Origin: Leptolyngbya sp. CCY15150
GTDB lineage: Bacteria > Cyanobacteriota > Cyanobacteriia > RECH01
Assembly: GCF_016888135.1 (NCBI RefSeq)
Contig: NZ_JACSWB010000175.1
Location: 1 to 64,000, forward strand
DNA length: 64,000 bases
Reading direction: 5' to 3'
Positions 1 through 64,000 of this stretch are shown here, piece by piece. Within the stretch, counting starts at the first letter, position 1; each line of letters opens with the position of its first letter. The translations under genes were made by a program, and so were the position numbers. A model generated the notes under the pieces. It ran no database searches, had not been told where the DNA came from, and was given only the letters and a program-made list of their open reading frames with translations.

Positions 1-86
1 GGCTGTTCATCCATGACTACAATCGCCAAATCAGACAAAAGCTGGCGGAGCAAGGTAACCTCGTTTTTTCCTTTGTCCTGCAATAA
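1..86. other. Unassigned open edge fragment
   Basis: Both strands are open here. On the plus strand a frame starting at base 3 runs 27 codons to a TAA at 84-86 and would be the C-terminal tail of a gene beginning before the window. On the minus strand a frame runs from about base 83 off the edge and has a protein-like composition with a K-x-NE-x-T...LL...V.D pattern that faintly recalls ISAs1-type transposases. I cannot decide between them, and both are too short to name. Confidence 0.2.
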
Positions 87-280
87 AATGCACTACCGAC
101 TATATCTTACTCTGAACAATACCAAAAGTTAATGATTATCTTGGCATGAAGCGTACAGTCCCTCAGTTTTTTGGAGATGCAAAGCATTAAATCTTGATCA
201 CTATCTACCCAGCTACTAACATCATGTCAACTTAATCAAGAACGTCAAAAACACGAAGATTCAGGCATCTTCACGCAGCC

Positions 281-1408
281 TTAGCCACTTCGCAGCTTTT
301 CAATCAAATAGTCTATGTGCTTTCTCACTAAAAAAGATATTTCATCACTAATTTGCGGTGGAATATTATCCTTAATGCAATCAAGGGCTGCTAAGTATGT
401 GTTTAAGGGAGGTGAAGGAGGGAGGGAACTAGAAACTTCGCTTAGATCGCTCACTTTACCTGAAAGTATAGAAATGTATATCATTTCTATATAGTATTTC
501 AATTCTTTTTCAAATTCTTCCATTACTATACTTCGTTGCAAGAGCACATCTTTGTCTTCAATGCTAGAAGATTCCGCAACATATTGTTTCCCAAAGACAG
601 ATTGAATGACAACATCAAGTAACGGTTGTGGGTTTCCAAGCCAGTCGAGAGCTTCACAAACTTTCGAGCTAACAAAGAGTCTTAGAAATTTATCTGAAAG
701 CGAATCAGTCAACTCACCTGCCTTGATGCATGGTCTCATGGTTAACCTCTTATAAAGGGTAGGGAGATTATTAAACAAGACATGGCGAATGGATTCTATG
801 TAAGCTGCCTCACCCTTTTGCCCATTTTCCTTACTTTTACATATGATGCCGACAACATCATATGAGTTTTCAAATAGAACAGGGGAACCGCTATATCCAG
901 GCAGTAGTTGACTACTTAAAAGTTCAAGTTCCAAGACTTTGTGGCGACTGCCGCCTGAAACAAGACGAGATGGGCTTAACTTTGATTGACCAAAGATTTC
1001 TCCTATGTATTTCTGGCGCGTTCCGCTATCTTGGTAGTGACCAAAACTCCAAAACTTAAAATACCTGGAAGCACGATTGAGTTCTGTGTTGCTAAAAAAT
1101 TTTAATCTAAGTGGCCGTTTTCTGAGTAGCTCTTCTCCTTCTACTCTCAAAACTGCCAAGTCATATCCCTTAATCAGTTTACCTAAGTCTTTCTCATCAT
1201 GTCCCACTAATTGAACAGGATAATTTTCATCTATTCTTGCCTTTCCAACTCCACCTACACCACCCAGCACATGTGCACAGGTTAGCCAATAAGTAAAGTT
1301 TTTCTCCTTATGTATTAAAAAACTGCTGCCAAACTCATTTCTATCACTGTCAGCACTGACTATTAAAGATACTGAGTCTTGCGGAGAGCTTTCTTCCATA
1401 GAGAACAT
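281..1408 (-). CDS. Trypsin-like serine peptidase, conflict-system type
   Basis: A 375-residue protein with a chymotrypsin/trypsin-fold N-terminal half. The catalytic triad is readable: His46 in TCAHVLGG, Asp83 in GYDLAVLRV and Ser173 in GYSGSPV. No signal peptide is seen, so it probably acts in the cytoplasm, unlike HtrA. The C-terminal half (about 220-375) is helical, without a recognised motif; such regions in related proteins carry effector-associated adaptor domains, but I cannot assign one. It lies 8 bp downstream of the Trypco1 gene on the same strand, so the two form an operon. Trypco proteins are known to co-occur with trypsin-like peptidases in predicted NTP-dependent conflict systems. 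That it acts as a defence effector is inference. The gene is AT-rich and free of HIP1, unlike the bulk of the window, which suggests horizontal acquisition. Confidence 0.8.
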   Translation of the reverse strand: MFSMEESSPQDSVSLIVSADSDRNEFGSSFLIHKEKNFTYWLTCAHVLGGVGGVGKARIDENYPVQLVGHDEKDLGKLIKGYDLAVLRVEGEELLRKRPLRLKFFSNTELNRASRYFKFWSFGHYQDSGTRQKYIGEIFGQSKLSPSRLVSGGSRHKVLELELLSSQLLPGYSGSPVLFENSYDVVGIICKSKENGQKGEAAYIESIRHVLFNNLPTLYKRLTMRPCIKAGELTDSLSDKFLRLFVSSKVCEALDWLGNPQPLLDVVIQSVFGKQYVAESSSIEDKDVLLQRSIVMEEFEKELKYYIEMIYISILSGKVSDLSEVSSSLPPSPPLNTYLAALDCIKDNIPPQISDEISFLVRKHIDYLIEKLRSG

Positions 1409-1416
1409 TTCCCGAA

Positions 1417-1746
1417 TTAATTACTCGATGAAACGTTGTTTTGCTTGATTATCAATCTAACTTTCAAATTAGCACTAGTTTTTGAGCTGGCTATGTAGAC
1501 ATTGCCTTCACCTTCAAAACATAGACCAACCTCAATCTCAGCCTGCTCTATATGCACTGATTCCTCAACATTTTTCCACGCATTACTAACCGAGTGACAA
1601 ACTCTTTTCAAAACTGGCGACACTACGTCGAGGCTAGATTGAACCCTTTTTGCGGCAGAACCACCAGATATCTGTCGAGCTTCGCTAGGATCAAGCTCTA
1701 CTTCCACAAGAGTCCCATCGTCTAGACGGATCAGTTTGCTATGCAC
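1417..1746 (-). CDS. Trypco1 (CU044_2847-like) trypsin-co-occurring protein
   Basis: A 109-residue protein opening with LIRLDDGTLVEVEL and closing with a beta-rich GLCFEGEGNVYIASSKTSA segment followed by NLKVRLIIK. This two-part layout, an N-terminal strand pair, a helical middle (about 25-70) and a C-terminal EVGLxF...A...KV strand set, is that of the CU044_2847 family, named trypsin-co-occurring domain 1. Members are found next to trypsin-like peptidases, exactly as here, and are thought to link the peptidase to its regulator; their biochemical role is not established. It is the first gene of the pair. An inverted repeat at 1868-1896 upstream could serve as an operator. The assignment rests on recognised sequence pattern plus context. 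Confidence 0.72.
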   Translation of the reverse strand: MHSKLIRLDDGTLVEVELDPSEARQISGGSAAKRVQSSLDVVSPVLKRVCHSVSNAWKNVEESVHIEQAEIEVGLCFEGEGNVYIASSKTSANLKVRLIIKQNNVSSSN

Positions 1747-2191
1747 TGCTTACCAACCTCATGATAATTGGCGTATTGTTATAAGCTTTTGGAAAACCGA
1801 TGCTTGTGAGAATGAGCACTCAGAAGCATGGCGCTATTATAGTGCAACGTTAAATCATGTGCTACTGGTACAAAAGTATACTTAAAGTTTTTGTACTATA
1901 TGATACGTCTAGTGTCTTGCGTAAACGCAATCAATGAATGATTACATGATCCATGACCTCGAAACTCCATAGGGAACTTGGTTATTATTACAATCGAGTC
2001 ACTTTTGCTGTCTAATATGCCTAGCTGGTCAGTGCTCCTCTTTTTGATTGGATTGTAGAATTACGACATATCTTACGTGTTCCATGAACACCACCTTGTT
2101 TCTGTGTGCTTGCCCCTAGAGATACTATCCGCCTTCGGCTCGACCATCGAAGAGGGACTACGGCGGGGCCCGCAGCGCGACCAGATGCTGA
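1747..2191. other. Gene-free AT-rich spacer with an inverted repeat
   Basis: No convincing reading frame. It holds the presumed promoter of the Trypco1-peptidase pair. An 8-bp inverted repeat (gtacaaaa at 1868-1875, ttttgtac at 1889-1896) surrounds a short AT-rich centre about 120 bp upstream of the Trypco1 start and is a candidate regulator site. From about 2100 the composition changes abruptly to GC-rich and merges with the ATPase relic that follows. Confidence 0.5.
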
Positions 2192-2437
2192 GCCTACTTC
2201 ACCGGCGTGTGGCGACAGGCCGAAACCAGCGAGCCACCGGGGCAACCTGAGCTACTGCAAGCCCTCAGCAACGCCCCCTTAGCGCTCCCGGAACTAGTCG
2301 CGGCAACTGGACTCTCTCCTGATGCAGTCACCGCTGCCCTCAAGACCCTCTGCGACCATGATGTGGTGATTCAAGAGGGCGATCGCTTGCAGTTCACCGT
2401 CGAACTCATGCGACGATGGGTACAGCAGCGTTCCTAG
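2192..2437 (+). pseudogene. C-terminal winged-helix relic of an ATPase-like protein
   Basis: An open frame beginning directly after an in-frame stop at 2189-2191, with no good start (the only internal candidate is GTG at 2207). The peptide contains an LLQALSNAPLALPELVAATG-like helix-turn-helix segment, then a V.I.EGDRLQFTVELMRRWV wing and a terminal stop. This is the usual look of the winged-helix tail that follows the ATPase core in STAND/AAA-type proteins. The core is absent. An adjacent upstream frame (about 2060-2200) is also open and GC-rich, so a frameshifted remnant is likely. It carries the only HIP1 site (2379) of the first 4.9 kb, so it probably belongs to the older chromosome. Confidence 0.4.
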
Positions 2438-2538
2438 CGCCATCTATCGAGTATTATCGGCATAGCAGAGATACCCAATCGTCTCCAGCCTCCTAAGATA
2501 CCTTGCCCCTTTCCTATTGCGAGTATCAGAATTTTTCT

Positions 2539-3144
2539 ATGAATGACCTAACGGATGCACTCGATCGAATTCTTGCCTGGATACGGGAGCACAAACCCGA
2601 GTATATCAGTCGGTTTCTGCCAGGATTATCCTTAGACGAACTTAAAACAAAGCTGAAGCCATTCCCCTGCCACCTGCCCCAAGAACTCTATACCCTCTAC
2701 CAATGGCACAACGGCATCAGCAACGATAACTGGGAATGTGGCATCTTTATTAATCATGTATTTCTGGATATAGACTATGCCCTAGATCAAGCCATGGAAG
2801 GATATATCAACGATCCGTTTCAGATCGATGATAGAGGAGAGGAAGATTTGCCAACCTATGTATTTCCCTTCTGTGGTTTTGAAGGAGAGCATTTTGTCGT
2901 CGAGGGGATGGATTTTGAGTCCGACTCATCTCCTGTCTATTTTATGGATCAACTGGGTAAGATTCACTTAGCTTTTACGAGCCTAACCACAATGATGTTG
3001 GCCCTAGCTGAGTGTTATGAGACCGGCCTCTATGAGATTTCTGAAGAAGGACTCATTGAAATTGTAGATGAAGAGGCTTTTGGGGCTGTCCGACTTGCTT
3101 ATAATCCAGGAACTGTGCCCAGAATCTATGATGAAGGATGCTAG
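2539..3144 (+). CDS. SMI1/KNR4 (SUKH) family protein
   Basis: About 201 residues from the ATG at 2539; an in-frame TTG at 2503 is possible but less likely. The family signature is the LPxxLxxLYxWHNG block (LPQELYTLYQWHNGIS, near residue 55 of the chosen form), followed by acidic strands and a hydrophobic FVVEGMD..SPVYFMD segment typical of SUKH folds. SUKH proteins bind partner proteins; many bacterial ones are immunity proteins of contact-dependent or polymorphic toxins, others are housekeeping. No toxin gene is next to it, so an orphan immunity role is only a guess. The protein is strongly acidic. Confidence 0.7.
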   Translation: MNDLTDALDRILAWIREHKPEYISRFLPGLSLDELKTKLKPFPCHLPQELYTLYQWHNGISNDNWECGIFINHVFLDIDYALDQAMEGYINDPFQIDDRGEEDLPTYVFPFCGFEGEHFVVEGMDFESDSSPVYFMDQLGKIHLAFTSLTTMMLALAECYETGLYEISEEGLIEIVDEEAFGAVRLAYNPGTVPRIYDEGC

Positions 3145-3295
3145 GGCAGGTCTCTAAGGTTCAAACAACGGCATATCAGACCATGAGCGGTCTAGGTGCA
3201 TTGACGCTATAGCTTTATCCGACCTACATCTTGGTGAGATGTGCTGGGTCATGCCATCTCTTAACCCAAGCTGAAAGGCTGGTGGACATCTGGGG

Positions 3296-3322
3296 ACGTA
3301 TGGGACACCATTGCTCATACGT
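3296..3322. terminator. Possible hairpin between convergent genes
   Basis: A 7-bp inverted repeat (acgtatg at 3296-3302, catacgt at 3316-3322) lies between the convergent SUKH and methyltransferase genes. There is no strong T-run, so terminator function is weakly supported. Confidence 0.22.
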
Positions 3323-3364
3323 CTTATTGGTTAGCTTGCTATGATCCTATGTGGGCTAAAAGCA

Positions 3365-4456
3365 CTAAAATCGCCTCCAATTTGTTCGTTTTTCCTTAAA
3401 GAGCTCTTTATCTCCACAGACTACCGTTAGCCAATCTAGTCCTCCGATGTAGCTGCCGACTCGAACTTCAGACGAGTAAATGACGTCTAGCCCTGCTATT
3501 TTCAGCATGTCTTCTAGCCCCTCTCGGGAAAAAGACCATAGGTGTACTGGATCCGGCTTGCGCATCAATGGCTTGCCAATCGTTTGTGCAAGGGGAGATG
3601 CTATCAAAATCACCTCTGATCTGAAGCCAGCTAACTGTTCTAGGAAGCTCAGTGGATCGTTGAGATGTTCCATAAACTCAAACATCGAGATAATGTCATA
3701 CGGGTTGTTTTGCGTTGACATTTCAGATAACAAAGAAAAAGCTTCTTTTGTAAAAAACTGGCGATCAGGAAGCTTAAGCTGGTTGGCGAACTTAATTTTC
3801 CCCTCTTGCATATCGCATCCTGTAATCTCCCAGTTTTGGCAGCCGTAGCGCTTGGGATCTACGGAGTTGATAATTTGCCCAAACCCGCATCCGATGTCTA
3901 GCCAACGGATGGCTTGCTCGCTGTTTTTAGTCGAGAGCAAGCCGAATAATACTTCAATTAAATAAACTCCGTAGGATACCCGAAAAGCATGATTGATGTT
4001 ATGCGATAAGGTGCTGTTATCGTTGTAGAATGATTCACCAGAAGAATTTAAGTCTGAATCTACTGCCATATTAGAAAACTTGGCGCTTTGATTGGAGTAG
4101 AACTCATCATACTTCTCAGATGAAAACCGAACATGGGGTTTAAGAGTTTCAGGACGAATATGTCCTGCTTCTAGCGCCTCAGCGGTTCGATTATTAGCTT
4201 GTTCCCATAATGCTAAAGAATTTACGTTCAGCTTAATCGTTTCAATAATTCTATGGATCTTAGCTTCTCTAGCCTTGATCGTTGGTTCAGACAAGACTCT
4301 AGTAGCTTCTTGAATCGTATCAGCCAACATTGCAAAGGCTAGCTGATGATGTTCTTTCAGCGTGGAAACGTTGTCTTCTAAGACTGATAAACTTTCTAAT
4401 TGAATGGGAGAGATAAGAAGATCTATTAGTTCTTGGCATTTTTCAGAATCATACAT
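3365..4456 (-). CDS. SAM-dependent class I methyltransferase
   Basis: A 363-residue protein. The C-terminal half is a Rossmann methyltransferase: motif I WLDIGCGFGQ at about 185-194, an acidic end of strand 2 (TGCDMQ), and the motif IV/post-IV block FEFMEHLNDPLSFL near 260, the layout of the Methyltransf_11/23 families. The N-terminal half (about 1-100) is a helical region with no recognised domain. The substrate is unknown; similar proteins modify small molecules, quinones or glycans. It stands alone, convergent with the SUKH gene, in AT-rich DNA lacking HIP1, which fits an acquired gene. Confidence 0.75.
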   Translation of the reverse strand: MYDSEKCQELIDLLISPIQLESLSVLEDNVSTLKEHHQLAFAMLADTIQEATRVLSEPTIKAREAKIHRIIETIKLNVNSLALWEQANNRTAEALEAGHIRPETLKPHVRFSSEKYDEFYSNQSAKFSNMAVDSDLNSSGESFYNDNSTLSHNINHAFRVSYGVYLIEVLFGLLSTKNSEQAIRWLDIGCGFGQIINSVDPKRYGCQNWEITGCDMQEGKIKFANQLKLPDRQFFTKEAFSLLSEMSTQNNPYDIISMFEFMEHLNDPLSFLEQLAGFRSEVILIASPLAQTIGKPLMRKPDPVHLWSFSREGLEDMLKIAGLDVIYSSEVRVGSYIGGLDWLTVVCGDKELFKEKRTNWRRF

Positions 4457-4936
4457 AACAATTTAATCAGCTCCATGTAGTACGAAATGTCATGCCGCCA
4501 AGTACCTACCTGTCAGGACACATCAGAGTCGAGTTGTTGACCTGAAATCCTACGCCTGAGTTGGTTGTGTAACGATTCCCCAACGGAGAAAGTACCATAG
4601 AATTATATCAATGTCTACATCAATGTCTATAGAATAACCTCTAGAGCAGCAAGTCTCAGGGTCATCATTTCGCTCGATCTTGTTGAGAACAGAATCAATC
4701 GTGCAGGTTGGACAAGCTGCTAGACACCCTGAGAACTACTGTCTGTAAAGAGATCGTTAACGGGCAATCGGAAGAATAACTGGCTTGAGCTTCCTTCTCC
4801 TTTACAGGTTGTAAGACTCCTCCTTTCCTTACGTCAAGATCAGGTTAGATTAACCTATTCATTTTCCAAATTAAACCTATGAGCCTCCCAAATCATTGGG
4901 AATTAGGAGGCTAGATAACCCATCTAGGGCGATCGC
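4457..4936. other. Gene-free spacer with a hairpin
   Basis: No coding frame supported. It holds a short direct duplication around 4607-4630 (two copies of a block containing atcaatgtct) and a stem-loop, agcctcc/ggaggct, at 4879-4912 about 25 bp beyond the phosphoglucomutase stop. That hairpin may terminate the leftward transcript, though no T-run follows it. Confidence 0.4.
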
Positions 4937-6613
<1,677 letters not shown>

Positions 6614-6766
6614 TTATCAGGTCAGTTACCCCTATGGGCAATTTTCTCGGGGAAGGCGATCGCTCCGTAGAATCACCCTTGAGAATCGGTGGTCTGGATC
6701 GTGGATTCCCGTTGATCCAGTGGCATACAGGCAAGCCAGGGGGGCGATCGCGCTCGACTATCCTGC

Positions 6767-7432
6767 CTAGGGTTCTGAAATCCCACAAAACTGTTGGATC
6801 GCTTGCCAAAGTTGGGGCTGCACCTTGCCCAAACTATGATCGTCCTCCAGCTCCACCAAGCTCACCCAGGGGCGATCGGCCGCATAGGCGCGGCTGGCGG
6901 ATATGGGAATCACCTCATCGGATCGTCCATGGAGAATCAAGGTCGGCAGCGATCGCTTCAGGTTCGTTTCATCATAGGTTTGAGCATCGGTGATAAACCC
7001 ATAATGCAGCGGTAGGTGCGCTTGGGCTGTGTAGTGATACACCTGTAGATAGCCGGTGGTTTGCCAGTGGGCCACCTGGTCGGCACCTAGGCGGGGTAGC
7101 CAGTGGTCGAGAAATTGAAAGGCCGGGGCGAGCAACACTAAGCGATCGACGGTGGGTGCCTGTTCTGCCAGCCAAGCAGCGGTGAGGCCGCCAAAGCTGG
7201 AGCCAATCAGGGTCACCGATGAGGAGGCTGTGGCTAGGATCTCCTGCACCTGCTGCAGTTGACGCGTCAGGGTCAGATGGGAGAAGTCGTCTTGGTTGAG
7301 GTCGGGAATCGCCACGGTGATGCCTGATTCTCGTAGGCGATCGCCAAGGTACTGGGCCTTCGCCGATGCGGGGCTGGAGGCAAAGCCATGCAGGTAGATC
7401 ATGGAGGGGCGATCGCGCTCTAGACAAGTCAT
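6767..7432 (-). CDS. YqiA-like alpha/beta-hydrolase esterase
   Basis: A 221-residue alpha/beta-hydrolase with IYLHGFASSPASAKA at the oxyanion region, nucleophile elbow GSSFGG (Ser79), an acid in HGRSDEVIP and the final His in DDHSL. This is the YqiA/YcfP (UPF0227-like) esterase group, acting on short acyl esters; the natural substrate is unknown. Its ATG overlaps the stop of the upstream GNAT gene (ATGA), which supports both this start and translational coupling. Confidence 0.82.
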   Translation of the reverse strand: MTCLERDRPSMIYLHGFASSPASAKAQYLGDRLRESGITVAIPDLNQDDFSHLTLTRQLQQVQEILATASSSVTLIGSSFGGLTAAWLAEQAPTVDRLVLLAPAFQFLDHWLPRLGADQVAHWQTTGYLQVYHYTAQAHLPLHYGFITDAQTYDETNLKRSLPTLILHGRSDEVIPISASRAYAADRPWVSLVELEDDHSLGKVQPQLWQAIQQFCGISEP

Positions 7433-8076
7433 GGGGACGATGGAGTGAGGGCCTTGCCCATCAGCAACTGCTGGGGACGCTTGAGCAACATCGATCCCAC
7501 ACTGGTGTCCGCCCGCTGCAGCCGAAATCCGAGCTGATGGTAAAGCCGGCGCGCATTGGCGTTATTGTCCAACACATGGAGACAAATTTCGGGATAGCCC
7601 CAATCTAAAGCAATCCGCTCACAAACGCCTAGAAGCTGTTTGGCTACCCCCTGCCGCCGATAGTGGGGCTGCACCGCTAGGTTGGAAATATAGAGGTATT
7701 GCTGCCGCTGGGGCTGCCAAAGCTTGGGATAGCGCAGAGCCATTTCCACCGTGCCGGCAATCGGAGCATCCAGCGATCGCCGTCCCTCGGTTGCTACCTC
7801 AGGATCCACCGCCACTAAACAGACCGTATGGGGATCACGAGCATAAAAGCGATGGCGCAAATCCTCATAGATGCCCAAGCGAAACACCGGATTGAGCCAA
7901 GCCCCTAGCCCTTCTTGAGGGTGAAAGCATTGGGTGAGCATGTCAGCGAGGAGCGGCAAGTCTGGCTGCCGCACAGTGCGAATCAGACAAGCTGCACCAT
8001 TTCTGAGGCGATCGCTTGACTGCCAGCTATAGGTCTCAGCAGACGGTTGGGATTGCCCCGTCATAAACGTGGACAT
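7429..8076 (-). CDS. GNAT family N-acetyltransferase
   Basis: A 215-residue acetyltransferase. The acetyl-CoA-binding motif A is NLAVQPHYRRQGVAKQLL (Q/RxxGxA type), followed by the C-terminal motif B region HVLDNNANARRLYHQLGF. The N-terminal 40 residues are extra to the core fold. The acceptor is unknown. It is the first gene of a two-gene operon with the esterase (4-nt overlap). The cyanobacterial set of similar proteins is conserved and uncharacterised as far as I know. Confidence 0.85.
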   Translation of the reverse strand: MSTFMTGQSQPSAETYSWQSSDRLRNGAACLIRTVRQPDLPLLADMLTQCFHPQEGLGAWLNPVFRLGIYEDLRHRFYARDPHTVCLVAVDPEVATEGRRSLDAPIAGTVEMALRYPKLWQPQRQQYLYISNLAVQPHYRRQGVAKQLLGVCERIALDWGYPEICLHVLDNNANARRLYHQLGFRLQRADTSVGSMLLKRPQQLLMGKALTPSSP

Positions 8077-8217
8077 GATGCGGTAAGGGTGAATGGTGTA
8101 GGCGAAACGTAGCGACGTTAGGCGGCACTCTAAACGCAGGAATCTTTTTAGAATTCTAGCGCTTATGAGCTTTGAGGTGGAATAGTAGCCTAGACGCGCT
8201 ACTACGACAACTACTAC

Positions 8218-8277
8218 GTGGACTTATGGTAAGTGGACTTATGGTAAGTGGGCTTATGGTAAGTGGACTTAGTGGTG
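8218..8277. repeat. 15-bp tandem repeat, about four copies
   Basis: The unit gtggacttatggtaa occurs at 8218-8232 and 8233-8247, with one change at 8248-8262, and a degenerate copy follows. A small intergenic microsatellite; no function is seen. Confidence 0.85.
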
Positions 8278-8304
8278 GACTCATAAGTGAACTCAATTAG
8301 TCAA

Positions 8305-8390
8305 TTCAAGTCAATGAAGCTTGACAGGTTGCGACGGCGCTCAACCCTCTTCTCATCAGGATTTGAGCCTTAAGCGCCGTCAATATGAGC
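8305..8390. repeat. Dispersed intergenic repeat, copy A
   Basis: Shares about 65 bp with copy B at 13874-13940: both have caagtcaatgaa, then gctcaacc, then atcaggatt in the same order and spacing. Copy A also contains a 9-bp inverted repeat, gacggcgct (8333-8341) and agcgccgtc (8373-8381), with an inner ctcaa/ttgag pair, so it can fold as a hairpin. Confidence 0.65.
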
Positions 8391-9044
8391 AACGTCACCC
8401 TGCTTACCAATAGTTCCATCTAGACTACGGCTCTAACCTTTAATTCTGGGGGAAGCAGGGTGTTGAGGGCCAGGGACGTCGATTCACGCTTCTCAACAAG
8501 ATAGTTTAGGAATAAAGCTTCTATGATAAAAGTTGGGAATACTAAAGCAACCCAGTTTGTGCAGGGGCATGGAGTGGATGGCAAGGTTGCGACTACCCTC
8601 GACAACCATCAAAGCTTGGGAGCTTCGGCTCACCCTCTAGTGTGCGATAGGCTGCTTAAGTGTAGTGCGGTAGCCGATGTCAAGGCTAACGATGCTCAGC
8701 AAGAAGGCTAGAATCTTAAGCAGGCTATCAGACGATTGAACGAGACAAATTTCTCTGGGTGCATCAGACCAGTCCTGAATAACTGAATATTCGTTGAATG
8801 ACGTGATTAATGTGCGATCGCATTCACTCTGCCTACTCTTACCTACCAACGGAGTTTGTCCAGCAGCAGGGCCACCTATGACGGGTTATGGGCCTGTGGT
8901 TCTCCTCAACTCAGCCCGAGGCTGCCACAGTTCAGAATCTCGTGCTAACCGTCCTCGTGTGACAACATCGTTCCATTTTTGAGGTCATGCAATCTACCCC
9001 CCTACTCTCATCAGACGAATGCCCCCATGGCAGGAGCATAGTGC

Positions 9045-12000
9045 ATGAAATCTCCTGATAGCGAAAAGCCTAAAATTCTGGTGGTTGATGACGAACCAGA
9101 CAATCTTGACCTGCTCTACCGCACCTTTTATCGGGAATTTAAGGTATTGCGGGCAGAAAGTGGGCCAGTCGCGCTGGAGATTTTAGCTGCCGAGGGAGAT
9201 ATCGCGGTGATCATTTCAGATCAGCGAATGCCCTCCATGAGTGGCACAGAGTTTCTGAGTCTGACAGCAACCCAATATCCTGACATCATTCGGATCATTT
9301 TGACCGGCTACACCGACGTTGAAGATCTGGTGGAGGCGATTAATGCTGGGAAGGTCTTCAAGTATGTCACCAAGCCCTGGGATGATGAAGAGCTGAAAAC
9401 CGTGGTGCGCCAAGCGGTGGATACCCATAATGTCTTGAGAACCCGCACCCAAGAACTGCGTCGCACGTTGCGCCAAGAGTCGTTGCTGAACACCATTAGC
9501 AGCGCCATTCGTGGTGCGCTGAACTACCAATATATTTTCCAAACCATCGTGGATACGGTGGGGCATATGTTTGAGGTGGACTGCTGTCTGCTGCGGCCTT
9601 GCCAAGATGAACTGATGACCGATGAGGTGTTCACCTACCTGAGTGCGGCGGCCCAGGGCGATCGCGTTGACCTCCCCAGTGAGTCGGATACGCCAGATGC
9701 GTCAGATGCGCCAGATGCGCCAGATGTCTCAGATGCCACCACCAGTCCCCTGATCCATACGCTGTGGGAAACGGAAACCATTCAGGTGATTCAAGATACG
9801 GTCACCGATGAGCGACTAGAGCGATCGGCTCCCAACGGCGGCTGCGTTCGCCACATCTATAGCCAGGCCAATATTCGTTCAACGTTGATTGTGCCTCTGA
9901 TTTGTCAGCAAGAACTGATGGCGGTGCTGGCCCTGCATCAGCAGCAGCCTCGCGTTTGGCAGGATGACGATGTGCAACTGATTGCCATGGTGGCCAACCA
10001 AGCCGCCCCAGCCTTGGCCCAAGCGCGGGCCTATGAAAAGCTGCGGGCCTTGGCTCGGCGAGAGGCTTTGGTCAATACCATCACCACGGCCATTCGGTCG
10101 AGTTTGAATCCCCAAGACATTTTCGCGGCGATTACCCAGCAACTGGGGCAGGCGCTGCATACCGACGGCTGTGCCCTATCGCTGTGGACGGCTGGGGATG
10201 AATTTGTCCAATGTGTGGGGCTGCATGATGCCACCGATCAAAACGCAGAGCAGCCGTTTACCCTGGGTGAGATTCATCCTGAGCCGCAGTCTGACTGGAT
10301 GATCGCTAGTTCTGCCCAGGGTGAGGCTCCCTTGGTGCGATCGCACCTGCCGACGTCGCGGGTGCCGATTGAGGGAAATCCGGTGTTGCAGCAGCTTCTG
10401 TCCACCCAGAGTCCGGTGATTATTGACGATCTGGGCCATCATCCTGAGATGAATATGCCTGATCTCCCGCTGCGGTTGCCGGCCCGGGCGCTGTTGGTGG
10501 TGCCGCTGCTGTACAACGGTCATATCATTGGCAGCATTTCCCTGCGGCAGTCGAGCCGTTCTCGCCAGTGGCAGCAGGAGGAAATTGAGCTGGCCCAGGC
10601 CGTGGCCGTGCAGGCAGCGATCGCTGTTCAGCAGTCTCGCCTCTACCAAAAAACGCGTCAGCAGGCGGAGCAGTTGCTGGAGCTGGATCAGCAGAAAAAT
10701 GAGCTGTTCCAAAATGTGTCCCACGAATTTCGCACGCCGCTCACGTTGACGATTGGCCCCCTAGAGGCAGCGATCGCCCAAGGGCAAGGTCTTTCCTACG
10801 ATCAGTCTCAAATTGCCCTGCGCAACTCTCGCCGCCTGCTGCGCCTGGTGAATCAGCTCCTCGACATTCAGCGCTTGGATGCGGGCCGAATGCAGCCGCG
10901 TTTTCGCCCCTGTGATTTCAAGAGCTTCGTGGCCCAGATTGTGGATGCCTTCCATCACTATTGCGATCGCAAAGAGATTCACCTATCCACCGATCTGGAG
11001 GACTGCCTGCCCATTTATCTCGATCTAGAGAAATTTGACAAGGTTCTCTACAATCTCTTGTCGAACGCCATGAAGTTTACCCCAGCGGGGGGCAGCATTG
11101 TGGTCAGTTTGCGGTCGGCCAACGATCACTGTCTGCTGCAGGTGCGCGACACCGGCATTGGCATTCGTCCTGATCAAATTCCCCATTTGTTTGACCGTTT
11201 TCGCCAGGCGGATGGGTCTGCCAACCGTAAGTATGAGGGCAGTGGCCTGGGTCTGGCCTTGGTCAAGAAATTGGTGGAAATGCACGGCGGCAATCTCTCC
11301 GTTGAGTCGGAATATAGCAAGGGCAGTACGTTTACGGTGTGGCTGCAAACAGGTATTTCCCACCTGCCGCCGGATCAGGTGATTGAAGTGCCCATTGAAA
11401 TGGAGTCGAGCCGCGCGGTGGTGGAACTGGCGGATATCGAAATCCATGCCACCGATCGCCCTGGGGATGGTGAGGGTGAGGTCGGCGAGGTGCTGGGTAT
11501 TTTGCCCGAGGGGGCAGACGGCGAAACTGCGCCCACGATTCTGGTGGTGGATGACAACCCCGATCTGCGGCAATATGTCTCGGATATTTTGCGCAACGCC
11601 AGCTACCGGGTGGTGACGGCTCGGAACGGAGCGGAAGGTTTCCAGCTTGCCCAAACTCATCTGCCGCAGTTGATTCTCACAGATCTGATGATGCCCATGG
11701 TGTCTGGGCTGGAGATGATTCAGCAGCTTCGCCAAGATGAGACCCTCAAGGGGATCCCGGTGATCTTGCTCACCGCCCGTGCCGATGAAGACACCCGGAT
11801 TGAAGGGGTGGAGCAGGGGGCTGATGCTTATTTGTCCAAACCGTTCAATGATCGCGAACTGTTAGCCGACGTGCGCAATCTGCTGGCCCTCAAGGCCAAT
11901 GAGCGGCGGGTGGAAGAACTCAATCGCTATCTCACCGAGTCTGTTCTGCAGCGCTTCTTGCCGCCATCCTTGGTGAAAAAGGCGGCCCAGGGAGATTTGC

Positions 12001-12617
12001 TGCTTGATCTGCGCCCCGAGCCAAAGCTGGTGACCATTCTGTTTAGCGACATCATTGGCTTCACCCAGTTGTCTAACACCTTGCGATCGCGGCGGGTGTC
12101 GGAGCTGCTCAATGAATATCTCACGGAAATGACCCACGCCATTTTTGACCATGGGGGCACGGTGGATAAATTTATGGGAGATGCGATTTTGGCGATTTTT
12201 GGCGCGCCGGAAGAGCTTCCGCCCAGTGAGCAGGTGCATCGAGCGATCGCGGCGGCTCGTCAGATGTATGCGTCCCTGGAAGTTCTCAATGCCCGTTGGC
12301 AGGAACAGGGCATTGGCAAGGTGCAGTTCCGCTGCGGCATTCACCAAGGTACGGCGGTGGTGGGCATGTTTGGCGGTGCCGAGCGATCAGACTACACGGC
12401 GATCGGCCCTAGCGTGAACATTGCCGCCCGCATTCAAGAAGCCGCCACCCCCGACTCAATCTTGATTTCGGCAGCCGTAGCCGATTATCTGGAGCTGGAA
12501 GACGATGCGGTGACCAAATGCAGCCCGCTGAAGCTGAAGGGCGTGGATGAAACGGTGTTGACCTTCTCGATTAAGGCCCATCCCGACTCGTTTTATCGCA
12601 GCGCGCCCAGTAGCTAG
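9045..12617 (+). CDS. cyaC: Multidomain adenylate cyclase CyaC
   Basis: 1190 residues in the order REC - GAF - GAF - histidine kinase - REC - class III cyclase, the architecture and size of CyaC of Arthrospira and Anabaena. REC1 has phospho-acceptor Asp59 (SDQRMP) and a TKPW lysine; the kinase has H-box His560 (NVSHEFRTPL) and HATPase boxes (GTGIG-like DTGIGI, GSGLGLALVK); REC2 has Asp880 (LTDLMMP). The cyclase has metal Asp1002 (FSDIIGF) and Asp1046, Lys1042 and Thr1118 for adenine, and Asn1125/Arg1129 for the transition state, so it should make cAMP. Signals received by the GAF/kinase part would pass by phosphotransfer to REC2 and switch the cyclase. The first GAF carries an odd repetitive insert of SDAPDAPD type (about residues 210-234). 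It converges with the URC4 gene, 7 bp apart. Confidence 0.93.
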   Translation: MKSPDSEKPKILVVDDEPDNLDLLYRTFYREFKVLRAESGPVALEILAAEGDIAVIISDQRMPSMSGTEFLSLTATQYPDIIRIILTGYTDVEDLVEAINAGKVFKYVTKPWDDEELKTVVRQAVDTHNVLRTRTQELRRTLRQESLLNTISSAIRGALNYQYIFQTIVDTVGHMFEVDCCLLRPCQDELMTDEVFTYLSAAAQGDRVDLPSESDTPDASDAPDAPDVSDATTSPLIHTLWETETIQVIQDTVTDERLERSAPNGGCVRHIYSQANIRSTLIVPLICQQELMAVLALHQQQPRVWQDDDVQLIAMVANQAAPALAQARAYEKLRALARREALVNTITTAIRSSLNPQDIFAAITQQLGQALHTDGCALSLWTAGDEFVQCVGLHDATDQNAEQPFTLGEIHPEPQSDWMIASSAQGEAPLVRSHLPTSRVPIEGNPVLQQLLSTQSPVIIDDLGHHPEMNMPDLPLRLPARALLVVPLLYNGHIIGSISLRQSSRSRQWQQEEIELAQAVAVQAAIAVQQSRLYQKTRQQAEQLLELDQQKNELFQNVSHEFRTPLTLTIGPLEAAIAQGQGLSYDQSQIALRNSRRLLRLVNQLLDIQRLDAGRMQPRFRPCDFKSFVAQIVDAFHHYCDRKEIHLSTDLEDCLPIYLDLEKFDKVLYNLLSNAMKFTPAGGSIVVSLRSANDHCLLQVRDTGIGIRPDQIPHLFDRFRQADGSANRKYEGSGLGLALVKKLVEMHGGNLSVESEYSKGSTFTVWLQTGISHLPPDQVIEVPIEMESSRAVVELADIEIHATDRPGDGEGEVGEVLGILPEGADGETAPTILVVDDNPDLRQYVSDILRNASYRVVTARNGAEGFQLAQTHLPQLILTDLMMPMVSGLEMIQQLRQDETLKGIPVILLTARADEDTRIEGVEQGADAYLSKPFNDRELLADVRNLLALKANERRVEELNRYLTESVLQRFLPPSLVKKAAQGDLLLDLRPEPKLVTILFSDIIGFTQLSNTLRSRRVSELLNEYLTEMTHAIFDHGGTVDKFMGDAILAIFGAPEELPPSEQVHRAIAAARQMYASLEVLNARWQEQGIGKVQFRCGIHQGTAVVGMFGGAERSDYTAIGPSVNIAARIQEAATPDSILISAAVADYLELEDDAVTKCSPLKLKGVDETVLTFSIKAHPDSFYRSAPSS

Positions 12618-12624
12618 AAAGTAG

Positions 12625-13857
12625 CTAAAACACAGTGCCGTCGCTTTGAATCTGCAGGGGTGGCGAGCCATCTCGCAGGTCTGCCGCGATCCGTCGCCCG
12701 GCAGCCCACGTGCCGCCTTCGAGAATTTTCACCAGCGGGAGCTGGGTGGCATCTTGCTGGCGGTTTTGGCGAATCGTTGCGGCAATCTGATCCAGCAAAA
12801 CCACGGTCAGCGCCCGCCATTCAACAATCACCTCCGAGCCTGGTCGATGGCGATCGCTCATCACGCCCGCATGTTTTGGCTGCAGCAGTCCCAGATCTAT
12901 ACAGAGGCCACCGTTACGATATTCTGCCAGACCGGTGAGGGCATCGAGGTCGGTGATGGTGATGCCTAGGCTTTGCAGCGGCTCCAGCAGAGAATAGGTG
13001 AGCCACTGGGAGAGTTTATGGAAAGGCACCAGTTGGGAGCCTAGCTCGCCATCGGGCAGGCGGCTATGGGGCCAGACATCGCCTAAGTTCACCTGGGCGA
13101 TCGCCTCCCGACCGGGCCAGATATCGCTCAATCCCTCTAGGACGACATCGAAGACGGCGGTGGCCGGTAGGCACTGATCGACCACTTGGGGGAGTAAGGC
13201 GTCCACTAAATTCCCTAACCGAGGGTGTTCTTGTCCAAAGAGGTGGGGATAGCGATGCAGCGATCGCCCCAGGGTTTGCAGCAGGCCCGCCCGCCCCTCT
13301 AGTCCTACTAAGGGATTGCGATCGCTCACCTGGAAGGCAGCGGCTAGGCGATCGGGGGTGAATTGCTGTAGACCTTGGGCATCGGCTTGCAGCGGCTGTT
13401 GGGCATCGCTGGACATTGTGCCGGCGGTGAAGGCATAAAAACTGGCGATCGCTAGCCCTTCTGAGCGGCGGTAGACCTCGTCGGTGCCGGGTTCGGAAAA
13501 CTGCCAGGCGGCTCCAGCTCCGGCATCCAGCAGCACGCTGGTGATCGCTAGGTCGAACTGGATGCGGGCCCATTCGAGGGGATCGATCGTTCCTGCCTGC
13601 TGGCGGAGGTGGGCCAGGCGATCGCGGCCGCCGCTTTCAAAATGTCGCCAGCGACTGTGGAAGGGCACGGCCCAATCGGGATAGTTGGCCTCAATCACCT
13701 GGATGACGTAGTCGGCGGTGGCGTTGAGGCGAGTCAGGTCGCAGCGGAAATGGCTGAGCTGATCGGCACAGGCCAGGTCAAACAGTTGGCCACAGCGATC
13801 GCGAATGGCCGCTGTAGATCTTAGATAGGCAAGGGTGTCAGCCTCGGTTGCCATCAC
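12625..13857 (-). CDS. URC4/Urg3 family protein (DUF1688), uracil catabolism
   Basis: A 410-residue protein of the DUF1688 family, whose fungal founders URC4 and Urg3 are required for growth on uracil as nitrogen source. Recognisable stretches are the N-terminal YLRSTAAIRDRC, the RWRHFESGGRDR block, the QFDLAITSVLLDAGAG region (about 100-115), the EGLAIASFYAF block and the C-terminal EYRNGGLCIDLG. No biochemical activity is firmly established for the family. It lies downstream of upp (119-bp spacer with repeat copy B) on the same strand and near the URC1-like gene, so the whole URC trio is together here. Confidence 0.88.
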   Translation of the reverse strand: MMATEADTLAYLRSTAAIRDRCGQLFDLACADQLSHFRCDLTRLNATADYVIQVIEANYPDWAVPFHSRWRHFESGGRDRLAHLRQQAGTIDPLEWARIQFDLAITSVLLDAGAGAAWQFSEPGTDEVYRRSEGLAIASFYAFTAGTMSSDAQQPLQADAQGLQQFTPDRLAAAFQVSDRNPLVGLEGRAGLLQTLGRSLHRYPHLFGQEHPRLGNLVDALLPQVVDQCLPATAVFDVVLEGLSDIWPGREAIAQVNLGDVWPHSRLPDGELGSQLVPFHKLSQWLTYSLLEPLQSLGITITDLDALTGLAEYRNGGLCIDLGLLQPKHAGVMSDRHRPGSEVIVEWRALTVVLLDQIAATIRQNRQQDATQLPLVKILEGGTWAAGRRIAADLRDGSPPLQIQSDGTVF

Positions 13858-13873
13858 TCCTCCTAGTGGGTGA

Positions 13874-13940
13874 ACTCAAGTCAATGAAAGCTGCCGGGTT
13901 TCGGCTCCGCTCAACCTTCTTTTGATCAGGATTGGGGCAT
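13874..13940. repeat. Dispersed intergenic repeat, copy B
   Basis: Second copy of the element at 8305-8370, lying between upp and the URC4 gene. It lacks the perfect hairpin of copy A. Confidence 0.6.
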
Positions 13941-13976
13941 TTCGACTGCGCTCAATGCTCCAATCGTTACGTTCTC

Positions 13977-14612
13977 CTAGCGCGTTCCATAGAGGCGATC
14001 GCCCGCATCCCCTAGCCCCGGCAGAATGTAGCCTTGGGCGTCAAGATGGTCATCCACGGAGGCGGTGTAGATGGGCACATCGGGATGTTCGCTATGGAAA
14101 TGGGCGATGCCCTCGGGAGCCGCGAGCAGACAGACAAACTTAATAGAGAGCGGCCCCGCTTCCTTGAGTCGATCCACCGCCGCCACCGCCGAGTTGCCCG
14201 TCGCCAGCATTGGATCCACCACCAACATATCCCGCTGCTCAATATCCGTGGGCAGCTTGAAGTAATATTCCACCGCCATCAGGGAGCTAGGCTGTCGGTA
14301 TAGGCCGATATGCCCCACCTTGGCTGTAGGGATCAGCTCCAACATGCCATCCAGCAGCCCCTGCCCGGCCCGCATGATGGAAATAATCGCCATTTTTTTA
14401 TCCGCAGCCAGCATGGGCGCATCCATGGTGGTGAGAGGCGTTTGGATGGGGACATACTTGAGGGGAAGATCCCGCGTCACCTCGTAGGCTAGCAGCATGG
14501 CCACCTCTTTCAGCAACTTGCGGAAGTCTTGGGTATGGGTGTCCACGTGGCGCAAAAGCGAGAGCTTGTGCTGAACCAGTGGATGCGTAATCACATGAAC
14601 CTCTGCTGCCAT
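13977..14612 (-). CDS. upp: Uracil phosphoribosyltransferase
   Basis: A 211-residue enzyme converting uracil and PRPP to UMP. Seen: the N-terminal [17 protein letters not shown], the [11 protein letters not shown] loop, and the PRPP-binding [16 protein letters not shown] loop near 130. Length is standard. In the URC pathway the uracil phosphoribosyltransferase step (URC6) precedes ring degradation, so this gene can serve either salvage or catabolism. It is divergent from the URC1-like gene (226-bp shared upstream region) and co-directional with URC4. Confidence 0.95.
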
Positions 14613-14838
14613 GAATCCCGATGTATGGTGGTAGATATCGAATACATGATCCCATGCGCCGGACAGACCAGCCCCTATAGTTCGGACGCAAGAGCGATCG
14701 CCCCCGCTTCAGTGATCGAGGTATCGCGCCTGAGTCCCTCGAACCGCCCCACCTGTGGCCTTCTGTCACCCCTGAAGCATTTCCATGGGTTCTGATTAGA
14801 ATACACTACAACCTTTCCCCTCACTCGGATGGATCGAT

Positions 14839-16092
14839 ATGGTGAATAACCCGCAGAAGCCGAAGCACATCATTCTCACCTCCCATTCCCATCGTGCTAG
14901 CACCAAACGTATTCCCATTGAGTGGGGAGCTGCAGATCCCCAAGTGCGCGGCCCGGTGATCGGCTCTCCCCGCAGTTTGGCCTATCGCAATGTCATTGGT
15001 ACCCATGCGGGCTCCTATGGCGTGTATCGAGCCTTGGCCGTGGCTAGCGGCGTCCTCGATCCAGCCCATCGTGCCGATCTCACTGACACCTCACCCGTGG
15101 TGCATATTGGCCCCTATCCCAGTTGGAGCGACCCCAGCAAGATTGTCTCCCTCGATCCCCTGGGCGGTTTGGTCAGTGAGGTCTTTCGGGATATGGCATC
15201 GGAGGATTACGACATTCTGCCCACCATTGCCATCACCAAAGCCCATATCAATATTCCTGAACTCCAGAGCGAGATTGATGCCGGCCGCATCGTGGCGGAT
15301 GGCACCTTGCTGAAGGCCGATGGCAGTCTCGTGGTCACCAAGGCGGCAATTGATCCGGTGTGGTATTTGCCGGGGATTGCCCAGCGTCTTGATATTGAGG
15401 AGGCCGATCTGCGGCGCGTGCTGTTTCAACAAACGGGCGGCATGTTTCCAGAACTGGTCACCCGTCCCGATCTGCAGGTGTTTCTACCTCCCATTGGCGG
15501 TACCACGGTCTATATCGTCGGTGATATCAACACGGTGGCCGATCCCACCATACCTCTAGCAGTGCGGGTACATGATGAATGCAATGGTTCCGACGTGTTT
15601 GGCTCAGATATCTGCACCTGCCGTCCCTACCTAGTTCATGGCATCGAGGCCTGTATTCAAACTGCTCAGGAGGGCGGTGCTGGGGTGATTGTCTACTGCC
15701 GCAAGGAAGGCAGGGCCCTGGGCGAAGTCACTAAGTTCTTGGTCTACAACGCCCGCAAACGTCAAGAGGGGGGCGATCGCGCCGATGCCTATTTCCTACG
15801 CACCGAATGTGTAGCGGGGGTGCAGGATATGCGCTTCCAGGAACTGATGCCGGACGTGCTGCACTGGCTGGGCATCACCAAAATCGATCGCCTAGTCTCC
15901 ATGAGTCAGATGAAGTACAACGCCATCACCCACTCGGGGATCGAGGTGGTGAAGCGGGTGCCGATCCCACCGGAGCTGATTCCAGCCGATGCCCAAGTGG
16001 AAATCGAGGCCAAGAAAGCTTCAGGCTACTACTCGGAAGACGGGGTTCGCGATGGAGATGAGCTAGCTCAGGTGAAGGGGCGAGACTACTAA
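14839..16092 (+). CDS. URC1-like GTP cyclohydrolase II homologue
   Basis: A 417-residue protein with a GTP cyclohydrolase II fold in its second half. The zinc cysteines are kept in ECNGSDVFGSDICTC, but the RibA catalytic stretch reads YCRKEGRALG instead of the usual RQEGRGIG type, and the N-terminal 200 residues are unlike a DHBP synthase domain. This is the RibA-like branch that includes fungal URC1, an enzyme thought to act on a uracil-nucleotide intermediate rather than GTP. Divergent neighbour upp and nearby URC4 strongly support the uracil-catabolic assignment. A riboflavin role is the less likely alternative. Confidence 0.87.
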   Translation: MVNNPQKPKHIILTSHSHRASTKRIPIEWGAADPQVRGPVIGSPRSLAYRNVIGTHAGSYGVYRALAVASGVLDPAHRADLTDTSPVVHIGPYPSWSDPSKIVSLDPLGGLVSEVFRDMASEDYDILPTIAITKAHINIPELQSEIDAGRIVADGTLLKADGSLVVTKAAIDPVWYLPGIAQRLDIEEADLRRVLFQQTGGMFPELVTRPDLQVFLPPIGGTTVYIVGDINTVADPTIPLAVRVHDECNGSDVFGSDICTCRPYLVHGIEACIQTAQEGGAGVIVYCRKEGRALGEVTKFLVYNARKRQEGGDRADAYFLRTECVAGVQDMRFQELMPDVLHWLGITKIDRLVSMSQMKYNAITHSGIEVVKRVPIPPELIPADAQVEIEAKKASGYYSEDGVRDGDELAQVKGRDY

Positions 16093-16162
16093 ATAGCCGC
16101 GGTTCCCTGGGTTAGGAGATTGTCCATCTCCGCAGCAAGCCCTAGGGATTGGTAGATGAGTA

Positions 16163-16192
16163 GGATGCGTCAGGCGTAGCCGTGACGCATCC
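16163..16192. repeat. REP-like hairpin between convergent genes
   Basis: A perfect 10-bp stem, ggatgcgtca (16163-16172) and tgacgcatcc (16183-16192), around the loop ggcgtagccg. A related half-site (ggcgtagccgtaacgca) occurs at about 34128-34144, so it looks like a dispersed cyanobacterial motif. Sited between the convergent URC1-like and M23 genes, it could also terminate transcription. Confidence 0.65.
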
Positions 16193-16196
16193 AAGC

Positions 16197-16283
16197 TGTA
16201 CTGATGATTGCACTGATGGCTGTACTGATGGCTGTACTGATGACGTAGACTGATGACGTAGACTGATGACGTAGACTGATGAC
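16197..16283. repeat. 12/13-bp tandem repeat
   Basis: Four 12-bp units of tgtactgatggc type (16197-16244) are followed by three identical 13-bp units gtagactgatgac (16245-16283), ending right at the stop of the M23 gene. A likely slippage product with no sign of coding. Confidence 0.9.
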
Positions 16284-17120
16284 TTAGCGCGATGCTGTTT
16301 GCTGGCTAGCATACATGGCCCGCAGAACCAAGGCTGGATCAACCCAGCTATTGTCATATTTCAGCCCCCAATGCAGATGGGGCCCAGTTGTTCGTCCCGT
16401 CATGCCCACCCGGCCAATGCGGGAACCTGCGGTGATGGTTTGCCCCTCACGGATTTGCAGCCCACCGCTGCGATCGCTCATGTAGCGTCCTTCACCATCA
16501 GATTCCACATAGCCCTGCATGTGGCAGTAAATATGCAGCCAAGGGCCTGACTCAATGACCACAGAGGTGCCGCAATTGCTGTCGTCGGACACTTCCACAA
16601 CCTCCCCGCTCCACCAACTGCGAATGTAGCTGCCCTCCGGCGCGGCTAGATCGAGCCCATAGTGAAACTCTCGGTTATAGCCGCCGGTAGGCGATCCCCG
16701 ATAGCCAAAGGGAGAGGTATAGGTTTGAAAGTCTTCCACGGGGAACGAGGCAGATAGCCAATCGCTCATCGCCACTTGAGACGGTTCAACCTGCTGAACA
16801 TTAGCCGCCTCTGCAACGGTGAGAGGCTGGGTGCTGATGGCGGCCCTAGGCTGCGCTGATGACGTCTGGGCAGAGGCATGGAGCTGTTGATCAACCGCAT
16901 GGTTGGACGTGGGGAAAGATGACCAAGTCGCAGACGCGGGCAACATCGGCTCAATGATCGGCAAAGCTGAGGTTTGCTGCCCCAAAACAGCGGCGGCTGA
17001 GGAGGACGGAGCTAGGGCCCGAACCATAGATTGATGGGTGCCTGCAACTAAAAACAGCACCAACCCAAAGATAAAGGCGATCGCAAAATGCCGGGAACGA
17101 ACCACAAATTTCGGCTGCAT
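16284..17120 (-). CDS. M23 family metallopeptidase (LytM/peptidoglycan type)
   Basis: 278 residues with an N-terminal hydrophobic segment (about 11-27) acting as signal anchor, a low-complexity Ala/Ser linker, and a C-terminal M23 domain. Zinc motif HYGLDLAAP supplies His and Asp, and HLHWG supplies the later catalytic and zinc His. It should work in the periplasm on peptidoglycan cross-links. Length suits a small LytM-type enzyme. The stop abuts a tandem repeat. Confidence 0.88.
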   Translation of the reverse strand: MQPKFVVRSRHFAIAFIFGLVLFLVAGTHQSMVRALAPSSSAAAVLGQQTSALPIIEPMLPASATWSSFPTSNHAVDQQLHASAQTSSAQPRAAISTQPLTVAEAANVQQVEPSQVAMSDWLSASFPVEDFQTYTSPFGYRGSPTGGYNREFHYGLDLAAPEGSYIRSWWSGEVVEVSDDSNCGTSVVIESGPWLHIYCHMQGYVESDGEGRYMSDRSGGLQIREGQTITAGSRIGRVGMTGRTTGPHLHWGLKYDNSWVDPALVLRAMYASQQTASR

Positions 17121-17933
17121 AATCTATACCGAGACGTGCACAAGAACAAACAACAGGTCAGGTGACCAGCCCTGATTCTTAAAGGAGTAGACGGGCGCAG
17201 GTGAGCGGCAAAGCAAGGATCCATAGAGTCTTATCCCCTAGCCGCGATCGCTCCATAGTCTAGCCTTCACAGCGGTCATTCTCCTAGCTGGCTCGGCCCA
17301 CTGGGAGGATGAACAGGTGCTGAACGATGAGATGAATGCCCTAGGAACCTAGGATCAGAGTAGATGCAGTGAGCTCAAGCCCCAAATGCGCCATCCTTCG
17401 CTAGGATGACCGTGATCTGAGAGGGTGCGATCGCTGGATCGAGATCATCTTACAGCCGCAGAACCTCATTCACAGGATTTAGACCACAACAATACTGGAG
17501 AGTGCTCAAAAAAGTCATCTCCATAGATTAACTTTTTTTAAGCCGTGCTTCTAGACCTGTAGCTGACCTAGCCAGGAATAGGCAGCAAGCATCCCCAGGG
17601 CGATCGCTCTCCCCACCATTCTCCATCTTGATCCAGAGCAAGACGGTTCCAAGCAGCTAGAGCCCGATAAGCTAGAGGAGGTGTTCCGCTGGTCTAGGGT
17701 CTACCAAGTACGGCAACCAGGAGCACAGCTATCGACGGGAATAACTCCTATTCGTTATGGTGTGAAGAGCGATCGCCGGTTTTGTAGGCATCTAGCTTGG
17801 TGAATGGAATGGGATCCTCCTGTGTTACCCAGGATTGCGCCCACCTTAGATTGCTCACTGTATTGTTTGGGTAGCGGGTGACCTCCTGGCTTCAGGACTG
17901 CCTTACGTTTTTGCCTCATTAATCTTCACGCCC
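17121..17933. other. 813-bp spacer, nothing recognised
   Basis: The gap between the divergent M23 and CyaB-type genes. It contains HIP1 sites and short A/T runs but no frame that resembles a protein, no structured RNA and no clear terminator. It presumably holds both promoters. Confidence 0.4.
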
Positions 17934-20468
17934 ATGACCGGTTCCTCTCACGGTATGCTCGCCAACCTATTTCAGGTGGACTCCACGGTGGACTTGACGG
18001 GCCAAATTAGGGATCTGCCTGTCCCCCAGTTCATGACGCTGCTGGAACAAATCACCACAGAGTTTGAGTATTTTCTCCAGGCGATCGAACTCATCAACAA
18101 CGAAAAGTTGGAGGTGATGCTCGAACGACTGCTGGATGCTTTTACCCACAAAATCGGGCAGATTTTGCAGGCTGAGCACACCACCATTTTTTTGGTGGAT
18201 GAAGAGAAGCAGCAGCTTTGGTGTAAGACGGCGAGCATTGACCAGCCTGGGGCTGAGCTGCGAGTGCCGATGAACACCGGCATCATTGGCCATGTGGCAT
18301 CTACGGGTGAACCGTTGAATATTCACGACGTCGATACCCATCCGTTATTTAACCGCGATACCGATCGCCACACCGGCCGCCAAACCCGTAACTTGCTCTG
18401 TATGCCGGTGCTGAACCGCAAAAGTCAGGTAGTGGCGGTGGTGCAGTTGGTGAATAAATCCAATGGCAAGCCGTTTACGGAGGTTGATCAGTCTCTGTTT
18501 GGTGAATTTGCGGCGTCCATTGGGGTGATTCTCGAAAGCTGCAATCTGTTTTACATTGCGGCGCGGAACCAACGGGGGGCAGCGGCCTTGCTGGAGGCGA
18601 CGGCATCCTTGGGGCAAAGTTTGAATCTAGATGACACCCTCAGCAAGGTGATGGATGAGGCGCGGGATCTGATGCAGGCCGATCGCAGCACCCTGTTTTT
18701 GATCGATCGCGATCGCCATGAACTGTGGTCGAAGGTGGCGGTGGCAGACGATCGCAACAATCGGGTGGAGATCCGCCTGCCAGCCAATCGCGGCATCGCG
18801 GGCTATGTGGCCTCCACAGGGGAAACCCTGAATATTCCCAACGCCTACGAAGACCCGCGCTTCGACCCTACAGTGGATCAAAGCACCGGCTACCATACCC
18901 GCAATATTCTCTGTATGCCCGTGTTTAACTCCAGCGGAGCGCTGATTGGAGTGACGCAGTTGATCAACAAAGATCAGGGTAGCTTCACGGGTTCCGATGA
19001 AGACTTCATGCGGGCGTTCAACATCCAGGCGGGCATTGCCCTCGAAAATGCCCAGCTATTTCAGAATATTCTGCTGGAAAAACAGTACCAGAAAGACATG
19101 CTGCAAAGCCTGTCCGATGCGGTCATTTCCACCGATATGGATGGGCGGATTGTCACCATTAACGAGGCGGCGCTAGAACTGTTGGGTTGTCTAATCCAGG
19201 GCAGCGAGGGGTGGCAGTGCCAAACCCTATGGACGCAGAATCTGGTGGGGCGGCCGGTGTGGTCGGTGGTGCCGGTGGAATCCTTGCAGATGCGGCTGGA
19301 AGATAGTTTGAACACCGGGGCCCGTCATTATGTGCCGGAGCAAACGCTGCATGTGGCGATCGCCTTCGATGAAGACGACCCCCTGCCGGTTCTGGCCGCT
19401 TGGGATCCTGAGCAAGAGGGATTTACCGCTTGGAGCATTGGCGAGGTGCTGGATCCAGAGGCTAGGGTGCAGCGTTTTGAGCGCAGCATTAACCTCACGG
19501 TGAATCCCTTGACCAATCCCACCGGCAGCGTGCGCGGTGGGTTGGTCGTCCTAGAAGACATCAGCAGCGAAAAGCGGATGAAGACCACCCTCTATCGCTA
19601 CATGAACCCCGAGGTGGCAGAACAGGTGATTGCCATTGGGGAAGATGCCCTGATGGAAGGAGAGCGTCGGGAGGTGACGATTCTCTTTTCCGATATTCGT
19701 GGCTATACCTCGATTACCGAATCCATGGAAGCAGCGGAGGTGGTCTCGCTGCTGAATAGCTACTTTGAGACCATGGTGGAGGCGGTGTTTAACTACAAGG
19801 GCACCCTGGATAAATTTATCGGCGATGCCCTCATGGCCGTTTTTGGGGCACCGCTTACCCTAGAAACCCATGCTTGGAAGGCGGTGCAGTCGGCGTTAGA
19901 CATGCGCCATCGCCTAGAGCTTTTCAACACTGAACGGCATCGCAGCGGCGATCGCGAACTGCACATTGGCATCGGTCTCAGCTCCGGGGAAGTGGTTTGC
20001 GGCAACATTGGCTCCAAGAAGCGCATGGACTACACCGTGATTGGCGATGGTGTAGACATCAGCTCGCGTCTCGAAGGCGTGACGAAAATCTATGGCAACT
20101 GGGATCAGAGCTGCAACATCATCATCAGCGAGTTCACCTATGGCGAATGCCACGACAAAATTTGGGTGCGGGAACTCGATCGCATTCGGGTGAAAGGTAA
20201 GGAGCGATCGCTGACTATCTATGAACTCCTAGGCAATCGCCAAGCGGTTTTCACACCAACCCAACATCAATTTTTAGAGCATTATCTCGCCGGTCGGCAA
20301 GCCTATGGCGATCGCCAGTTTGACCAGGCCCTGAAGCAGTTTGAGCAAGCGAAGACCATCTGTCCGGGCGATCGCGCCACCCATCTACACCTAGAGCGAT
20401 CGCTCCTCTATCTCCAGAACCCTCCCCATGACGACTGGGACGGCGTGCATACCCTCACCAGCAAGTAA
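17934..20468 (+). CDS. cyaB: CyaB1-type adenylate cyclase (GAF-GAF-PAS-cyclase)
   Basis: 844 residues: tandem GAF domains (about 65-205 and 235-385), PAS (about 390-545), class III cyclase (about 565-750) and a short TPR-like tail, the order of Anabaena CyaB1. The GAF-B cyclic-nucleotide NKFDE motif is complete (Asn345, Lys346, Phe351, Asp355, Glu356), predicting cAMP binding and autoactivation; in GAF-A the last Glu is Gln186. The cyclase has Asp587 and Asp631 for metal, Lys627 and Thr701 for adenine, Arg712 for the transition state. The usual Asn two turns before Arg is Asp708 (DGVDISSR), an odd change. No transmembrane segment, so it is soluble. Monocistronic. Confidence 0.9.
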   Translation: MTGSSHGMLANLFQVDSTVDLTGQIRDLPVPQFMTLLEQITTEFEYFLQAIELINNEKLEVMLERLLDAFTHKIGQILQAEHTTIFLVDEEKQQLWCKTASIDQPGAELRVPMNTGIIGHVASTGEPLNIHDVDTHPLFNRDTDRHTGRQTRNLLCMPVLNRKSQVVAVVQLVNKSNGKPFTEVDQSLFGEFAASIGVILESCNLFYIAARNQRGAAALLEATASLGQSLNLDDTLSKVMDEARDLMQADRSTLFLIDRDRHELWSKVAVADDRNNRVEIRLPANRGIAGYVASTGETLNIPNAYEDPRFDPTVDQSTGYHTRNILCMPVFNSSGALIGVTQLINKDQGSFTGSDEDFMRAFNIQAGIALENAQLFQNILLEKQYQKDMLQSLSDAVISTDMDGRIVTINEAALELLGCLIQGSEGWQCQTLWTQNLVGRPVWSVVPVESLQMRLEDSLNTGARHYVPEQTLHVAIAFDEDDPLPVLAAWDPEQEGFTAWSIGEVLDPEARVQRFERSINLTVNPLTNPTGSVRGGLVVLEDISSEKRMKTTLYRYMNPEVAEQVIAIGEDALMEGERREVTILFSDIRGYTSITESMEAAEVVSLLNSYFETMVEAVFNYKGTLDKFIGDALMAVFGAPLTLETHAWKAVQSALDMRHRLELFNTERHRSGDRELHIGIGLSSGEVVCGNIGSKKRMDYTVIGDGVDISSRLEGVTKIYGNWDQSCNIIISEFTYGECHDKIWVRELDRIRVKGKERSLTIYELLGNRQAVFTPTQHQFLEHYLAGRQAYGDRQFDQALKQFEQAKTICPGDRATHLHLERSLLYLQNPPHDDWDGVHTLTSK

Positions 20469-20793
20469 TAGCAAATCCGATGGAGTCCTAGATGGAGTCC
20501 TAGTCCCAGCATGATCATAGGCACGTGGCGGATCACTACGGATCAATGCGGATCAATGCGGATGATGCCGCCGTCACGACGAATACCTGAGTTGACCTGT
20601 ACAACGGGTCAGATTGCAAACCTAGCAGATTTCCAAACCATCTTCGCTAGAATTGCAATAGCCTTGAGGTTTGCAGGTCGCATTCTCAGAGCAGACCCTA
20701 GACCCTAGCCACTGCCAACATCCGGCCGTTGATAGCATCCAAGGCACCGATGGGTTCCCCCATGGCTTCCTTGATCCCTGTGATAGTTCCTAC
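20469..20793. other. Spacer with short tandem repeats
   Basis: A 12-bp unit gatggagtccta is duplicated at about 20479-20502, and a 10-bp unit gcggatcaat is repeated at about 20528-20562. The frame upstream of lepB is open from 20671 but shows no signal-peptidase similarity before the ATG at 20794, so I treat it as non-coding. Confidence 0.5.
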
Positions 20794-21420
20794 ATGTTGC
20801 CTATGAAGTCTGTGCGTCGCGATCGCTCCACTCCCCCCTCTCAAGGTCCATCCAATCCTTGGGGAGAAGTCTTGAAGGTGGTGGGGCTAAGTTTATTTAT
20901 GTCTCTGGGTATCCGACACTTCATTGCCGAAGCTCGCTATATTCCCACCGAGTCGATGGTGCCCACCCTGCAAGTTAACGATCACCTAGTGGTCGAAAAA
21001 CTCAGCTATCGCTTCCAGGATCCAGCTCGGGGTGATGTGGTAGTCTTCATGCCTCGGGAAGATTTGCAGGCACAAAACCCAGACTTTCGCTTTGCCTTCA
21101 TCAAACGGGTGATTGGCTTGCCCGGCGAGACCGTTCAGGTGATCCATGGTCAGGTGTTGATCAATGGAGAACCCTTAGACGAACCCTACATTGCTGCCGA
21201 GCCGACCTATGTTTGGGGCCCGGCCGTGGTGCCAGACGATGCCTACCTGGTGTTGGGCGACAATCGCAACAATAGTTTAGACAGCCACTTCTGGGGCTAT
21301 GTACCTCGGGAGACGATTATCGGACGTGCAGCGGTGCGGTTTTGGCCACCCAATCGCCTAGGAGCTGTCACTCCAGCCCTGCTCTACCAAGAGAACGACA
21401 ACCAGCAGCTTGGAGACTAA
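20794..21420 (+). CDS. lepB: Signal peptidase I, first paralogue
   Basis: 208 residues from the ATG at 20794, the last reasonable start before conserved sequence. One N-terminal membrane anchor (about 25-45), then catalytic Ser54 in PTESMVPTL and general-base Lys104 in FIKRVIGLPG, plus box E GDNRNNSLDSHFWG. It cleaves signal peptides from proteins exported across the plasma or thylakoid membrane. Followed 93 bp later by a second copy in the same direction. Cyanobacteria commonly keep two enzymes. Confidence 0.94.
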   Translation: MLPMKSVRRDRSTPPSQGPSNPWGEVLKVVGLSLFMSLGIRHFIAEARYIPTESMVPTLQVNDHLVVEKLSYRFQDPARGDVVVFMPREDLQAQNPDFRFAFIKRVIGLPGETVQVIHGQVLINGEPLDEPYIAAEPTYVWGPAVVPDDAYLVLGDNRNNSLDSHFWGYVPRETIIGRAAVRFWPPNRLGAVTPALLYQENDNQQLGD

Positions 21421-21513
21421 GGAGATTGGCAACAGCGATCGCTTGCTCCGAAGCAGGTCGCAGTCTAGAATCAAATGCCGGATGCACCCATGCCCTATCA
21501 CCGGACAACTTGA

Positions 21514-22188
21514 ATGAGTGAACGACCTAAACCCATAAGTCCTGATTCCCATAGCATCTCCCATGAGACCGAAGAAGACGGATGGGTCGAATGGGTAAAA
21601 ATCTTTGGTGTGAGCATCGTGCTAGCCTTCGGCATTCGTTATTTCATTGCTGAAGCGCGCTATATTCCCACTGAGTCTATGCTGCCAACGCTGCAGGTCA
21701 ACGATCGGTTAATTATTGAAAAAATTTCCTACCGGTTTCGTCCACCCCTACGGGGCGAAATTATTGTCTTTAGTCCTCCCGAGGGCCTGCAGCGGCAACA
21801 GCCTGACTTTCATGATGCCCTGATCAAGCGGGTGGTTGGGCTACCGGGCGACAGCGTCACTATTACGAACGGGCGCGTCTATGTGAATGACCTGCCGATT
21901 GCGGAGCAATACATTGCTGAGGCACCTAACTATGAATGGGGCCCGGTGACCATTCCTGAAGAGTCGTACTTTGTGCTTGGTGACAACCGCAATCGCAGCA
22001 ACGATAGCCATTTTTGGGGCTATGTTCACGAAGATGACATCATTGGGCGGGCGGTCGTGCGCTTTTGGCCCCTCAAACGGATCGGGGGCATTAACCCTGT
22101 GCCGCTCTATCCTGATCAAAGCTATGGGAGCGATCGCCCTTGGGTGGCGGCGTTACCCCTCGGTCAAGGCTTTCATCTGTCCCTGTAG
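21514..22188 (+). CDS. lepB: Signal peptidase I, second paralogue
   Basis: 224 residues, clearly a duplicate of the preceding gene: the FIAEARYIPTESM block, Ser55 and Lys105, and GDNRNRSNDSHFWG are shared, while the N-terminal 25 residues and C-terminus differ. One N-terminal membrane anchor. The two enzymes may divide plasma-membrane and thylakoid-lumen substrates, as reported for Synechocystis LepB1 and LepB2; which is which cannot be told here. Convergent with the pyrC-like gene 20 bp away. Confidence 0.93.
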   Translation: MSERPKPISPDSHSISHETEEDGWVEWVKIFGVSIVLAFGIRYFIAEARYIPTESMLPTLQVNDRLIIEKISYRFRPPLRGEIIVFSPPEGLQRQQPDFHDALIKRVVGLPGDSVTITNGRVYVNDLPIAEQYIAEAPNYEWGPVTIPEESYFVLGDNRNRSNDSHFWGYVHEDDIIGRAVVRFWPLKRIGGINPVPLYPDQSYGSDRPWVAALPLGQGFHLSL

Positions 22189-22208
22189 TTGGTTTCTGTA
22201 GGTAGTCT

Positions 22209-23480
22209 CTACAGTTCGTCCATCAGTTGCGTCCAAGGAATGACCCGACCACGCAGCGATCGCCCTAGGTACGGCGTGTTGTGCGATCGCGACTGGAGGG
22301 TTTGTCGGGTCACCGTCCAGTCGGCATGGGGATCAAACAGGGTTAGCTCTGCAGACTGCCCCACGGCGATCTGGGGCGGTTCTTGCTGGAGGAAGAGAGC
22401 CGGGTGAGTACTCAAGCAGCTCCACAGGGTCAGGGCATCCCACTGCCCCGTTGCCACAAAGGCCTCCCACAGTAGGGGTAGGGCCAGCTCTAGTCCGATG
22501 GCTCCAGGCGGCGCTTCATTGAAGGCAACGGTCTTATCTTCGTAGGTGTGGGGCGTATGATCGACGGCGATCGCATCGAGCACCCCCGTGGCGATCGCCT
22601 GGACGAGGGCCGCTCGATCCGCTGGAGTACCCAAGGGTGGATCTAGCCGGAGGTTGGGATCATAGTGCTCCAAATCTGCCGTCGTCCAAAGCAGGTGCAT
22701 CCAGGTTGTGCTGGCCGTGATGGGTAAGCCGCGCTGCTTGCCCTGCTGGATCAGCTCCACACTGCGGGCCGTGGAAATCCGCATGACATGCACCGGTGAA
22801 GACTCTGGCGTTAAACATTCCAGCACCGCCGCGATCGCTGCCGTTTCCGCCATGGCCGGATGACCGGGAAGTCCCAGACGAATCGAGTCCTGTCCTTCTC
22901 GGGCCGTGCCGCCGTAGGAAAGAGAGCGATCGCAGCACCATAGCGCCAAGGGTTTTCCATAGGGCGTCAGATAGTCGAGCAAACGATGCAGCAGGTTCAG
23001 TTGGGCGATGGGTTGGCCATCGGTAAAGCCCACCACCCCCGCCTCTGCCAACTCGGCCAGCTCGGCCATGCGATCGCCCTGGAGTCCTTGGGTTAAAGCC
23101 CCCCACAGCTCAACGCGCACCGCGCTAGCACAGGTTTGCAGCCGCGATCGCAGCCAGGTGACCATGGCGGGGTTATCCATGGGCGGTTGCATGTGAGGCA
23201 AGAGCGTCAGCCGGGTAAATCCCCCAGCCTCGGCGGACTTGAGCAACGACTCCAATGTCTCCCGCGCCTCATACCCCGGCTCACCGCTGGTGCTGTAGAG
23301 ATCCATCAATCCTGGGCCCATGACCAGACCGGAGCGCTTGTCAATCACGGTGTCCGCCGGTGCATCGATGGCGGGCGCGATCGCTTGGACAATCCCGTCT
23401 TGAACCAGTACATCCGCTACGCTATCCGTTTGGCGAATGGGATCGAGAAGACGCACGGCTGGCAACAGGACAGTAGTCAT
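22209..23480 (-). CDS. pyrC: Dihydroorotase (PyrC-like), degenerate metal site
   Basis: 423 residues aligned by eye with type I dihydroorotases of the amidohydrolase superfamily: GPGLMDL strand 1, DNPAMV, VHVMRISTARSVEL, the LRLDPPLGTPADRAAL block and AVDHTPHTYEDK with the strand-8 Asp. Yet the metal-binding HxH after strand 1 is Tyr62-Ser-Thr64 (DLYSTSGEPG), the following substrate Arg is Gly, and the PHHL motif reads WMHL. If these residues are needed, it may be a non-catalytic partner of aspartate transcarbamoylase or a divergent enzyme. A strong hairpin with T-run lies upstream at 23660-23729. Confidence 0.8.
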   Translation of the reverse strand: MTTVLLPAVRLLDPIRQTDSVADVLVQDGIVQAIAPAIDAPADTVIDKRSGLVMGPGLMDLYSTSGEPGYEARETLESLLKSAEAGGFTRLTLLPHMQPPMDNPAMVTWLRSRLQTCASAVRVELWGALTQGLQGDRMAELAELAEAGVVGFTDGQPIAQLNLLHRLLDYLTPYGKPLALWCCDRSLSYGGTAREGQDSIRLGLPGHPAMAETAAIAAVLECLTPESSPVHVMRISTARSVELIQQGKQRGLPITASTTWMHLLWTTADLEHYDPNLRLDPPLGTPADRAALVQAIATGVLDAIAVDHTPHTYEDKTVAFNEAPPGAIGLELALPLLWEAFVATGQWDALTLWSCLSTHPALFLQQEPPQIAVGQSAELTLFDPHADWTVTRQTLQSRSHNTPYLGRSLRGRVIPWTQLMDEL

Positions 23481-24077
23481 AGCTGAATTTCACCGGGAAA
23501 ATGCAAGTGGGGCGATCGCCCGCTACTTACTCTATCAAGACCTGGGTAGCTCGATAATGGTGAATTCAAGAATGGTGAAATAGCTCTGCAGGTCGGTTTA
23601 TAGACCCAACCTGCCCCATCAAACGCTCAGACCAAAAACTAGACAACCAAAAACTAGACAAAAAAAAGGAGCAGTTCGAATTGCTGGTTCCTCGACGAGA
23701 TAATCTCAACGAGGGCAATCCCTGCTCCTCCCTTGCATTCATTCACCTGATGACTTAACCGTATCAAGGGGATGTGTCAACCGTTTGTGATTGACATGAA
23801 CTTGATGTGACAAATTGTCGTCGGTGAGTCAAACTAAGGCGAATAGCTGATGAAATCAAGGCTAGGGCGATCGCAGTCTTCAAGATGGGGATCGCTAAGA
23901 CTCCATATCTTTGGAATATGACTGTCATATCTCCGCCACATAGGTCTCTTAGGCTAATGATGAAAGCCTAGGATGTCCCTATTACCCCAGTCTGCACTCA
24001 TTCAGCCGTGGGATGAAAGGGTCTAGGTGGACTTGCGATCGCCGGCGTTGCGTCGGGTATAGAACAGGAGATTGGTC
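23481..24077. other. Divergent spacer between pyrC and htrA
   Basis: A 600-bp gap with divergent promoters. It holds the hairpin at 23660-23729 and, at 24066-24070, the ribosome site aggag of the HtrA gene. No coding frame is supported; a small RNA transcribed leftward from about 23.75-24.0 kb is possible. Confidence 0.4.
23660..23729 (-). terminator. Long segmented hairpin with T8 on the minus strand
   Basis: Four nested pairings: aggagcag 23667-23674 with ctgctcct 23722-23729; attgc 23680-23684 with gcaat 23715-23719; cctcg 23690-23694 with cgagg 23710-23714; gaga 23697-23700 with tctc 23704-23707, closed by a small loop. Eight A residues at 23660-23667 become a U-run directly after the stem on the minus strand. 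This is an intrinsic terminator shape, sited about 180 nt upstream of the pyrC start on the same strand, so it may be a leader attenuator or the end of an unannotated small RNA. Confidence 0.62.
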
Positions 24078-25361
24078 ATGGCACAACACAAACCACAGTG
24101 GACAGATTTATCTTCATTATCACCGTCATCTCGGGGTGCGTCGCTGGCTCGCATTGGATTATATGTTCTACTAACCGTTGTAGGTACGTCTAGTGTCGTT
24201 TTGGTCGATCGTTGGCTAGCAGCCACCCCCGAGCGGGCTAGTTCATCGCCGCCGATAGAATTAACAGAGGTCAGAAGCGATCGCCCTACACCGGAACCCG
24301 TCCTGGGTACGTCGGGGCAGGTCTTGGCAGATCGCGGAGATAGCTTCATTGCCGATGTCGTCGATGAGGTGGGGCCGGCGGTGGTGCGCATTGATGCCCA
24401 GCGGCGCATGGCCGTCTTACCCGGCGGAGTTGACGATCCGGCGCTACGACGATTTTTTGGCAGTAGCGGCTCTCCCAATATGTCTCCCAACATGGGACAG
24501 ATGACCGATGGCGTTGGCTCAGGCTTTATCTTGGCGGATGATGGTTTGGTGATCACCAATGCCCATGTCATTGATGGAGCCGATCGGGTCACCGTTACCC
24601 TGCGGGATGGACGAGAATTTGAAGGCGAAGTGGTGGGACAGGATCCGGTCACGGATGTGGCGGTGATTCGCATTAGCGCTAGCAACTTGCCGATTGTGCG
24701 CTTGGGAGATGCCGAGGAGATCCGTCCTGGGGAATGGGCGATCGCCATTGGCAACCCCCTCGGGCTAGACAATACGGTCACCGCTGGCATCATCAGCGCC
24801 ACGGGACGCAGCAGCGCCGATGTCCGCATCCCCGATAAGCAAGTGAGCTTTATTCAAACCGATGCTGCCATTAATCCCGGCAACTCCGGCGGGCCGCTGT
24901 TGAACGATCGCGGCCAGGTGATCGGCATGAATACGGCGATCATTGGTGGGGCGCAGGGTCTAGGTTTTGCGATTCCCATCAACGTGGTGCAGGATATTGC
25001 CAACCAGCTCATTACGAACGGTCGCGTCCAGCATCCCTATCTGGGCATTCGCATGGTGGAGCTGACTGAGGATGTGAAGCAAGAGCTGAATGCGAATCTC
25101 AACCGCGCCCAGCAACTCGACATCGATCAGGGTGTGGTGGTGGTAGAGGTTGCGCCGGGCTCCCCTGCATCCCTAGGCGGCCTGCAAGCTGGAGATGTGA
25201 TTCAGGAGATTAACGGGGAGGCGATCGCCACCGGTCAAGATATTCAAGACGTGGTGCGGAGTAGTAATGTGGGCGATCGCCTACAGATCAGCCTATGGCG
25301 TGAGGGTGATACCCAATCTTTGACGGTGCAAACGGGAGAATTTCCGTCGCAGATGCGCTAA
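24078..25361 (+). CDS. HtrA/Deg family trypsin-like protease with PDZ
   Basis: 427 residues from the ATG at 24078, which has aggag at 24066-24070; a TTG six bases earlier is less likely. An N-terminal membrane anchor (about 25-46) is followed by a protease domain with His163 (NAHVIDGA), Asp193 (VTDVAVIRI) and Ser270 (NPGNSGGPLL), then one PDZ domain (about 325-420, GVVVVEVAPGSPA, GDVIQEING). The family HhoA/HhoB/HtrA degrades or refolds damaged proteins in the periplasm or lumen; which paralogue this is cannot be settled. Confidence 0.93.
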   Translation: MAQHKPQWTDLSSLSPSSRGASLARIGLYVLLTVVGTSSVVLVDRWLAATPERASSSPPIELTEVRSDRPTPEPVLGTSGQVLADRGDSFIADVVDEVGPAVVRIDAQRRMAVLPGGVDDPALRRFFGSSGSPNMSPNMGQMTDGVGSGFILADDGLVITNAHVIDGADRVTVTLRDGREFEGEVVGQDPVTDVAVIRISASNLPIVRLGDAEEIRPGEWAIAIGNPLGLDNTVTAGIISATGRSSADVRIPDKQVSFIQTDAAINPGNSGGPLLNDRGQVIGMNTAIIGGAQGLGFAIPINVVQDIANQLITNGRVQHPYLGIRMVELTEDVKQELNANLNRAQQLDIDQGVVVVEVAPGSPASLGGLQAGDVIQEINGEAIATGQDIQDVVRSSNVGDRLQISLWREGDTQSLTVQTGEFPSQMR

Positions 25362-25477
25362 GGATTGCCCTAGGACGGTTGCTTATCACCAAAGTCTTGG
25401 CCATGAGCAAAGCCCGGCGACGGATCTTGGTAGAATAGGCGGCGATCGCTTCTCCTCACACCCCTTTAGAGATTGCT

Positions 25478-26335
25478 ATGACCACTGCCCCCATCGCGTC
25501 CCACCGTCCTACTGGATGGCACGGGCAGTTGCACCTGAGCTTTGACACCGACGACACCGGGCGCACCTACCTGGCCCATCGCCACGCCCGCGCTCCCTAC
25601 AAAATTCAACGCCCCTTTTACCCAGAGGATGGGGTTTGCCATGGCGTCATGCTGCACACGGCAGGCGGCATCGTCGGGGGCGATCGCTTATCCACGACGG
25701 TAGATCTAGCGCCTCACACCCATGCCCTCCTGACCACGGCGGCAGCCAACAAGCTCTACGGCAGCGCTGGCGAAACCGCGACCCAGTCTGTCACCCTAAA
25801 CCTAGGAGCCGGAGCCTGGCTAGAATGGCTGCCCCAAGAGCTGATCGTCTTCCAAGGAGGACGGCTGCATCAAACCATCCGGGTTGAGCTAGGGGATCAG
25901 GCTCTATGGCTAGGCTGGGAGATCACGCGCTTTGGTCGCACCGCCCGCCAAGAAACCTTCACCGAGGGCGAATGGCGATCGCATACGGAAGTGTGGCAGC
26001 AGGGCAAACCCCTGTGGATCGATCCCCAATGGCTACCGGCCAATGCTGACCTGCTCACCAGCCCCCACGGTCTAGCGGGCTATCCCGTCGTCGGTAGTTT
26101 TGCCATCCTGGGGCGATCGCCCCAGCCGGAGCAGCTAGAACGGGCGCGATCGCTCTGGACTGAGATCAACCAGCCTGGGGATGCCGGGGTGACCCAACTG
26201 CAGTCGGGCTACCTCTGTCGCTACCGTGGCCCCGCTTCAAGTACCGCCCGCCGCTGGTTTACCCAGGTCTGGCAGGATGTTCGCCAAACGTGGGGCGATC
26301 GCCCTCCCTGTAGTCCACGGGTTTGGCCTCGCTAG
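25478..26335 (+). CDS. ureD: Urease accessory protein UreD
   Basis: 285 residues with family marks KIQRPFYPEDGVCH, LHTAGGIVGGDRL, ANKLYGS, LGAGAWLEWLPQELIVFQGG and ITRFGRTARQE. UreD binds urease apoprotein and, with UreF and UreG, delivers nickel to the active site. It stands alone here; ureC lies 35 kb away and no other urease genes are in the window, so the urease genes are dispersed at least in part. ureA/B directly after ureD are absent, unlike many bacteria. Confidence 0.92.
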   Translation: MTTAPIASHRPTGWHGQLHLSFDTDDTGRTYLAHRHARAPYKIQRPFYPEDGVCHGVMLHTAGGIVGGDRLSTTVDLAPHTHALLTTAAANKLYGSAGETATQSVTLNLGAGAWLEWLPQELIVFQGGRLHQTIRVELGDQALWLGWEITRFGRTARQETFTEGEWRSHTEVWQQGKPLWIDPQWLPANADLLTSPHGLAGYPVVGSFAILGRSPQPEQLERARSLWTEINQPGDAGVTQLQSGYLCRYRGPASSTARRWFTQVWQDVRQTWGDRPPCSPRVWPR

Positions 26336-26452
26336 CCAATTAGCCGATCGAGACGCCCCTCACCCCTTAGAATTGAGAAAGAAGACTTGAGAAAGACGCG
26401 CTTCTGTTGTGGAAGCGATCGCCTGTTGTAGACCCTAACCCTAGCCTGACGT

Positions 26453-27931
26453 ATGTTTGATGCCCTAAACGAGCGATTGGAAGGAGCCTGGAAAAAGCTT
26501 CGCGGTCAAGACAAGATTTCCGATGCCAACATTCAGGAAGCCCTGCGGGAAGTGCGGCGGGCCTTGCTGGAGGCAGATGTCAGTCTGCAGGTGGTGAAAG
26601 ATTTTGTCGCTGAGGTGCAAACCCGAGCGCAAGGGGCTGAGGTGATCTCCGGCGTCCGTCCCGACCAACAGTTCATCAAACTTGTCTACGACCAGCTCGT
26701 GGAGGTGATGGGGGAAACCAATGCTCCCCTAGCCCAAGCGGAAGACGGGCCCACCATTGTGCTGATGGCCGGTTTGCAAGGGACAGGGAAAACCACCGCC
26801 TCGGCTAAGCTAGCGCTGCACCTACGTAAGCAAGATCGCTCCACCCTGCTGGTGGCCACTGACGTCTACCGGCCGGCGGCGATCGATCAGTTGATTACCC
26901 TGGGTAAGCAGATTAATGTGCCGGTGTTTGAGCTAGGCAGCGATGCCAATCCCGTGGAGATCGCCCGCCAAGGGGTGGCGCGAGCTCGGGAAGAGGGCAT
27001 TGATACGGTGATTATCGACACGGCAGGTCGGCTGCAAATTGACCAAGACATGATGGGCGAGTTGGCCCAGGTCAAGGAGATGGTGCAGCCCCACGAAGTT
27101 TTGCTGGTGGTGGATGCCATGACCGGGCAAGAGGCCGCCAACCTCACCCGCACCTTCCATGAGCAAATTGGGGTCACCGGTGCCATTCTCACCAAGATGG
27201 ATGGCGATACCCGAGGGGGTGCTGCCCTGTCGGTGCGCCGTATTTCCGGACAGCCGATTAAGTTCATCGGGGTAGGCGAAAAGGTGGAGGCCCTACAGCC
27301 CTTCTTCCCCGATCGCATGGCCTCCCGCATTTTGGGCATGGGTGATGTGCTCACCCTGGTGGAAAAAGCCCAGGAAGAGGTGGATTTTGCTGAAGCAGAG
27401 AAGATGCAGGAGAAAATCCTCTCCGCTCAGTTTGATTTTGACGACTTCCTCAAGCAAATGCGCCTGTTGAAAAACATGGGCTCCTTGGGCGGCTTGATGA
27501 AGCTGATCCCCGGCATGGGCAAAATCTCCAGCGATCAGCTAGAGCAAGGCGAAGTCCAGCTCAAGCGATCGGAAGCCATGATCAACTCCATGACCAAGGA
27601 GGAGCGCAAAAATCCAGAGATCCTGTCCGGGTCGCCCAGCCGCCGTAAGCGCGTCGCCCAAGGGTCGGGTCATAGCCTCAATGATGTCAGCAAGCTGGTC
27701 AGCGATTTCCAGCGTATGCGCACCATGATGCAGCAAATGGGCAGCGGGCAGATGCCAGGCATGGGAATGCCGGGTATGGGCGGCATGGGCAATCCCTTTG
27801 GCGGTGGCGGCGGGATGCCAGGCATGGGCGGTGGCGGGCCGCGTCCCGGCTGGCGAGGCTATCCTGGCGGCGGCACGGCGGGCAAAAAGAAAAAGAAAGA
27901 CAAGAAGAAAAAAGGCTTTGGCTCCCTCTAG
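26453..27931 (+). CDS. ffh: Signal recognition particle protein Ffh
   Basis: 492 residues. N domain (1-90), GTPase G domain with P-loop GLQGTGKTT (107-115), DTAGRLQ and TKMDGDTRGG, then the methionine-rich M domain (about 300-430) with the RNA-binding SGSPSRRKRVAQGSG. The C-terminus is a Gly-Met repeat ending in a lysine-rich tail. It binds signal sequences and 4.5S RNA and targets ribosomes to the membrane. First of a co-directional set with rpsP, khpA and phoH. Confidence 0.97.
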   Translation: MFDALNERLEGAWKKLRGQDKISDANIQEALREVRRALLEADVSLQVVKDFVAEVQTRAQGAEVISGVRPDQQFIKLVYDQLVEVMGETNAPLAQAEDGPTIVLMAGLQGTGKTTASAKLALHLRKQDRSTLLVATDVYRPAAIDQLITLGKQINVPVFELGSDANPVEIARQGVARAREEGIDTVIIDTAGRLQIDQDMMGELAQVKEMVQPHEVLLVVDAMTGQEAANLTRTFHEQIGVTGAILTKMDGDTRGGAALSVRRISGQPIKFIGVGEKVEALQPFFPDRMASRILGMGDVLTLVEKAQEEVDFAEAEKMQEKILSAQFDFDDFLKQMRLLKNMGSLGGLMKLIPGMGKISSDQLEQGEVQLKRSEAMINSMTKEERKNPEILSGSPSRRKRVAQGSGHSLNDVSKLVSDFQRMRTMMQQMGSGQMPGMGMPGMGGMGNPFGGGGGMPGMGGGGPRPGWRGYPGGGTAGKKKKKDKKKKGFGSL

Positions 27932-27992
27932 CGATCGCCCCTTTAGACCTCCAGCATTGAAGCGGCGCTACGCCAATCCATGTAATCGATGA

Positions 27993-27998
27993 TATAAT
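27993..27998 (+). promoter_or_regulatory. Possible -10 element upstream of rpsP
   Basis: A consensus TATAAT lies in gatgatataatcatg in the 278-bp spacer between ffh and rpsP. No good -35 at the right distance was found, so an extended or weak promoter with a leader of about 200 nt is only a suggestion. Confidence 0.3.
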
Positions 27999-28209
27999 CA
28001 TGTACTTGGTGTTTAACCCGTATGTCGCTGGGGTCAAGGGGCTAAGTTTGACTTGGCACGTCGTCAGCCAGTCAGTACCTACAGCCCAAGGCTAAGGTCA
28101 CGTCATGGGGGTTGTCGCTAGCCCTGCCAGCGCGATCGCTTGGAGATAGGGTCAAGAATTTTGTGTTGATGGTCTACGTTCAGTTGTTTTAGGAGAACTC
28201 TTTTCAGGC

Positions 28210-28566
28210 ATGATCAAACTGCGATTGAAGCGGTTCGGCAAAAAGCGTGAAGCCAGCTACCGCATTGTTGCTATGGATAGCAGCGCTCGTCGGGACGGAC
28301 GCCCCTTGGAAGAACTAGGGTTCTACAATCCGCGTACCGATGAAACCCGTTTAGATGTCGATGGAATCCTCCGTCGCCTGCAGCAGGGCGCACAGCCCAC
28401 TGAGACCGTTCGTCATATTCTGGAGCGCGCCAGCATCCTAGAGCGTCCCGTATCCAAATATGCTCCGAAAGATTCTGCTGTGGCAGTTGCTGAGCCTGCT
28501 ACCGAGACCGCTACTGAGACCGCTGTAGAAGCGGCTCCATCTGAGGATAGTTCCGAGGCTGAATAA
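28210..28566 (+). CDS. rpsP: 30S ribosomal protein S16
   Basis: 118 residues beginning [19 protein letters not shown], followed by the family block [17 protein letters not shown]. The first 80 residues are the conserved S16 core of the small subunit; the rest is a low-complexity Ala/Glu/Thr tail, with alternating ATETATETA units, common in cyanobacterial forms. A ribosome site aggaga precedes the ATG. khpA follows 4 bp after the stop. Confidence 0.98.
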
Positions 28567-28570
28567 GTCC

Positions 28571-28951
28571 ATGTCTGACCCCTCCGCCTTGCCATCCCCT
28601 GCAGAATCTACGCCCAACTATGAGGCGCTGCTGCGGTTCTTAATTGAGCCGTTTCTAGAGCAGCCTGCCACCTTGAGCGTCGATTGTGAATATATGCCCA
28701 CATCCAATCGGGTGTGGCTGCGGGTGGCCTTTGAGGAATCCGATCGCGGGCGAGTGTTTGGTCGGGGTGGGCGAAATATTCAAGCCATTCGGACGGTATT
28801 GCGCATCGCGGCTCAGTCAGCCCAGCAGATAGCCCATCTTGATGTCTATGGACTACCCACTGAAGATGCGCCCCGACCAGCCGCACCGCGATCGTCCCGC
28901 CCTACTCCCCCCGTGCGGCCGCGATCGCGCAGTGCCCAAGACGAGTCCTAG
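28571..28951 (+). CDS. khpA: KhpA-like KH-domain RNA-binding protein
   Basis: 126 residues with one type II KH domain: YEALLRFLIEPFLEQP, then VWLRVAFEESDRGRVFGRGGRNIQAIRTVLR carrying the GRGG loop (GxxG) that contacts RNA. The C-terminus is a Pro/Arg/Ser-rich tail. Homologues act with KhpB as global RNA chaperones in Firmicutes; in cyanobacteria the gene is conserved beside rpsP, 4 bp apart here, implying translational coupling and a link to ribosome or SRP biogenesis. Confidence 0.9.
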   Translation: MSDPSALPSPAESTPNYEALLRFLIEPFLEQPATLSVDCEYMPTSNRVWLRVAFEESDRGRVFGRGGRNIQAIRTVLRIAAQSAQQIAHLDVYGLPTEDAPRPAAPRSSRPTPPVRPRSRSAQDES

Positions 28952-29002
28952 GGTGAGAATGATAGGGTGGGAATCATGTTCTCACCGTAGGTATTGTTGT
29001 GT

Positions 29003-30001
29003 ATGACCCAGATGCTGACGGTTGAGTTGCCAAGTCCAGAGAGTGCGATCGCCCTGGCAGGCCCCCAAGAAGCAAATTTAAAACAGCTATCAAAGCATAC
29101 CGGCACCTCCATCGTGCTGCGTGGGCAGCAGGTGCTGATTTCGGGCTCAGATGCCCAAATGCGCCGCTGTAAAGACTTAATCGATCTGCTGCAGCCCTAT
29201 TGGGAAACCGGATCCCCGGTGACGTCGGTGGACATCCAAACCGTGTCCCATGCCTGGGATACCCAGCGACAGGTGGAGCTGCAGGCCCTCCAGTCTGATG
29301 TTTTGGCCCGCACGCGCCGCGGTGAGGCGGTACGCGCCAAAACTCTCCGCCAGCGCCACTATATTCAGGCTATTCGCAGCCACGACCTCACCTTTTGCAT
29401 TGGCCCAGCCGGCACCGGGAAAACCTACCTAGCCGCTGTGGTGGCGGTGCAGGCGCTGCTGAATAATGAGTATGAGCGTCTGATTTTGACTCGACCAGCG
29501 GTGGAAGCCGGGGAACGGTTGGGGTTTTTGCCGGGGGATTTGCAGCAAAAAATTAACCCCTACCTGCGTCCGCTCTACGATGCGCTCTACGAATTCTTAG
29601 ATGCGGAGAAAATCCCCAGCCTCATGGAGCGTGGGGTGATTGAAGTGGCTCCCTTGGCCTACATGCGGGGACGCACCCTGAATAAAGCCTTTGTGATTTT
29701 GGATGAGGCGCAAAATACTACCCCAGCCCAGATGAAAATGGTGCTGACGCGGCTAGGCTTTCAGTCGCGCATGGTGGTGACCGGCGATGTCACCCAAACC
29801 GATCTACCCCACTACCAGCAGTCGGGCTTGGCTGTGGCAGAGAAAATTCTTCATCGGGTGGAGGGCATTGCCTTCTGCCATCTGACCGCATCGGACGTGG
29901 TGCGCCATCCCCTTGTGCAGCGGATTGTGGCGGCCTATGAGCGCCAAGAACAATCGACACCCCTGCGATCGCCAGATCTGCGGTCGAGCGATCGCCCCTA
30001 A
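29003..30001 (+). CDS. phoH: PhoH family ATPase
   Basis: 332 residues from the ATG at 29003. An N-terminal region with a KH-like fold (LKQLSKHTGTSIVLRGQQVLISG) precedes the PhoH ATPase: Walker A GPAGTGKTY, LTRPAVEAGERLGFLPGDL, Walker B FVILDEAQNTTPAQMKM and the sensor VVTGDVTQTDLP. PhoH proteins are RNA-linked ATPases, in some bacteria tied to rRNA processing. Its place after rpsP-khpA supports an RNA-metabolism role. Confidence 0.93.
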   Translation: MTQMLTVELPSPESAIALAGPQEANLKQLSKHTGTSIVLRGQQVLISGSDAQMRRCKDLIDLLQPYWETGSPVTSVDIQTVSHAWDTQRQVELQALQSDVLARTRRGEAVRAKTLRQRHYIQAIRSHDLTFCIGPAGTGKTYLAAVVAVQALLNNEYERLILTRPAVEAGERLGFLPGDLQQKINPYLRPLYDALYEFLDAEKIPSLMERGVIEVAPLAYMRGRTLNKAFVILDEAQNTTPAQMKMVLTRLGFQSRMVVTGDVTQTDLPHYQQSGLAVAEKILHRVEGIAFCHLTASDVVRHPLVQRIVAAYERQEQSTPLRSPDLRSSDRP

Positions 30002-30062
30002 TATCGCCCTAGCCCAACCTCCAACCGTCGTCGAAGGCGATCGCTATCATGGAGATAGCACG

Positions 30063-30650
30063 ATGAAGGACAGGCAGATGAATCGTACTCTGAACCTTGG
30101 TCTAGCCGCAGCGCTGGGGATCGGTATGGTTGGCATCGTTCCACAAGCGATCGCCCTCCAACTTGCCGATGGCACCGTTTATTTTGAGCGCCCGCCTAGT
30201 TTAATCGACACCAGTACCAGCCGCTCCACCGCCTCCACTGCCGGCGGCACCTATTACTTCACCCTAGAGGTGCCAGACAATGCCGGTGAACCCCTCAAAA
30301 CCGTGGCGATCGCCCCCGAGTCGGGCAACAGCGCCAGTCAACGCATCCGTTACCGCACCGACCGCACCACCGCCTTTGCAGGTACCCGGCGCAGCCGGGG
30401 AGAGGCCCTGGCGATTCAGTCCACGGCGTATGACGAGGAAACCCAGGCCTTAACCGTCGAGTTTGAGCCTGCCGTACCTCCTGGCACCACGGTCACCTTA
30501 GCCATCCGCCCCGAGCGCAATCCGCGCCGTGATGGCGTGTACCTCTTTGGCGTCACGGCCTATCCCCCTGGTGAGCAGACCCATGGGCAGTTTCTCGGCT
30601 ACGGTCGGCTACATTTTTATCAACCCGACTACCGGCCCTTCTGGCATTGA
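30063..30650 (+). CDS. DUF2808 domain secreted protein
   Basis: 195 residues from the ATG at 30063 (ggaga eight bases upstream; an alternative ATG is at 30078). A signal peptide spans about 5-31 with likely cleavage after AIA. The mature part is beta-rich: GGTYYFTLEVPDNAGEPLKTVAI, FEPAVPPGTTVTLAIRP and YLFGVTAYPPG are typical DUF2808 blocks. Widespread in cyanobacteria, extracytoplasmic, function unknown. Convergent with the phosphatase gene. Confidence 0.82.
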   Translation: MKDRQMNRTLNLGLAAALGIGMVGIVPQAIALQLADGTVYFERPPSLIDTSTSRSTASTAGGTYYFTLEVPDNAGEPLKTVAIAPESGNSASQRIRYRTDRTTAFAGTRRSRGEALAIQSTAYDEETQALTVEFEPAVPPGTTVTLAIRPERNPRRDGVYLFGVTAYPPGEQTHGQFLGYGRLHFYQPDYRPFWH

Positions 30651-30702
30651 CATCCACGCCCATGAGCTGCAAGCCTGCTTGAGTCCTACCGAGGAGGCGA
30701 AG

Positions 30703-32076
30703 CTACAGTGCGCCTGCCGCCGTTTTATCTAAGACACTGCCGCTAGTGGTAATGTTCATGGCTCGTAGCACCGGCAAGCCCTCCGCTCCATGGGGGTAGT
30801 CGATGACGCTGACGGCACCATTACCTTGCTTAAACCGCCAAAATTGGTCGGGGCCAAGGTTCATCAAGTCACAAAGAATAGCCTTATTGACAGCATCGTG
30901 GGCGACGACCAGCACCGTAGGCAAGGGTTCCCCAGGCTGCGCCACGGGTGTAGAACGGGCGATCGCTTCCCAGGCTGTTGCCGATCGCGTCCAGACATCC
31001 TGTAGGTTCTCGCCGTCGGGCATTTGCACCGTTTCGGGCGCGACTTTCCAATCTTGCAGCTCGGTGGCATAGTCCACCTCAATCTCTTCTTCCAGCTTGC
31101 CTTCCCAGAGACCGTGACTAATTTCCTTCAACCCCTCCATCAGCTCCAGGTCGAGACCGGCGTGGTGGGTGAGGATCGATTCCGCTGTTTGCTTAGGGCG
31201 TAGGAGGGGACTGGTGATGGCGCGGGTCAAGGACACATCTTTGAGATATTCCGCTGCACCAGCCGCTTGGGCATAGCCGTTTTCATTGAGAGGAATATCC
31301 ATCTGTCCCTGGAAACGCTTATCGCGGTTCCAATCGGTTTCCCCATGGCGCACCAGCAAGAGCCGGAAGCCGCCTTGCCCGGCCCGAACTGCAGGTAAGG
31401 GTTTACCAAGGTGGGCCGTTAGGTTCATCGACTCAAGCTGAGCTGGCTCACCCCAGCCATGGGGGAAGTTCAATACGCTGATGCCGCAATTGGATTGGTA
31501 GAGACGCACATAATGTTCGGGCTGTAGGCCCAACGCCGTTGCGATCAACACGCGGTTGATGCCGCTGTGGGCCACCACCAAAATCGTCTGCCCAGCGTGG
31601 CGGGGGAGGGTATCTTTCCAAAACTGGGTGGCTTGGTCAAACAAATCCAGCAGCGGATAGATGGTGGTCGTTCCTGCCTCTGTGACCTGCTCCATGGTCA
31701 ACCGATGGGGTTCTTGGTGCCACAGGCGCGCCTGTTCGGGAAACTGTTCCTCGACCTCTTTGAAGGTCAACCCTTCCCAGTTCACCAAGTTAATCTCTTT
31801 GAGATCATCTCGTTGCTGGAGGGCGGGCACGGCTTGTCTGGGTGCCAGGGTTTCGAGGATTAAGGTAGCGGTTTGCTGGGCCCGCTGGAGTGGACTGCAG
31901 TAGGCCGCGTCTAGGGCAATACCTTGCAGAGCTTGTCCTACCTGGATGGCCCCTTGCTGGCCCAGGTCAGTCAGGGTCGATTCGTCGCACTGTCCCTGAA
32001 TTTTCCGCAAAACGTTGTAGGTGCTCTCGCCGTGTCGTACGAGAATGACGCGAGTATTCAGGGTTCTGTCCTCCAA
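30703..32076 (-). CDS. Double-domain histidine phosphatase
   Basis: 457 residues made of two complete histidine-phosphatase (phosphoglycerate-mutase-like) domains. Each has an RHG motif with the phospho-accepting His (His15 in LVRHGEST; His244 in LVRHGETDWN) and a second His in a VVAHSG or VVAHDA motif. Both active sites look intact, so this is an internal duplication and fusion. Cofactor-dependent mutase, phosphoserine phosphatase or sugar-phosphatase activities all occur in the family; the substrate cannot be told. Confidence 0.88.
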   Translation of the reverse strand: MEDRTLNTRVILVRHGESTYNVLRKIQGQCDESTLTDLGQQGAIQVGQALQGIALDAAYCSPLQRAQQTATLILETLAPRQAVPALQQRDDLKEINLVNWEGLTFKEVEEQFPEQARLWHQEPHRLTMEQVTEAGTTTIYPLLDLFDQATQFWKDTLPRHAGQTILVVAHSGINRVLIATALGLQPEHYVRLYQSNCGISVLNFPHGWGEPAQLESMNLTAHLGKPLPAVRAGQGGFRLLLVRHGETDWNRDKRFQGQMDIPLNENGYAQAAGAAEYLKDVSLTRAITSPLLRPKQTAESILTHHAGLDLELMEGLKEISHGLWEGKLEEEIEVDYATELQDWKVAPETVQMPDGENLQDVWTRSATAWEAIARSTPVAQPGEPLPTVLVVAHDAVNKAILCDLMNLGPDQFWRFKQGNGAVSVIDYPHGAEGLPVLRAMNITTSGSVLDKTAAGAL

Positions 32077-32227
32077 TATCTGTATCGATGAATGATGGCC
32101 AGGCCAAGGCGATCGCTGCTTGACCTACCATGGGCTACAAAAATTTTACCGGTCTCGGTTCCGATCCCCAAAGATTGTCTCATAATCCCTGAGCGATCGC
32201 TGGTGAACGATCACTGGCGTTAACCCA

Positions 32228-32536
32228 TCACTCGTCGCCACAGGGAGCGGCTTCGTCCACCTCAGCCGCTTTGGGCCAAAGCATTCGCACGCCCATGACC
32301 GCAAAGCCAACCGCAGCAATGGTTTTCACCCAATGGACAGGCAGCAATTGCGAAACGCCTTCCCCCAGCCACACGCCCAAGAAACTCGCCAACAATAAGG
32401 CAGCGGAGGTGCCCAAGAATACCGCTCGCAGGGACTTGGAGCTACCGCCAAGGGCGATCGCTGCAATTTGACTCTTATCGCCTAGTTCCGACAAAAATAC
32501 GGTGACGAAACTGAGGCCGAGGAGATTGAAATCCAT
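32228..32536 (-). CDS. Half-size GDT1/TMEM165 transporter
   Basis: 102 residues with three hydrophobic segments and one copy of the family motif E-x-G-D-K-S/T (LSELGDKSQIAA, about residue 16-22). Full UPF0016/GDT1 proteins carry two such motifs; this and the next gene each have one, so they probably pair as a heterodimer. In Synechocystis the two-motif Mnx exports manganese and the one-motif Hmx1/Hmx2 act together. A cation (manganese or calcium) export role at the plasma or thylakoid membrane is likely. Confidence 0.88.
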   Translation of the reverse strand: MDFNLLGLSFVTVFLSELGDKSQIAAIALGGSSKSLRAVFLGTSAALLLASFLGVWLGEGVSQLLPVHWVKTIAAVGFAVMGVRMLWPKAAEVDEAAPCGDE

Positions 32537-32578
32537 GGTGGCTTGAGTCCTCTCAATGGGGCAAAACAGGTGGCTGCA

Positions 32579-33019
32579 CTAGAGTTGAACAATGTCCCAC
32601 ACCAGCCATAGGGAAATGCTGATCAGCAGCGTTCCCACCGATTTTTCTAGGACTGCTTCGGAAACTCGGTTCGAAAGCCAGCGCCCCACCAAAACCCCAA
32701 TGAGACTTGTGGTAACCAGCGCGGCCCCAGCTCCGAGGAAGACGATCCAGGGTGCCTGGGATTCGGCACTCATCAGCAGGGTGGTGAGCTGGGTTTTGTC
32801 GCCCAACTCGGCCAGAAAAATCGTGATAAAGGTCGAAACAAAAATCTTAGACTCAATCTGCAGCGTCAGACCCTGGACACCTGTCGGCGGAGCGGCTGGG
32901 GAGCTAGGAGTCGCTCCGGAGTCGGCTGCTTGCACCTCAGCCTCCTCTAGAACCGCTACGGATGGGGTGGATAGCGGGGGAAGCTGAGTGGATGAAGACG
33001 GGGGCGGCAGGTTAGTCAC
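32579..33019 (-). CDS. Half-size GDT1/TMEM165 transporter, partner
   Basis: 146 residues: a 50-residue proline/serine-rich N-terminal extension, then three hydrophobic segments with one ELGDK motif (FLAELGDKTQLTTLLM). It lies 42 bp upstream of the other half-size gene on the same strand, consistent with co-production of an Hmx1/Hmx2-like pair. The long soluble N-terminus is not shared by its partner. Confidence 0.87.
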   Translation of the reverse strand: MTNLPPPSSSTQLPPLSTPSVAVLEEAEVQAADSGATPSSPAAPPTGVQGLTLQIESKIFVSTFITIFLAELGDKTQLTTLLMSAESQAPWIVFLGAGAALVTTSLIGVLVGRWLSNRVSEAVLEKSVGTLLISISLWLVWDIVQL

Positions 33020-33157
33020 AGGCAGCAGGTTATTTCATTTTCTTTTCATATTATTCCTTAGAAAGGCAAGCGATCGCAACCCGATCGCTCTCGAATCAGT
33101 CTCAGCTTGGCGTTAGATCACCCCATCTACGCTATTTTCAAGGGTTGGAAACCAGCC

Positions 33158-33508
33158 TCAAATGCCGACGGCGTGGTTGAAACGCAGCATTTCTAAACTG
33201 CGATCGCCATAGATGCCTTCGATATGCTCGTGGCAACATTCAATGGCAAAGTCGTTGAGTTCGTCTGGGCTGACGCCAAACAGGTCTTCAAACACATCCG
33301 CCTGCACCCGGCAAAACCGAGGGCGATCGTCATAGATGCTGCATTCCCGCGATTGGGCATTGTAGTGAATGCACCAGCCGTCATCGCCCACCATGCTGAG
33401 GTAGAGAGCTAGTTCGTCGGGGTCGAGGTAGGTATCAAGGTCTGGACGTTCTGTGGGATCGAGCTGGCAGCAAGCCCCACATTGTTTAACACATTGCCAA
33501 GTGGCCAT
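33158..33508 (-). CDS. YkgJ family cysteine-cluster protein
   Basis: 116 residues with the CVKQCGACCQLD motif near the start and further cysteines in ECSIYDDRPRFCRV, the arrangement of the YkgJ/UPF0153 family thought to bind zinc or an iron-sulfur cluster. Function unknown. Alone between GDT1 genes and psb30. Confidence 0.86.
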   Translation of the reverse strand: MATWQCVKQCGACCQLDPTERPDLDTYLDPDELALYLSMVGDDGWCIHYNAQSRECSIYDDRPRFCRVQADVFEDLFGVSPDELNDFAIECCHEHIEGIYGDRSLEMLRFNHAVGI

Positions 33509-33872
33509 TAGTCTGCTGAAGAGTAGGAGTGAATGGTGGGGGAAGGGTTACATCGAGGGGGCGACCTAGTGCGATTCAGGTTATCCGGGAGCGATCGCGT
33601 TTGGCTGAATTATGAGGTGCCATGCTCCATCCAGAAGAATGGCCCTCATCGTCGCATAGGCTGGTTTCATCAAGGTTGTGGGTGATCAACCAGGGATGCA
33701 GGCTGGGAAATCACGACCCTTGCTTTCGCCGTTAAGGGCAACCGTCCTAATTTTTGTAAAATTCCTTAAAATATCGGTGAGCTTCCCCTGTACTATGGTA
33801 CCGGGAATCTGTCTGAGTTCCCGCTATAGTTTAAGCTAAGCACGTTTACTGATCGAAACTTTGGGAGGAGCG
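33509..33872. other. Spacer upstream of psb30
   Basis: No gene seen. It should contain the psb30 promoter; a TATAGT element at about 33822-33827 is a candidate -10, and gggagga at 33863-33869 is the ribosome site. HIP1 occurs at about 33592. Confidence 0.35.
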
Positions 33873-34004
33873 ATGGAGGCTTTAACAAGCATTATTGGTG
33901 GCGTTAACTGGGAAGCGATCGCGCAGTTGACCTTGGTTGGAATGATTATGATTGCTGGGCCAGTGGTGATTTTTGTGTTGGCAGCCCGAGGCGGCGATCT
34001 CTAA
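33873..34004 (+). CDS. psb30: Photosystem II protein Psb30 (Ycf12)
   Basis: A 43-residue single-span membrane protein: a short polar N-terminus, the conserved AQLT stretch, hydrophobic helix (about 20-37) and the AGPVVIFVLAARGG end that marks Psb30. It sits at the periphery of photosystem II near cytochrome b559 and stabilises the complex. A strong gggagga site 3 bases before the ATG and a HIP1-bearing terminator (34038-34078) frame it as monocistronic. Confidence 0.9.
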   Translation: MEALTSIIGGVNWEAIAQLTLVGMIMIAGPVVIFVLAARGGDL

Positions 34005-34037
34005 GCCTGACATTAACCAGCCCCCGTAATTCTATAG

Positions 34038-34078
34038 AAGCGATCGCCCATCTCAACGATCAGGGCGATCGCTTTTTT
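34038..34078 (+). terminator. Rho-independent terminator of psb30
   Basis: A perfect inverted repeat aagcgatcgccc / gggcgatcgctt, each arm containing a HIP1 octamer, ends in a run of T. It lies 34 bp after the psb30 stop. Confidence 0.85.
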
Positions 34079-34210
34079 TGCGCCAACCCAAGGTCGATCA
34101 CGGGATGGCAATCATGTGGCTTGCTTAGGCGTAGCCGTAACGCACGTCTATCTTTGAACGATGTCTGATCTCGCGACAGGTTCAGGATGATCGAACGGTT
34201 TATACCCAGC

Positions 34211-34243
34211 AAAAGACCTGAGCCATCACGACCCAGGTCTTTT
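34211..34243 (-). terminator. Terminator hairpin of sodB
   Basis: A 10-bp inverted repeat aaaagacctg (34211-34220) and caggtctttt (34234-34243) gives T4 on the minus strand, about 60 bp beyond the sodB stop. It could work in both directions. Confidence 0.75.
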
Positions 34244-34304
34244 GTCATTTCATAGATAACCCAAGTCTTATGACTGGGATGGTCTTATGACTGGGATAAC
34301 GCCC

Positions 34305-34904
34305 CTAAGCTGCGGCTAAGTTCTGACCAACGAAGTCCCAGTTCACCAGCTTATCGAGGAAGGTGGAGATGTAGTCTGGGCGCTTGTTTTGGTAATCCAA
34401 ATAGTAGGCATGTTCCCACACGTCCATGGTCAGCAGAGGCACTTGACCAGCGGTCAGAGGATTGTCTGCATTCAACGTCTTGGTGACCTTGAGGGTGCCG
34501 TTGTCGAGCACGAGCCAAGCCCAGCCGCTACCGAACTGAGTAGCTCCAGCCGTTTTGAAGGCTTCCACAAATTTGTCGAAGCTACCAAAGTCTGCATCAA
34601 TTTTGGACGCTAGCGTACCGCTGGGAGCGCCGCCACCGTTGGCCTTCATGCAGTTCCAGTAAAAGCTATGGTTCCAAGCTTGAGCCGCATTGTTGAAGAG
34701 GCCAGCTTTCGATGCATCGCCCGCGATCGCCTTGATCACGTCTTCAATGGATTTGCTGTCTAGATCGGTTCCAGACACCGCATCGTTAAACTTGCTCACG
34801 TAGGCGGCATGGTGCTTATCGTGGTGGAATTCTAGGGTGCCCTTAGAAATGTAGGGTTCTAGCGCAGTGTAGTCGTAGGGCAGTGCCGGCAATTCGTAAG
34901 CCAT
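34305..34904 (-). CDS. sodB: Iron superoxide dismutase
   Basis: 199 residues. Metal ligands are His27 (LEFHHDKHH), His79 (AWNHSFYW), Asp161 and His165 (MDVWEHAYYLDY). The TQFGSGWAWLV stretch and Ala/Gln pattern around residue 70 fit the Fe rather than Mn group. No signal peptide, so it is cytoplasmic and protects against photosynthetic superoxide. Monocistronic, with its own terminator hairpin. Confidence 0.96.
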   Translation of the reverse strand: MAYELPALPYDYTALEPYISKGTLEFHHDKHHAAYVSKFNDAVSGTDLDSKSIEDVIKAIAGDASKAGLFNNAAQAWNHSFYWNCMKANGGGAPSGTLASKIDADFGSFDKFVEAFKTAGATQFGSGWAWLVLDNGTLKVTKTLNADNPLTAGQVPLLTMDVWEHAYYLDYQNKRPDYISTFLDKLVNWDFVGQNLAAA

Positions 34905-35429
34905 AGGTGTTCATCCTTTCGCAGTAATCTTCATTGTGAGGCACACAGTCACGCTTTGTCTAAAGCCCTAGCAGTGCCAGGAAGCCTTAGCATACGTTCT
35001 ATCGTTAAGGTGTGCAGGGGTTGAGGTTGAAATGCTCAACGATCGCGTTGGCAAGCATCAGGTGTTGCCCTATCGATCTCTTTCTGCATCCTATCCTGCT
35101 GACTCCGATCACTTCATCCTCCGAAGGGGAGACGTTGTGAGAGACTCATGTAGGATTTCTTTACATTTTAGATCGGATCGTCTGATTTCTGTGTGGGACA
35201 GCAGACATGCAGTGCGAGAATCAAAAGGGGCTGGGCGAGTAGAGAGAAGGAGCGATCGCCTCGGTCTAGGTGTACCATCAGCCATAGCCTAGGTTTCTAT
35301 CTGGCTATAGAGGCGTAGGTCATCGAGCTGCGCCATCGACAAAAACCCTGAAAAGCGGGGATATCCCTACCTTGCCGCTTCCGTAAAGAAAAATTAAGAT
35401 CGTAGCAAGACGCTTCATTACATAGCCCT
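34905..35429. other. Spacer between sodB and acyltransferase genes
   Basis: A divergent spacer of 525 bp. One open frame (35032-35292) has unlikely composition and no family resemblance. I see only HIP1 and AT-rich stretches, presumably promoters. Confidence 0.4.
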
Positions 35430-36164
35430 GTGCAACTTTCTCCAGCTCCTGCCATGAATCCGCTGGCCCTTTCTCAACAGTTGTTATCCACTCTGGGAAC
35501 CCAGGTCACCTATCACCACCGAGCTGCCTTGCCGTCGGGGGCCAGTTTGATGGTGGTGAGCAATCATCGCAGTATTTTGGATGCCCCCTTGGTGATGATG
35601 GCCTCCCGCCGTCCTGTTCGCTTTGCCTGCCACCACTACATGAGTCGGGTGCCAGTGCTGAACGAAATTGTTACAGGGTTTGGCTGCTTTCCCCTAGGAG
35701 CGGCTGACGATCATCAGCGCAGCTTTTTCCAGCAGGCGGTGCATTTGCTCAAGGCTCAGCAGGCGATCGGCATTTTCCCTGAAGGAGCCCAGCCGATGGT
35801 GGAACTGACGCCCCCCACCGAAACTCGATCGTTTCATCGGGGGTTTGCCCATTTAGCCCTGCGGGCACCGGTGGAAAATTTGGCCATTTTGCCCATTGCG
35901 ATCGCTTCCCGGCAGGAGATGACCCATTCTGTCTTTCCGCTGCAGTTGCTGAGCTGGTTTGATCCATCCGAGCCCCTGTTTCACCAAGCGGGTTGGCATC
36001 CCCTAGTCATGTATCAACAGGTTGATGTGGTGGTGGGACAGCCGATTTGGATCACGCCTCAGCATCGCCAAGCCTACCAAGGGCGGCAGGCTCGGTCTAT
36101 GGTTACCGAGTTGACGGAGCAATGCCAGGCCGATATCGATCACCTGCTGCGCCATGGAGGATAG
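35430..36164 (+). CDS. Lysophospholipid acyltransferase family protein (PlsC-like)
   Basis: 244 residues from GTG at 35430; an in-frame ATG at 35454 is equally possible. The acyltransferase motif NHRSILD (His46, Asp51) and the glycerophosphate-binding FPEGA (116-120) are clear. It probably transfers an acyl chain from acyl-ACP to lysophosphatidate or another alcohol. 50 bp before an alpha/beta-hydrolase gene; in plants the same two domain types are fused in the phytyl-ester synthases PES1/2, so an ester-lipid role is an interesting alternative. Confidence 0.84.
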   Translation: MQLSPAPAMNPLALSQQLLSTLGTQVTYHHRAALPSGASLMVVSNHRSILDAPLVMMASRRPVRFACHHYMSRVPVLNEIVTGFGCFPLGAADDHQRSFFQQAVHLLKAQQAIGIFPEGAQPMVELTPPTETRSFHRGFAHLALRAPVENLAILPIAIASRQEMTHSVFPLQLLSWFDPSEPLFHQAGWHPLVMYQQVDVVVGQPIWITPQHRQAYQGRQARSMVTELTEQCQADIDHLLRHGG

Positions 36165-36214
36165 ATGGTTCACCAACCTTCCCCTCGAATCCCATTCCCG
36201 TTGAATAGAACCCT

Positions 36215-37009
36215 ATGGTAAATGTTTTGGAGTCCGCCCAGCGCCAGCGCTGTCAGTTGTTAAAGCCCTGTGCTCCCAATCCCGGCCAGCCGCCATTCAT
36301 CTTGTTGCCAGGCATGGACGGTACGGCTCAATTGCAGCATGGCCAGGCACGGCAGCTAGGTGATGCGTTTGATGTGCGCTGTTTATCCATCCCCGGCGAC
36401 GACCTCAGCTCATGGGATGCCTTGACGGATCAAGTGCTGCAGTTGATTGAGATGGAGTTTTCTAGCGCCACAGGGCAAATCTATCTCTTTGGCGAGTCCT
36501 TTGGTGGATGTTTAGCGCTCAAGCTCGCCCTGCGATCGCCCCGGCTTTTTCAGCGCTTAATTTTGGTCAACCCGGCCTCATCCTTTGAGCGGGCAACCCT
36601 CATCCGCTGGGGATCTCACTTCACCCAATGGCTGCCGGGCATCCTCTACCCCTACTCCTGCCTGAGTATTCTGCCCTTTTTGGCAGCCCTCAACCGGATA
36701 TCAGACGCGGGACGACGGGCTCTCCTCTCCGCCATGCAGAGCGTCAGCCATCAAAGTGCCCAATGGCGGCTGTCGCTGCTGCATAATTTGAACGTGCCGG
36801 ATCATCATCTGCGGCGGATTTCCATGCCCACGCTGATTGTTGCCAGCGGTTGCGATCGCCTCTTGCCCTCCGTTGATGAAGCCCGCCGCCTAGAATCGTT
36901 GATTGCCCCAGCCCAGACCTACCTGTTGCCCCAGAGTGGTCATGCTTGTCTGCTGGAAGAGTCCATCAGCCTCCGCCACATTTTGCAGCAGTGTGATTTC
37001 ATGCCCTAG
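36215..37009 (+). CDS. Alpha/beta-hydrolase (lipase/acyltransferase-like)
   Basis: 264 residues: FILLPGMDGTAQL oxyanion region, nucleophile elbow GESFGG (Ser95), acid in VASGCDRLLPS and His in SGHACLLEE. The family includes the hydrolase half of plant esterase/lipase/thioesterase (PES) proteins. Follows the PlsC-like gene by 50 bp and probably shares its transcript. Substrate unproven; fatty-acid phytyl or quinone esters are a testable idea. Confidence 0.8.
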   Translation: MVNVLESAQRQRCQLLKPCAPNPGQPPFILLPGMDGTAQLQHGQARQLGDAFDVRCLSIPGDDLSSWDALTDQVLQLIEMEFSSATGQIYLFGESFGGCLALKLALRSPRLFQRLILVNPASSFERATLIRWGSHFTQWLPGILYPYSCLSILPFLAALNRISDAGRRALLSAMQSVSHQSAQWRLSLLHNLNVPDHHLRRISMPTLIVASGCDRLLPSVDEARRLESLIAPAQTYLLPQSGHACLLEESISLRHILQQCDFMP

Positions 37010-37212
37010 TACCGCAAGACAGAAGAACGAAGACAGAAAAACGAACAGGAATTCCAGGACACGCACGCTTTCCCGCCTCAGCAAATAGGCGGATTAATTA
37101 CGCCTCGAAGTACTAGGAGACCTAGGAACGGGGGGCTGCTGCTTGTCTCTGGTGTAGATCTCTCGATCCATCGTGGCACCTTGGTCAAGACCCATCGACC
37201 ATGATGTGGCAT

Positions 37213-37800
37213 CTAGGAACGATTTAGCGATCGCAGCAGCCACAGCGATCCAGCGAGGCCGACAAAGTGGGCCAGCACCGTATTGGTATTCGCCTGCACC
37301 ACCAAAATATCGATAGGCTGCACCGCCTGGGTGATCCGTTCGTAGAGCGCCACGCCCGACTGTGGTTGGGATAAAGCCTTGGCAAACAAAGACCCTACTA
37401 GGGCCTCTCCCCCCAGCAGGGTAATGAACATGCCAACCATATTGATGATCAAGCCGATGCGAATGGCATCCATCAAGGCTTTGGGCGTTGGGGGGCGATC
37501 GCTGGTCTTCAACGCTCGGGAGAGGCGAGTGTAGCGAAAAGACCAATAGACGCCAACGTAGAGCGCTATGATACCCACGATGGCTAGGGCGACCCCCGCT
37601 CCTGCTCCCGGATTGGTGATCGCTTGATTGGGCGATCGATTTTCGACCTGAAGAATCACCGTGGAAAAGAGGAGCACCAGCGTTGACACAACCGCCAACA
37701 CTCCCTGGATCCAAAGGCTGATCCAGCCTGTCATACGAAAGGCTTGAGCAATGCGCTGCACCGCCGCAGATAGATTCGGTCGATCGAGATTGGATGCCAT
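37213..37800 (-). CDS. DUF3611 membrane protein
   Basis: 195 residues with four hydrophobic segments (about 25-47, 68-88, 113-135, 172-188) and the Ser-rich, Arg-containing loops SFRYTRLSRAL typical of DUF3611, a family found in cyanobacteria and plastid-bearing eukaryotes. Function is unknown; predicted inner or thylakoid membrane. A small conserved gene lies upstream in the same direction. Confidence 0.82.
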   Translation of the reverse strand: MASNLDRPNLSAAVQRIAQAFRMTGWISLWIQGVLAVVSTLVLLFSTVILQVENRSPNQAITNPGAGAGVALAIVGIIALYVGVYWSFRYTRLSRALKTSDRPPTPKALMDAIRIGLIINMVGMFITLLGGEALVGSLFAKALSQPQSGVALYERITQAVQPIDILVVQANTNTVLAHFVGLAGSLWLLRSLNRS

Positions 37801-37896
37801 AGTGCTTGACGAAAAACCAGAAGCGGTGACAGGTCAGCGGACATGGGGCTGACCGGTGCAACCCGTTCCCCTAACCGTATCATTAATCACCGGGAG

Positions 37897-38106
37897 CTAA
37901 TCAATGGTGATGGACTGCGGCCTATCTTGATGTCCATTCGTGTCTGTGGGGGGCGTGGAGGGACGTCCTGCCTGCTTGTCGAGCCAGCTTTTCACCGGTT
38001 CGTCGGTTAAATTGAGGCGCAAGACGCCGCTCACAAAACCGCCGAGAAAGGCCACGGGCTGAGATGCTAGTTCTTTCAGCAGCGGGGATAGTTCGTTTGT
38101 AAACAT
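37897..38106 (-). CDS. Small conserved cyanobacterial protein
   Basis: 69 residues from the ATG at 38106, chosen because gaggag lies seven bases before it. The core FLGGFVSGVLRLNL then DEPVKSWLD recurs, from memory, in many cyanobacteria; the C-terminus is a variable Pro/Thr-rich tail. It may be a peripheral or single-helix membrane protein. No function known. Confidence 0.68.
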   Translation of the reverse strand: MFTNELSPLLKELASQPVAFLGGFVSGVLRLNLTDEPVKSWLDKQAGRPSTPPTDTNGHQDRPQSITID

Positions 38107-38802
38107 GGTTGTTCTCCTCACCAATGGGACGTAGAGCCGCTGAGGGCGACTGCCTAAATTGCCATCTAGATGGCACGATCTACTGATGTCTACCTATGCA
38201 GGTCTACCGTAGGTCTGCTGTCTACTCATACTGTCTACTTATATAGTACGAAAATCTGGAGGTTGCGGCAGCCGAAGGTAGACGGCAGAAGGTAGAACTC
38301 CCAAGGACTGAATCCTGAGTCCCAACTCCCGAATCCCAACTCCCGAATCCCAACTCCTGAGTTCTGACCCCTAATCGCTCAGCATGGCCGGCCCATAATC
38401 AAGCAAGTTTACTTATCTTTAGAAATACTAGGGGAAGCGATCGCATCAACGTAAACTTTTAAATCCTTTTGCCGAATTTAAGGACAAAAAACTATACAAA
38501 ATGAACGATTTCATAGGATTCGCAACAATTATAAACAAAACATAAACAAACCTTATGTGTCAGCAAAGAAGATTCGAAGTTGTGCTTATTGGATTCCTGA
38601 TATAGTTTTTGGTGAACCTCAATGTTTAGCTAAGAATTAAGCAAGTGGATGGCTTTTGTTCGCCTGCCATCTTGGTTTGTGTAGGTTCGCCCCTGATACA
38701 GGTTGCCTGTTGAGATAGATACGGCCTGCTTAGAGCGCTCCGCTTGAGCTAAGCAGAGGGAAATTTTGTTCGGATCTCAGCGATTCATTAGGAAGGGAAA
38801 CG
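38107..38802. promoter_or_regulatory. Upstream region of rbcL
   Basis: A 700-bp gap with no gene. It contains a perfect 16-bp palindrome tgccatctagatggca (38160-38175), about 55 bp upstream of the small gene, a 14-bp tandem repeat (38321-38362), and an AT-rich tract (38400-38640) likely to hold the rbc promoter. The ribosome site aggaaggga lies just before the rbcL ATG. Confidence 0.5.
38321..38362. repeat. 14-bp tandem repeat, three copies
   Basis: Unit cccaactcccgaat at 38321-38334 and 38335-38348, with a variant cccaactcctgagt at 38349-38362. Lies about 440 bp before rbcL. Confidence 0.85.
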
Positions 38803-40233
38803 ATGTCTTATTCACAAACGAGAACCCAGTCGAAAGCTGGGTATGATGCCGGTGTTAAGGATTACAAATTAACCTATTACACGCCGGATTACACACCTAA
38901 AGATACCGATATTTTGGCTGCATTCCGGATGACTCCTCAGCCTGGAGTACCACCCGAAGAAGCTGGTGCAGCGGTTGCGGCTGAGTCTTCCACAGGAACC
39001 TGGACGACGGTTTGGACAGACTTGCTGACCGATCTCGATCGCTACAAGGGTCGTTGCTACGACATTCAACCCGTGCGTGGCGAAGACAACCAATACATCT
39101 GCTACATCGCCTACCCCCTCGACCTGTTCGAGGAAGGCTCTGTCACCAACCTACTGACCTCCATTGTCGGTAACGTGTTTGGTTTCAAGGCGCTGAAGGC
39201 TCTTCGTCTAGAAGATTTGCGGATTCCGGTTGCCTACCTGAAGACGTTCCAAGGCCCTCCCCACGGTATCCAAGTTGAGCGCGACAAGCTGAACAAGTAC
39301 GGTCGTCCTCTGTTGGGTTGTACCATTAAGCCCAAATTGGGTCTGTCGGCGAAGAACTACGGTCGTGCCGTCTATGAATGTCTGCGTGGTGGTCTAGACT
39401 TCACCAAAGATGACGAAAACATCAACTCTCAGCCGTTCCAACGCTGGCGCGATCGCTTCCTGTTTGTAGCAGATGCCATCCACAAGGCTCAAGCAGAAAC
39501 GGGCGAAATCAAGGGTCACTACCTGAACGTGACTGCTGCCACCTGCGAAGAAATGTTCAAGCGGGCTGAGTTTGCGAAAGAGTTGGGCATGCCGATCGTC
39601 ATGCATGACTTCTTGACCGCTGGTTTCACCGCCAACACCAGCCTAGCTAAGTGGTGTCGTGACAACGGTATGTTGCTGCACATTCACCGCGCTATGCACG
39701 CCGTGATTGACCGTCAGAAGAACCACGGGATGCACTTCCGCGTTCTTGCAAAATGTCTACGGATGTCCGGTGGTGACCACATCCACACCGGTACCGTTGT
39801 GGGTAAACTGGAGGGCGATCGCGACATCACCCTTGGTTTCATCGACCTCCTGCGCGAAAACTACATCGAGAAAGATCTATCTCGCGGTATCTACTTCACG
39901 CAAGACTGGGCATCCATGCCTGGTGTGATGGCCGTAGCATCCGGTGGTATCCACGTGTGGCACATGCCGGCACTGGTGGAAATCTTCGGTGATGAATCCG
40001 TGCTGCAGTTTGGTGGTGGTACCTTGGGTCACCCTTGGGGTAATGCACCAGGTGCAACCGCTAACCGGGTGGCGCTGGAAGCCTGTATCCAAGCGCGTAA
40101 CGAAGGTCGTGACTTGGTGCGTGAAGGTGGCGATGTCATCCGTGAAGCGGCTAAGTGGTCTCCTGAACTCGCCGTGGCTTGCGAAGTGTGGAAGGAAATC
40201 AAGTTTGAGTTCGAAGCCGTAGATACCGTCTGA
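38803..40233 (+). CDS. rbcL: RuBisCO large subunit, Form IB
   Basis: 476 residues catalysing CO2 fixation onto ribulose-1,5-bisphosphate in the carboxysome. Seen: the [10 protein letters not shown] active-site lysine, the [13 protein letters not shown] block with carbamylated Lys and its metal-binding acids, and the loop-6 GKLEGDR. N-terminal [17 protein letters not shown] and overall similarity are those of Form IB, so the host is a beta-cyanobacterium. First gene of rbcL-rbcX-rbcS; strong aggaagg site. Codon use is more T-ending and optimised than in neighbours, as expected for a highly expressed gene. Confidence 0.99.
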
Positions 40234-40318
40234 TCTGAGGCGATGGTGGAGGATGGGCCATATTTTTCAGTGAGTTTATCCTCCCTCCAGCCCATCTTCC
40301 CAAGGTCTGAGGTCAGTC

Positions 40319-40726
40319 ATGGATCTCAAAAGAATAGCGAAAGACACGGTCAAGGTTTTGGTGAGCTACCTCACGTATCAGGCTGTGCGAGTGGTGGTGA
40401 GCCAGTTGGGCGAAACTAACCCTCCCCTCTCCCTGTGGCTGAATAACTTTTCCACAACGGGCAAAATCCAGGATGGAGAAGTCTATTTAAGCGACTTGAT
40501 GCAAGCCAACCAAGACCTTGCATTCCGAGTGATGACGGTGCGCGCCCATCTTGCGGAAGAAGTAGCCGACTATTTACCAGAAATGGTGCGGACGGGCATC
40601 CAACAGGCCAATATGGAGCACCGCCGTCAGTATCTGGAACGGATGACGCAGCTTTCAGCGGCTGCCGTACCGGATTTAGAAGCTACTCCTGACGTGATGG
40701 AAGAGGGCGATCGCCCGTCTGACTAG
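40319..40726 (+). CDS. rbcX: RuBisCO assembly chaperone RbcX
   Basis: 135 residues, all-helical. Recognised by DLKRIAKDTVKVLVSYLTYQ, the QLGETNPPLSLWLNNF stretch and the ARP-region analogue AHLAEEVADYLPEMV. Dimeric RbcX clamps the C-terminal peptide of RbcL and stabilises the dimer on the way to the octamer. It sits 85 bp after rbcL and 119 bp before rbcS. Confidence 0.97.
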   Translation: MDLKRIAKDTVKVLVSYLTYQAVRVVVSQLGETNPPLSLWLNNFSTTGKIQDGEVYLSDLMQANQDLAFRVMTVRAHLAEEVADYLPEMVRTGIQQANMEHRRQYLERMTQLSAAAVPDLEATPDVMEEGDRPSD

Positions 40727-40845
40727 TCCACGGTTGATCATCAAGGGGTTGAGACAGAGATCGCTCTCCAGTCCCTAAATGCTCTCAGCCATGGTGCCAG
40801 TCACGTTTTTTCACAACCCACAATTCAGAGATAAAGACCCGAGCT

Positions 40846-41190
40846 ATGAAGACATTACCTAAAGAGCGCCGGTACGAGAATCTGTCCTACCTGCCCCCGC
40901 TGACGGATCAGCAAATTGCTCGTCAAGTTCAGTACATGCTGGATCAAGGCTTTATTCCTTGCATCGAGTTCAACGAAACCTCTGAACCCACCGAGAACTA
41001 CTGGACGATGTGGAAGCTGCCCCTATTTGGTGTTGCTTCTGTGCAGGATGTGTTGGCAGAAGTGAACGAATGCCGCACCGAATACCGCGAATGCTATGTG
41101 CGTGTTGTGTCCTTTGACAACATCAAACAGTGCCAAACCCTAAGCTTTATCGTCCACAAGCCCGGTGCCAACAGCGGTTTCCGCTACTAA
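40846..41190 (+). CDS. rbcS: RuBisCO small subunit
   Basis: 114 residues with the start [19 protein letters not shown], the [22 protein letters not shown] block and the PGANSGFRY end of cyanobacterial small subunits. Caps the L8 core to give L8S8. Last gene before the terminator at 41309-41336. Confidence 0.98.
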
Positions 41191-41308
41191 GGCTGAAGAC
41201 GTAAGTTTGAGGTTTCAGGATTGAGACCTTAGGCTTGGTGCCGCAACGGCTGTTATTGATCCTAGATTTGGAACAATAACTGGAACACTAACATCCCGTT
41301 GCAGTTGA

Positions 41309-41336
41309 GGAGGTAGAATCATCTACCTCCTTTTTT
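41309..41336 (+). terminator. Rho-independent terminator of rbcLXS
   Basis: A perfect 9-bp stem ggaggtaga / tctacctcc with a 4-nt loop and T6 tail, about 120 bp after the rbcS stop. Confidence 0.93.
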
Positions 41337-41494
41337 CAATGATTGTTCAATGCGTTGTCACGGAAGAGCACCAAGGGATGCTATGCCCAAAGAATAGGGC
41401 AGAGTGCTAAGCTAAAGTGCATTTAGCCCGCTGGTTCCATACCTGATAACGCGCGGCCAAAACGTCATTCATTCGTCAGTGGAGCGATCGCCCT

Positions 41495-43252
41495 GTGTCT
41501 CCGTCAGAGTCTGCCGTCACTCGGGTCGTCAAGATTATGATCGTGGACTCCGACCCGGTGTTTCGGTTGGGGTTTCGGTTGGGGCTGGAGCGTTTTCCCG
41601 ATCTACAGGTGGTAGCAGAAGCCGAGACGGGGGCAATCGCCCTCGATATCCTATCCATGCGATCGGATGCAGACCCTCTTGATCTGATTGTTCTAGAGGC
41701 TGCCCTAGGAGCGAGGGACTCCACAGCCATGCAAGGGCTAGATCTGTGCCGACAGTTGAAGCAGGATCAGCCCGATCGCCCGGTTTTGCTCTTAAGCGAT
41801 CGCTCGGAAGCCATCTTCATTGCCGCGGCGCAGCAGGTGGATGCCGATGGTTATTGTCCTCGCCAAGCGACAGCAGAGGTGCTGGTGGGGGTGATGCGTC
41901 GTCTGCGGTCGGGTCAAGCGACCTGGTTAGTTGCCGATGAGGGGGCGATCGCTCCTGCCGCTGAAACACCTAGGGCGATCGGGCAACCCCTGGGCCCCTG
42001 GGGCAGGCTTTGGCGACAGACTGGACAATCGGGACTGCAGCAAATTGAGGATGCCCTAGCAGCGATCGCCGCCAGCCTAGAGAACCCCATGGACGAGGTG
42101 GAGCGGCTGATTATAGAAGGGCGACAGCGGGAACTGCAGGCAGCTCGCTGGCTGGTGCGGCGCTGGCTGGTGCCGGATCTGCCCAGGGTGGAACCCGAGC
42201 CGGAGCCGGAATCTTCGCCCCCACCCCCCGATGAGACCAGAGCGATCGTGCAACTGCCGGTGCCGGGGGCCCTAGAACCACAGTTGGCAGCGGTGCATGA
42301 TGTGCAATCGATCTTATTTGACGCAGTGTTGGCCAAATTACAGCAGCCGTTGATCAACCAAACCCAAATGCCCCTAGAAATCGACGTGCTGCGGGATGAA
42401 AAGCGGCGGGAATTGTGCTATCTGATTTTGCGGCGACTGGAAGCAATCTTGGATGAACTTCGCTACTCCCAGGTGCAGCCGGATGAGCTGGAGACGAAGC
42501 GATCGCCCATTTTGCTCGATCTATGGCAGGCGGTGGTGATTGATTTTCTAGGACGCTACTACACCGTTTCGCTCAACGATCGCTCGGTGGAAGTAGTCGC
42601 CGTGATTTTAGACGATCAGGAACGCATTCAGCGAGAACTGCTCGATCCCATTCCCTTTGTAGTGGACTGGCTGGCCCATCTCCTGTTTCAAACCCCGCTG
42701 TGGGTGGAACGAACGGCCTATCCGGTGGGCAATCCGGCAGCGATCGCCCGTGCGGAGCTAATTCTCGACCATTTGGTCATCCAGCTAGCCAACGCCGTCG
42801 TGCAGCCGTTACTCGATCGCTTTGCCAACGTAGAGCCGATTAAACAGGCGCTCTACGATCGCCGCGTCATGTCCTTTCGAGAGATGGAGCGCTTCCGCAA
42901 TGATCTATCCTGGCGCTATCGGCTAAGCCGCTACTTTGCCGAGCCGACGGATATGTTTGAAAGTCAGTATCGCCTGTTTGCCCTGCGGGGGCGGGCCATT
43001 CGCCAAGTGGCTGTCTATGCACCGCGCACCCAGGATCTAGAGCAACTGTCTGGCTTGCCCTACGTGGTCACCCTCGCGCTGGAAGCCCGTGATGCGGTGT
43101 CTCCTCGTCTGCGGGCAGCGATCGCCTTTGTGGGCAGCGGCGTCATCTATGTGTTGACCGACGTGGTGGGGCGCGGCATTGGGTTAATTGCCCGAGGCAT
43201 TCTCAAGGGCGTGGGCGATGCTTGGCAGGATAGCCGCTTTAGTCGCAAGTAG
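41495..43252 (+). CDS. Receiver-like protein with DUF3685 (Ycf55 family)
   Basis: 585 residues. The N-terminal 125 resemble a response-regulator receiver (KIMIVDSDPVFRLGFRLGL, LDLCRQLKQDQP), but the phospho-acceptor position reads LE (IVLEAAL) instead of LD and the conserved Lys is not clear (GYCPRQ). The rest is the DUF3685 domain, related to Ycf55 of red-algal plastids, of unknown function, ending in a hydrophobic GSGVIYVLTDVV segment. The start used is GTG at 41495; a downstream in-frame ATG at about 41537 is possible. A phosphorylation-independent partner in light or carbon response is conceivable but unproven. Confidence 0.78.
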   Translation: MSPSESAVTRVVKIMIVDSDPVFRLGFRLGLERFPDLQVVAEAETGAIALDILSMRSDADPLDLIVLEAALGARDSTAMQGLDLCRQLKQDQPDRPVLLLSDRSEAIFIAAAQQVDADGYCPRQATAEVLVGVMRRLRSGQATWLVADEGAIAPAAETPRAIGQPLGPWGRLWRQTGQSGLQQIEDALAAIAASLENPMDEVERLIIEGRQRELQAARWLVRRWLVPDLPRVEPEPEPESSPPPPDETRAIVQLPVPGALEPQLAAVHDVQSILFDAVLAKLQQPLINQTQMPLEIDVLRDEKRRELCYLILRRLEAILDELRYSQVQPDELETKRSPILLDLWQAVVIDFLGRYYTVSLNDRSVEVVAVILDDQERIQRELLDPIPFVVDWLAHLLFQTPLWVERTAYPVGNPAAIARAELILDHLVIQLANAVVQPLLDRFANVEPIKQALYDRRVMSFREMERFRNDLSWRYRLSRYFAEPTDMFESQYRLFALRGRAIRQVAVYAPRTQDLEQLSGLPYVVTLALEARDAVSPRLRAAIAFVGSGVIYVLTDVVGRGIGLIARGILKGVGDAWQDSRFSRK

Positions 43253-43368
43253 GAAGCTAGCACTCTGAGGCGGACGTAACCCGCCTAGTTGCTAAAGCAG
43301 GAATCCTTGTGTGTCCTAGAAGTCTTTTTCGTTTTTCTGTCTTCGTTCTTCTATCTTTCGGTACTAGT

Positions 43369-44355
43369 CTACCGCAGCGCTTCATCCTGGGAAGGACTTA
43401 GGGATGGCAGGCTAGACATCAGAGCTGAGTAGGGATGGGTCATTTGTAAGTAGCACTGGCTGATGCCAAATTGCTCATGCAGAGAGGTTTGCAGTTCTGC
43501 CAGGAGGCGATCGCGGCCGTCTACGTGGGTAGGCGATACGGAAAGATGGGCAGCTAGCATCACCTGGCCGGGGGCGATCGCCCAGAGGTGTAGGCGCTGG
43601 ACTTGGCTGACCGGCTCAAAACTTAGGAGATGGGTACGAATCGTGTCCACATCTAGATGGGGCGGAACGGCTTCGAGCAGCACCCGTAAACTTTGCCACA
43701 TCAACGGTAGGGTAGCCAGACCAATTAGTCCGGCCACCAGCAAACTAATCAGGCCATCTGCCCAAGTCCAGCCCCAGAGGGCGATGGCGATCGCGGCAAT
43801 CACAACCCCTACAGAACTGGCCGCATCCGCCACCATATGCAAAAATGCGCCACGGATGTTCAAGTCATCGTGGCTATGATGGTGCAGCAACGATGCATTC
43901 AGGGTATTGATGCCAAAGCCCACCAGCGCCGTGATCAGCATGGGTCGGCTCAAAATATCTGCATGGGGCGTTTGCAAATGAGCGATCGCTTCCCCACCAA
44001 TCCACAGAGCGATCGCCAATAGTCCTAATCCATTCACCAAGGCCGCCAAAATTTCGATGCGGCGGTAGCCAAAGGTGGCGCGCTGGGTGGCAGGACGCTG
44101 GGCCAGCCAACTAGCCAAAAGCGCTAGCCCCAAGGCCAGGCAATCGGAAATCATATGCACCGACTCCGCCAGCAGGGCCAAGCTATGGCTGAACTGAGCG
44201 ATCGCCCCTTCTGCTAAGGCAAAACCGCCCATGAGCACCAGCGCTAGCCAGAGCCGTTGGAGTTTAACCGCCGCCGCTTCTAGATCATGGGTCGGATCCG
44301 GGGGGCAACAGTCACAGGTAATCGGGTTGAGAGGGCCAGAGTGAGGGTGCAACAT
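43369..44355 (-). CDS. Cation diffusion facilitator transporter
   Basis: About 328 residues from the ATG at 44355; an in-frame start at 44448 would add a 31-residue hydrophobic lead. A Cys/His-rich cytosolic N-terminus (PHSG..CDCCPP) precedes six hydrophobic segments. Metal sites: the H-x-x-x-D pairs in ESVHMISDCLALG and LHMVADAASSVG. GYRRIEILAALVNG is the CDF signature of the ZitB/CzcD group, so zinc, cobalt or related divalent export in exchange for protons is likely. Confidence 0.9.
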   Translation of the reverse strand: MLHPHSGPLNPITCDCCPPDPTHDLEAAAVKLQRLWLALVLMGGFALAEGAIAQFSHSLALLAESVHMISDCLALGLALLASWLAQRPATQRATFGYRRIEILAALVNGLGLLAIALWIGGEAIAHLQTPHADILSRPMLITALVGFGINTLNASLLHHHSHDDLNIRGAFLHMVADAASSVGVVIAAIAIALWGWTWADGLISLLVAGLIGLATLPLMWQSLRVLLEAVPPHLDVDTIRTHLLSFEPVSQVQRLHLWAIAPGQVMLAAHLSVSPTHVDGRDRLLAELQTSLHEQFGISQCYLQMTHPYSALMSSLPSLSPSQDEALR

Positions 44356-44591
44356 GCTTCGATCGGGTTCAGACAGGTCAAACAGGATACAGCAGAGGAT
44401 CGCTATGCTCCATTCTAGTGTGACGGGAAACGGTTGGTTTTGAGCCATGGATCTGGGCCCCTACAGCAGCGATCGCTCCATTGCGGATGGCCGGTGGGGG
44501 GAACACCCTACCCCTGGAGGGCAATATCTACACTGGGCGATCGCCCAATTTCTTGGAACAATGGAAAGCATCACCCCCTTTGAGGCCACCC

Positions 44592-44885
44592 ATGAAGAAT
44601 CTTGCCCAATCCTTTTACGCCTGGTATCGTTCCACCCTGCGCAACGCCAAGTATCGCTGGATCATCGTGATTGCAACGATCGTCTATTTGATTAGCCCCA
44701 TTGACCTCGCTCCAGATTTCATTCCCGTGATCGGTTGGTTGGATGATGGCATCATCGTGACCCTATTGGTGACAGAGCTATCGCAGATGGCCATGGAAGT
44801 TTTGAAAGCCCGCACCGCTTCGAAGGCTAAGAATCGCCAAGATACCGCCACTGCTGACCCGGTTGTTGTCGAAGTGATGGACTAA
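44592..44885 (+). CDS. YkvA family (DUF1232) membrane protein
   Basis: 97 residues from the ATG at 44592; the longer frame upstream has no conserved sequence. The DUF1232 core YLISPIDLAPDFIPVIGWLDDGIIV is complete, forming one or two membrane helices. Family function is unknown. Divergent from the CDF gene. Confidence 0.85.
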   Translation: MKNLAQSFYAWYRSTLRNAKYRWIIVIATIVYLISPIDLAPDFIPVIGWLDDGIIVTLLVTELSQMAMEVLKARTASKAKNRQDTATADPVVVEVMD

Positions 44886-44951
44886 GGATGATGTCGAAGC
44901 GATCGCTTGTCTTACATCTAGGGGAGCGATCGCTTGTCTTGTATCAACAGC

Positions 44952-47042
44952 TTAATCCCCAGCTTGGTCACTGCCCCGTAGACTATGCAGGAGATCTCGT
45001 GTGGTAAACGGCTTGGCTAGGAAGCCTTGAAAGCCTAACCGTTCTGATTCCGCGATCGCCTCGGCAGAACTCAGACCACTCATGGCGATCGCCCGCACCT
45101 TTGGATCCAAGCGTCGCAGCAGAGAAATGGTGGTTAACCCATCCATGGTGGGCATCATCACGTCCATCAAGACGCAATAGATCTCTGGCCCATGTTCGGC
45201 AAAGAGGGCGATCGCCTGGCCGCCGTGGTTTGCGGTTAAGACAGTGTAGTTGTAAGTCTCTAGGGTCGTTTTGGTGATTTCACAGATGGCTTCTTCGTCA
45301 TCGACCACCAAAATGCATTCTTGATGCCCAGCTAGGATATCTAGCTCTGTTGAGATAGACATGGGTTCTTGCTGGCAGGCAGGTAAGAAAACAGTAAAGG
45401 TGCTGCCCTGTCCCGGTTGGCTTTGGACATCTAGAAAACCGCCATGACTTTTGACGATACCTAGGACAGCGGATAAACCTAACCCGGTACCCCGTCCTGG
45501 ATCTTTGGTCGTGAAAAAGGGATCAAAAATACGGTGGATAATATCCGGTGGGATGCCGGTGCCGGTATCTGAGACGGTAACCACAACATAGCTGCCGGCT
45601 GCTCCATCTAGATAAAGACGCGCCTGTTGATCATCAATGCATTGATTCTGGGCAACTACGTCCAGGGTGCCGCCTTGCAGCATGGCATCACGGGCATTGA
45701 CGCATAGATTCATGAATACCTGATGCAGTTGGGTGGCATCGCCGGAAATATTCCACAGATCGGGATCAACATTGATGCAAACAGCGATCGATTTCGGTAA
45801 GGTTTGCTCAATAATTTGCTTAATCTCGGCGAGCAGGTAGTTGATTTTGAGCGTAATTCGCTTGCCCTCAATGCCTCGGGCAAAGGATAAAATCTGCTGC
45901 ACGAGGGTGGCACCCCGATGGGCACTGGTTTCCAGTAAATTGAGTAGGCGATGAGAGCTTGGATCCAAATCTGGGATTTTTAAGGGCAGTAACTGCACCA
46001 CGGCCAGCATGGGCGTCAAAATATTATTGAGATCATGGGCAATGCCGCTAGACAGGGTGCCTAGGCTCTCTAAGCGCTGGGCTCGCAGGAACTGCGCTTC
46101 TAGCTGTTTTTTCTCGGTGATGTCCATGTGAATACCAATCATCCGCAGGGGTTGATCGGTGCTATCGCTGAAGACACTTCCCTTGATGGCTGTCCATCGC
46201 ACTTCATCGGTGGAGGTCAGGGTGCGAAATTCTGTATCGAGCTCGTTTTGATGGGTCGCTGATTGCCAGAATAGCTGATGGGTGCGAGAGCGATCGTCAG
46301 GATGTAGGCGCTGCAGCCACGTTTTGTAGGGAATAGCGTCGGCAGTCGGCATATCTGGGCAACGAGAATCTGGGTTGCAGCTCCAGAGAATGGTGTCTGT
46401 GTAGAGATTCCACTCAAAGGTACCAATTTTGCCGGCTTCCTGAGCTAGCTCTAGGCGTTCTTGAATGCGCTGTCGTTGATCGATTTCCTTGCGTAGGAGG
46501 GCGTTCGCCGTTTTTAATTCCGCCGTGCGCTCTTGTACACGATGTTCCAGCACCTCATTGGCTTCCCGTAGGGCTTCCGCCGCCTGCTTGCGTTCGATGG
46601 CATAACAGAGCGATCGCACCAGCAGGTCTTGATTGACATGGCGCTTCATCAGATAATCCTGGGCTCCGCGTCGCACCGCCTGCACGGCCAAGTCTTCATC
46701 ATTGGTATTGGTGAGTACCACGATGGGCAGGCTGGGCTGTTCTCGAATCAGGGTATCGAGGGAATCGAGACCAGTGCTGTCAGGGAGGGTCAGATCGAGG
46801 AGGGCCACCTGGGCAGGCTGGTCTTGCAGGTAGGCGATCGCTTCGTTCAACCGTTTGACATGCACCAGGGCAAATCGTTGATGGCGCGTACCTTTGAGGA
46901 CTTCTTGAAGCAACCGCGCTTCTGCCGCATTATCTTCAACCAAGAGAACATGGATGTGGGATAGGGAAGGCGGCGGCTCGTGAGCTATCCCATCTCGGTT
47001 AGGGGCACCTCGGATGGGGGTAAGATCGCTGTTTCTAACCAA
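44952..47042 (-). CDS. Hybrid sensor histidine kinase (REC-PAS-HK-REC)
   Basis: 696 residues: a receiver (about 30-145, phospho-acceptor Asp83 in LLDLTLPDS), a coiled coil, a PAS/PAC sensor (about 200-325, ending [12 protein letters not shown]), dimerisation H-box [11 protein letters not shown], HATPase with DTGTGIPPD and GTGLGLSAV, and a C-terminal receiver ([16 protein letters not shown]). No membrane segment. Its start overlaps the end of the Rcp1-like gene by 58 nt, so three genes (phytochrome, regulator, kinase) are read as one overlapping unit. The two receivers suggest a phosphorelay from the phytochrome. Confidence 0.92.
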
Positions 47043-47449
47043 AATTCTTCAATCCCGCGAATAATTTTGAACAACTGGGCCAAATTGCGTGACTTGGAAA
47101 TATAGCAATTGACATGCAAATCGTAGCTATTAAAGATATCTTCCTCATTACGCGAGGTGGTGAGCACAATGATGGGAATGTGCTGAAGATTGGGATCGGC
47201 CTTAATTTCTGCTAGGACTTCCCGTCCATCTTTTTTCGGCAGATTCAGATCCAGCAAAATTAAGTCGGGACGGATGGCCGCTTGGTAGTCCCCATTCTGT
47301 CGTAGGTAGGTCATCGCTTCCATGCCATCCCGAGTTACCACCACGTCACAGGGCGACGTGGTGCTTTTGAGGGCCTCTTGGATCAGGCGGATATCGCCGC
47401 GATTATCTTCGACCAAAAGGATAGTTTTGAGTCGTTCGTCCGCTAGCAT
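46985..47449 (-). CDS. rcp1: Rcp1-type response regulator
   Basis: 154 residues, one receiver domain only: acidic pair in LLVEDN, phospho-acceptor Asp67 in LLDLNLPKKDG, Thr/Ser in LTTSRNEEDI and Lys in YISKSRN. The C-terminal EEFWLETA end is characteristic of the Rcp1 group partnering cyanobacterial phytochromes. It begins inside the end of the phytochrome gene (47-nt overlap), strongly implying they work together. Confidence 0.93.
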   Translation of the reverse strand: MLADERLKTILLVEDNRGDIRLIQEALKSTTSPCDVVVTRDGMEAMTYLRQNGDYQAAIRPDLILLDLNLPKKDGREVLAEIKADPNLQHIPIIVLTTSRNEEDIFNSYDLHVNCYISKSRNLAQLFKIIRGIEEFWLETAILPPSEVPLTEMG

Positions 47450-49712
47450 GGTTGCGATCGCGCCCTCCTACAGGAATCGTGAAATAAAACGTTGTCCCTT
47501 GATCTAGGGCTGACTCCACCCAGATCTTGCCTCGGTGGCACTCAACAATCTTTTTGCAGATCGCCAATCCCATGCCGGAGCCGGGATATTCATCACGGGT
47601 ATGGAGGCGTTGGAAAATCACAAAGATGCGTTCGGCAAACTGTGGATCAATGCCAATGCCATGGTCTTGCACAGAGAACAGCCAATCATCTTCCCGCCGC
47701 TGCACGCCAATATGGATTTGAGGTGCCTCGCCAGGCTTACGGAACTTGATGGCATTGCCCATCAGATTTTGGAAAAGCTGCATCAGTTGGGTGCGGTCTA
47801 CCACAATCGTCGGCATGGGGTCATGGGTAATCACCGCGCCAGTTTCAGCCACCCGCCCCCGTAGATTACTCAGCGCCTGACCTAACGGATCGGCTAGGTC
47901 GGTGAGTTCACATTCCACCCCCTTTAGATCAACCTTGGAATAGACCAACACATCATCAATCAGGGTTTGCATTAAGCTCACCCCTTCCACGGCAAAGCCA
48001 ATAAACTCCTTGCCGTCTTCGTCTAACCGTTCGTCGTACCGCATTTCCAGAAGTTGCACAAAGTTTGCTACCTGATTCAGCGGTTCCTGTAAATCATGGG
48101 ATGCCACATAGGCAAACTTCTTCAGCTCTGCGTTGGAACGCTCCAGATCTTGGGCCAGCAACGCCAGCTCTTCGGCCTGCCGCAGAATGATATTGACGAT
48201 CGCTTTCCGTAATTCCAGCACCGCCTTGATTTCCACCGGCTTCCAAGGCAGCGACTTGAAGCGCACCGTCTCTTTCCATAGTTCAAAAGACTTGCGAGGG
48301 CAGAGCCGCACCTCTCCTCCTTCATCGGTCACCTCGTAGGCATGGTTGGGATCGCCCCCCCAGTTCACCGTCTGAATGACCTCAGGGCGGAACCACAGCA
48401 CATAGCTGCGCTTGGAAAGGGGAATGGCGAGCAGGCCGCTGGCCACATTCTTAAAGCGCTCGGCATCGGAGTAGGCGAGGGGTAAGGCATTGGTCGCAAA
48501 CACCTCCCCATCCACCGTCTTGTTCAGCCACTGCACCAAAAAGTTGAGTTCCTCGTCTGGCGGCGTTTGCCCTACGGTCGTCCAGGTGCCGTTGAAACAG
48601 ATGGCTGCGCCTTTAGCGTCCACCAAATCCAGCAGGTTGGGATGGTGGCACGTTAGCCCGTCCACAAAATAGTCGGATTCCGACATGAAATCAATCAACG
48701 CCGTCTGCACCTGAGCCAGCTTGGCGCGGTAGCTATAGTCGGCTTCTTCTTCGCGGGTGGAAATTTCAGCAAAGATGACCCGGCCCAAAAATTCGCAGGC
48801 CTTGCGCAATTCATAGGGCACCAGCTTGGGCGTGCGGTGGTGGCAGGCAATCAAACCCCACAGCTTGTTATCCTTCATCAAAGAAATCGTCAGGGATGCG
48901 CCCACACCCATGTTGTGCAGATAGTCTAAATGGCAGGGATAGGCACTGCGCAGGATGGAAAGGGTGAGATCGGTGAGCTGTTCGGTGGCGGGATTAACCG
49001 GTGGATAAAGGTCAACGGCTTCCGCCGTAGCATCTGGAATGACGCGAATCCAGTTGGACAGAAACATTTTGCGCGCCGTGCTAGGAATGTCAGATTCTGG
49101 ATAATGCAATCCTAGATAGGACTCCATATCCTTGATCTTATCTTCCGCCACCACTTCCCCATGGCCGTCTTCGTCAAACTTGTAGAGCATCACCCGCTCA
49201 AACCCCGTGACGCTGCGCACCTGCCGCACAATGATATGGCAGAAGTCCGCTAGGCTGGCAGTTGATTCCAGTTGTTGAATAGATGCCTTGGCCAGGTGAT
49301 AGAAGCTGAGGAAGGGAATGTTGTCTTGGGTGACCGCAGGCTCTAGCTCTAGAACCAGGGTGTGATCCGCCGTGCGATGGAAGACGGCATCAAACACGCT
49401 GTAGTCATCCCCGTTGCGCCGCGCCCATACCTTGGTTGGATTGATCAGCTCTAAGTTGTTGTAGGATAGCCCAGCCCGAAAGCGATCGACTTGATAGGGA
49501 TCGAGGATTTCGTCGAGGGTTTGCCCGAGCAGATCCTCCGCCTTGACGCCAAGCAGCTTAGAGGCATTCCGACTCACCTGTAAAATGCGCAGATCCGGCT
49601 CATCTAGCACCAGCACCACCCCATGGGGCTGAATTTTGACAAGGTGATGAATCTCAGGCTGTTTGAGATGGGTGAGATTAAGGCGTTGAGCATCAAGATC
49701 GACCGCAACCAT
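47403..49712 (-). CDS. cph1: Cph1-type phytochrome histidine kinase
   Basis: 769 residues from the ATG at 49712, chosen for gggagg five bases upstream; the TTG at 49748 has none. Order PAS-GAF-PHY-histidine kinase. The GAF chromophore motif SAYPCHLDYL places the bilin-linking Cys at 260 with His261 and the pyrrole-water Asp208 in YPESDIP, nearly the numbering of Cph1 (Cys259, Asp207), so phycocyanobilin attachment and red/far-red switching are expected. The PHY tongue has WGG and PRKSF. H-box His539 (VASHDLQEPLNQV). Output goes to the overlapping Rcp1-like gene. Confidence 0.95.
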   Translation of the reverse strand: MVAVDLDAQRLNLTHLKQPEIHHLVKIQPHGVVLVLDEPDLRILQVSRNASKLLGVKAEDLLGQTLDEILDPYQVDRFRAGLSYNNLELINPTKVWARRNGDDYSVFDAVFHRTADHTLVLELEPAVTQDNIPFLSFYHLAKASIQQLESTASLADFCHIIVRQVRSVTGFERVMLYKFDEDGHGEVVAEDKIKDMESYLGLHYPESDIPSTARKMFLSNWIRVIPDATAEAVDLYPPVNPATEQLTDLTLSILRSAYPCHLDYLHNMGVGASLTISLMKDNKLWGLIACHHRTPKLVPYELRKACEFLGRVIFAEISTREEEADYSYRAKLAQVQTALIDFMSESDYFVDGLTCHHPNLLDLVDAKGAAICFNGTWTTVGQTPPDEELNFLVQWLNKTVDGEVFATNALPLAYSDAERFKNVASGLLAIPLSKRSYVLWFRPEVIQTVNWGGDPNHAYEVTDEGGEVRLCPRKSFELWKETVRFKSLPWKPVEIKAVLELRKAIVNIILRQAEELALLAQDLERSNAELKKFAYVASHDLQEPLNQVANFVQLLEMRYDERLDEDGKEFIGFAVEGVSLMQTLIDDVLVYSKVDLKGVECELTDLADPLGQALSNLRGRVAETGAVITHDPMPTIVVDRTQLMQLFQNLMGNAIKFRKPGEAPQIHIGVQRREDDWLFSVQDHGIGIDPQFAERIFVIFQRLHTRDEYPGSGMGLAICKKIVECHRGKIWVESALDQGTTFYFTIPVGGRDRNHASGRTTQNYPFGRR

Positions 49713-50424
49713 AGCATCCTCCCAAGGATAGTCTTGTGACAATTTCAACGAGTTTAGTGTTCTAAGTCAATTTCGGCGTTGTTGAATACAAGTATGAATT
49801 GCTCAATCCGCCCTCTCCCTAGGGAGACAGGAGTTCTAGCTCCCTTCTCCCTAGGGAGAAGGGCTGGGGATGAGGGCAAATCATCTATCAATTCAGCAAT
49901 GCCTCAATTTCTAGGTAGCCGCTCTGTACCCTAGCCCAGTCCATTGTCCTAACTCAGGTGATGCCGTGTAGGGAAATCATGGTTTTGAGGCTGATGAGGA
50001 TGAAGCAGAGGGGGTTTGGCGATCGCCATGGCTATCAAGTCTAGGGTATCCAAGAGCATGAGACTCCTGGAAGGTCGGCGATGGGGGCAAGCAGCGCGTG
50101 ACCAACCTACAGGGCTTTTATGGCAATAGCCTCTATGTTGTCCAACGTTTGGATCAGCCTTGCGTCTATACTCCTCACCCAAGTCATCCTCTGACAGCAT
50201 GATCATAGATAAGATTTATAGCCGTTGTAGACCCGTTTAGTTGAACCTATTTGGCAGCATATCGTACAAATCCACAGGTTTTCCTAAGGCAATTCTTAAA
50301 TAAACCAGAATTTATCTAGATTCCGCAAAGATTTGTGTATATTCGCCTGGGGCTCATCAAGAAACAATACTTACCTTGGATAATGATCACGTTTTTTAAC
50401 ATAGTGACGTAATGGGTGATGTGG
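49713..50424. other. Spacer downstream of a response regulator, upstream of cph1
   Basis: Contains the MITE at 49767-49911 and no supported gene. A minus-strand frame at 49949-50206 has unlikely composition and no start site. The promoter of the phytochrome operon must lie between 49713 and about 50.3 kb; the MITE sits 55 bp upstream of the cph1 start. Confidence 0.45.
49767..49911. mobile_element. MITE with 8-bp target duplication
   Basis: A 129-bp element (49775-49903) has imperfect terminal inverted repeats ggcgttgttgaat (49775-49787) and attcagcaatgcc (49891-49903), 11 of 13 matching, and is flanked by exact direct repeats tcaatttc at 49767-49774 and 49904-49911. The interior holds a perfect palindrome cccttctccctagggagaaggg (22 bp, 49842-49863) but no reading frame. 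It is a non-autonomous transposon relic; the cognate transposase is not in the window. Confidence 0.82.
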
Positions 50425-50865
50425 TCACTCCACCGGCAGCGTCACAATTCCTAACCAAAATTCCTCAATGCGCTTCACAATGCTGGCGAGATTGTGCAGG
50501 TCGTCGGATTTGAGCACATAGCAATTGCTGTGGAGGGTATAACTTTTGAGAATGTGCTCGGATTGATCCGAGAGGGTGAACACCACGATGGGGATGCGGC
50601 GCAGTTGATGATCGGCTTTGATCTCCGCCAAGAGATCGAGACCATCGGCGTCTGAGAGATTGAGGTCAAGAAGAATGATATCGGGACGGGGAGAGGCGTC
50701 GTAGATCCCTCGGTGATATAGAAAATCTAAGGCCTCCAGTCCACTAGCGATCGCCACGATCTGATAGCATCCTGAGGTTTCATGTAAGGTTGTTTCGATA
50801 ATGCGATTATGGTCTGGGTTGGCATCGATGACCAAAATCAATCGTGCAGGCGCGGCATCCATCAT
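50425..50865 (-). CDS. Orphan Rcp1-like receiver, altered acidic pocket
   Basis: 146 residues, single receiver. The phospho-acceptor Asp67 (LLDLNLSDADG), the Thr in VFTLSDQ and the Lys in YVLKSDD are present, and the EEFWLGI end groups it with Rcp1. But the acidic pair reads Asp14-Ala15 (VIDANP) where a second acid normally binds Mg2+. No kinase is adjacent on the same strand. It may be a weakly phosphorylated or partner-gated version of the Rcp1 gene 3 kb away. Confidence 0.88.
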   Translation of the reverse strand: MMDAAPARLILVIDANPDHNRIIETTLHETSGCYQIVAIASGLEALDFLYHRGIYDASPRPDIILLDLNLSDADGLDLLAEIKADHQLRRIPIVVFTLSDQSEHILKSYTLHSNCYVLKSDDLHNLASIVKRIEEFWLGIVTLPVE

Positions 50866-51052
50866 GGCGTTTTAGCGTTGAGGCTAGGGAGATCCGTAAG
50901 CTATTCATAGCGGACGATGAACGCGATCGCTCAAAATGCCAGGTTTTTTTATGGTTTGGATATGCCCTAGACTGGATGGGGTATTCGATGACGCAAGAGA
51001 GCGATCGCTATACTGAAACCAGTTGTGACGTAGAGGTTGAGCCAATTTCACC

Positions 51053-51745
51053 ATGATGAACAGGATAGTGGTTGCTGGTGCCAGTCGCGGTATTGGTGCA
51101 GCCGTTGCCCAGCATTTAGAGCCCACGATCGATAACCTCATCTCTGTGTCCCGCACGCCGTCGTTTTATGGCATGTGGATTGAAGCAGATCTATCCACTG
51201 TAGCTGGGGTAAAACGGGTGGCGGAGGTAGTGGGCGATCGCCCTCTCGATGCCTTGCTGTATATGGGCGGCACCTGGGAAACCCATGCCTTCACGCCCCA
51301 GTATCGTTTTTTGGACTGTTCCGACGACGATCTGGTGCGTGTGCTGAACGTGAATTTGTTGGCTCCCATCCGTCTCATTCAAGCCCTGCTTCCGTCCCTG
51401 CAATGTAGCCAGAATCCGAAAATTATCCTGATGGGATCGCTCTCCGGGCGCGATAACTTTTCGGGACGGGAAGTGGCGAACTCGGCCTCGAAGTTTGGCC
51501 TGCGGGGCGTGGTTCATGCTCTGCGAGAAGAACTGCGGCCATCGCGGATTGGGGTGACGGTGATCAATCCTGGCAACGTGGGTACACCGGAGGTGATGGC
51601 AGATTTAGCGGCTAACGCGCTAGTGGGCGGCGAGGCGGTGCCACTTAGCGATCTGCTTACCGTGATCGACTGCGTGCTGTCCCTATCCCGCGCGACCTGC
51701 ATTAAGGAAATTGACCTGCCAGCCATGGGTGGCGAGGGTGCCTAA
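51053..51745 (+). CDS. SDR-family protein lacking the catalytic Tyr
   Basis: 230 residues with a classical NAD(P)-binding start (VVAGASRGIGAAVAQ), the NV-N catalytic Asn region (VLNVNLLAP) and catalytic-type Ser in MGSLSGRD. The Y-x-x-x-K signature, however, reads N-S-A-S-K (Asn143, Lys147), so the usual proton-donating Tyr is absent. PGNVGTP closes the cofactor region. Either a divergent reductase or a non-catalytic nucleotide-binding protein. No operon partner. Confidence 0.85.
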   Translation: MMNRIVVAGASRGIGAAVAQHLEPTIDNLISVSRTPSFYGMWIEADLSTVAGVKRVAEVVGDRPLDALLYMGGTWETHAFTPQYRFLDCSDDDLVRVLNVNLLAPIRLIQALLPSLQCSQNPKIILMGSLSGRDNFSGREVANSASKFGLRGVVHALREELRPSRIGVTVINPGNVGTPEVMADLAANALVGGEAVPLSDLLTVIDCVLSLSRATCIKEIDLPAMGGEGA

Positions 51746-52025
51746 ATGCTGGCGCTGACCTTGGCTTCGCTCGGCTCAGCGATCGCTGCCTTGATCCCCC
51801 AACCTCTGAATTGGATGGTTCACCCTAGACGAGTGAGTTCCACCGTATCCAGTCCGTGAGGGGTTGTTCACATTACGTTTTCTGTCAATGGGAGCGATCG
51901 CTACAGGTTGGCAATCTGGATGGGCATTCTAAGCGTAAGAGATATATGGATGTTGCCTAGAAATAGGTTAGCCGTTGTGTCTTATCCGCTGTAACCTGCC
52001 GTTATCTAAGCCTGTTAGGGGATCT

Positions 52026-52448
52026 ATGCAGAAATTTGAATGGACAGATAGCCTGAGCGTTGGTGTGCCTATGATCGATATTCATCATAAGGAGTTGATC
52101 ACAGCGTTTAATGATCTATCGGATGCGATCGAGCAAGGAACCGGAGCCAGCTATATTAAGAAGCTGCTGACGTTTCTCAAATATTTTACCGAATGGCATT
52201 TCGAGCAAGAAGAAAGCTGCGCTGCCAAACATCGCTGTGCCATCGGCGAAACCAATCAACAAGCTCACCACAGATTTTTGCAGATCTTTAGCGACCTACG
52301 GATTGAGTATCGGGACAGCGGTGCCAGTGAAGCGATCGCCCGCAAAGCTCATGCTCAGCTAGCCGACTGGTTGGTGAGCCACATTATGACCATTGATACC
52401 CAAATTGGCATCTGTGTGCGCCATTCTTTAAAAAACCAATCCTCCTAG
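52026..52448 (+). CDS. Bacteriohemerythrin
   Basis: 140 residues from the ATG at 52026, preceded by aggggat. Start EWTDSLSVGVPMIDIHHKEL and ligands in EWHFEQEES (His, Glu), the following HHRF His pair and HIMTID are the diiron, O2-binding set of the hemerythrin four-helix bundle. Probably a soluble oxygen carrier or sensor. An in-frame start at 51975 has no conserved sequence. Confidence 0.92.
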   Translation: MQKFEWTDSLSVGVPMIDIHHKELITAFNDLSDAIEQGTGASYIKKLLTFLKYFTEWHFEQEESCAAKHRCAIGETNQQAHHRFLQIFSDLRIEYRDSGASEAIARKAHAQLADWLVSHIMTIDTQIGICVRHSLKNQSS

Positions 52449-52572
52449 GGGCGATGGGTTTCACCTAGGAGGATGGAGATCTGTGGGCGCTAGATTCGTG
52501 GGAGATTCGTCGCCGGCAGGAGCATTCCTGTGAGCATGTCCTGCCCGTTCCTGTTGACGAACCCTTGAGACG

Positions 52573-53751
52573 TTAGACCGAGTCGCTAGGGGCGTCGCTG
52601 CTGGGTGCGTTGAGGGCGATCGCTTCTTCGCTAGTATTCTCCTCTTCCTGACGCTGCAGCATCTGGAAAATTGAATCGCGCTCTAGCAGACCGAGCACCT
52701 GATTGTTCTCATTGACGACCACCACGACGCCAGCATTATCGTCTTGGAAGAGACCGAGGGCTTCCAGCAGCGGCATCTTGGCAGGAATGGTTGTCAGGGT
52801 TTCAATGGGATGGGTGAGTTGATCGACCGTCACCGACCACCAGTCGTTGGTGGGAATGGTTTTCAGGGCATCCACGTCGATTTCGCCAACGAGCTGACCG
52901 TCGTCATTGGTGACCAAGAACTTGCGCCAGTCGCGCTGGCTGCCAATGATGTAGTTGTTGGCCAATTCTCGCAGCGATTGACTGCCTTTGGTGACGGGGC
53001 TGTCGGCATAGATGGCGTCTAGGGCCGTGTAGCCGCTCATCTTTTCTTGGATGGCTGCCGACTGAGCCGAGCGACCCGCATTTTGCAGGAGGAACCAGCC
53101 GATCAGCAATGTCCAGACACTGCCGAAGCTGGTGAGATTAAAGATGGAGGCAATCCCCAAGAGAATGCCGACCCAGCCGAAGAATTGACCGACGATGCTG
53201 GCAAAGGCGATCCCTTTGTAGGGTTTGCCGGTGATTTTCCAAACCAAGGCTTTGAGGACGTTGCCACCGTCGAGGGGTAGACCGGGGATCAGGTTAAACA
53301 CGCCGAGGGCGAGGTTAATGTAGGCCAATAAGCCCACGATCGCTTGGAAGGGGCCCGGCAGGGGAACGACAGCGCCGACCAAGGAAAAAATGCCAAACAG
53401 GAGAAAGCTGACTAATGGGCCAGCGATCGCCACCTTGAAGGCATCGCCTGGGGTTTTGGATTCTTCGCCGAGGCTAGCCAGTCCACCAAAAATGAACAGG
53501 GTGATGGAGTTCACCTCAATGCCTTGGCTAATCGCCACCACGCTATGCCCTAGCTCGTGGGCTAATACCGACGCGAACAACATCAGCGCTGCTGCTAACC
53601 CCAGTACCCAAGCCAGTGCCCCTAGTTCTGGAAAGACCACTGCGAGCTGTCCGCTGTAGGTGAGGGTGACAAGCCCTAACACAATGAACCAGGAGGGATT
53701 GACGTAAAAGGGAATCCCGAACAAGTTGCCAATGCGTATATTGTTGTTCAT
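52573..53751 (-). CDS. Site-2 protease family metalloprotease with CBS domains
   Basis: 392 residues. Membrane core with the zinc motif HELGH (His65, Glu66, His69) and a later LPLDGGNVL acid motif (near 160), then a soluble part carrying two CBS motifs (about 250-375, TTIPAKMPLLEAL, VVVVNENNQVLGLLERD). Such intramembrane proteases with CBS domains in cyanobacteria and plants sense ligands such as nucleotides; substrate unknown. Confidence 0.9.
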   Translation of the reverse strand: MNNNIRIGNLFGIPFYVNPSWFIVLGLVTLTYSGQLAVVFPELGALAWVLGLAAALMLFASVLAHELGHSVVAISQGIEVNSITLFIFGGLASLGEESKTPGDAFKVAIAGPLVSFLLFGIFSLVGAVVPLPGPFQAIVGLLAYINLALGVFNLIPGLPLDGGNVLKALVWKITGKPYKGIAFASIVGQFFGWVGILLGIASIFNLTSFGSVWTLLIGWFLLQNAGRSAQSAAIQEKMSGYTALDAIYADSPVTKGSQSLRELANNYIIGSQRDWRKFLVTNDDGQLVGEIDVDALKTIPTNDWWSVTVDQLTHPIETLTTIPAKMPLLEALGLFQDDNAGVVVVVNENNQVLGLLERDSIFQMLQRQEEENTSEEAIALNAPSSDAPSDSV

Positions 53752-53947
53752 GTAGGTTATCCCGTGAGTTCAGTAATGGATGCAGGGGCGCGATCGCGCG
53801 GTTACCAGAATTAGACCATGGCAAATCGGTACTGGCTCTGCACCTATCTCCAATCTTAATGAAGTCCGTCCGATTATCCTACGTTCTCTAGACGGGTAAA
53901 TGCCGTCCGATCTGGTTCGGTTCGAGGGTTGCACTCCGTCTTTAGAC

Positions 53948-54709
53948 CTAGACGGACGGGCGATTCACCTCCAGTTCGGTTGGGGTGGCATAGTCGCCGG
54001 TATAGAGGGTGGTAAACCGCTGGGAGATGGAATGGTTCCACAGATCAATGAAATCTGCCAGGGAAAAGGGAAGAGATCCCTCACGGGCGGGGGGCTCTAG
54101 GGCATCGAGGTCGTAGAAATGGATGCGATCGATGGGCGTGAGGGGATGGGCATCGGGAATATTGGCGCGATATTGCCCCTGGTCGTCCAGCTCCGAGAAG
54201 CAATAAAGCTGATAGTAATTTTCACCCACGATGGTGCGGTACTGCACGAGGGCGTAGACATCCACGGGGCAGACGGGAAACTGGAGGGCGATCGCCAGCC
54301 GTTTTTGGTAGGGCAGCATGGGGCTACGAACGCTGCTGCGAATGCCGTAGTAGCCGACTTTGTCGGGCTGCAGAGGATATTTGCGATGGCGGGGCTGGAT
54401 GTAGTTGCGCATTAGGGTGGCCACGTCCAAGGTTTCGGCGGTGTAGGTGCCGATGGTGCTCACCAGGATATCGGTGCTGGGCTGGGAGCCAATGTTATAT
54501 ATCTCTAGGGTGAGGGTGCCGGAGGGGCGATCGCTACTCAGGTCGCAGTAGAGGTGGGGGAAGGTGGTCAGCCGCAGTTGCTGATCTAAGCTGCTGCGGT
54601 AGAGGTGGCTTTCGCGACGCACGGTTTGCAGCAGTTGAAACACAAACCAGGTGTAGAAGGCAACCAGACCCAAGAGGATGAGGCTGGCGATGAGAAGAAG
54701 AGAGTCCAT
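53948..54709 (-). CDS. Hypothetical protein with one membrane anchor
   Basis: 253 residues: an N-terminal hydrophobic anchor (about 3-25), then a beta-rich soluble domain (residues 50-185) with YCDLSSDRPSGTLTLEIYNIG, and an acidic C-terminus. I do not recognise a family. The start at 54709 (ATG) gives the membrane segment directly. Alone between the protease and the AtzG gene; convergent and divergent spacers contain a repeat. Confidence 0.6.
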   Translation of the reverse strand: MDSLLLIASLILLGLVAFYTWFVFQLLQTVRRESHLYRSSLDQQLRLTTFPHLYCDLSSDRPSGTLTLEIYNIGSQPSTDILVSTIGTYTAETLDVATLMRNYIQPRHRKYPLQPDKVGYYGIRSSVRSPMLPYQKRLAIALQFPVCPVDVYALVQYRTIVGENYYQLYCFSELDDQGQYRANIPDAHPLTPIDRIHFYDLDALEPPAREGSLPFSLADFIDLWNHSISQRFTTLYTGDYATPTELEVNRPSV

Positions 54710-55128
54710 GCTGAATGCTCGGCGGTTGTAGGATCAAGCCAGGTAATGGTCAGGGGATGTTCGAAGGACTGGAGACGACAACGCCTAGAGTGTAGTCGAT
54801 GGGCAGGAGGATCAGGGTTGGTCAACATCTGCTCACCTACATCCCATTTTCGTCCCTCCAATGGTATTAAAGGAAAGGGAATCACACCAATATTCACCAT
54901 TTCTCCCGCTTCCCGCCGTTGTTCCTACGGAGTGCATCCCAGTTTTGCAAGTTGACCCACCCTTCGGGAAGCGCAAGCTCTACATCCCCCAACCCCTTCT
55001 CCCAGAGCGGGGGATTCAAAGTCCCTCTCCCGTTCTGGGAGAGGGATTTAGGGTGAGGGCAGGGATGCCAGTGAATCAGCCATTGTTTCTACGTTCCCAA
55101 GCTTTTGCTCTTAGCAGTTCTGTTGTGT
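54710..55128. other. Spacer with palindromic repeat
   Basis: No gene supported. The notable content is the stem-loop repeat at 54995-55045, embedded in a ctcccagagcggg-type element. Confidence 0.45.
54995..55045. repeat. Dispersed imperfect palindrome
   Basis: Arms ccttctcccagagcggg (54995-55011) and cccgttctgggagaggg (55029-55045) match at 15 of 17 positions, and the following gatttagggtgagggc recalls the interior of the MITE at 49775-49903. A repeat of this cast is widespread in cyanobacteria. Confidence 0.7.
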
Positions 55129-55341
55129 ATGTCCACGCCTTCTCCCGAGCCAGGTTTTAGCGCCTACGTTGATCAAACCGCTGCTTTGATGGGGCTATCG
55201 CTTCCCCCAGAGTCTCGGGCAGCGGTGATTCGCAATGTGACGATGATCTACGGTGTAGCCCAGCCGGTGATTGCCTTTGAGCTATCTCCTGCAGACGATC
55301 TTTCTCCTGTCTTTTCGCCAGATTTTCCAAGCCATGATTGA
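55129..55341 (+). CDS. atzG: AtzG-like small protein (DUF4089)
   Basis: 70 residues from the ATG at 55129. The block YVDQTAALMGLSLPPESRAAVIRNVTMI is the DUF4089/AtzG pattern, a small GatC-like subunit that stabilises the amidase AtzE. Its stop lies 8 nt inside the AtzE gene, so translation is coupled. Present in organisms without triazine degradation, where the pair probably serves urea-type amide metabolism. Confidence 0.82.
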   Translation: MSTPSPEPGFSAYVDQTAALMGLSLPPESRAAVIRNVTMIYGVAQPVIAFELSPADDLSPVFSPDFPSHD

Positions 55342-56725
55342 CCTCGCCACCGCCGATGCGATCGCCACTGCCGCCGCCGTGCGGGCCCAAACAGTCAGTG
55401 CGGTGCAGGTGGTTACCGCCAGCCTCGATCGCATCCAGGCCCAGGATGCCCAACTGAATTGCTTCACGACGGTCTTGGCCGACGATGCCATGGCCCAAGC
55501 TCAGGCTGTAGATGAGGCGATCGCTGCTGGACAAGACCCAGGCCCCTTGGCAGGCGTGCCCTTTGCGGTGAAAAACCTGTTTGATATCGCCGGTCTCACC
55601 ACCCTCGCCGGTTCCATGATTGAGCGAGATACGCCCCCCGCCACCCAGGATGCCACAGCGATCGCCCGCCTCAAGCAAGCGGGGGGCATCCTCATGGGGG
55701 CGCTGAACATGGACGAATATGCCTACGGGTTTGTCACGGAAAATACCCACTACGGCAACACCCATAATCCCCATGATGTAGACCGAGTGGCAGGCGGCTC
55801 CTCTGGCGGCTCGGCGGCATCCGTGGCGGCGGGCTTGGTACCCCTCACCCTGGGGTCGGATACCAACGGCTCGATTCGTGTGCCGGCATCCCTCTGCGGC
55901 ATTTTTGGCCTCAAGCCCACCTACGGCCGCCTATCGCGGGCGGGTACTTTTCCTTTTGTGGCTAGCTTGGATCACATCGGCCCCTTCGCCCGCTCTGTGC
56001 GCGACATCGCCGCTAGTTTTGATGCCCTACAGGGGCCAGATGCGCGGGATCCAGTATGCAGCGATCGCCCCCCTACGGCCACCGTTGACCAGTTGTATGC
56101 CGATCCCGATGCCCTACGGATAGCGATCGCCGATGACTACTTTGCCCAAGGCGGCCTGCCCGAGGTATTTGCCGCCCTCGACCAAGTGACCAGCGCCCTC
56201 GGCGTGACCCAGCAAGTCACCCTGCCGGAATCGAGCCGGGCCCGGGCCGCCGCCTATGTGATCACGGCCAGCGAGGGCGGCAACCTGCACATGGCTAACC
56301 TCCGACGACGGGCCCAAGACTTCGACCCCGCCACCCGCGATCGCCTGATTGCCGGGGCGATGATGCCCAGCGATTGGTATGTGCAGGCGCAGCGTTTCCG
56401 CCGGTGGTATCAGGCGCAGGTGGCCCAGGTGTTCCAATCCGTAGACGTGATCATGACCCCTGCTACTCCCTGCCCTGCGCCGGAAATTGGCCAAACCCGC
56501 ATGGTGATCGACGGCGTGGAGCTGGTGCCCCGCGCCCATCTAGGTTGCTTCACCCAGCCGATTTCCTTCATTGGTTTACCGGCGCTGTCCGTGCCAGTGG
56601 CCCGCCCCGGCGCACTGCCCATCGGCGTCCAGCTCATTGCCGCACCCTACCAAGAAGCGAAGCTCTTCCAAGTGGCGGCGGCCCTAGAACGGCAGGGTGT
56701 AGTGGCTAGCCCTGTGGCATCCTAG
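55334..56725 (+). CDS. atzE: AtzE-family amidohydrolase
   Basis: 463 residues of the amidase-signature family. Catalytic Lys80 (FAVKNLFD), cis-Ser in AGGSSGGSAA (Ser156/157) and nucleophile Ser180 in DTNGSIRVP, where the TNGS form is typical of AtzE. AtzE with AtzG hydrolyses 1-carboxybiuret in the cyanuric acid pathway. The chosen start (ATG 55334) overlaps atzG by 8 nt. A biuret-like or ureido intermediate from pyrimidine or purine breakdown is the probable substrate. Confidence 0.9.
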   Translation: MIDLATADAIATAAAVRAQTVSAVQVVTASLDRIQAQDAQLNCFTTVLADDAMAQAQAVDEAIAAGQDPGPLAGVPFAVKNLFDIAGLTTLAGSMIERDTPPATQDATAIARLKQAGGILMGALNMDEYAYGFVTENTHYGNTHNPHDVDRVAGGSSGGSAASVAAGLVPLTLGSDTNGSIRVPASLCGIFGLKPTYGRLSRAGTFPFVASLDHIGPFARSVRDIAASFDALQGPDARDPVCSDRPPTATVDQLYADPDALRIAIADDYFAQGGLPEVFAALDQVTSALGVTQQVTLPESSRARAAAYVITASEGGNLHMANLRRRAQDFDPATRDRLIAGAMMPSDWYVQAQRFRRWYQAQVAQVFQSVDVIMTPATPCPAPEIGQTRMVIDGVELVPRAHLGCFTQPISFIGLPALSVPVARPGALPIGVQLIAAPYQEAKLFQVAAALERQGVVASPVAS

Positions 56726-56749
56726 AAGAACGCGATCGCTTCTGGAGCC

Positions 56750-58351
56750 ATGACCCCATCTCCCCCCCTGCCCCACCAGCCCCTTGTCCATGAACTTGAC
56801 CTGATGATTCGGGCCCGCTTTCCGATTCTCTACATCGTGTCGGTGGAGGAGGAGCCGGTGGAACAGGTGTTGCAGCGGGTGGCAGCGCTCACCGATCCGC
56901 CCCGGCATCTGCTGCTGTGGGACGTGGTGCGGGGCTGGAGTGATGACGGCACGGCCAAGGGATCGGTGATGGCGGCCCTAGCGCGCATTGCCCAGGTACC
57001 GCCCCAAGAGCCAGTGCTATTTGTGTTGCGAGATCTGCACCCCACCCTACAGCAGCCCAACAGTGAAAAACAGGCTCCGGTGATCCGCGAACTGAAAAAC
57101 CTGACCCGCGACCTGAAGCGCAGCCGCAAGACGCTGATCTTACTCAGCCATACCCTAGAAATTCCCCCTGGGTTAGCGGAAGATATTACGGTCATTGATT
57201 TTCCCTTACCCGATGCAGCGGAGATTAACTATCTGATTTCATCACTGGTGGTGACCGATACGCTGAAGGTGACTGGACTAGCTCGGGAACAGCTCGTCAA
57301 AGCCTGCCAGGGTCTGAGTCGAGAACGTATTCGTCGAGTCTTAGCCAAGGCGATCGCTGCCAAACAGCAGGTGAATGAATCCGACATTTTGCATGTTTTG
57401 GAGGAGAAAAAACAGGCGATTCGCCAGACGGGAATTTTAGAATTCTTTACCCCCCAAAATTCTCTGAAAAGCGTTGGAGGATTGGAAAACCTGAAACTCT
57501 GGGTGCGGATGCGGCAGGATGCCTTCACGGAAGAAGCACGACGCTATGGCATCCCCAATCCTAAGGGTGTCCTACTGGTGGGCATTCAGGGCACCGGGAA
57601 ATCGCTCTCCGCCAAGACCATTGCCAGTGAATGGCGACTGCCGCTGCTAAGACTCGATAGCGGCCGCCTCTTTGGCGGCATCGTGGGCGAGAGCGAAAGC
57701 CGGGTGCGGCAGATGATTCAGTTGGTGGAAGCGATCGCTCCCTGTGTGCTATGGATTGATGAAATCGACAAAGCCTTCGGCAATATTACCAGCGGTGCTG
57801 ATGGCGATTCGGGCACTAGTCGGCGAGTCTTCGGTAGCTTAATTACCTGGATGCAGGAAAAAACCAGCCCAGTCTTCATCGTGGCGACGGCCAATAATGT
57901 GCAAATTCTGCCCGCCGAACTGTTACGCAAGGGACGCTTTGACGAAATCTTCTTCCTCAACTTACCCACCGAAGCCGAGCGCCAGGATATCTTCAAAGTG
58001 CATCTGCAAAAACTGCGTCCCACCCGCCTTCGGGAGTTTGACCTAGCCCTTCTGTCTCGTCAAGCCAAGAATTTCAGCGGCGCAGAAATTGAACAGGTGA
58101 TCATCGACGGCGTCCATCGAGGCTACAGTCAAGTGGTCAACGGTCAGCGTCGAGACTTCACCACCGAAGATATTATGCTGGCGATCGAGGAAACCGTACC
58201 CCTAGCCGCGATCGCCCGTGACCAAATCGAACACCTAAAGCGCTGGGCAGCGGAAGCCGGAGCCAGAACGGCCTCGAAGGATGGCCAGCTCATGGCAGAA
58301 CTGCGCCGCTATGCCACTCAACGCGGCATTGATTCCTCGGAGCGGGAGTGA
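56750..58351 (+). CDS. ycf46: AAA ATPase Ycf46
   Basis: 533 residues. The N-terminal 230 are the cyanobacterial/plastid Ycf46 domain (FPILYIVSVEEEPVEQVL, LWDVVRGW, LRDLHPTLQQP); then the AAA core with Walker A GIQGTGKSL, Walker B VLWIDEIDK and sensor ATANN. Induced under inorganic-carbon limitation in Synechocystis, its role is linked to photosynthesis regulation. It is 24 bp downstream of atzE, an odd neighbour. Confidence 0.95.
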   Translation: MTPSPPLPHQPLVHELDLMIRARFPILYIVSVEEEPVEQVLQRVAALTDPPRHLLLWDVVRGWSDDGTAKGSVMAALARIAQVPPQEPVLFVLRDLHPTLQQPNSEKQAPVIRELKNLTRDLKRSRKTLILLSHTLEIPPGLAEDITVIDFPLPDAAEINYLISSLVVTDTLKVTGLAREQLVKACQGLSRERIRRVLAKAIAAKQQVNESDILHVLEEKKQAIRQTGILEFFTPQNSLKSVGGLENLKLWVRMRQDAFTEEARRYGIPNPKGVLLVGIQGTGKSLSAKTIASEWRLPLLRLDSGRLFGGIVGESESRVRQMIQLVEAIAPCVLWIDEIDKAFGNITSGADGDSGTSRRVFGSLITWMQEKTSPVFIVATANNVQILPAELLRKGRFDEIFFLNLPTEAERQDIFKVHLQKLRPTRLREFDLALLSRQAKNFSGAEIEQVIIDGVHRGYSQVVNGQRRDFTTEDIMLAIEETVPLAAIARDQIEHLKRWAAEAGARTASKDGQLMAELRRYATQRGIDSSERE

Positions 58352-58460
58352 GGGATAGGGAAGCGATCGCCCCCTCGGATAGATGCTCGAACGCTTACTC
58401 TAGGCGTTTTCTGACTAGTTGTGTGTCAGTTCTCTGTAGCACTCGATCAGAGACGTGGCT

Positions 58461-58784
58461 TTAGATACAAGGAACCGTCTGGACTCTAATGTCTACATGC
58501 AGTTCCTGACGAAGAACATTGAAAATAGTTGTGAGATTATCCATCGTGGGATTACCCTTTGCAGATAACATCCGGTGAAGACTTTTGCTGGGCTTAGATG
58601 TTGCAGTTGCCAGATGTTCAAAACCTACTGTTGCATTGACGAGATCTCTTAAAATGAGTCTTGCTGTTTCTGGTTCACCGTTGAGGAAGAGATAGACCGC
58701 TTCATCCAGGAGTGCGATCGCAAATTCAGAGTCATATTGAAGTCGTGCATGGACGGTTTCTCTGGAGTCTCTTGTGAGTGTCAT
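58461..58784 (-). CDS. HigA-like antitoxin (helix-turn-helix)
   Basis: 107 residues. A C-terminal helix-turn-helix (VGFEHLATATSKPSKSLHRMLSAKGNPTMDNL) in the style of addiction-module HigA-like antidotes; the N-terminal half is helical. It begins inside the toxin gene stop (ATGA overlap), so toxin first then antitoxin, the HigBA order. Expected to bind HigB-like toxin and repress the operon at the palindrome 59237-59264. Confidence 0.78.
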   Translation of the reverse strand: MTLTRDSRETVHARLQYDSEFAIALLDEAVYLFLNGEPETARLILRDLVNATVGFEHLATATSKPSKSLHRMLSAKGNPTMDNLTTIFNVLRQELHVDIRVQTVPCI

Positions 58785-59161
58785 GGCTGTGCTCTCTTTT
58801 TTCTTTGCTTCTTGCTCGATTCGCCCTGGCTTGCTGATTTTCTCGCTTCTTTCTTTCGTTGTTTATAGTCTTGGTATAGCTTTTTGGCTTGATCAATATC
58901 TGACTGTTGTCCTTTTTTTGTGCCTCCTCCAAACAGGACAATGAGTTGTTTCCCATCCTGAACTAAGTAGATTCTGTATCCTGGGGCCCAATCAATCCGA
59001 TATTCACCAATGCCATCAAACCATTTGATACTAGATGTATTACCTTGTTCTAGGCGTTTCTGAGCAGTTGTCACTTTCGCTGCTGCTAAACCATCTAAAC
59101 GATTAAACCATTCTTGATATGGACTTGAACCATCTTCTCTCAAGTACTCACGAACATCCAT
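58781..59161 (-). CDS. RelE/HigB-like toxin
   Basis: 126 residues from the ATG at 59161. The core SSPYQEWFNRLDGLAAAKVTTAQKRLEQG, GIGEYRIDWAPGYRIYLVQDG and FGGGTKKGQQSDIDQAKKLYQDYK is the phage-Gp49/HigB-type RelE fold; an mRNA interferase is expected. The basic tail after residue 100 is extra. An upstream in-frame start at 59200 is possible. Confidence 0.8.
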   Translation of the reverse strand: MDVREYLREDGSSPYQEWFNRLDGLAAAKVTTAQKRLEQGNTSSIKWFDGIGEYRIDWAPGYRIYLVQDGKQLIVLFGGGTKKGQQSDIDQAKKLYQDYKQRKKEARKSASQGESSKKQRKKRAQP

Positions 59162-59236
59162 AGTCAAAATTTTACTTTTTTTTGATGAACCAGATTTCAA
59201 ATAGACTTAAGTAATAACAATAATATGTATATGCAA

Positions 59237-59264
59237 CCAATAGTAACACTTGTGTTACTATTGG
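59237..59264. promoter_or_regulatory. Palindromic operator candidate of the toxin-antitoxin pair
   Basis: A perfect inverted repeat, 13 bp each arm (ccaatagtaacac / gtgttactattgg) with a TT centre, about 75 bp upstream of the toxin start. Fits an antitoxin-binding site; no T-run follows on the minus strand. Confidence 0.5.
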
Positions 59265-59275
59265 TCAAAAAAGAA

Positions 59276-59388
59276 GCATTGCTGAATAGTGGTTTCTTGG
59301 TATTACTGAACCAGGAGATAAACCTCTAGCTACAGGATCCGAAACTCTATGTAAAATGTTGTGGCGTTATGCCGCTATTCAGCAACGG
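59276..59388. mobile_element. Degraded MITE-like element
   Basis: Terminal inverted repeats gcattgctgaatag (59276-59289) and ctattcagcaacgg (59375-59388) share the TTG(C/T)TGAAT core of the MITE at 49767-49911. No target duplication survives and no frame is present. It sits between the toxin operator and the next gene, suggesting an old insertion. Confidence 0.5.
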
Positions 59389-59417
59389 GCTGAGCTAAAT
59401 GTATGAGGAGTGGAGCC

Positions 59418-60101
59418 ATGTGCTTTTCTGCAACCGCGAGTTTCACCATCAGCGCAGCGCTACTGCCCATTGGCGGGTGGTGTATCAACAAAGCCTGGCA
59501 AAGCGATCGCCACTATTTGCCCCTAGCTGCCTTCCCACTGGCTTTTGGCATCCAGCAGGCTATTGAAGGCATCGTGTGGCTGGGGATAGATGCCCATAAC
59601 TCAGCCATGCTTACAGCGGCGGCTACGGGATTTATCTTCTTTTCCCATGGTTTTTGGCTGGTCTGGACACCGTTTATGGCCTGGATGCTCGAAACGCGAT
59701 CGCGCTTCAGGCGACTCTGGCAGATCATGACCCTGCTTGGGATGCTCTTAGCTGCCTATTTCCTGGTACCGTTAGCGTTCAATCCCGATTGGCTGACCGT
59801 GACTGTCCAGGAGCGGCTCGCTTATAAACTCCAAGATCTGACGTCTTCTCCTATCTTAGAAGCTCTAGGGCGATTGCTCTACATTTCCACTATCGTAGCT
59901 CCATTACTGTTGGTGAATCAGTCTGCCGTGCAGGGACTAGGCTGGCTAGTCCTTGGAGCATTGGTGATCGTGGCGCGATATTTTAGTGCAGCTTCAATTT
60001 CTGTCTGGTGTTATTTTGCCGCAGTGGCGTCGCTCTATGTAGGTTATCTGTTTTACCAAGACATTGCTGAAGAGCGATCGCTTCCGGCGGAAGAAGGGTA
60101 G
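59418..60101 (+). CDS. DUF6629 membrane protein
   Basis: 227 residues from the ATG at 59418, which has ggag about 10 bases before. The start MCFSATASFTISAALLP is the family hallmark; seven or so hydrophobic segments follow. Integral membrane protein of unknown function, common in cyanobacteria and some other bacteria. Confidence 0.83.
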   Translation: MCFSATASFTISAALLPIGGWCINKAWQSDRHYLPLAAFPLAFGIQQAIEGIVWLGIDAHNSAMLTAAATGFIFFSHGFWLVWTPFMAWMLETRSRFRRLWQIMTLLGMLLAAYFLVPLAFNPDWLTVTVQERLAYKLQDLTSSPILEALGRLLYISTIVAPLLLVNQSAVQGLGWLVLGALVIVARYFSAASISVWCYFAAVASLYVGYLFYQDIAEERSLPAEEG

Positions 60102-60227
60102 ACGATGAGACAAGCTAGGCACTTAGATATAGTTTTGGTTTCAGAGCATGAACTCAACACCATGACCCATGACAGGATCTTCGAGGTGTTGAGTTAGCAT
60201 AGGGCTAATGAACCCCGCCATAAATCC

Positions 60228-60638
60228 ATGTCCCACTTCTCCGCTATTAAGACTCAGATTAAGAGTGCTGATGCTCTCCTGCAAGCCTTGGCAGACCTCG
60301 GTTTCCGCACCGTGGAACATCACACAACCGCCCAGTCGCTGTATGGCTACCAAGGAGACCGGCGATCGCAAACCGCTGAGGTGATCGTTCGCCGCAAGTA
60401 TCTTGGCCATCTCAGTAACGACCTTGGCTTCAAGCGCCAAGATGACGGCACCTACCAAGCAATTATTTCTGACTACGATCGCGGCCATGACTATGGTCAA
60501 GATTGGCTCAATCAACTCACCCAGCGCTATGGTTACCATCATCTAAAAGCGATCGCCCCTGCCCAAGGATTTGCGATCGAAGAGGAAGAAACGCTGGCTG
60601 ATGGCACGATTCGTCTTGTGGTGGGTCGCTGGCAGTAA
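60228..60638 (+). CDS. ycf35: Ycf35 family protein (DUF1257)
   Basis: 136 residues: SHFSAIKTQIKSADAL start, EVIVRRKYLGHLSNDLGF core and the IEEEETLADGTIRLVV end of DUF1257, conserved in cyanobacteria and red-algal plastids. Function unknown, soluble. Monocistronic. Confidence 0.92.
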   Translation: MSHFSAIKTQIKSADALLQALADLGFRTVEHHTTAQSLYGYQGDRRSQTAEVIVRRKYLGHLSNDLGFKRQDDGTYQAIISDYDRGHDYGQDWLNQLTQRYGYHHLKAIAPAQGFAIEEEETLADGTIRLVVGRWQ

Positions 60639-60713
60639 GTCAGACATCGCTCAGCATCTAGCTATTCTGGTTAAGGATGGTCAACCGGGGGACTGCCTAA
60701 TCTGAAGGTAGGG

Positions 60714-61106
60714 CTAAGGATCTAGGTCGATCAATCGGCCAAAAACCGCCAGACTTTTATGTTCATAGACTAACAAATCTGTGGAACATATCTGCAATAC
60801 AAAATAATCCTTACAACCTGAATTATTGGTCACAAAATTTTGGAGCCCTCTATCGAGAAATCTACGTAAGGGAAATGGAAGTATATCTAAAAAAAACTTA
60901 GAAATATCTTCTGCATTCTCACAAGTCTGAATCACATTCTGTCTGGTTATGGAAGGATTTGCTCTGAGGGCTAAGTCCGCACAAACTTTTGGCGGAATAA
61001 CAGTCGTTGCATGTTGAATATAGTCGTCTTCACTGGGTTTGGTGGCAGCCATAGAGATAAGTGTGGCTGTTAGCCCAGCAAGTACTATTGTACCTAGTGT
61101 ATTCAT
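60714..61106 (-). CDS. DUF4359-like secreted protein
   Basis: 130 residues with an N-terminal signal segment (about 4-21), then a variable helical region with four cysteines and the end QICSTDLLVYEHKSLAVFGRLIDL, in the style of DUF4359. Predicted exported; function unknown. AT-rich compared with neighbours. Confidence 0.65.
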   Translation of the reverse strand: MNTLGTIVLAGLTATLISMAATKPSEDDYIQHATTVIPPKVCADLALRANPSITRQNVIQTCENAEDISKFFLDILPFPLRRFLDRGLQNFVTNNSGCKDYFVLQICSTDLLVYEHKSLAVFGRLIDLDP

Positions 61107-61392
61107 AGGTGCTCCCCGATAAAAATGCTTTCATCAGATGTATACAAATGCCGATACCCCACTCTTCGGTTGAGGATTCAGTGGTTATGCATGGAGCGCA
61201 TGTCTAATGTTCAAGAACCCTCTAAAGGTCACTTCGAATGTCGGATGCAGCCTGATCGCCTTAACCTTCAGCAACACCTGTCAAAAGCCGATCGCTCTGT
61301 GGTACCCTTTGCGAGTTAGTGTCCTAGGGTACAACGGTGTAAACCAGACCCCTGAGACAATCGCCCATGAATGTCAACATTGAGGGAGTGCT

Positions 61393-63102
61393 ATGAGCTA
61401 TCGCATGGATCGCCGCGCCTATGCCGAAACCTACGGGCCCACCGTAGGCGATCGCATCCGATTGGCTGATACGGCTCTGATTATCGAAGTGGAGCAGGAC
61501 TTTACCACCTATGGCAACGAGGTGAAGTTTGGCGGCGGCAAGGTGATCCGCGATGGTATGGGACAATCGCCCATCTCCACAGCGGAGGGTGCGGTAGACA
61601 CCGTGATCACCAATGCGCTGATTTTGGACTGGTGGGGCATTGTCAAGGCGGATGTGGGTCTCAAAAATGGACGGATCTACAAAATTGGCAAAGCTGGCAA
61701 TCCCTACATCCAAGATGACGTAGACATTATTATCGGGCCAGGGACGGAGGCGATCGCTGGCGAGGGCATGATCCTCACGGCGGGTGGCATTGATGCCCAC
61801 ATTCACTTCATCTGTCCCCAGCAAATTGAGACAGCGATCGCTTCTGGGGTAACGACGATGATCGGTGGTGGTACGGGCCCGGCCACCGGCACCAATGCCA
61901 CCACCTGCACGCCTGGCGCTTGGCACATTTGGCGAATGCTGCAGGCAACGGATGCCTTTCCGCTGAACTTTGGCTTCATGGGTAAGGGCAACAGCGCTCA
62001 GCAGCCAGGATTGATTGAGCAGGTGATGGCGGGGGTGATCGGGCTGAAGCTTCACGAAGACTGGGGAACCACTCCGGCAGCGATCGATACCTGTCTGAGC
62101 GTTGCTGAGGACTATGATCTCCAGGTCGCCATCCACACCGATACCCTCAATGAAGCTGGTTTTGTGGAAGATACGATCGCTGCCTTTAAGGGACGAACGA
62201 TTCACACGTACCATACGGAGGGTGCTGGGGGCGGTCATGCGCCGGATATTATCAAGGTTTGTGGCGAGTCTAATGTATTGCCCTCTTCGACGAATCCCAC
62301 CCGTCCCTACACGGTGAATACGTTAGAAGAACATTTAGATATGCTGATGGTCTGTCATCACCTGAGCCGCAGCATTCCTGAAGATGTGGCGTTTGCAGAA
62401 TCGCGCATTCGCCGAGAAACGATCGCTGCTGAAGATATCTTGCATGATCTGGGTGCTTTTAGCATGATTTCTTCCGACTCCCAAGCCATGGGACGCGTAG
62501 GTGAGGTGATTATCCGTACCTGGCAAACGGCCCATAAGATGAAGGTGCAGCGCGGCCCATTGTCGGAAGATAGCGATCGCAATGATAATCACCGAGCGAA
62601 GCGCTATGTGGCCAAGTACACGATTAACCCGGCGCTCACCCATGGCGTTGCCCATGAAATTGGCTCAGTTGAGGAAGGTAAGTTAGCGGATCTTTGTCTG
62701 TGGAAACCGGCGTTCTTTGGCGTGAAGCCAGAATTGGTGATTAAGGGCGGGGCGATCGCTTGGGCCCAGATGGGCGATCCTAATGCCAGTATTCCCACGC
62801 CCCAGCCGGTGCATATGCGGCCGATGTTTGGCAGCTATGGGGGGGCGATCGCGGCGACGTCGTTGACCTTTGTGTCGAAGGCGGCGGTGGCTCAAGGCAT
62901 TGCAGGTAAGATTGGGCTGCAAAAACCAGCGGTGGCGGTGATGAATATCCGTAATGTGGGCAAGGCAGATATGAAGCTGAATAACTACCAGCCGGTGATG
63001 GAGGTGAATCCAGAAACCTACGAAGTGCGGGCCGATGGTGAGTTGCTCACCTGTGAACCGGCGGAGGTGCTTCCCATGGCCCAGCGTTACTTCCTGTTTT
63101 AA
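61393..63102 (+). CDS. ureC: Urease subunit alpha
   Basis: 569 residues hydrolysing urea at a dinickel site. Seen: the HIH nickel ligands in [14 protein letters not shown], the carbamylated Lys in LKLHEDWG, the [15 protein letters not shown] His, the flexible-flap [11 protein letters not shown] and [16 protein letters not shown]. Length is standard. No ureA or ureB precedes it and no accessory gene follows; ureD is 35 kb away. Preceded by an AT-poor 290-bp spacer. Confidence 0.98.
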
Positions 63103-63190
63103 GCCCTCGGGGGCGATCGCTGCTCTCTTAATCGTTGGCAGGAACGATATACTCAGGATCGTAGCGCCCAATAGCGCCAAGGAGTATGGC

Positions 63191-64000
63191 ATGTTTCAGG
63201 CGACCCGCCGTCGTTTAGCTCTGTGGTATACCACCGTGACAGCGGTGCTGCTGCTGCTGTTTGCCACCGGGTTTTACGTCTACGTGCGCAATACCTTGGT
63301 GGAGCGGGTGGACGATACCCTCAACCATGTGGTGGAAATTATCGGGCGATCGCTGGTGATTGAAGCCATGCCCCAAGACAATCCCCTTGCGCCGCGTCAG
63401 TATCAGGTCAACCTAGAGGCGAGTTTTCGCGACAATGCCGATACGGTGGAGGATGACCATATTGATCTGGAATGGTTCAGTCCTACGGGGGATCTGCTGT
63501 GGTCTACTTTTGCTAGCCAGCCCCAGATTCCAGTTCACCTCAATCCCCAGGGTGAGACGGTGCATCTGAGCGGCGACCAAGTACTGCGCCAGGTGACCCA
63601 GCGGATTGAGCAGGGGCGGCAGGTGTTGGGCTATCTACGGGTGAGTCATCCTTGGTTTGAGGTGACCAAGCCCACGCGGCGGCTGATTGTGGATTTGAGC
63701 CTAGGCACCAGTTTGATGGTGGGTGGAGTGGCGGCCATTGGCTGGCTGCTGTCGGGGTTGGCGATCGCCCCCGTGCGCGACTCCTACCAACGACTGAAGC
63801 AGTTCACCGCTGATGCATCCCACGAATTGCGCAACCCGATCGCCGTGATTCAAACCAATGTGCAGGCGGCGCTGACGGATCCAGATCCCGAATGGCAGCA
63901 GCAGCAGCTCCAGGTGGTAGAACGGCTCACCCGGCGGCTAGGGCGACTGGTGGATGACCTGCTGTTCCTGGCTCGCCAAGACAGTAGCCTGGTGACGCTG
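63191..64000 (+). CDS. Sensor histidine kinase, RppB/Hik type (cut by window edge)
   Basis: The first 270 residues only. Two membrane spans (about 14-35 and 175-200) flank a periplasmic sensor domain; after the second span the H-box ASHELRNPIAVIQTNVQAAL and LTRRLGRLVDDLLFLAR are read, the start of the dimerisation domain. The HATPase lies beyond 64000. The layout recalls nickel/redox-responsive kinases such as RppB, but no regulator is seen before it. Confidence 0.82.
   Translation, partial: MFQATRRRLALWYTTVTAVLLLLFATGFYVYVRNTLVERVDDTLNHVVEIIGRSLVIEAMPQDNPLAPRQYQVNLEASFRDNADTVEDDHIDLEWFSPTGDLLWSTFASQPQIPVHLNPQGETVHLSGDQVLRQVTQRIEQGRQVLGYLRVSHPWFEVTKPTRRLIVDLSLGTSLMVGGVAAIGWLLSGLAIAPVRDSYQRLKQFTADASHELRNPIAVIQTNVQAALTDPDPEWQQQQLQVVERLTRRLGRLVDDLLFLARQDSSLVTL

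Follow-up and report, generated by a model that had tools for sequence, protein, structure and literature searches.

The window, that is, the whole 64,000-nucleotide stretch of DNA analysed here, contains a gene for a phytochrome histidine kinase (PAS_2-GAF-PHY-HisKA-HATPase_c; 47403–49712, minus strand). It is followed downstream by a response regulator and then a hybrid kinase, encoded by overlapping open reading frames on the minus strand. Upstream of this phytochrome operon, a single-domain response regulator is encoded on the same strand (50425–50865, minus strand). In the intergenic region between this gene, which ends at 50425, and the phytochrome kinase, the first gene downstream, lies a 129-bp non-autonomous element (49775–49903, no strand assigned), delimited by its sequence, its genome copies, its fold and clustering. 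As described in an earlier note on this DNA, exact 8-bp direct repeats TCAATTTC surround the element; we read the left copy at 49767–49774 and the right copy at 49904–49911 (both plus strand). The note had also placed the element 55 bp upstream of the operon. This distance stands, at 54 bp, if translation starts at the ATG at 49712, which is preceded by GGGAGGA and is the likely phytochrome start. It does not stand for the longest phytochrome open reading frame, which starts at a TTG at 49748 and leaves 18 bp to the element.

Both ends of the element are bipartite. The left terminal inverted repeat (49775–49800, plus strand) reads GGCGTTGTTGAAT-N5-TATGAATT and the right one (49878–49903, minus strand) GGCATTGCTGAAT-N5-GATGATTT. 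The 13-bp inverted ends reported previously are present but imperfect: GGCGTTGTTGAAT and GGCATTGCTGAAT (right end, reverse complement) pair at 11 of 13 positions and differ at two. A palindromic core (49811–49863, no strand assigned) is formed by 23-nt arms that are 87% complementary, together with a perfect 11-nt palindrome half-site pair. The element DNA folds into one hairpin over its whole length (z = −8.6), and none of 200 shuffled sequences equalled it. With a length of 129 bp, inverted ends, a full hairpin and no transposase gene, the element has the make-up of a type I miniature inverted-repeat transposable element (MITE).

We then analysed the existence of further copies in the host genome (5.75 Mb, 304 contigs), which the earlier note had expected. 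They are present: 18 places, counting the window, align over roughly 120 or more of the query's 145 bases (E ≤ 2e-32), besides many shorter matches to the same query. For the end GGCGTTGYTGAAT, 72 occurrences were counted in this genome, versus 0 for its reversed control. Ends were paired by a script that compares their 8-bp flanks, applied to the own-genome loci L001–L060 and L083–L118. This yielded 32 end-pairs whose flanks agree at 7 or 8 of 8 positions, with an exact match in 18; among the 32, the pair in L021 (1374–1478) is probably spurious because its ends hold 6 mismatches. In a narrower count, in which overlapping loci were counted more than once, shifting one flank by 1, 2, 3, 5, 8, 13 or 20 bases reduced 40 unshifted agreements to 3, 1, 0, 0, 0, 0 and 0, respectively. 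Two copies, L012 and L018, have 9-base instead of 8-base duplications. The family thus has the many dispersed copies with target duplications of one length, 8 bp (9 bp in these two), that are expected of a MITE. When flanks were rejoined, 31 of 33 elements were found to interrupt no open frame of at least 120 codons.

For clustering we used 37 elements, namely 31 flank-matched ones, L012, L018 and four that have no matching duplication. Twenty-two of them fall into subfamily A, to which the window copy belongs, 12 into a second group and 2 into a third, and one is a singleton. The subfamily A consensus measures 145 bp, and the window copy is about 16 bp shorter through an internal deletion. 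It is 95.3% identical to this consensus, while its nearest sibling reaches 94%.

A comparison with the empty site in relatives, proposed in the earlier note, was made in two congeners, and both lack the element at the window site. In the congener G002, window positions 49300–49774 correspond to C20 3385–3859 and positions 49904–50400 to C20 3852–4349. The two flank matches overlap by exactly 8 bases there, and therefore the target TCAATGTC is present once, with the element absent: a precise empty site. The corresponding site in G001 is without the element, too. Neither flanking repeats without the element nor a lack of copies elsewhere, both named beforehand as grounds against a MITE, were encountered. 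One might still suppose that there is no element here, and that an inverted repeat and the two 8-bp repeats around it arose by chance. Taken by itself, an 8-bp repeat is indeed weak evidence, since other short two-copy families occur within the same 501 bases. However, the many genome copies, the duplication rule with its shifted-flank control and the precise empty site speak against chance, which has a negligible probability and is refuted by the empty site. With identical duplicates, an 8-bp rule in the family and an empty site in a congener, the earlier reading as a MITE with a clean 8-bp duplication is borne out. That is, 49767–49911 is confirmed as a real insertion of a MITE.

How old is this insertion? 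Since both congeners lack the element, the insertion most likely arose in this lineage, after the split from both. The earlier wording, rather recent, agrees with these two empty alleles and with duplicates that are still identical, but sits less well with a copy that differs by 5% from its consensus and has its nearest sibling at 94%. The insertion thus appears recent relative to the species split, whereas two observations argue against a very recent jump: the copy has diverged by 5% from the consensus, and no sibling is identical to it. G001 lacks the L003 copy: the flanks of that copy are 109 bases apart there, versus 333 in the query. For the L006 copy, the flank match in G002 stops at the edge of the element, yet 319 bases separate the two matches. 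The phytochrome on record RECH01000160.1 (Leptolyngbya sp. DLM2.Bin15) is 98% identical to that of the window.

The ends of the family consist of two blocks, GGCGTTGCTGAAT and, after N5, TATGA. A search for a transposase whose elements carry such ends, suggested in the earlier note, led to ends of the IS1 type, with only IS1 fragments in the host itself. The IS1 transposase (PF03400) was detected in all four genomes of the host's family. In G002, the IS1 copy on C954 measures 754 bp and has an exact 8-bp duplication, GCTGTACC; both of its open reading frames match NCBIfam transpos_IS1 and the second also matches Pfam DDE_Tnp_IS1. In G003, a genome of the same family as the host, we found one copy of 752 bp with identical 26-bp ends (C104) and one of 764 bp (C393), with no duplication seen at either. 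Stops or frame breaks interrupt these IS1 copies of G002 and G003. For the PF03400 match in G001, no end of the IS1/MITE kind was found within 3 mismatches. The MITE ends match the IS1 elements in G002 and G003: relative to the end of the 752-bp copy, the MITE consensus end has 3 mismatches in 26 positions, the left end of the window copy 4 and its right end 6. As the likeness between MITE and IS1 is confined to the ends, descent by internal deletion of an IS1 is unsupported.

Within the host genome, contigs C102, C66, C274 and C92 have IS1 pieces at their edges, with 88–96% identity to the G002 copy. This placement fits collapsed repeats; C66 also contains a decayed IS1 remnant. An intact IS1 was not seen in this genome, either by the PF03400 search or by IS1 sequence match. 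Within the own-genome loci used for end pairing, paired ends with matching 8-bp flanks were sought at spacings of up to 3.5 kb, and no full-length autonomous element was found between them.

Two other transposase families were considered as source. ISAs1 was rejected, since its transposase (PF13808) has no match in the host genome. PF01609 (IS5-like), in turn, has 7 matches there, and the MITE could have been moved by an IS5-family (IS903-like) transposase, given that the ends of such elements, about 1,060 bp long in this genome, likewise begin GGCKTTGTTG. At two loci (L061 on C288 and L062 on C249), PF01609 transposases lie between look-alike ends beginning GGCKTTGTTGCATGAA, and this look-alike group also includes the ISAba12-type ends, GGCTTTGTTGCACAAA (PMC6382973). 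However, a match along the whole terminal inverted repeat is missing: agreement ceases after about a dozen bases, leaving 11–12 mismatches in 26 positions versus 3 in 26 for IS1. Moreover, target duplications of the ISAba12-like elements listed in PMC6382973 are 9 bp long instead of 8, and neither L061 nor L062 shows a duplication. We therefore rejected the IS5-like elements as source and regard movement by such a transposase as very unlikely. One of these two IS5-like elements has an internal stop.

IS1 elements are known to duplicate about 8–9 bp of their target. A duplication of 8 bp was observed in the MITEs, in the IS1 of G002 and in an IS1 of Calothrix, and was not seen in the two G003 copies; the partner transposase is IS1 (PF03400 / NF033558). 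Full-length IS1 relatives also occur on cyanobacterial plasmids, where 22 plasmid records match; in 13 of these, the match covers 80% or more of the query. Like the MITE, the IS1 elements of Calothrix sp. 336/3 (NZ_CP011383.1) and Microcystis aeruginosa NIES-2481 (NZ_CP025929.1), identified by PF03400 and NF033558, have a bipartite end that begins with GGCGTTGC, with a TATGAAT block at position 19. The Calothrix copy has the related end GGCGTTGCATAAT-N5-TATGAAT and, again like the MITE, an 8-bp duplication, which is exact. The flanks of the Microcystis copy allow a 10-base duplication to be read, while the adjoining 8 bases differ at 3 of 8 positions; in a Stanieria copy, 2 of the 8 flank bases differ. 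In contrast to the MITE, which has no transposase gene and shares the ends alone, these IS1 copies are about 755 bp long and carry one. The Calothrix and Microcystis genes (L185, 340–1031, and L186, 339–1033) each span two reading frames connected by a −1 shift at a stretch rich in A, as in classical IS1.

Since its bipartite end is that of the IS1 family, with the 8-bp duplications of IS1 in relatives, the element is, judged by sequence, an IS1-type, type I MITE. We thus consider it highly probable that this non-autonomous 129-bp element, equipped with the bipartite ends of a roughly 750-bp IS1-family insertion sequence, is moved by IS1 in trans. An IS1 transposase supplied in trans would bind both ends of the element, move it into the intergenic site TCAATTTC and leave the 8-bp duplication behind. 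That IS1 did the moving is what we infer from the ends, and the insertion polymorphism between congeners would be indirect support for mobility in trans. The family thereby gains a transposase assignment, together with a datable insertion beside a light-sensing operon.

MITEs that pair by their ends with an insertion sequence are already known in cyanobacteria. One case is Nezha of Anabaena/Nostoc, which is linked to ISNpu3. Nezha, cited in PMC10969869, is likewise a cyanobacterial MITE, broadly of the same type as the one in the window. Another case, a 187-bp MITE of Microcystis aeruginosa PCC 7806 with the ends GGCTCTTCG, is portrayed in PMC11448079 as a hairpin with 8-nt duplications that is mostly intergenic and whose ends pair with a host insertion sequence, all of which it has in common with the window MITE; unlike the latter, it is assigned to ISL3-type transposases and not to IS1. 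MITEAba12 of Acinetobacter (113 bp) begins with GGCTTTGTTG and resembles the window MITE in these first bases, but is described in PMC6382973 with a 9-bp duplication and ISAba12 ends, not those of IS1. The MITEs of Anabaena sp. 90 are given in PMC3542288 as type II, with no matching insertion sequence in that genome. In the open-licence literature searched, we came across neither this family nor an IS1-type MITE from cyanobacteria, nor any paper that contains GGCGTTGCTGAAT or that combines Leptolyngbya, 'miniature inverted-repeat transposable' and 'insertion sequence'.

To see how far ends and interior are distributed, both were searched in other cyanobacteria. The exact bipartite end occurs in all four genomes of the host's order and, across the phylum, in 60 of the 386 genomes sampled, versus 0 for the reversed control in all rows listed; the motif could therefore aid the annotation of IS1-type elements in cyanobacteria. 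The 129-bp element itself matched in 18 of the 386 genomes (E ≤ 1e-6, two candidates per genome scored), and outside the host genome nearly all matches span the palindromic core only. Four of five such core-only loci that we read lack an IS1-type end at the core, while the locus in G292 has one on one side. Since core matches elsewhere are mostly without IS1-type ends, the core appears to be related to a wider cyanobacterial palindrome, bracketed here by ends of the IS1 type. The host genome holds at least three interior types (the groups of 22, 12 and 2, plus the singleton), which have little in common beyond the 23-bp bipartite end. Tentatively, one IS1 end may have captured several unrelated interiors, although we hold this to be the less probable course. 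If true, MITEs would arise by gaining sequence between IS1 ends and not solely by internal deletion of IS1, and the mobilisation of a widespread palindrome would be explained.

Finally, we asked what the insertion might mean for the phytochrome operon. It adds 137 bp upstream of the phytochrome start codon, and with a transcription start upstream of the element, a strong hairpin would come to lie in the 5' leader. According to the earlier note, the element could carry or disrupt the operon promoter. A consensus scan of 49650–50424 gave no positive evidence for this: neither a promoter nor a terminator was found inside the element, and the sole promoter-like site (50202–50231) lies well outside it and is no better than chance. 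A regulatory role, in which the insertion supplies a promoter or tunes the operon through a 5'-leader hairpin and was kept for that reason, would suit an element that lies upstream of the start codon, at a distance of 54 bp. It would also suit the minus-strand RNA of element and leader, which is strongly folded (z = −6.2), and other MITEs have been reported with promoters and RNase-cleaved hairpins (PMC10969869). However, apart from the lack of promoter- or terminator-like sites inside the element, the same hairpin is present at many unrelated places, and its stem shows hardly any two-sided changes. Such changes affect just 3 of 40 consensus pairs, which gave no convincing support for selection on the hairpin. 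Thus, a regulatory effect is possible, but we judge a role for which the insertion was kept to be unlikely; little or no effect on the operon is the likeliest outcome. For gauging how a single MITE influences a single promoter, the empty allele of the congener could act as control.

In addition, a further small element, about 80 bp long and flanked by CTA or CTAG, carries GTTTTAAAAC close to each of its ends. It is nested in a subfamily A MITE (L021, within 1501–1721) and in the IS1 remnant of contig C66 (L031, about 1590–1680).
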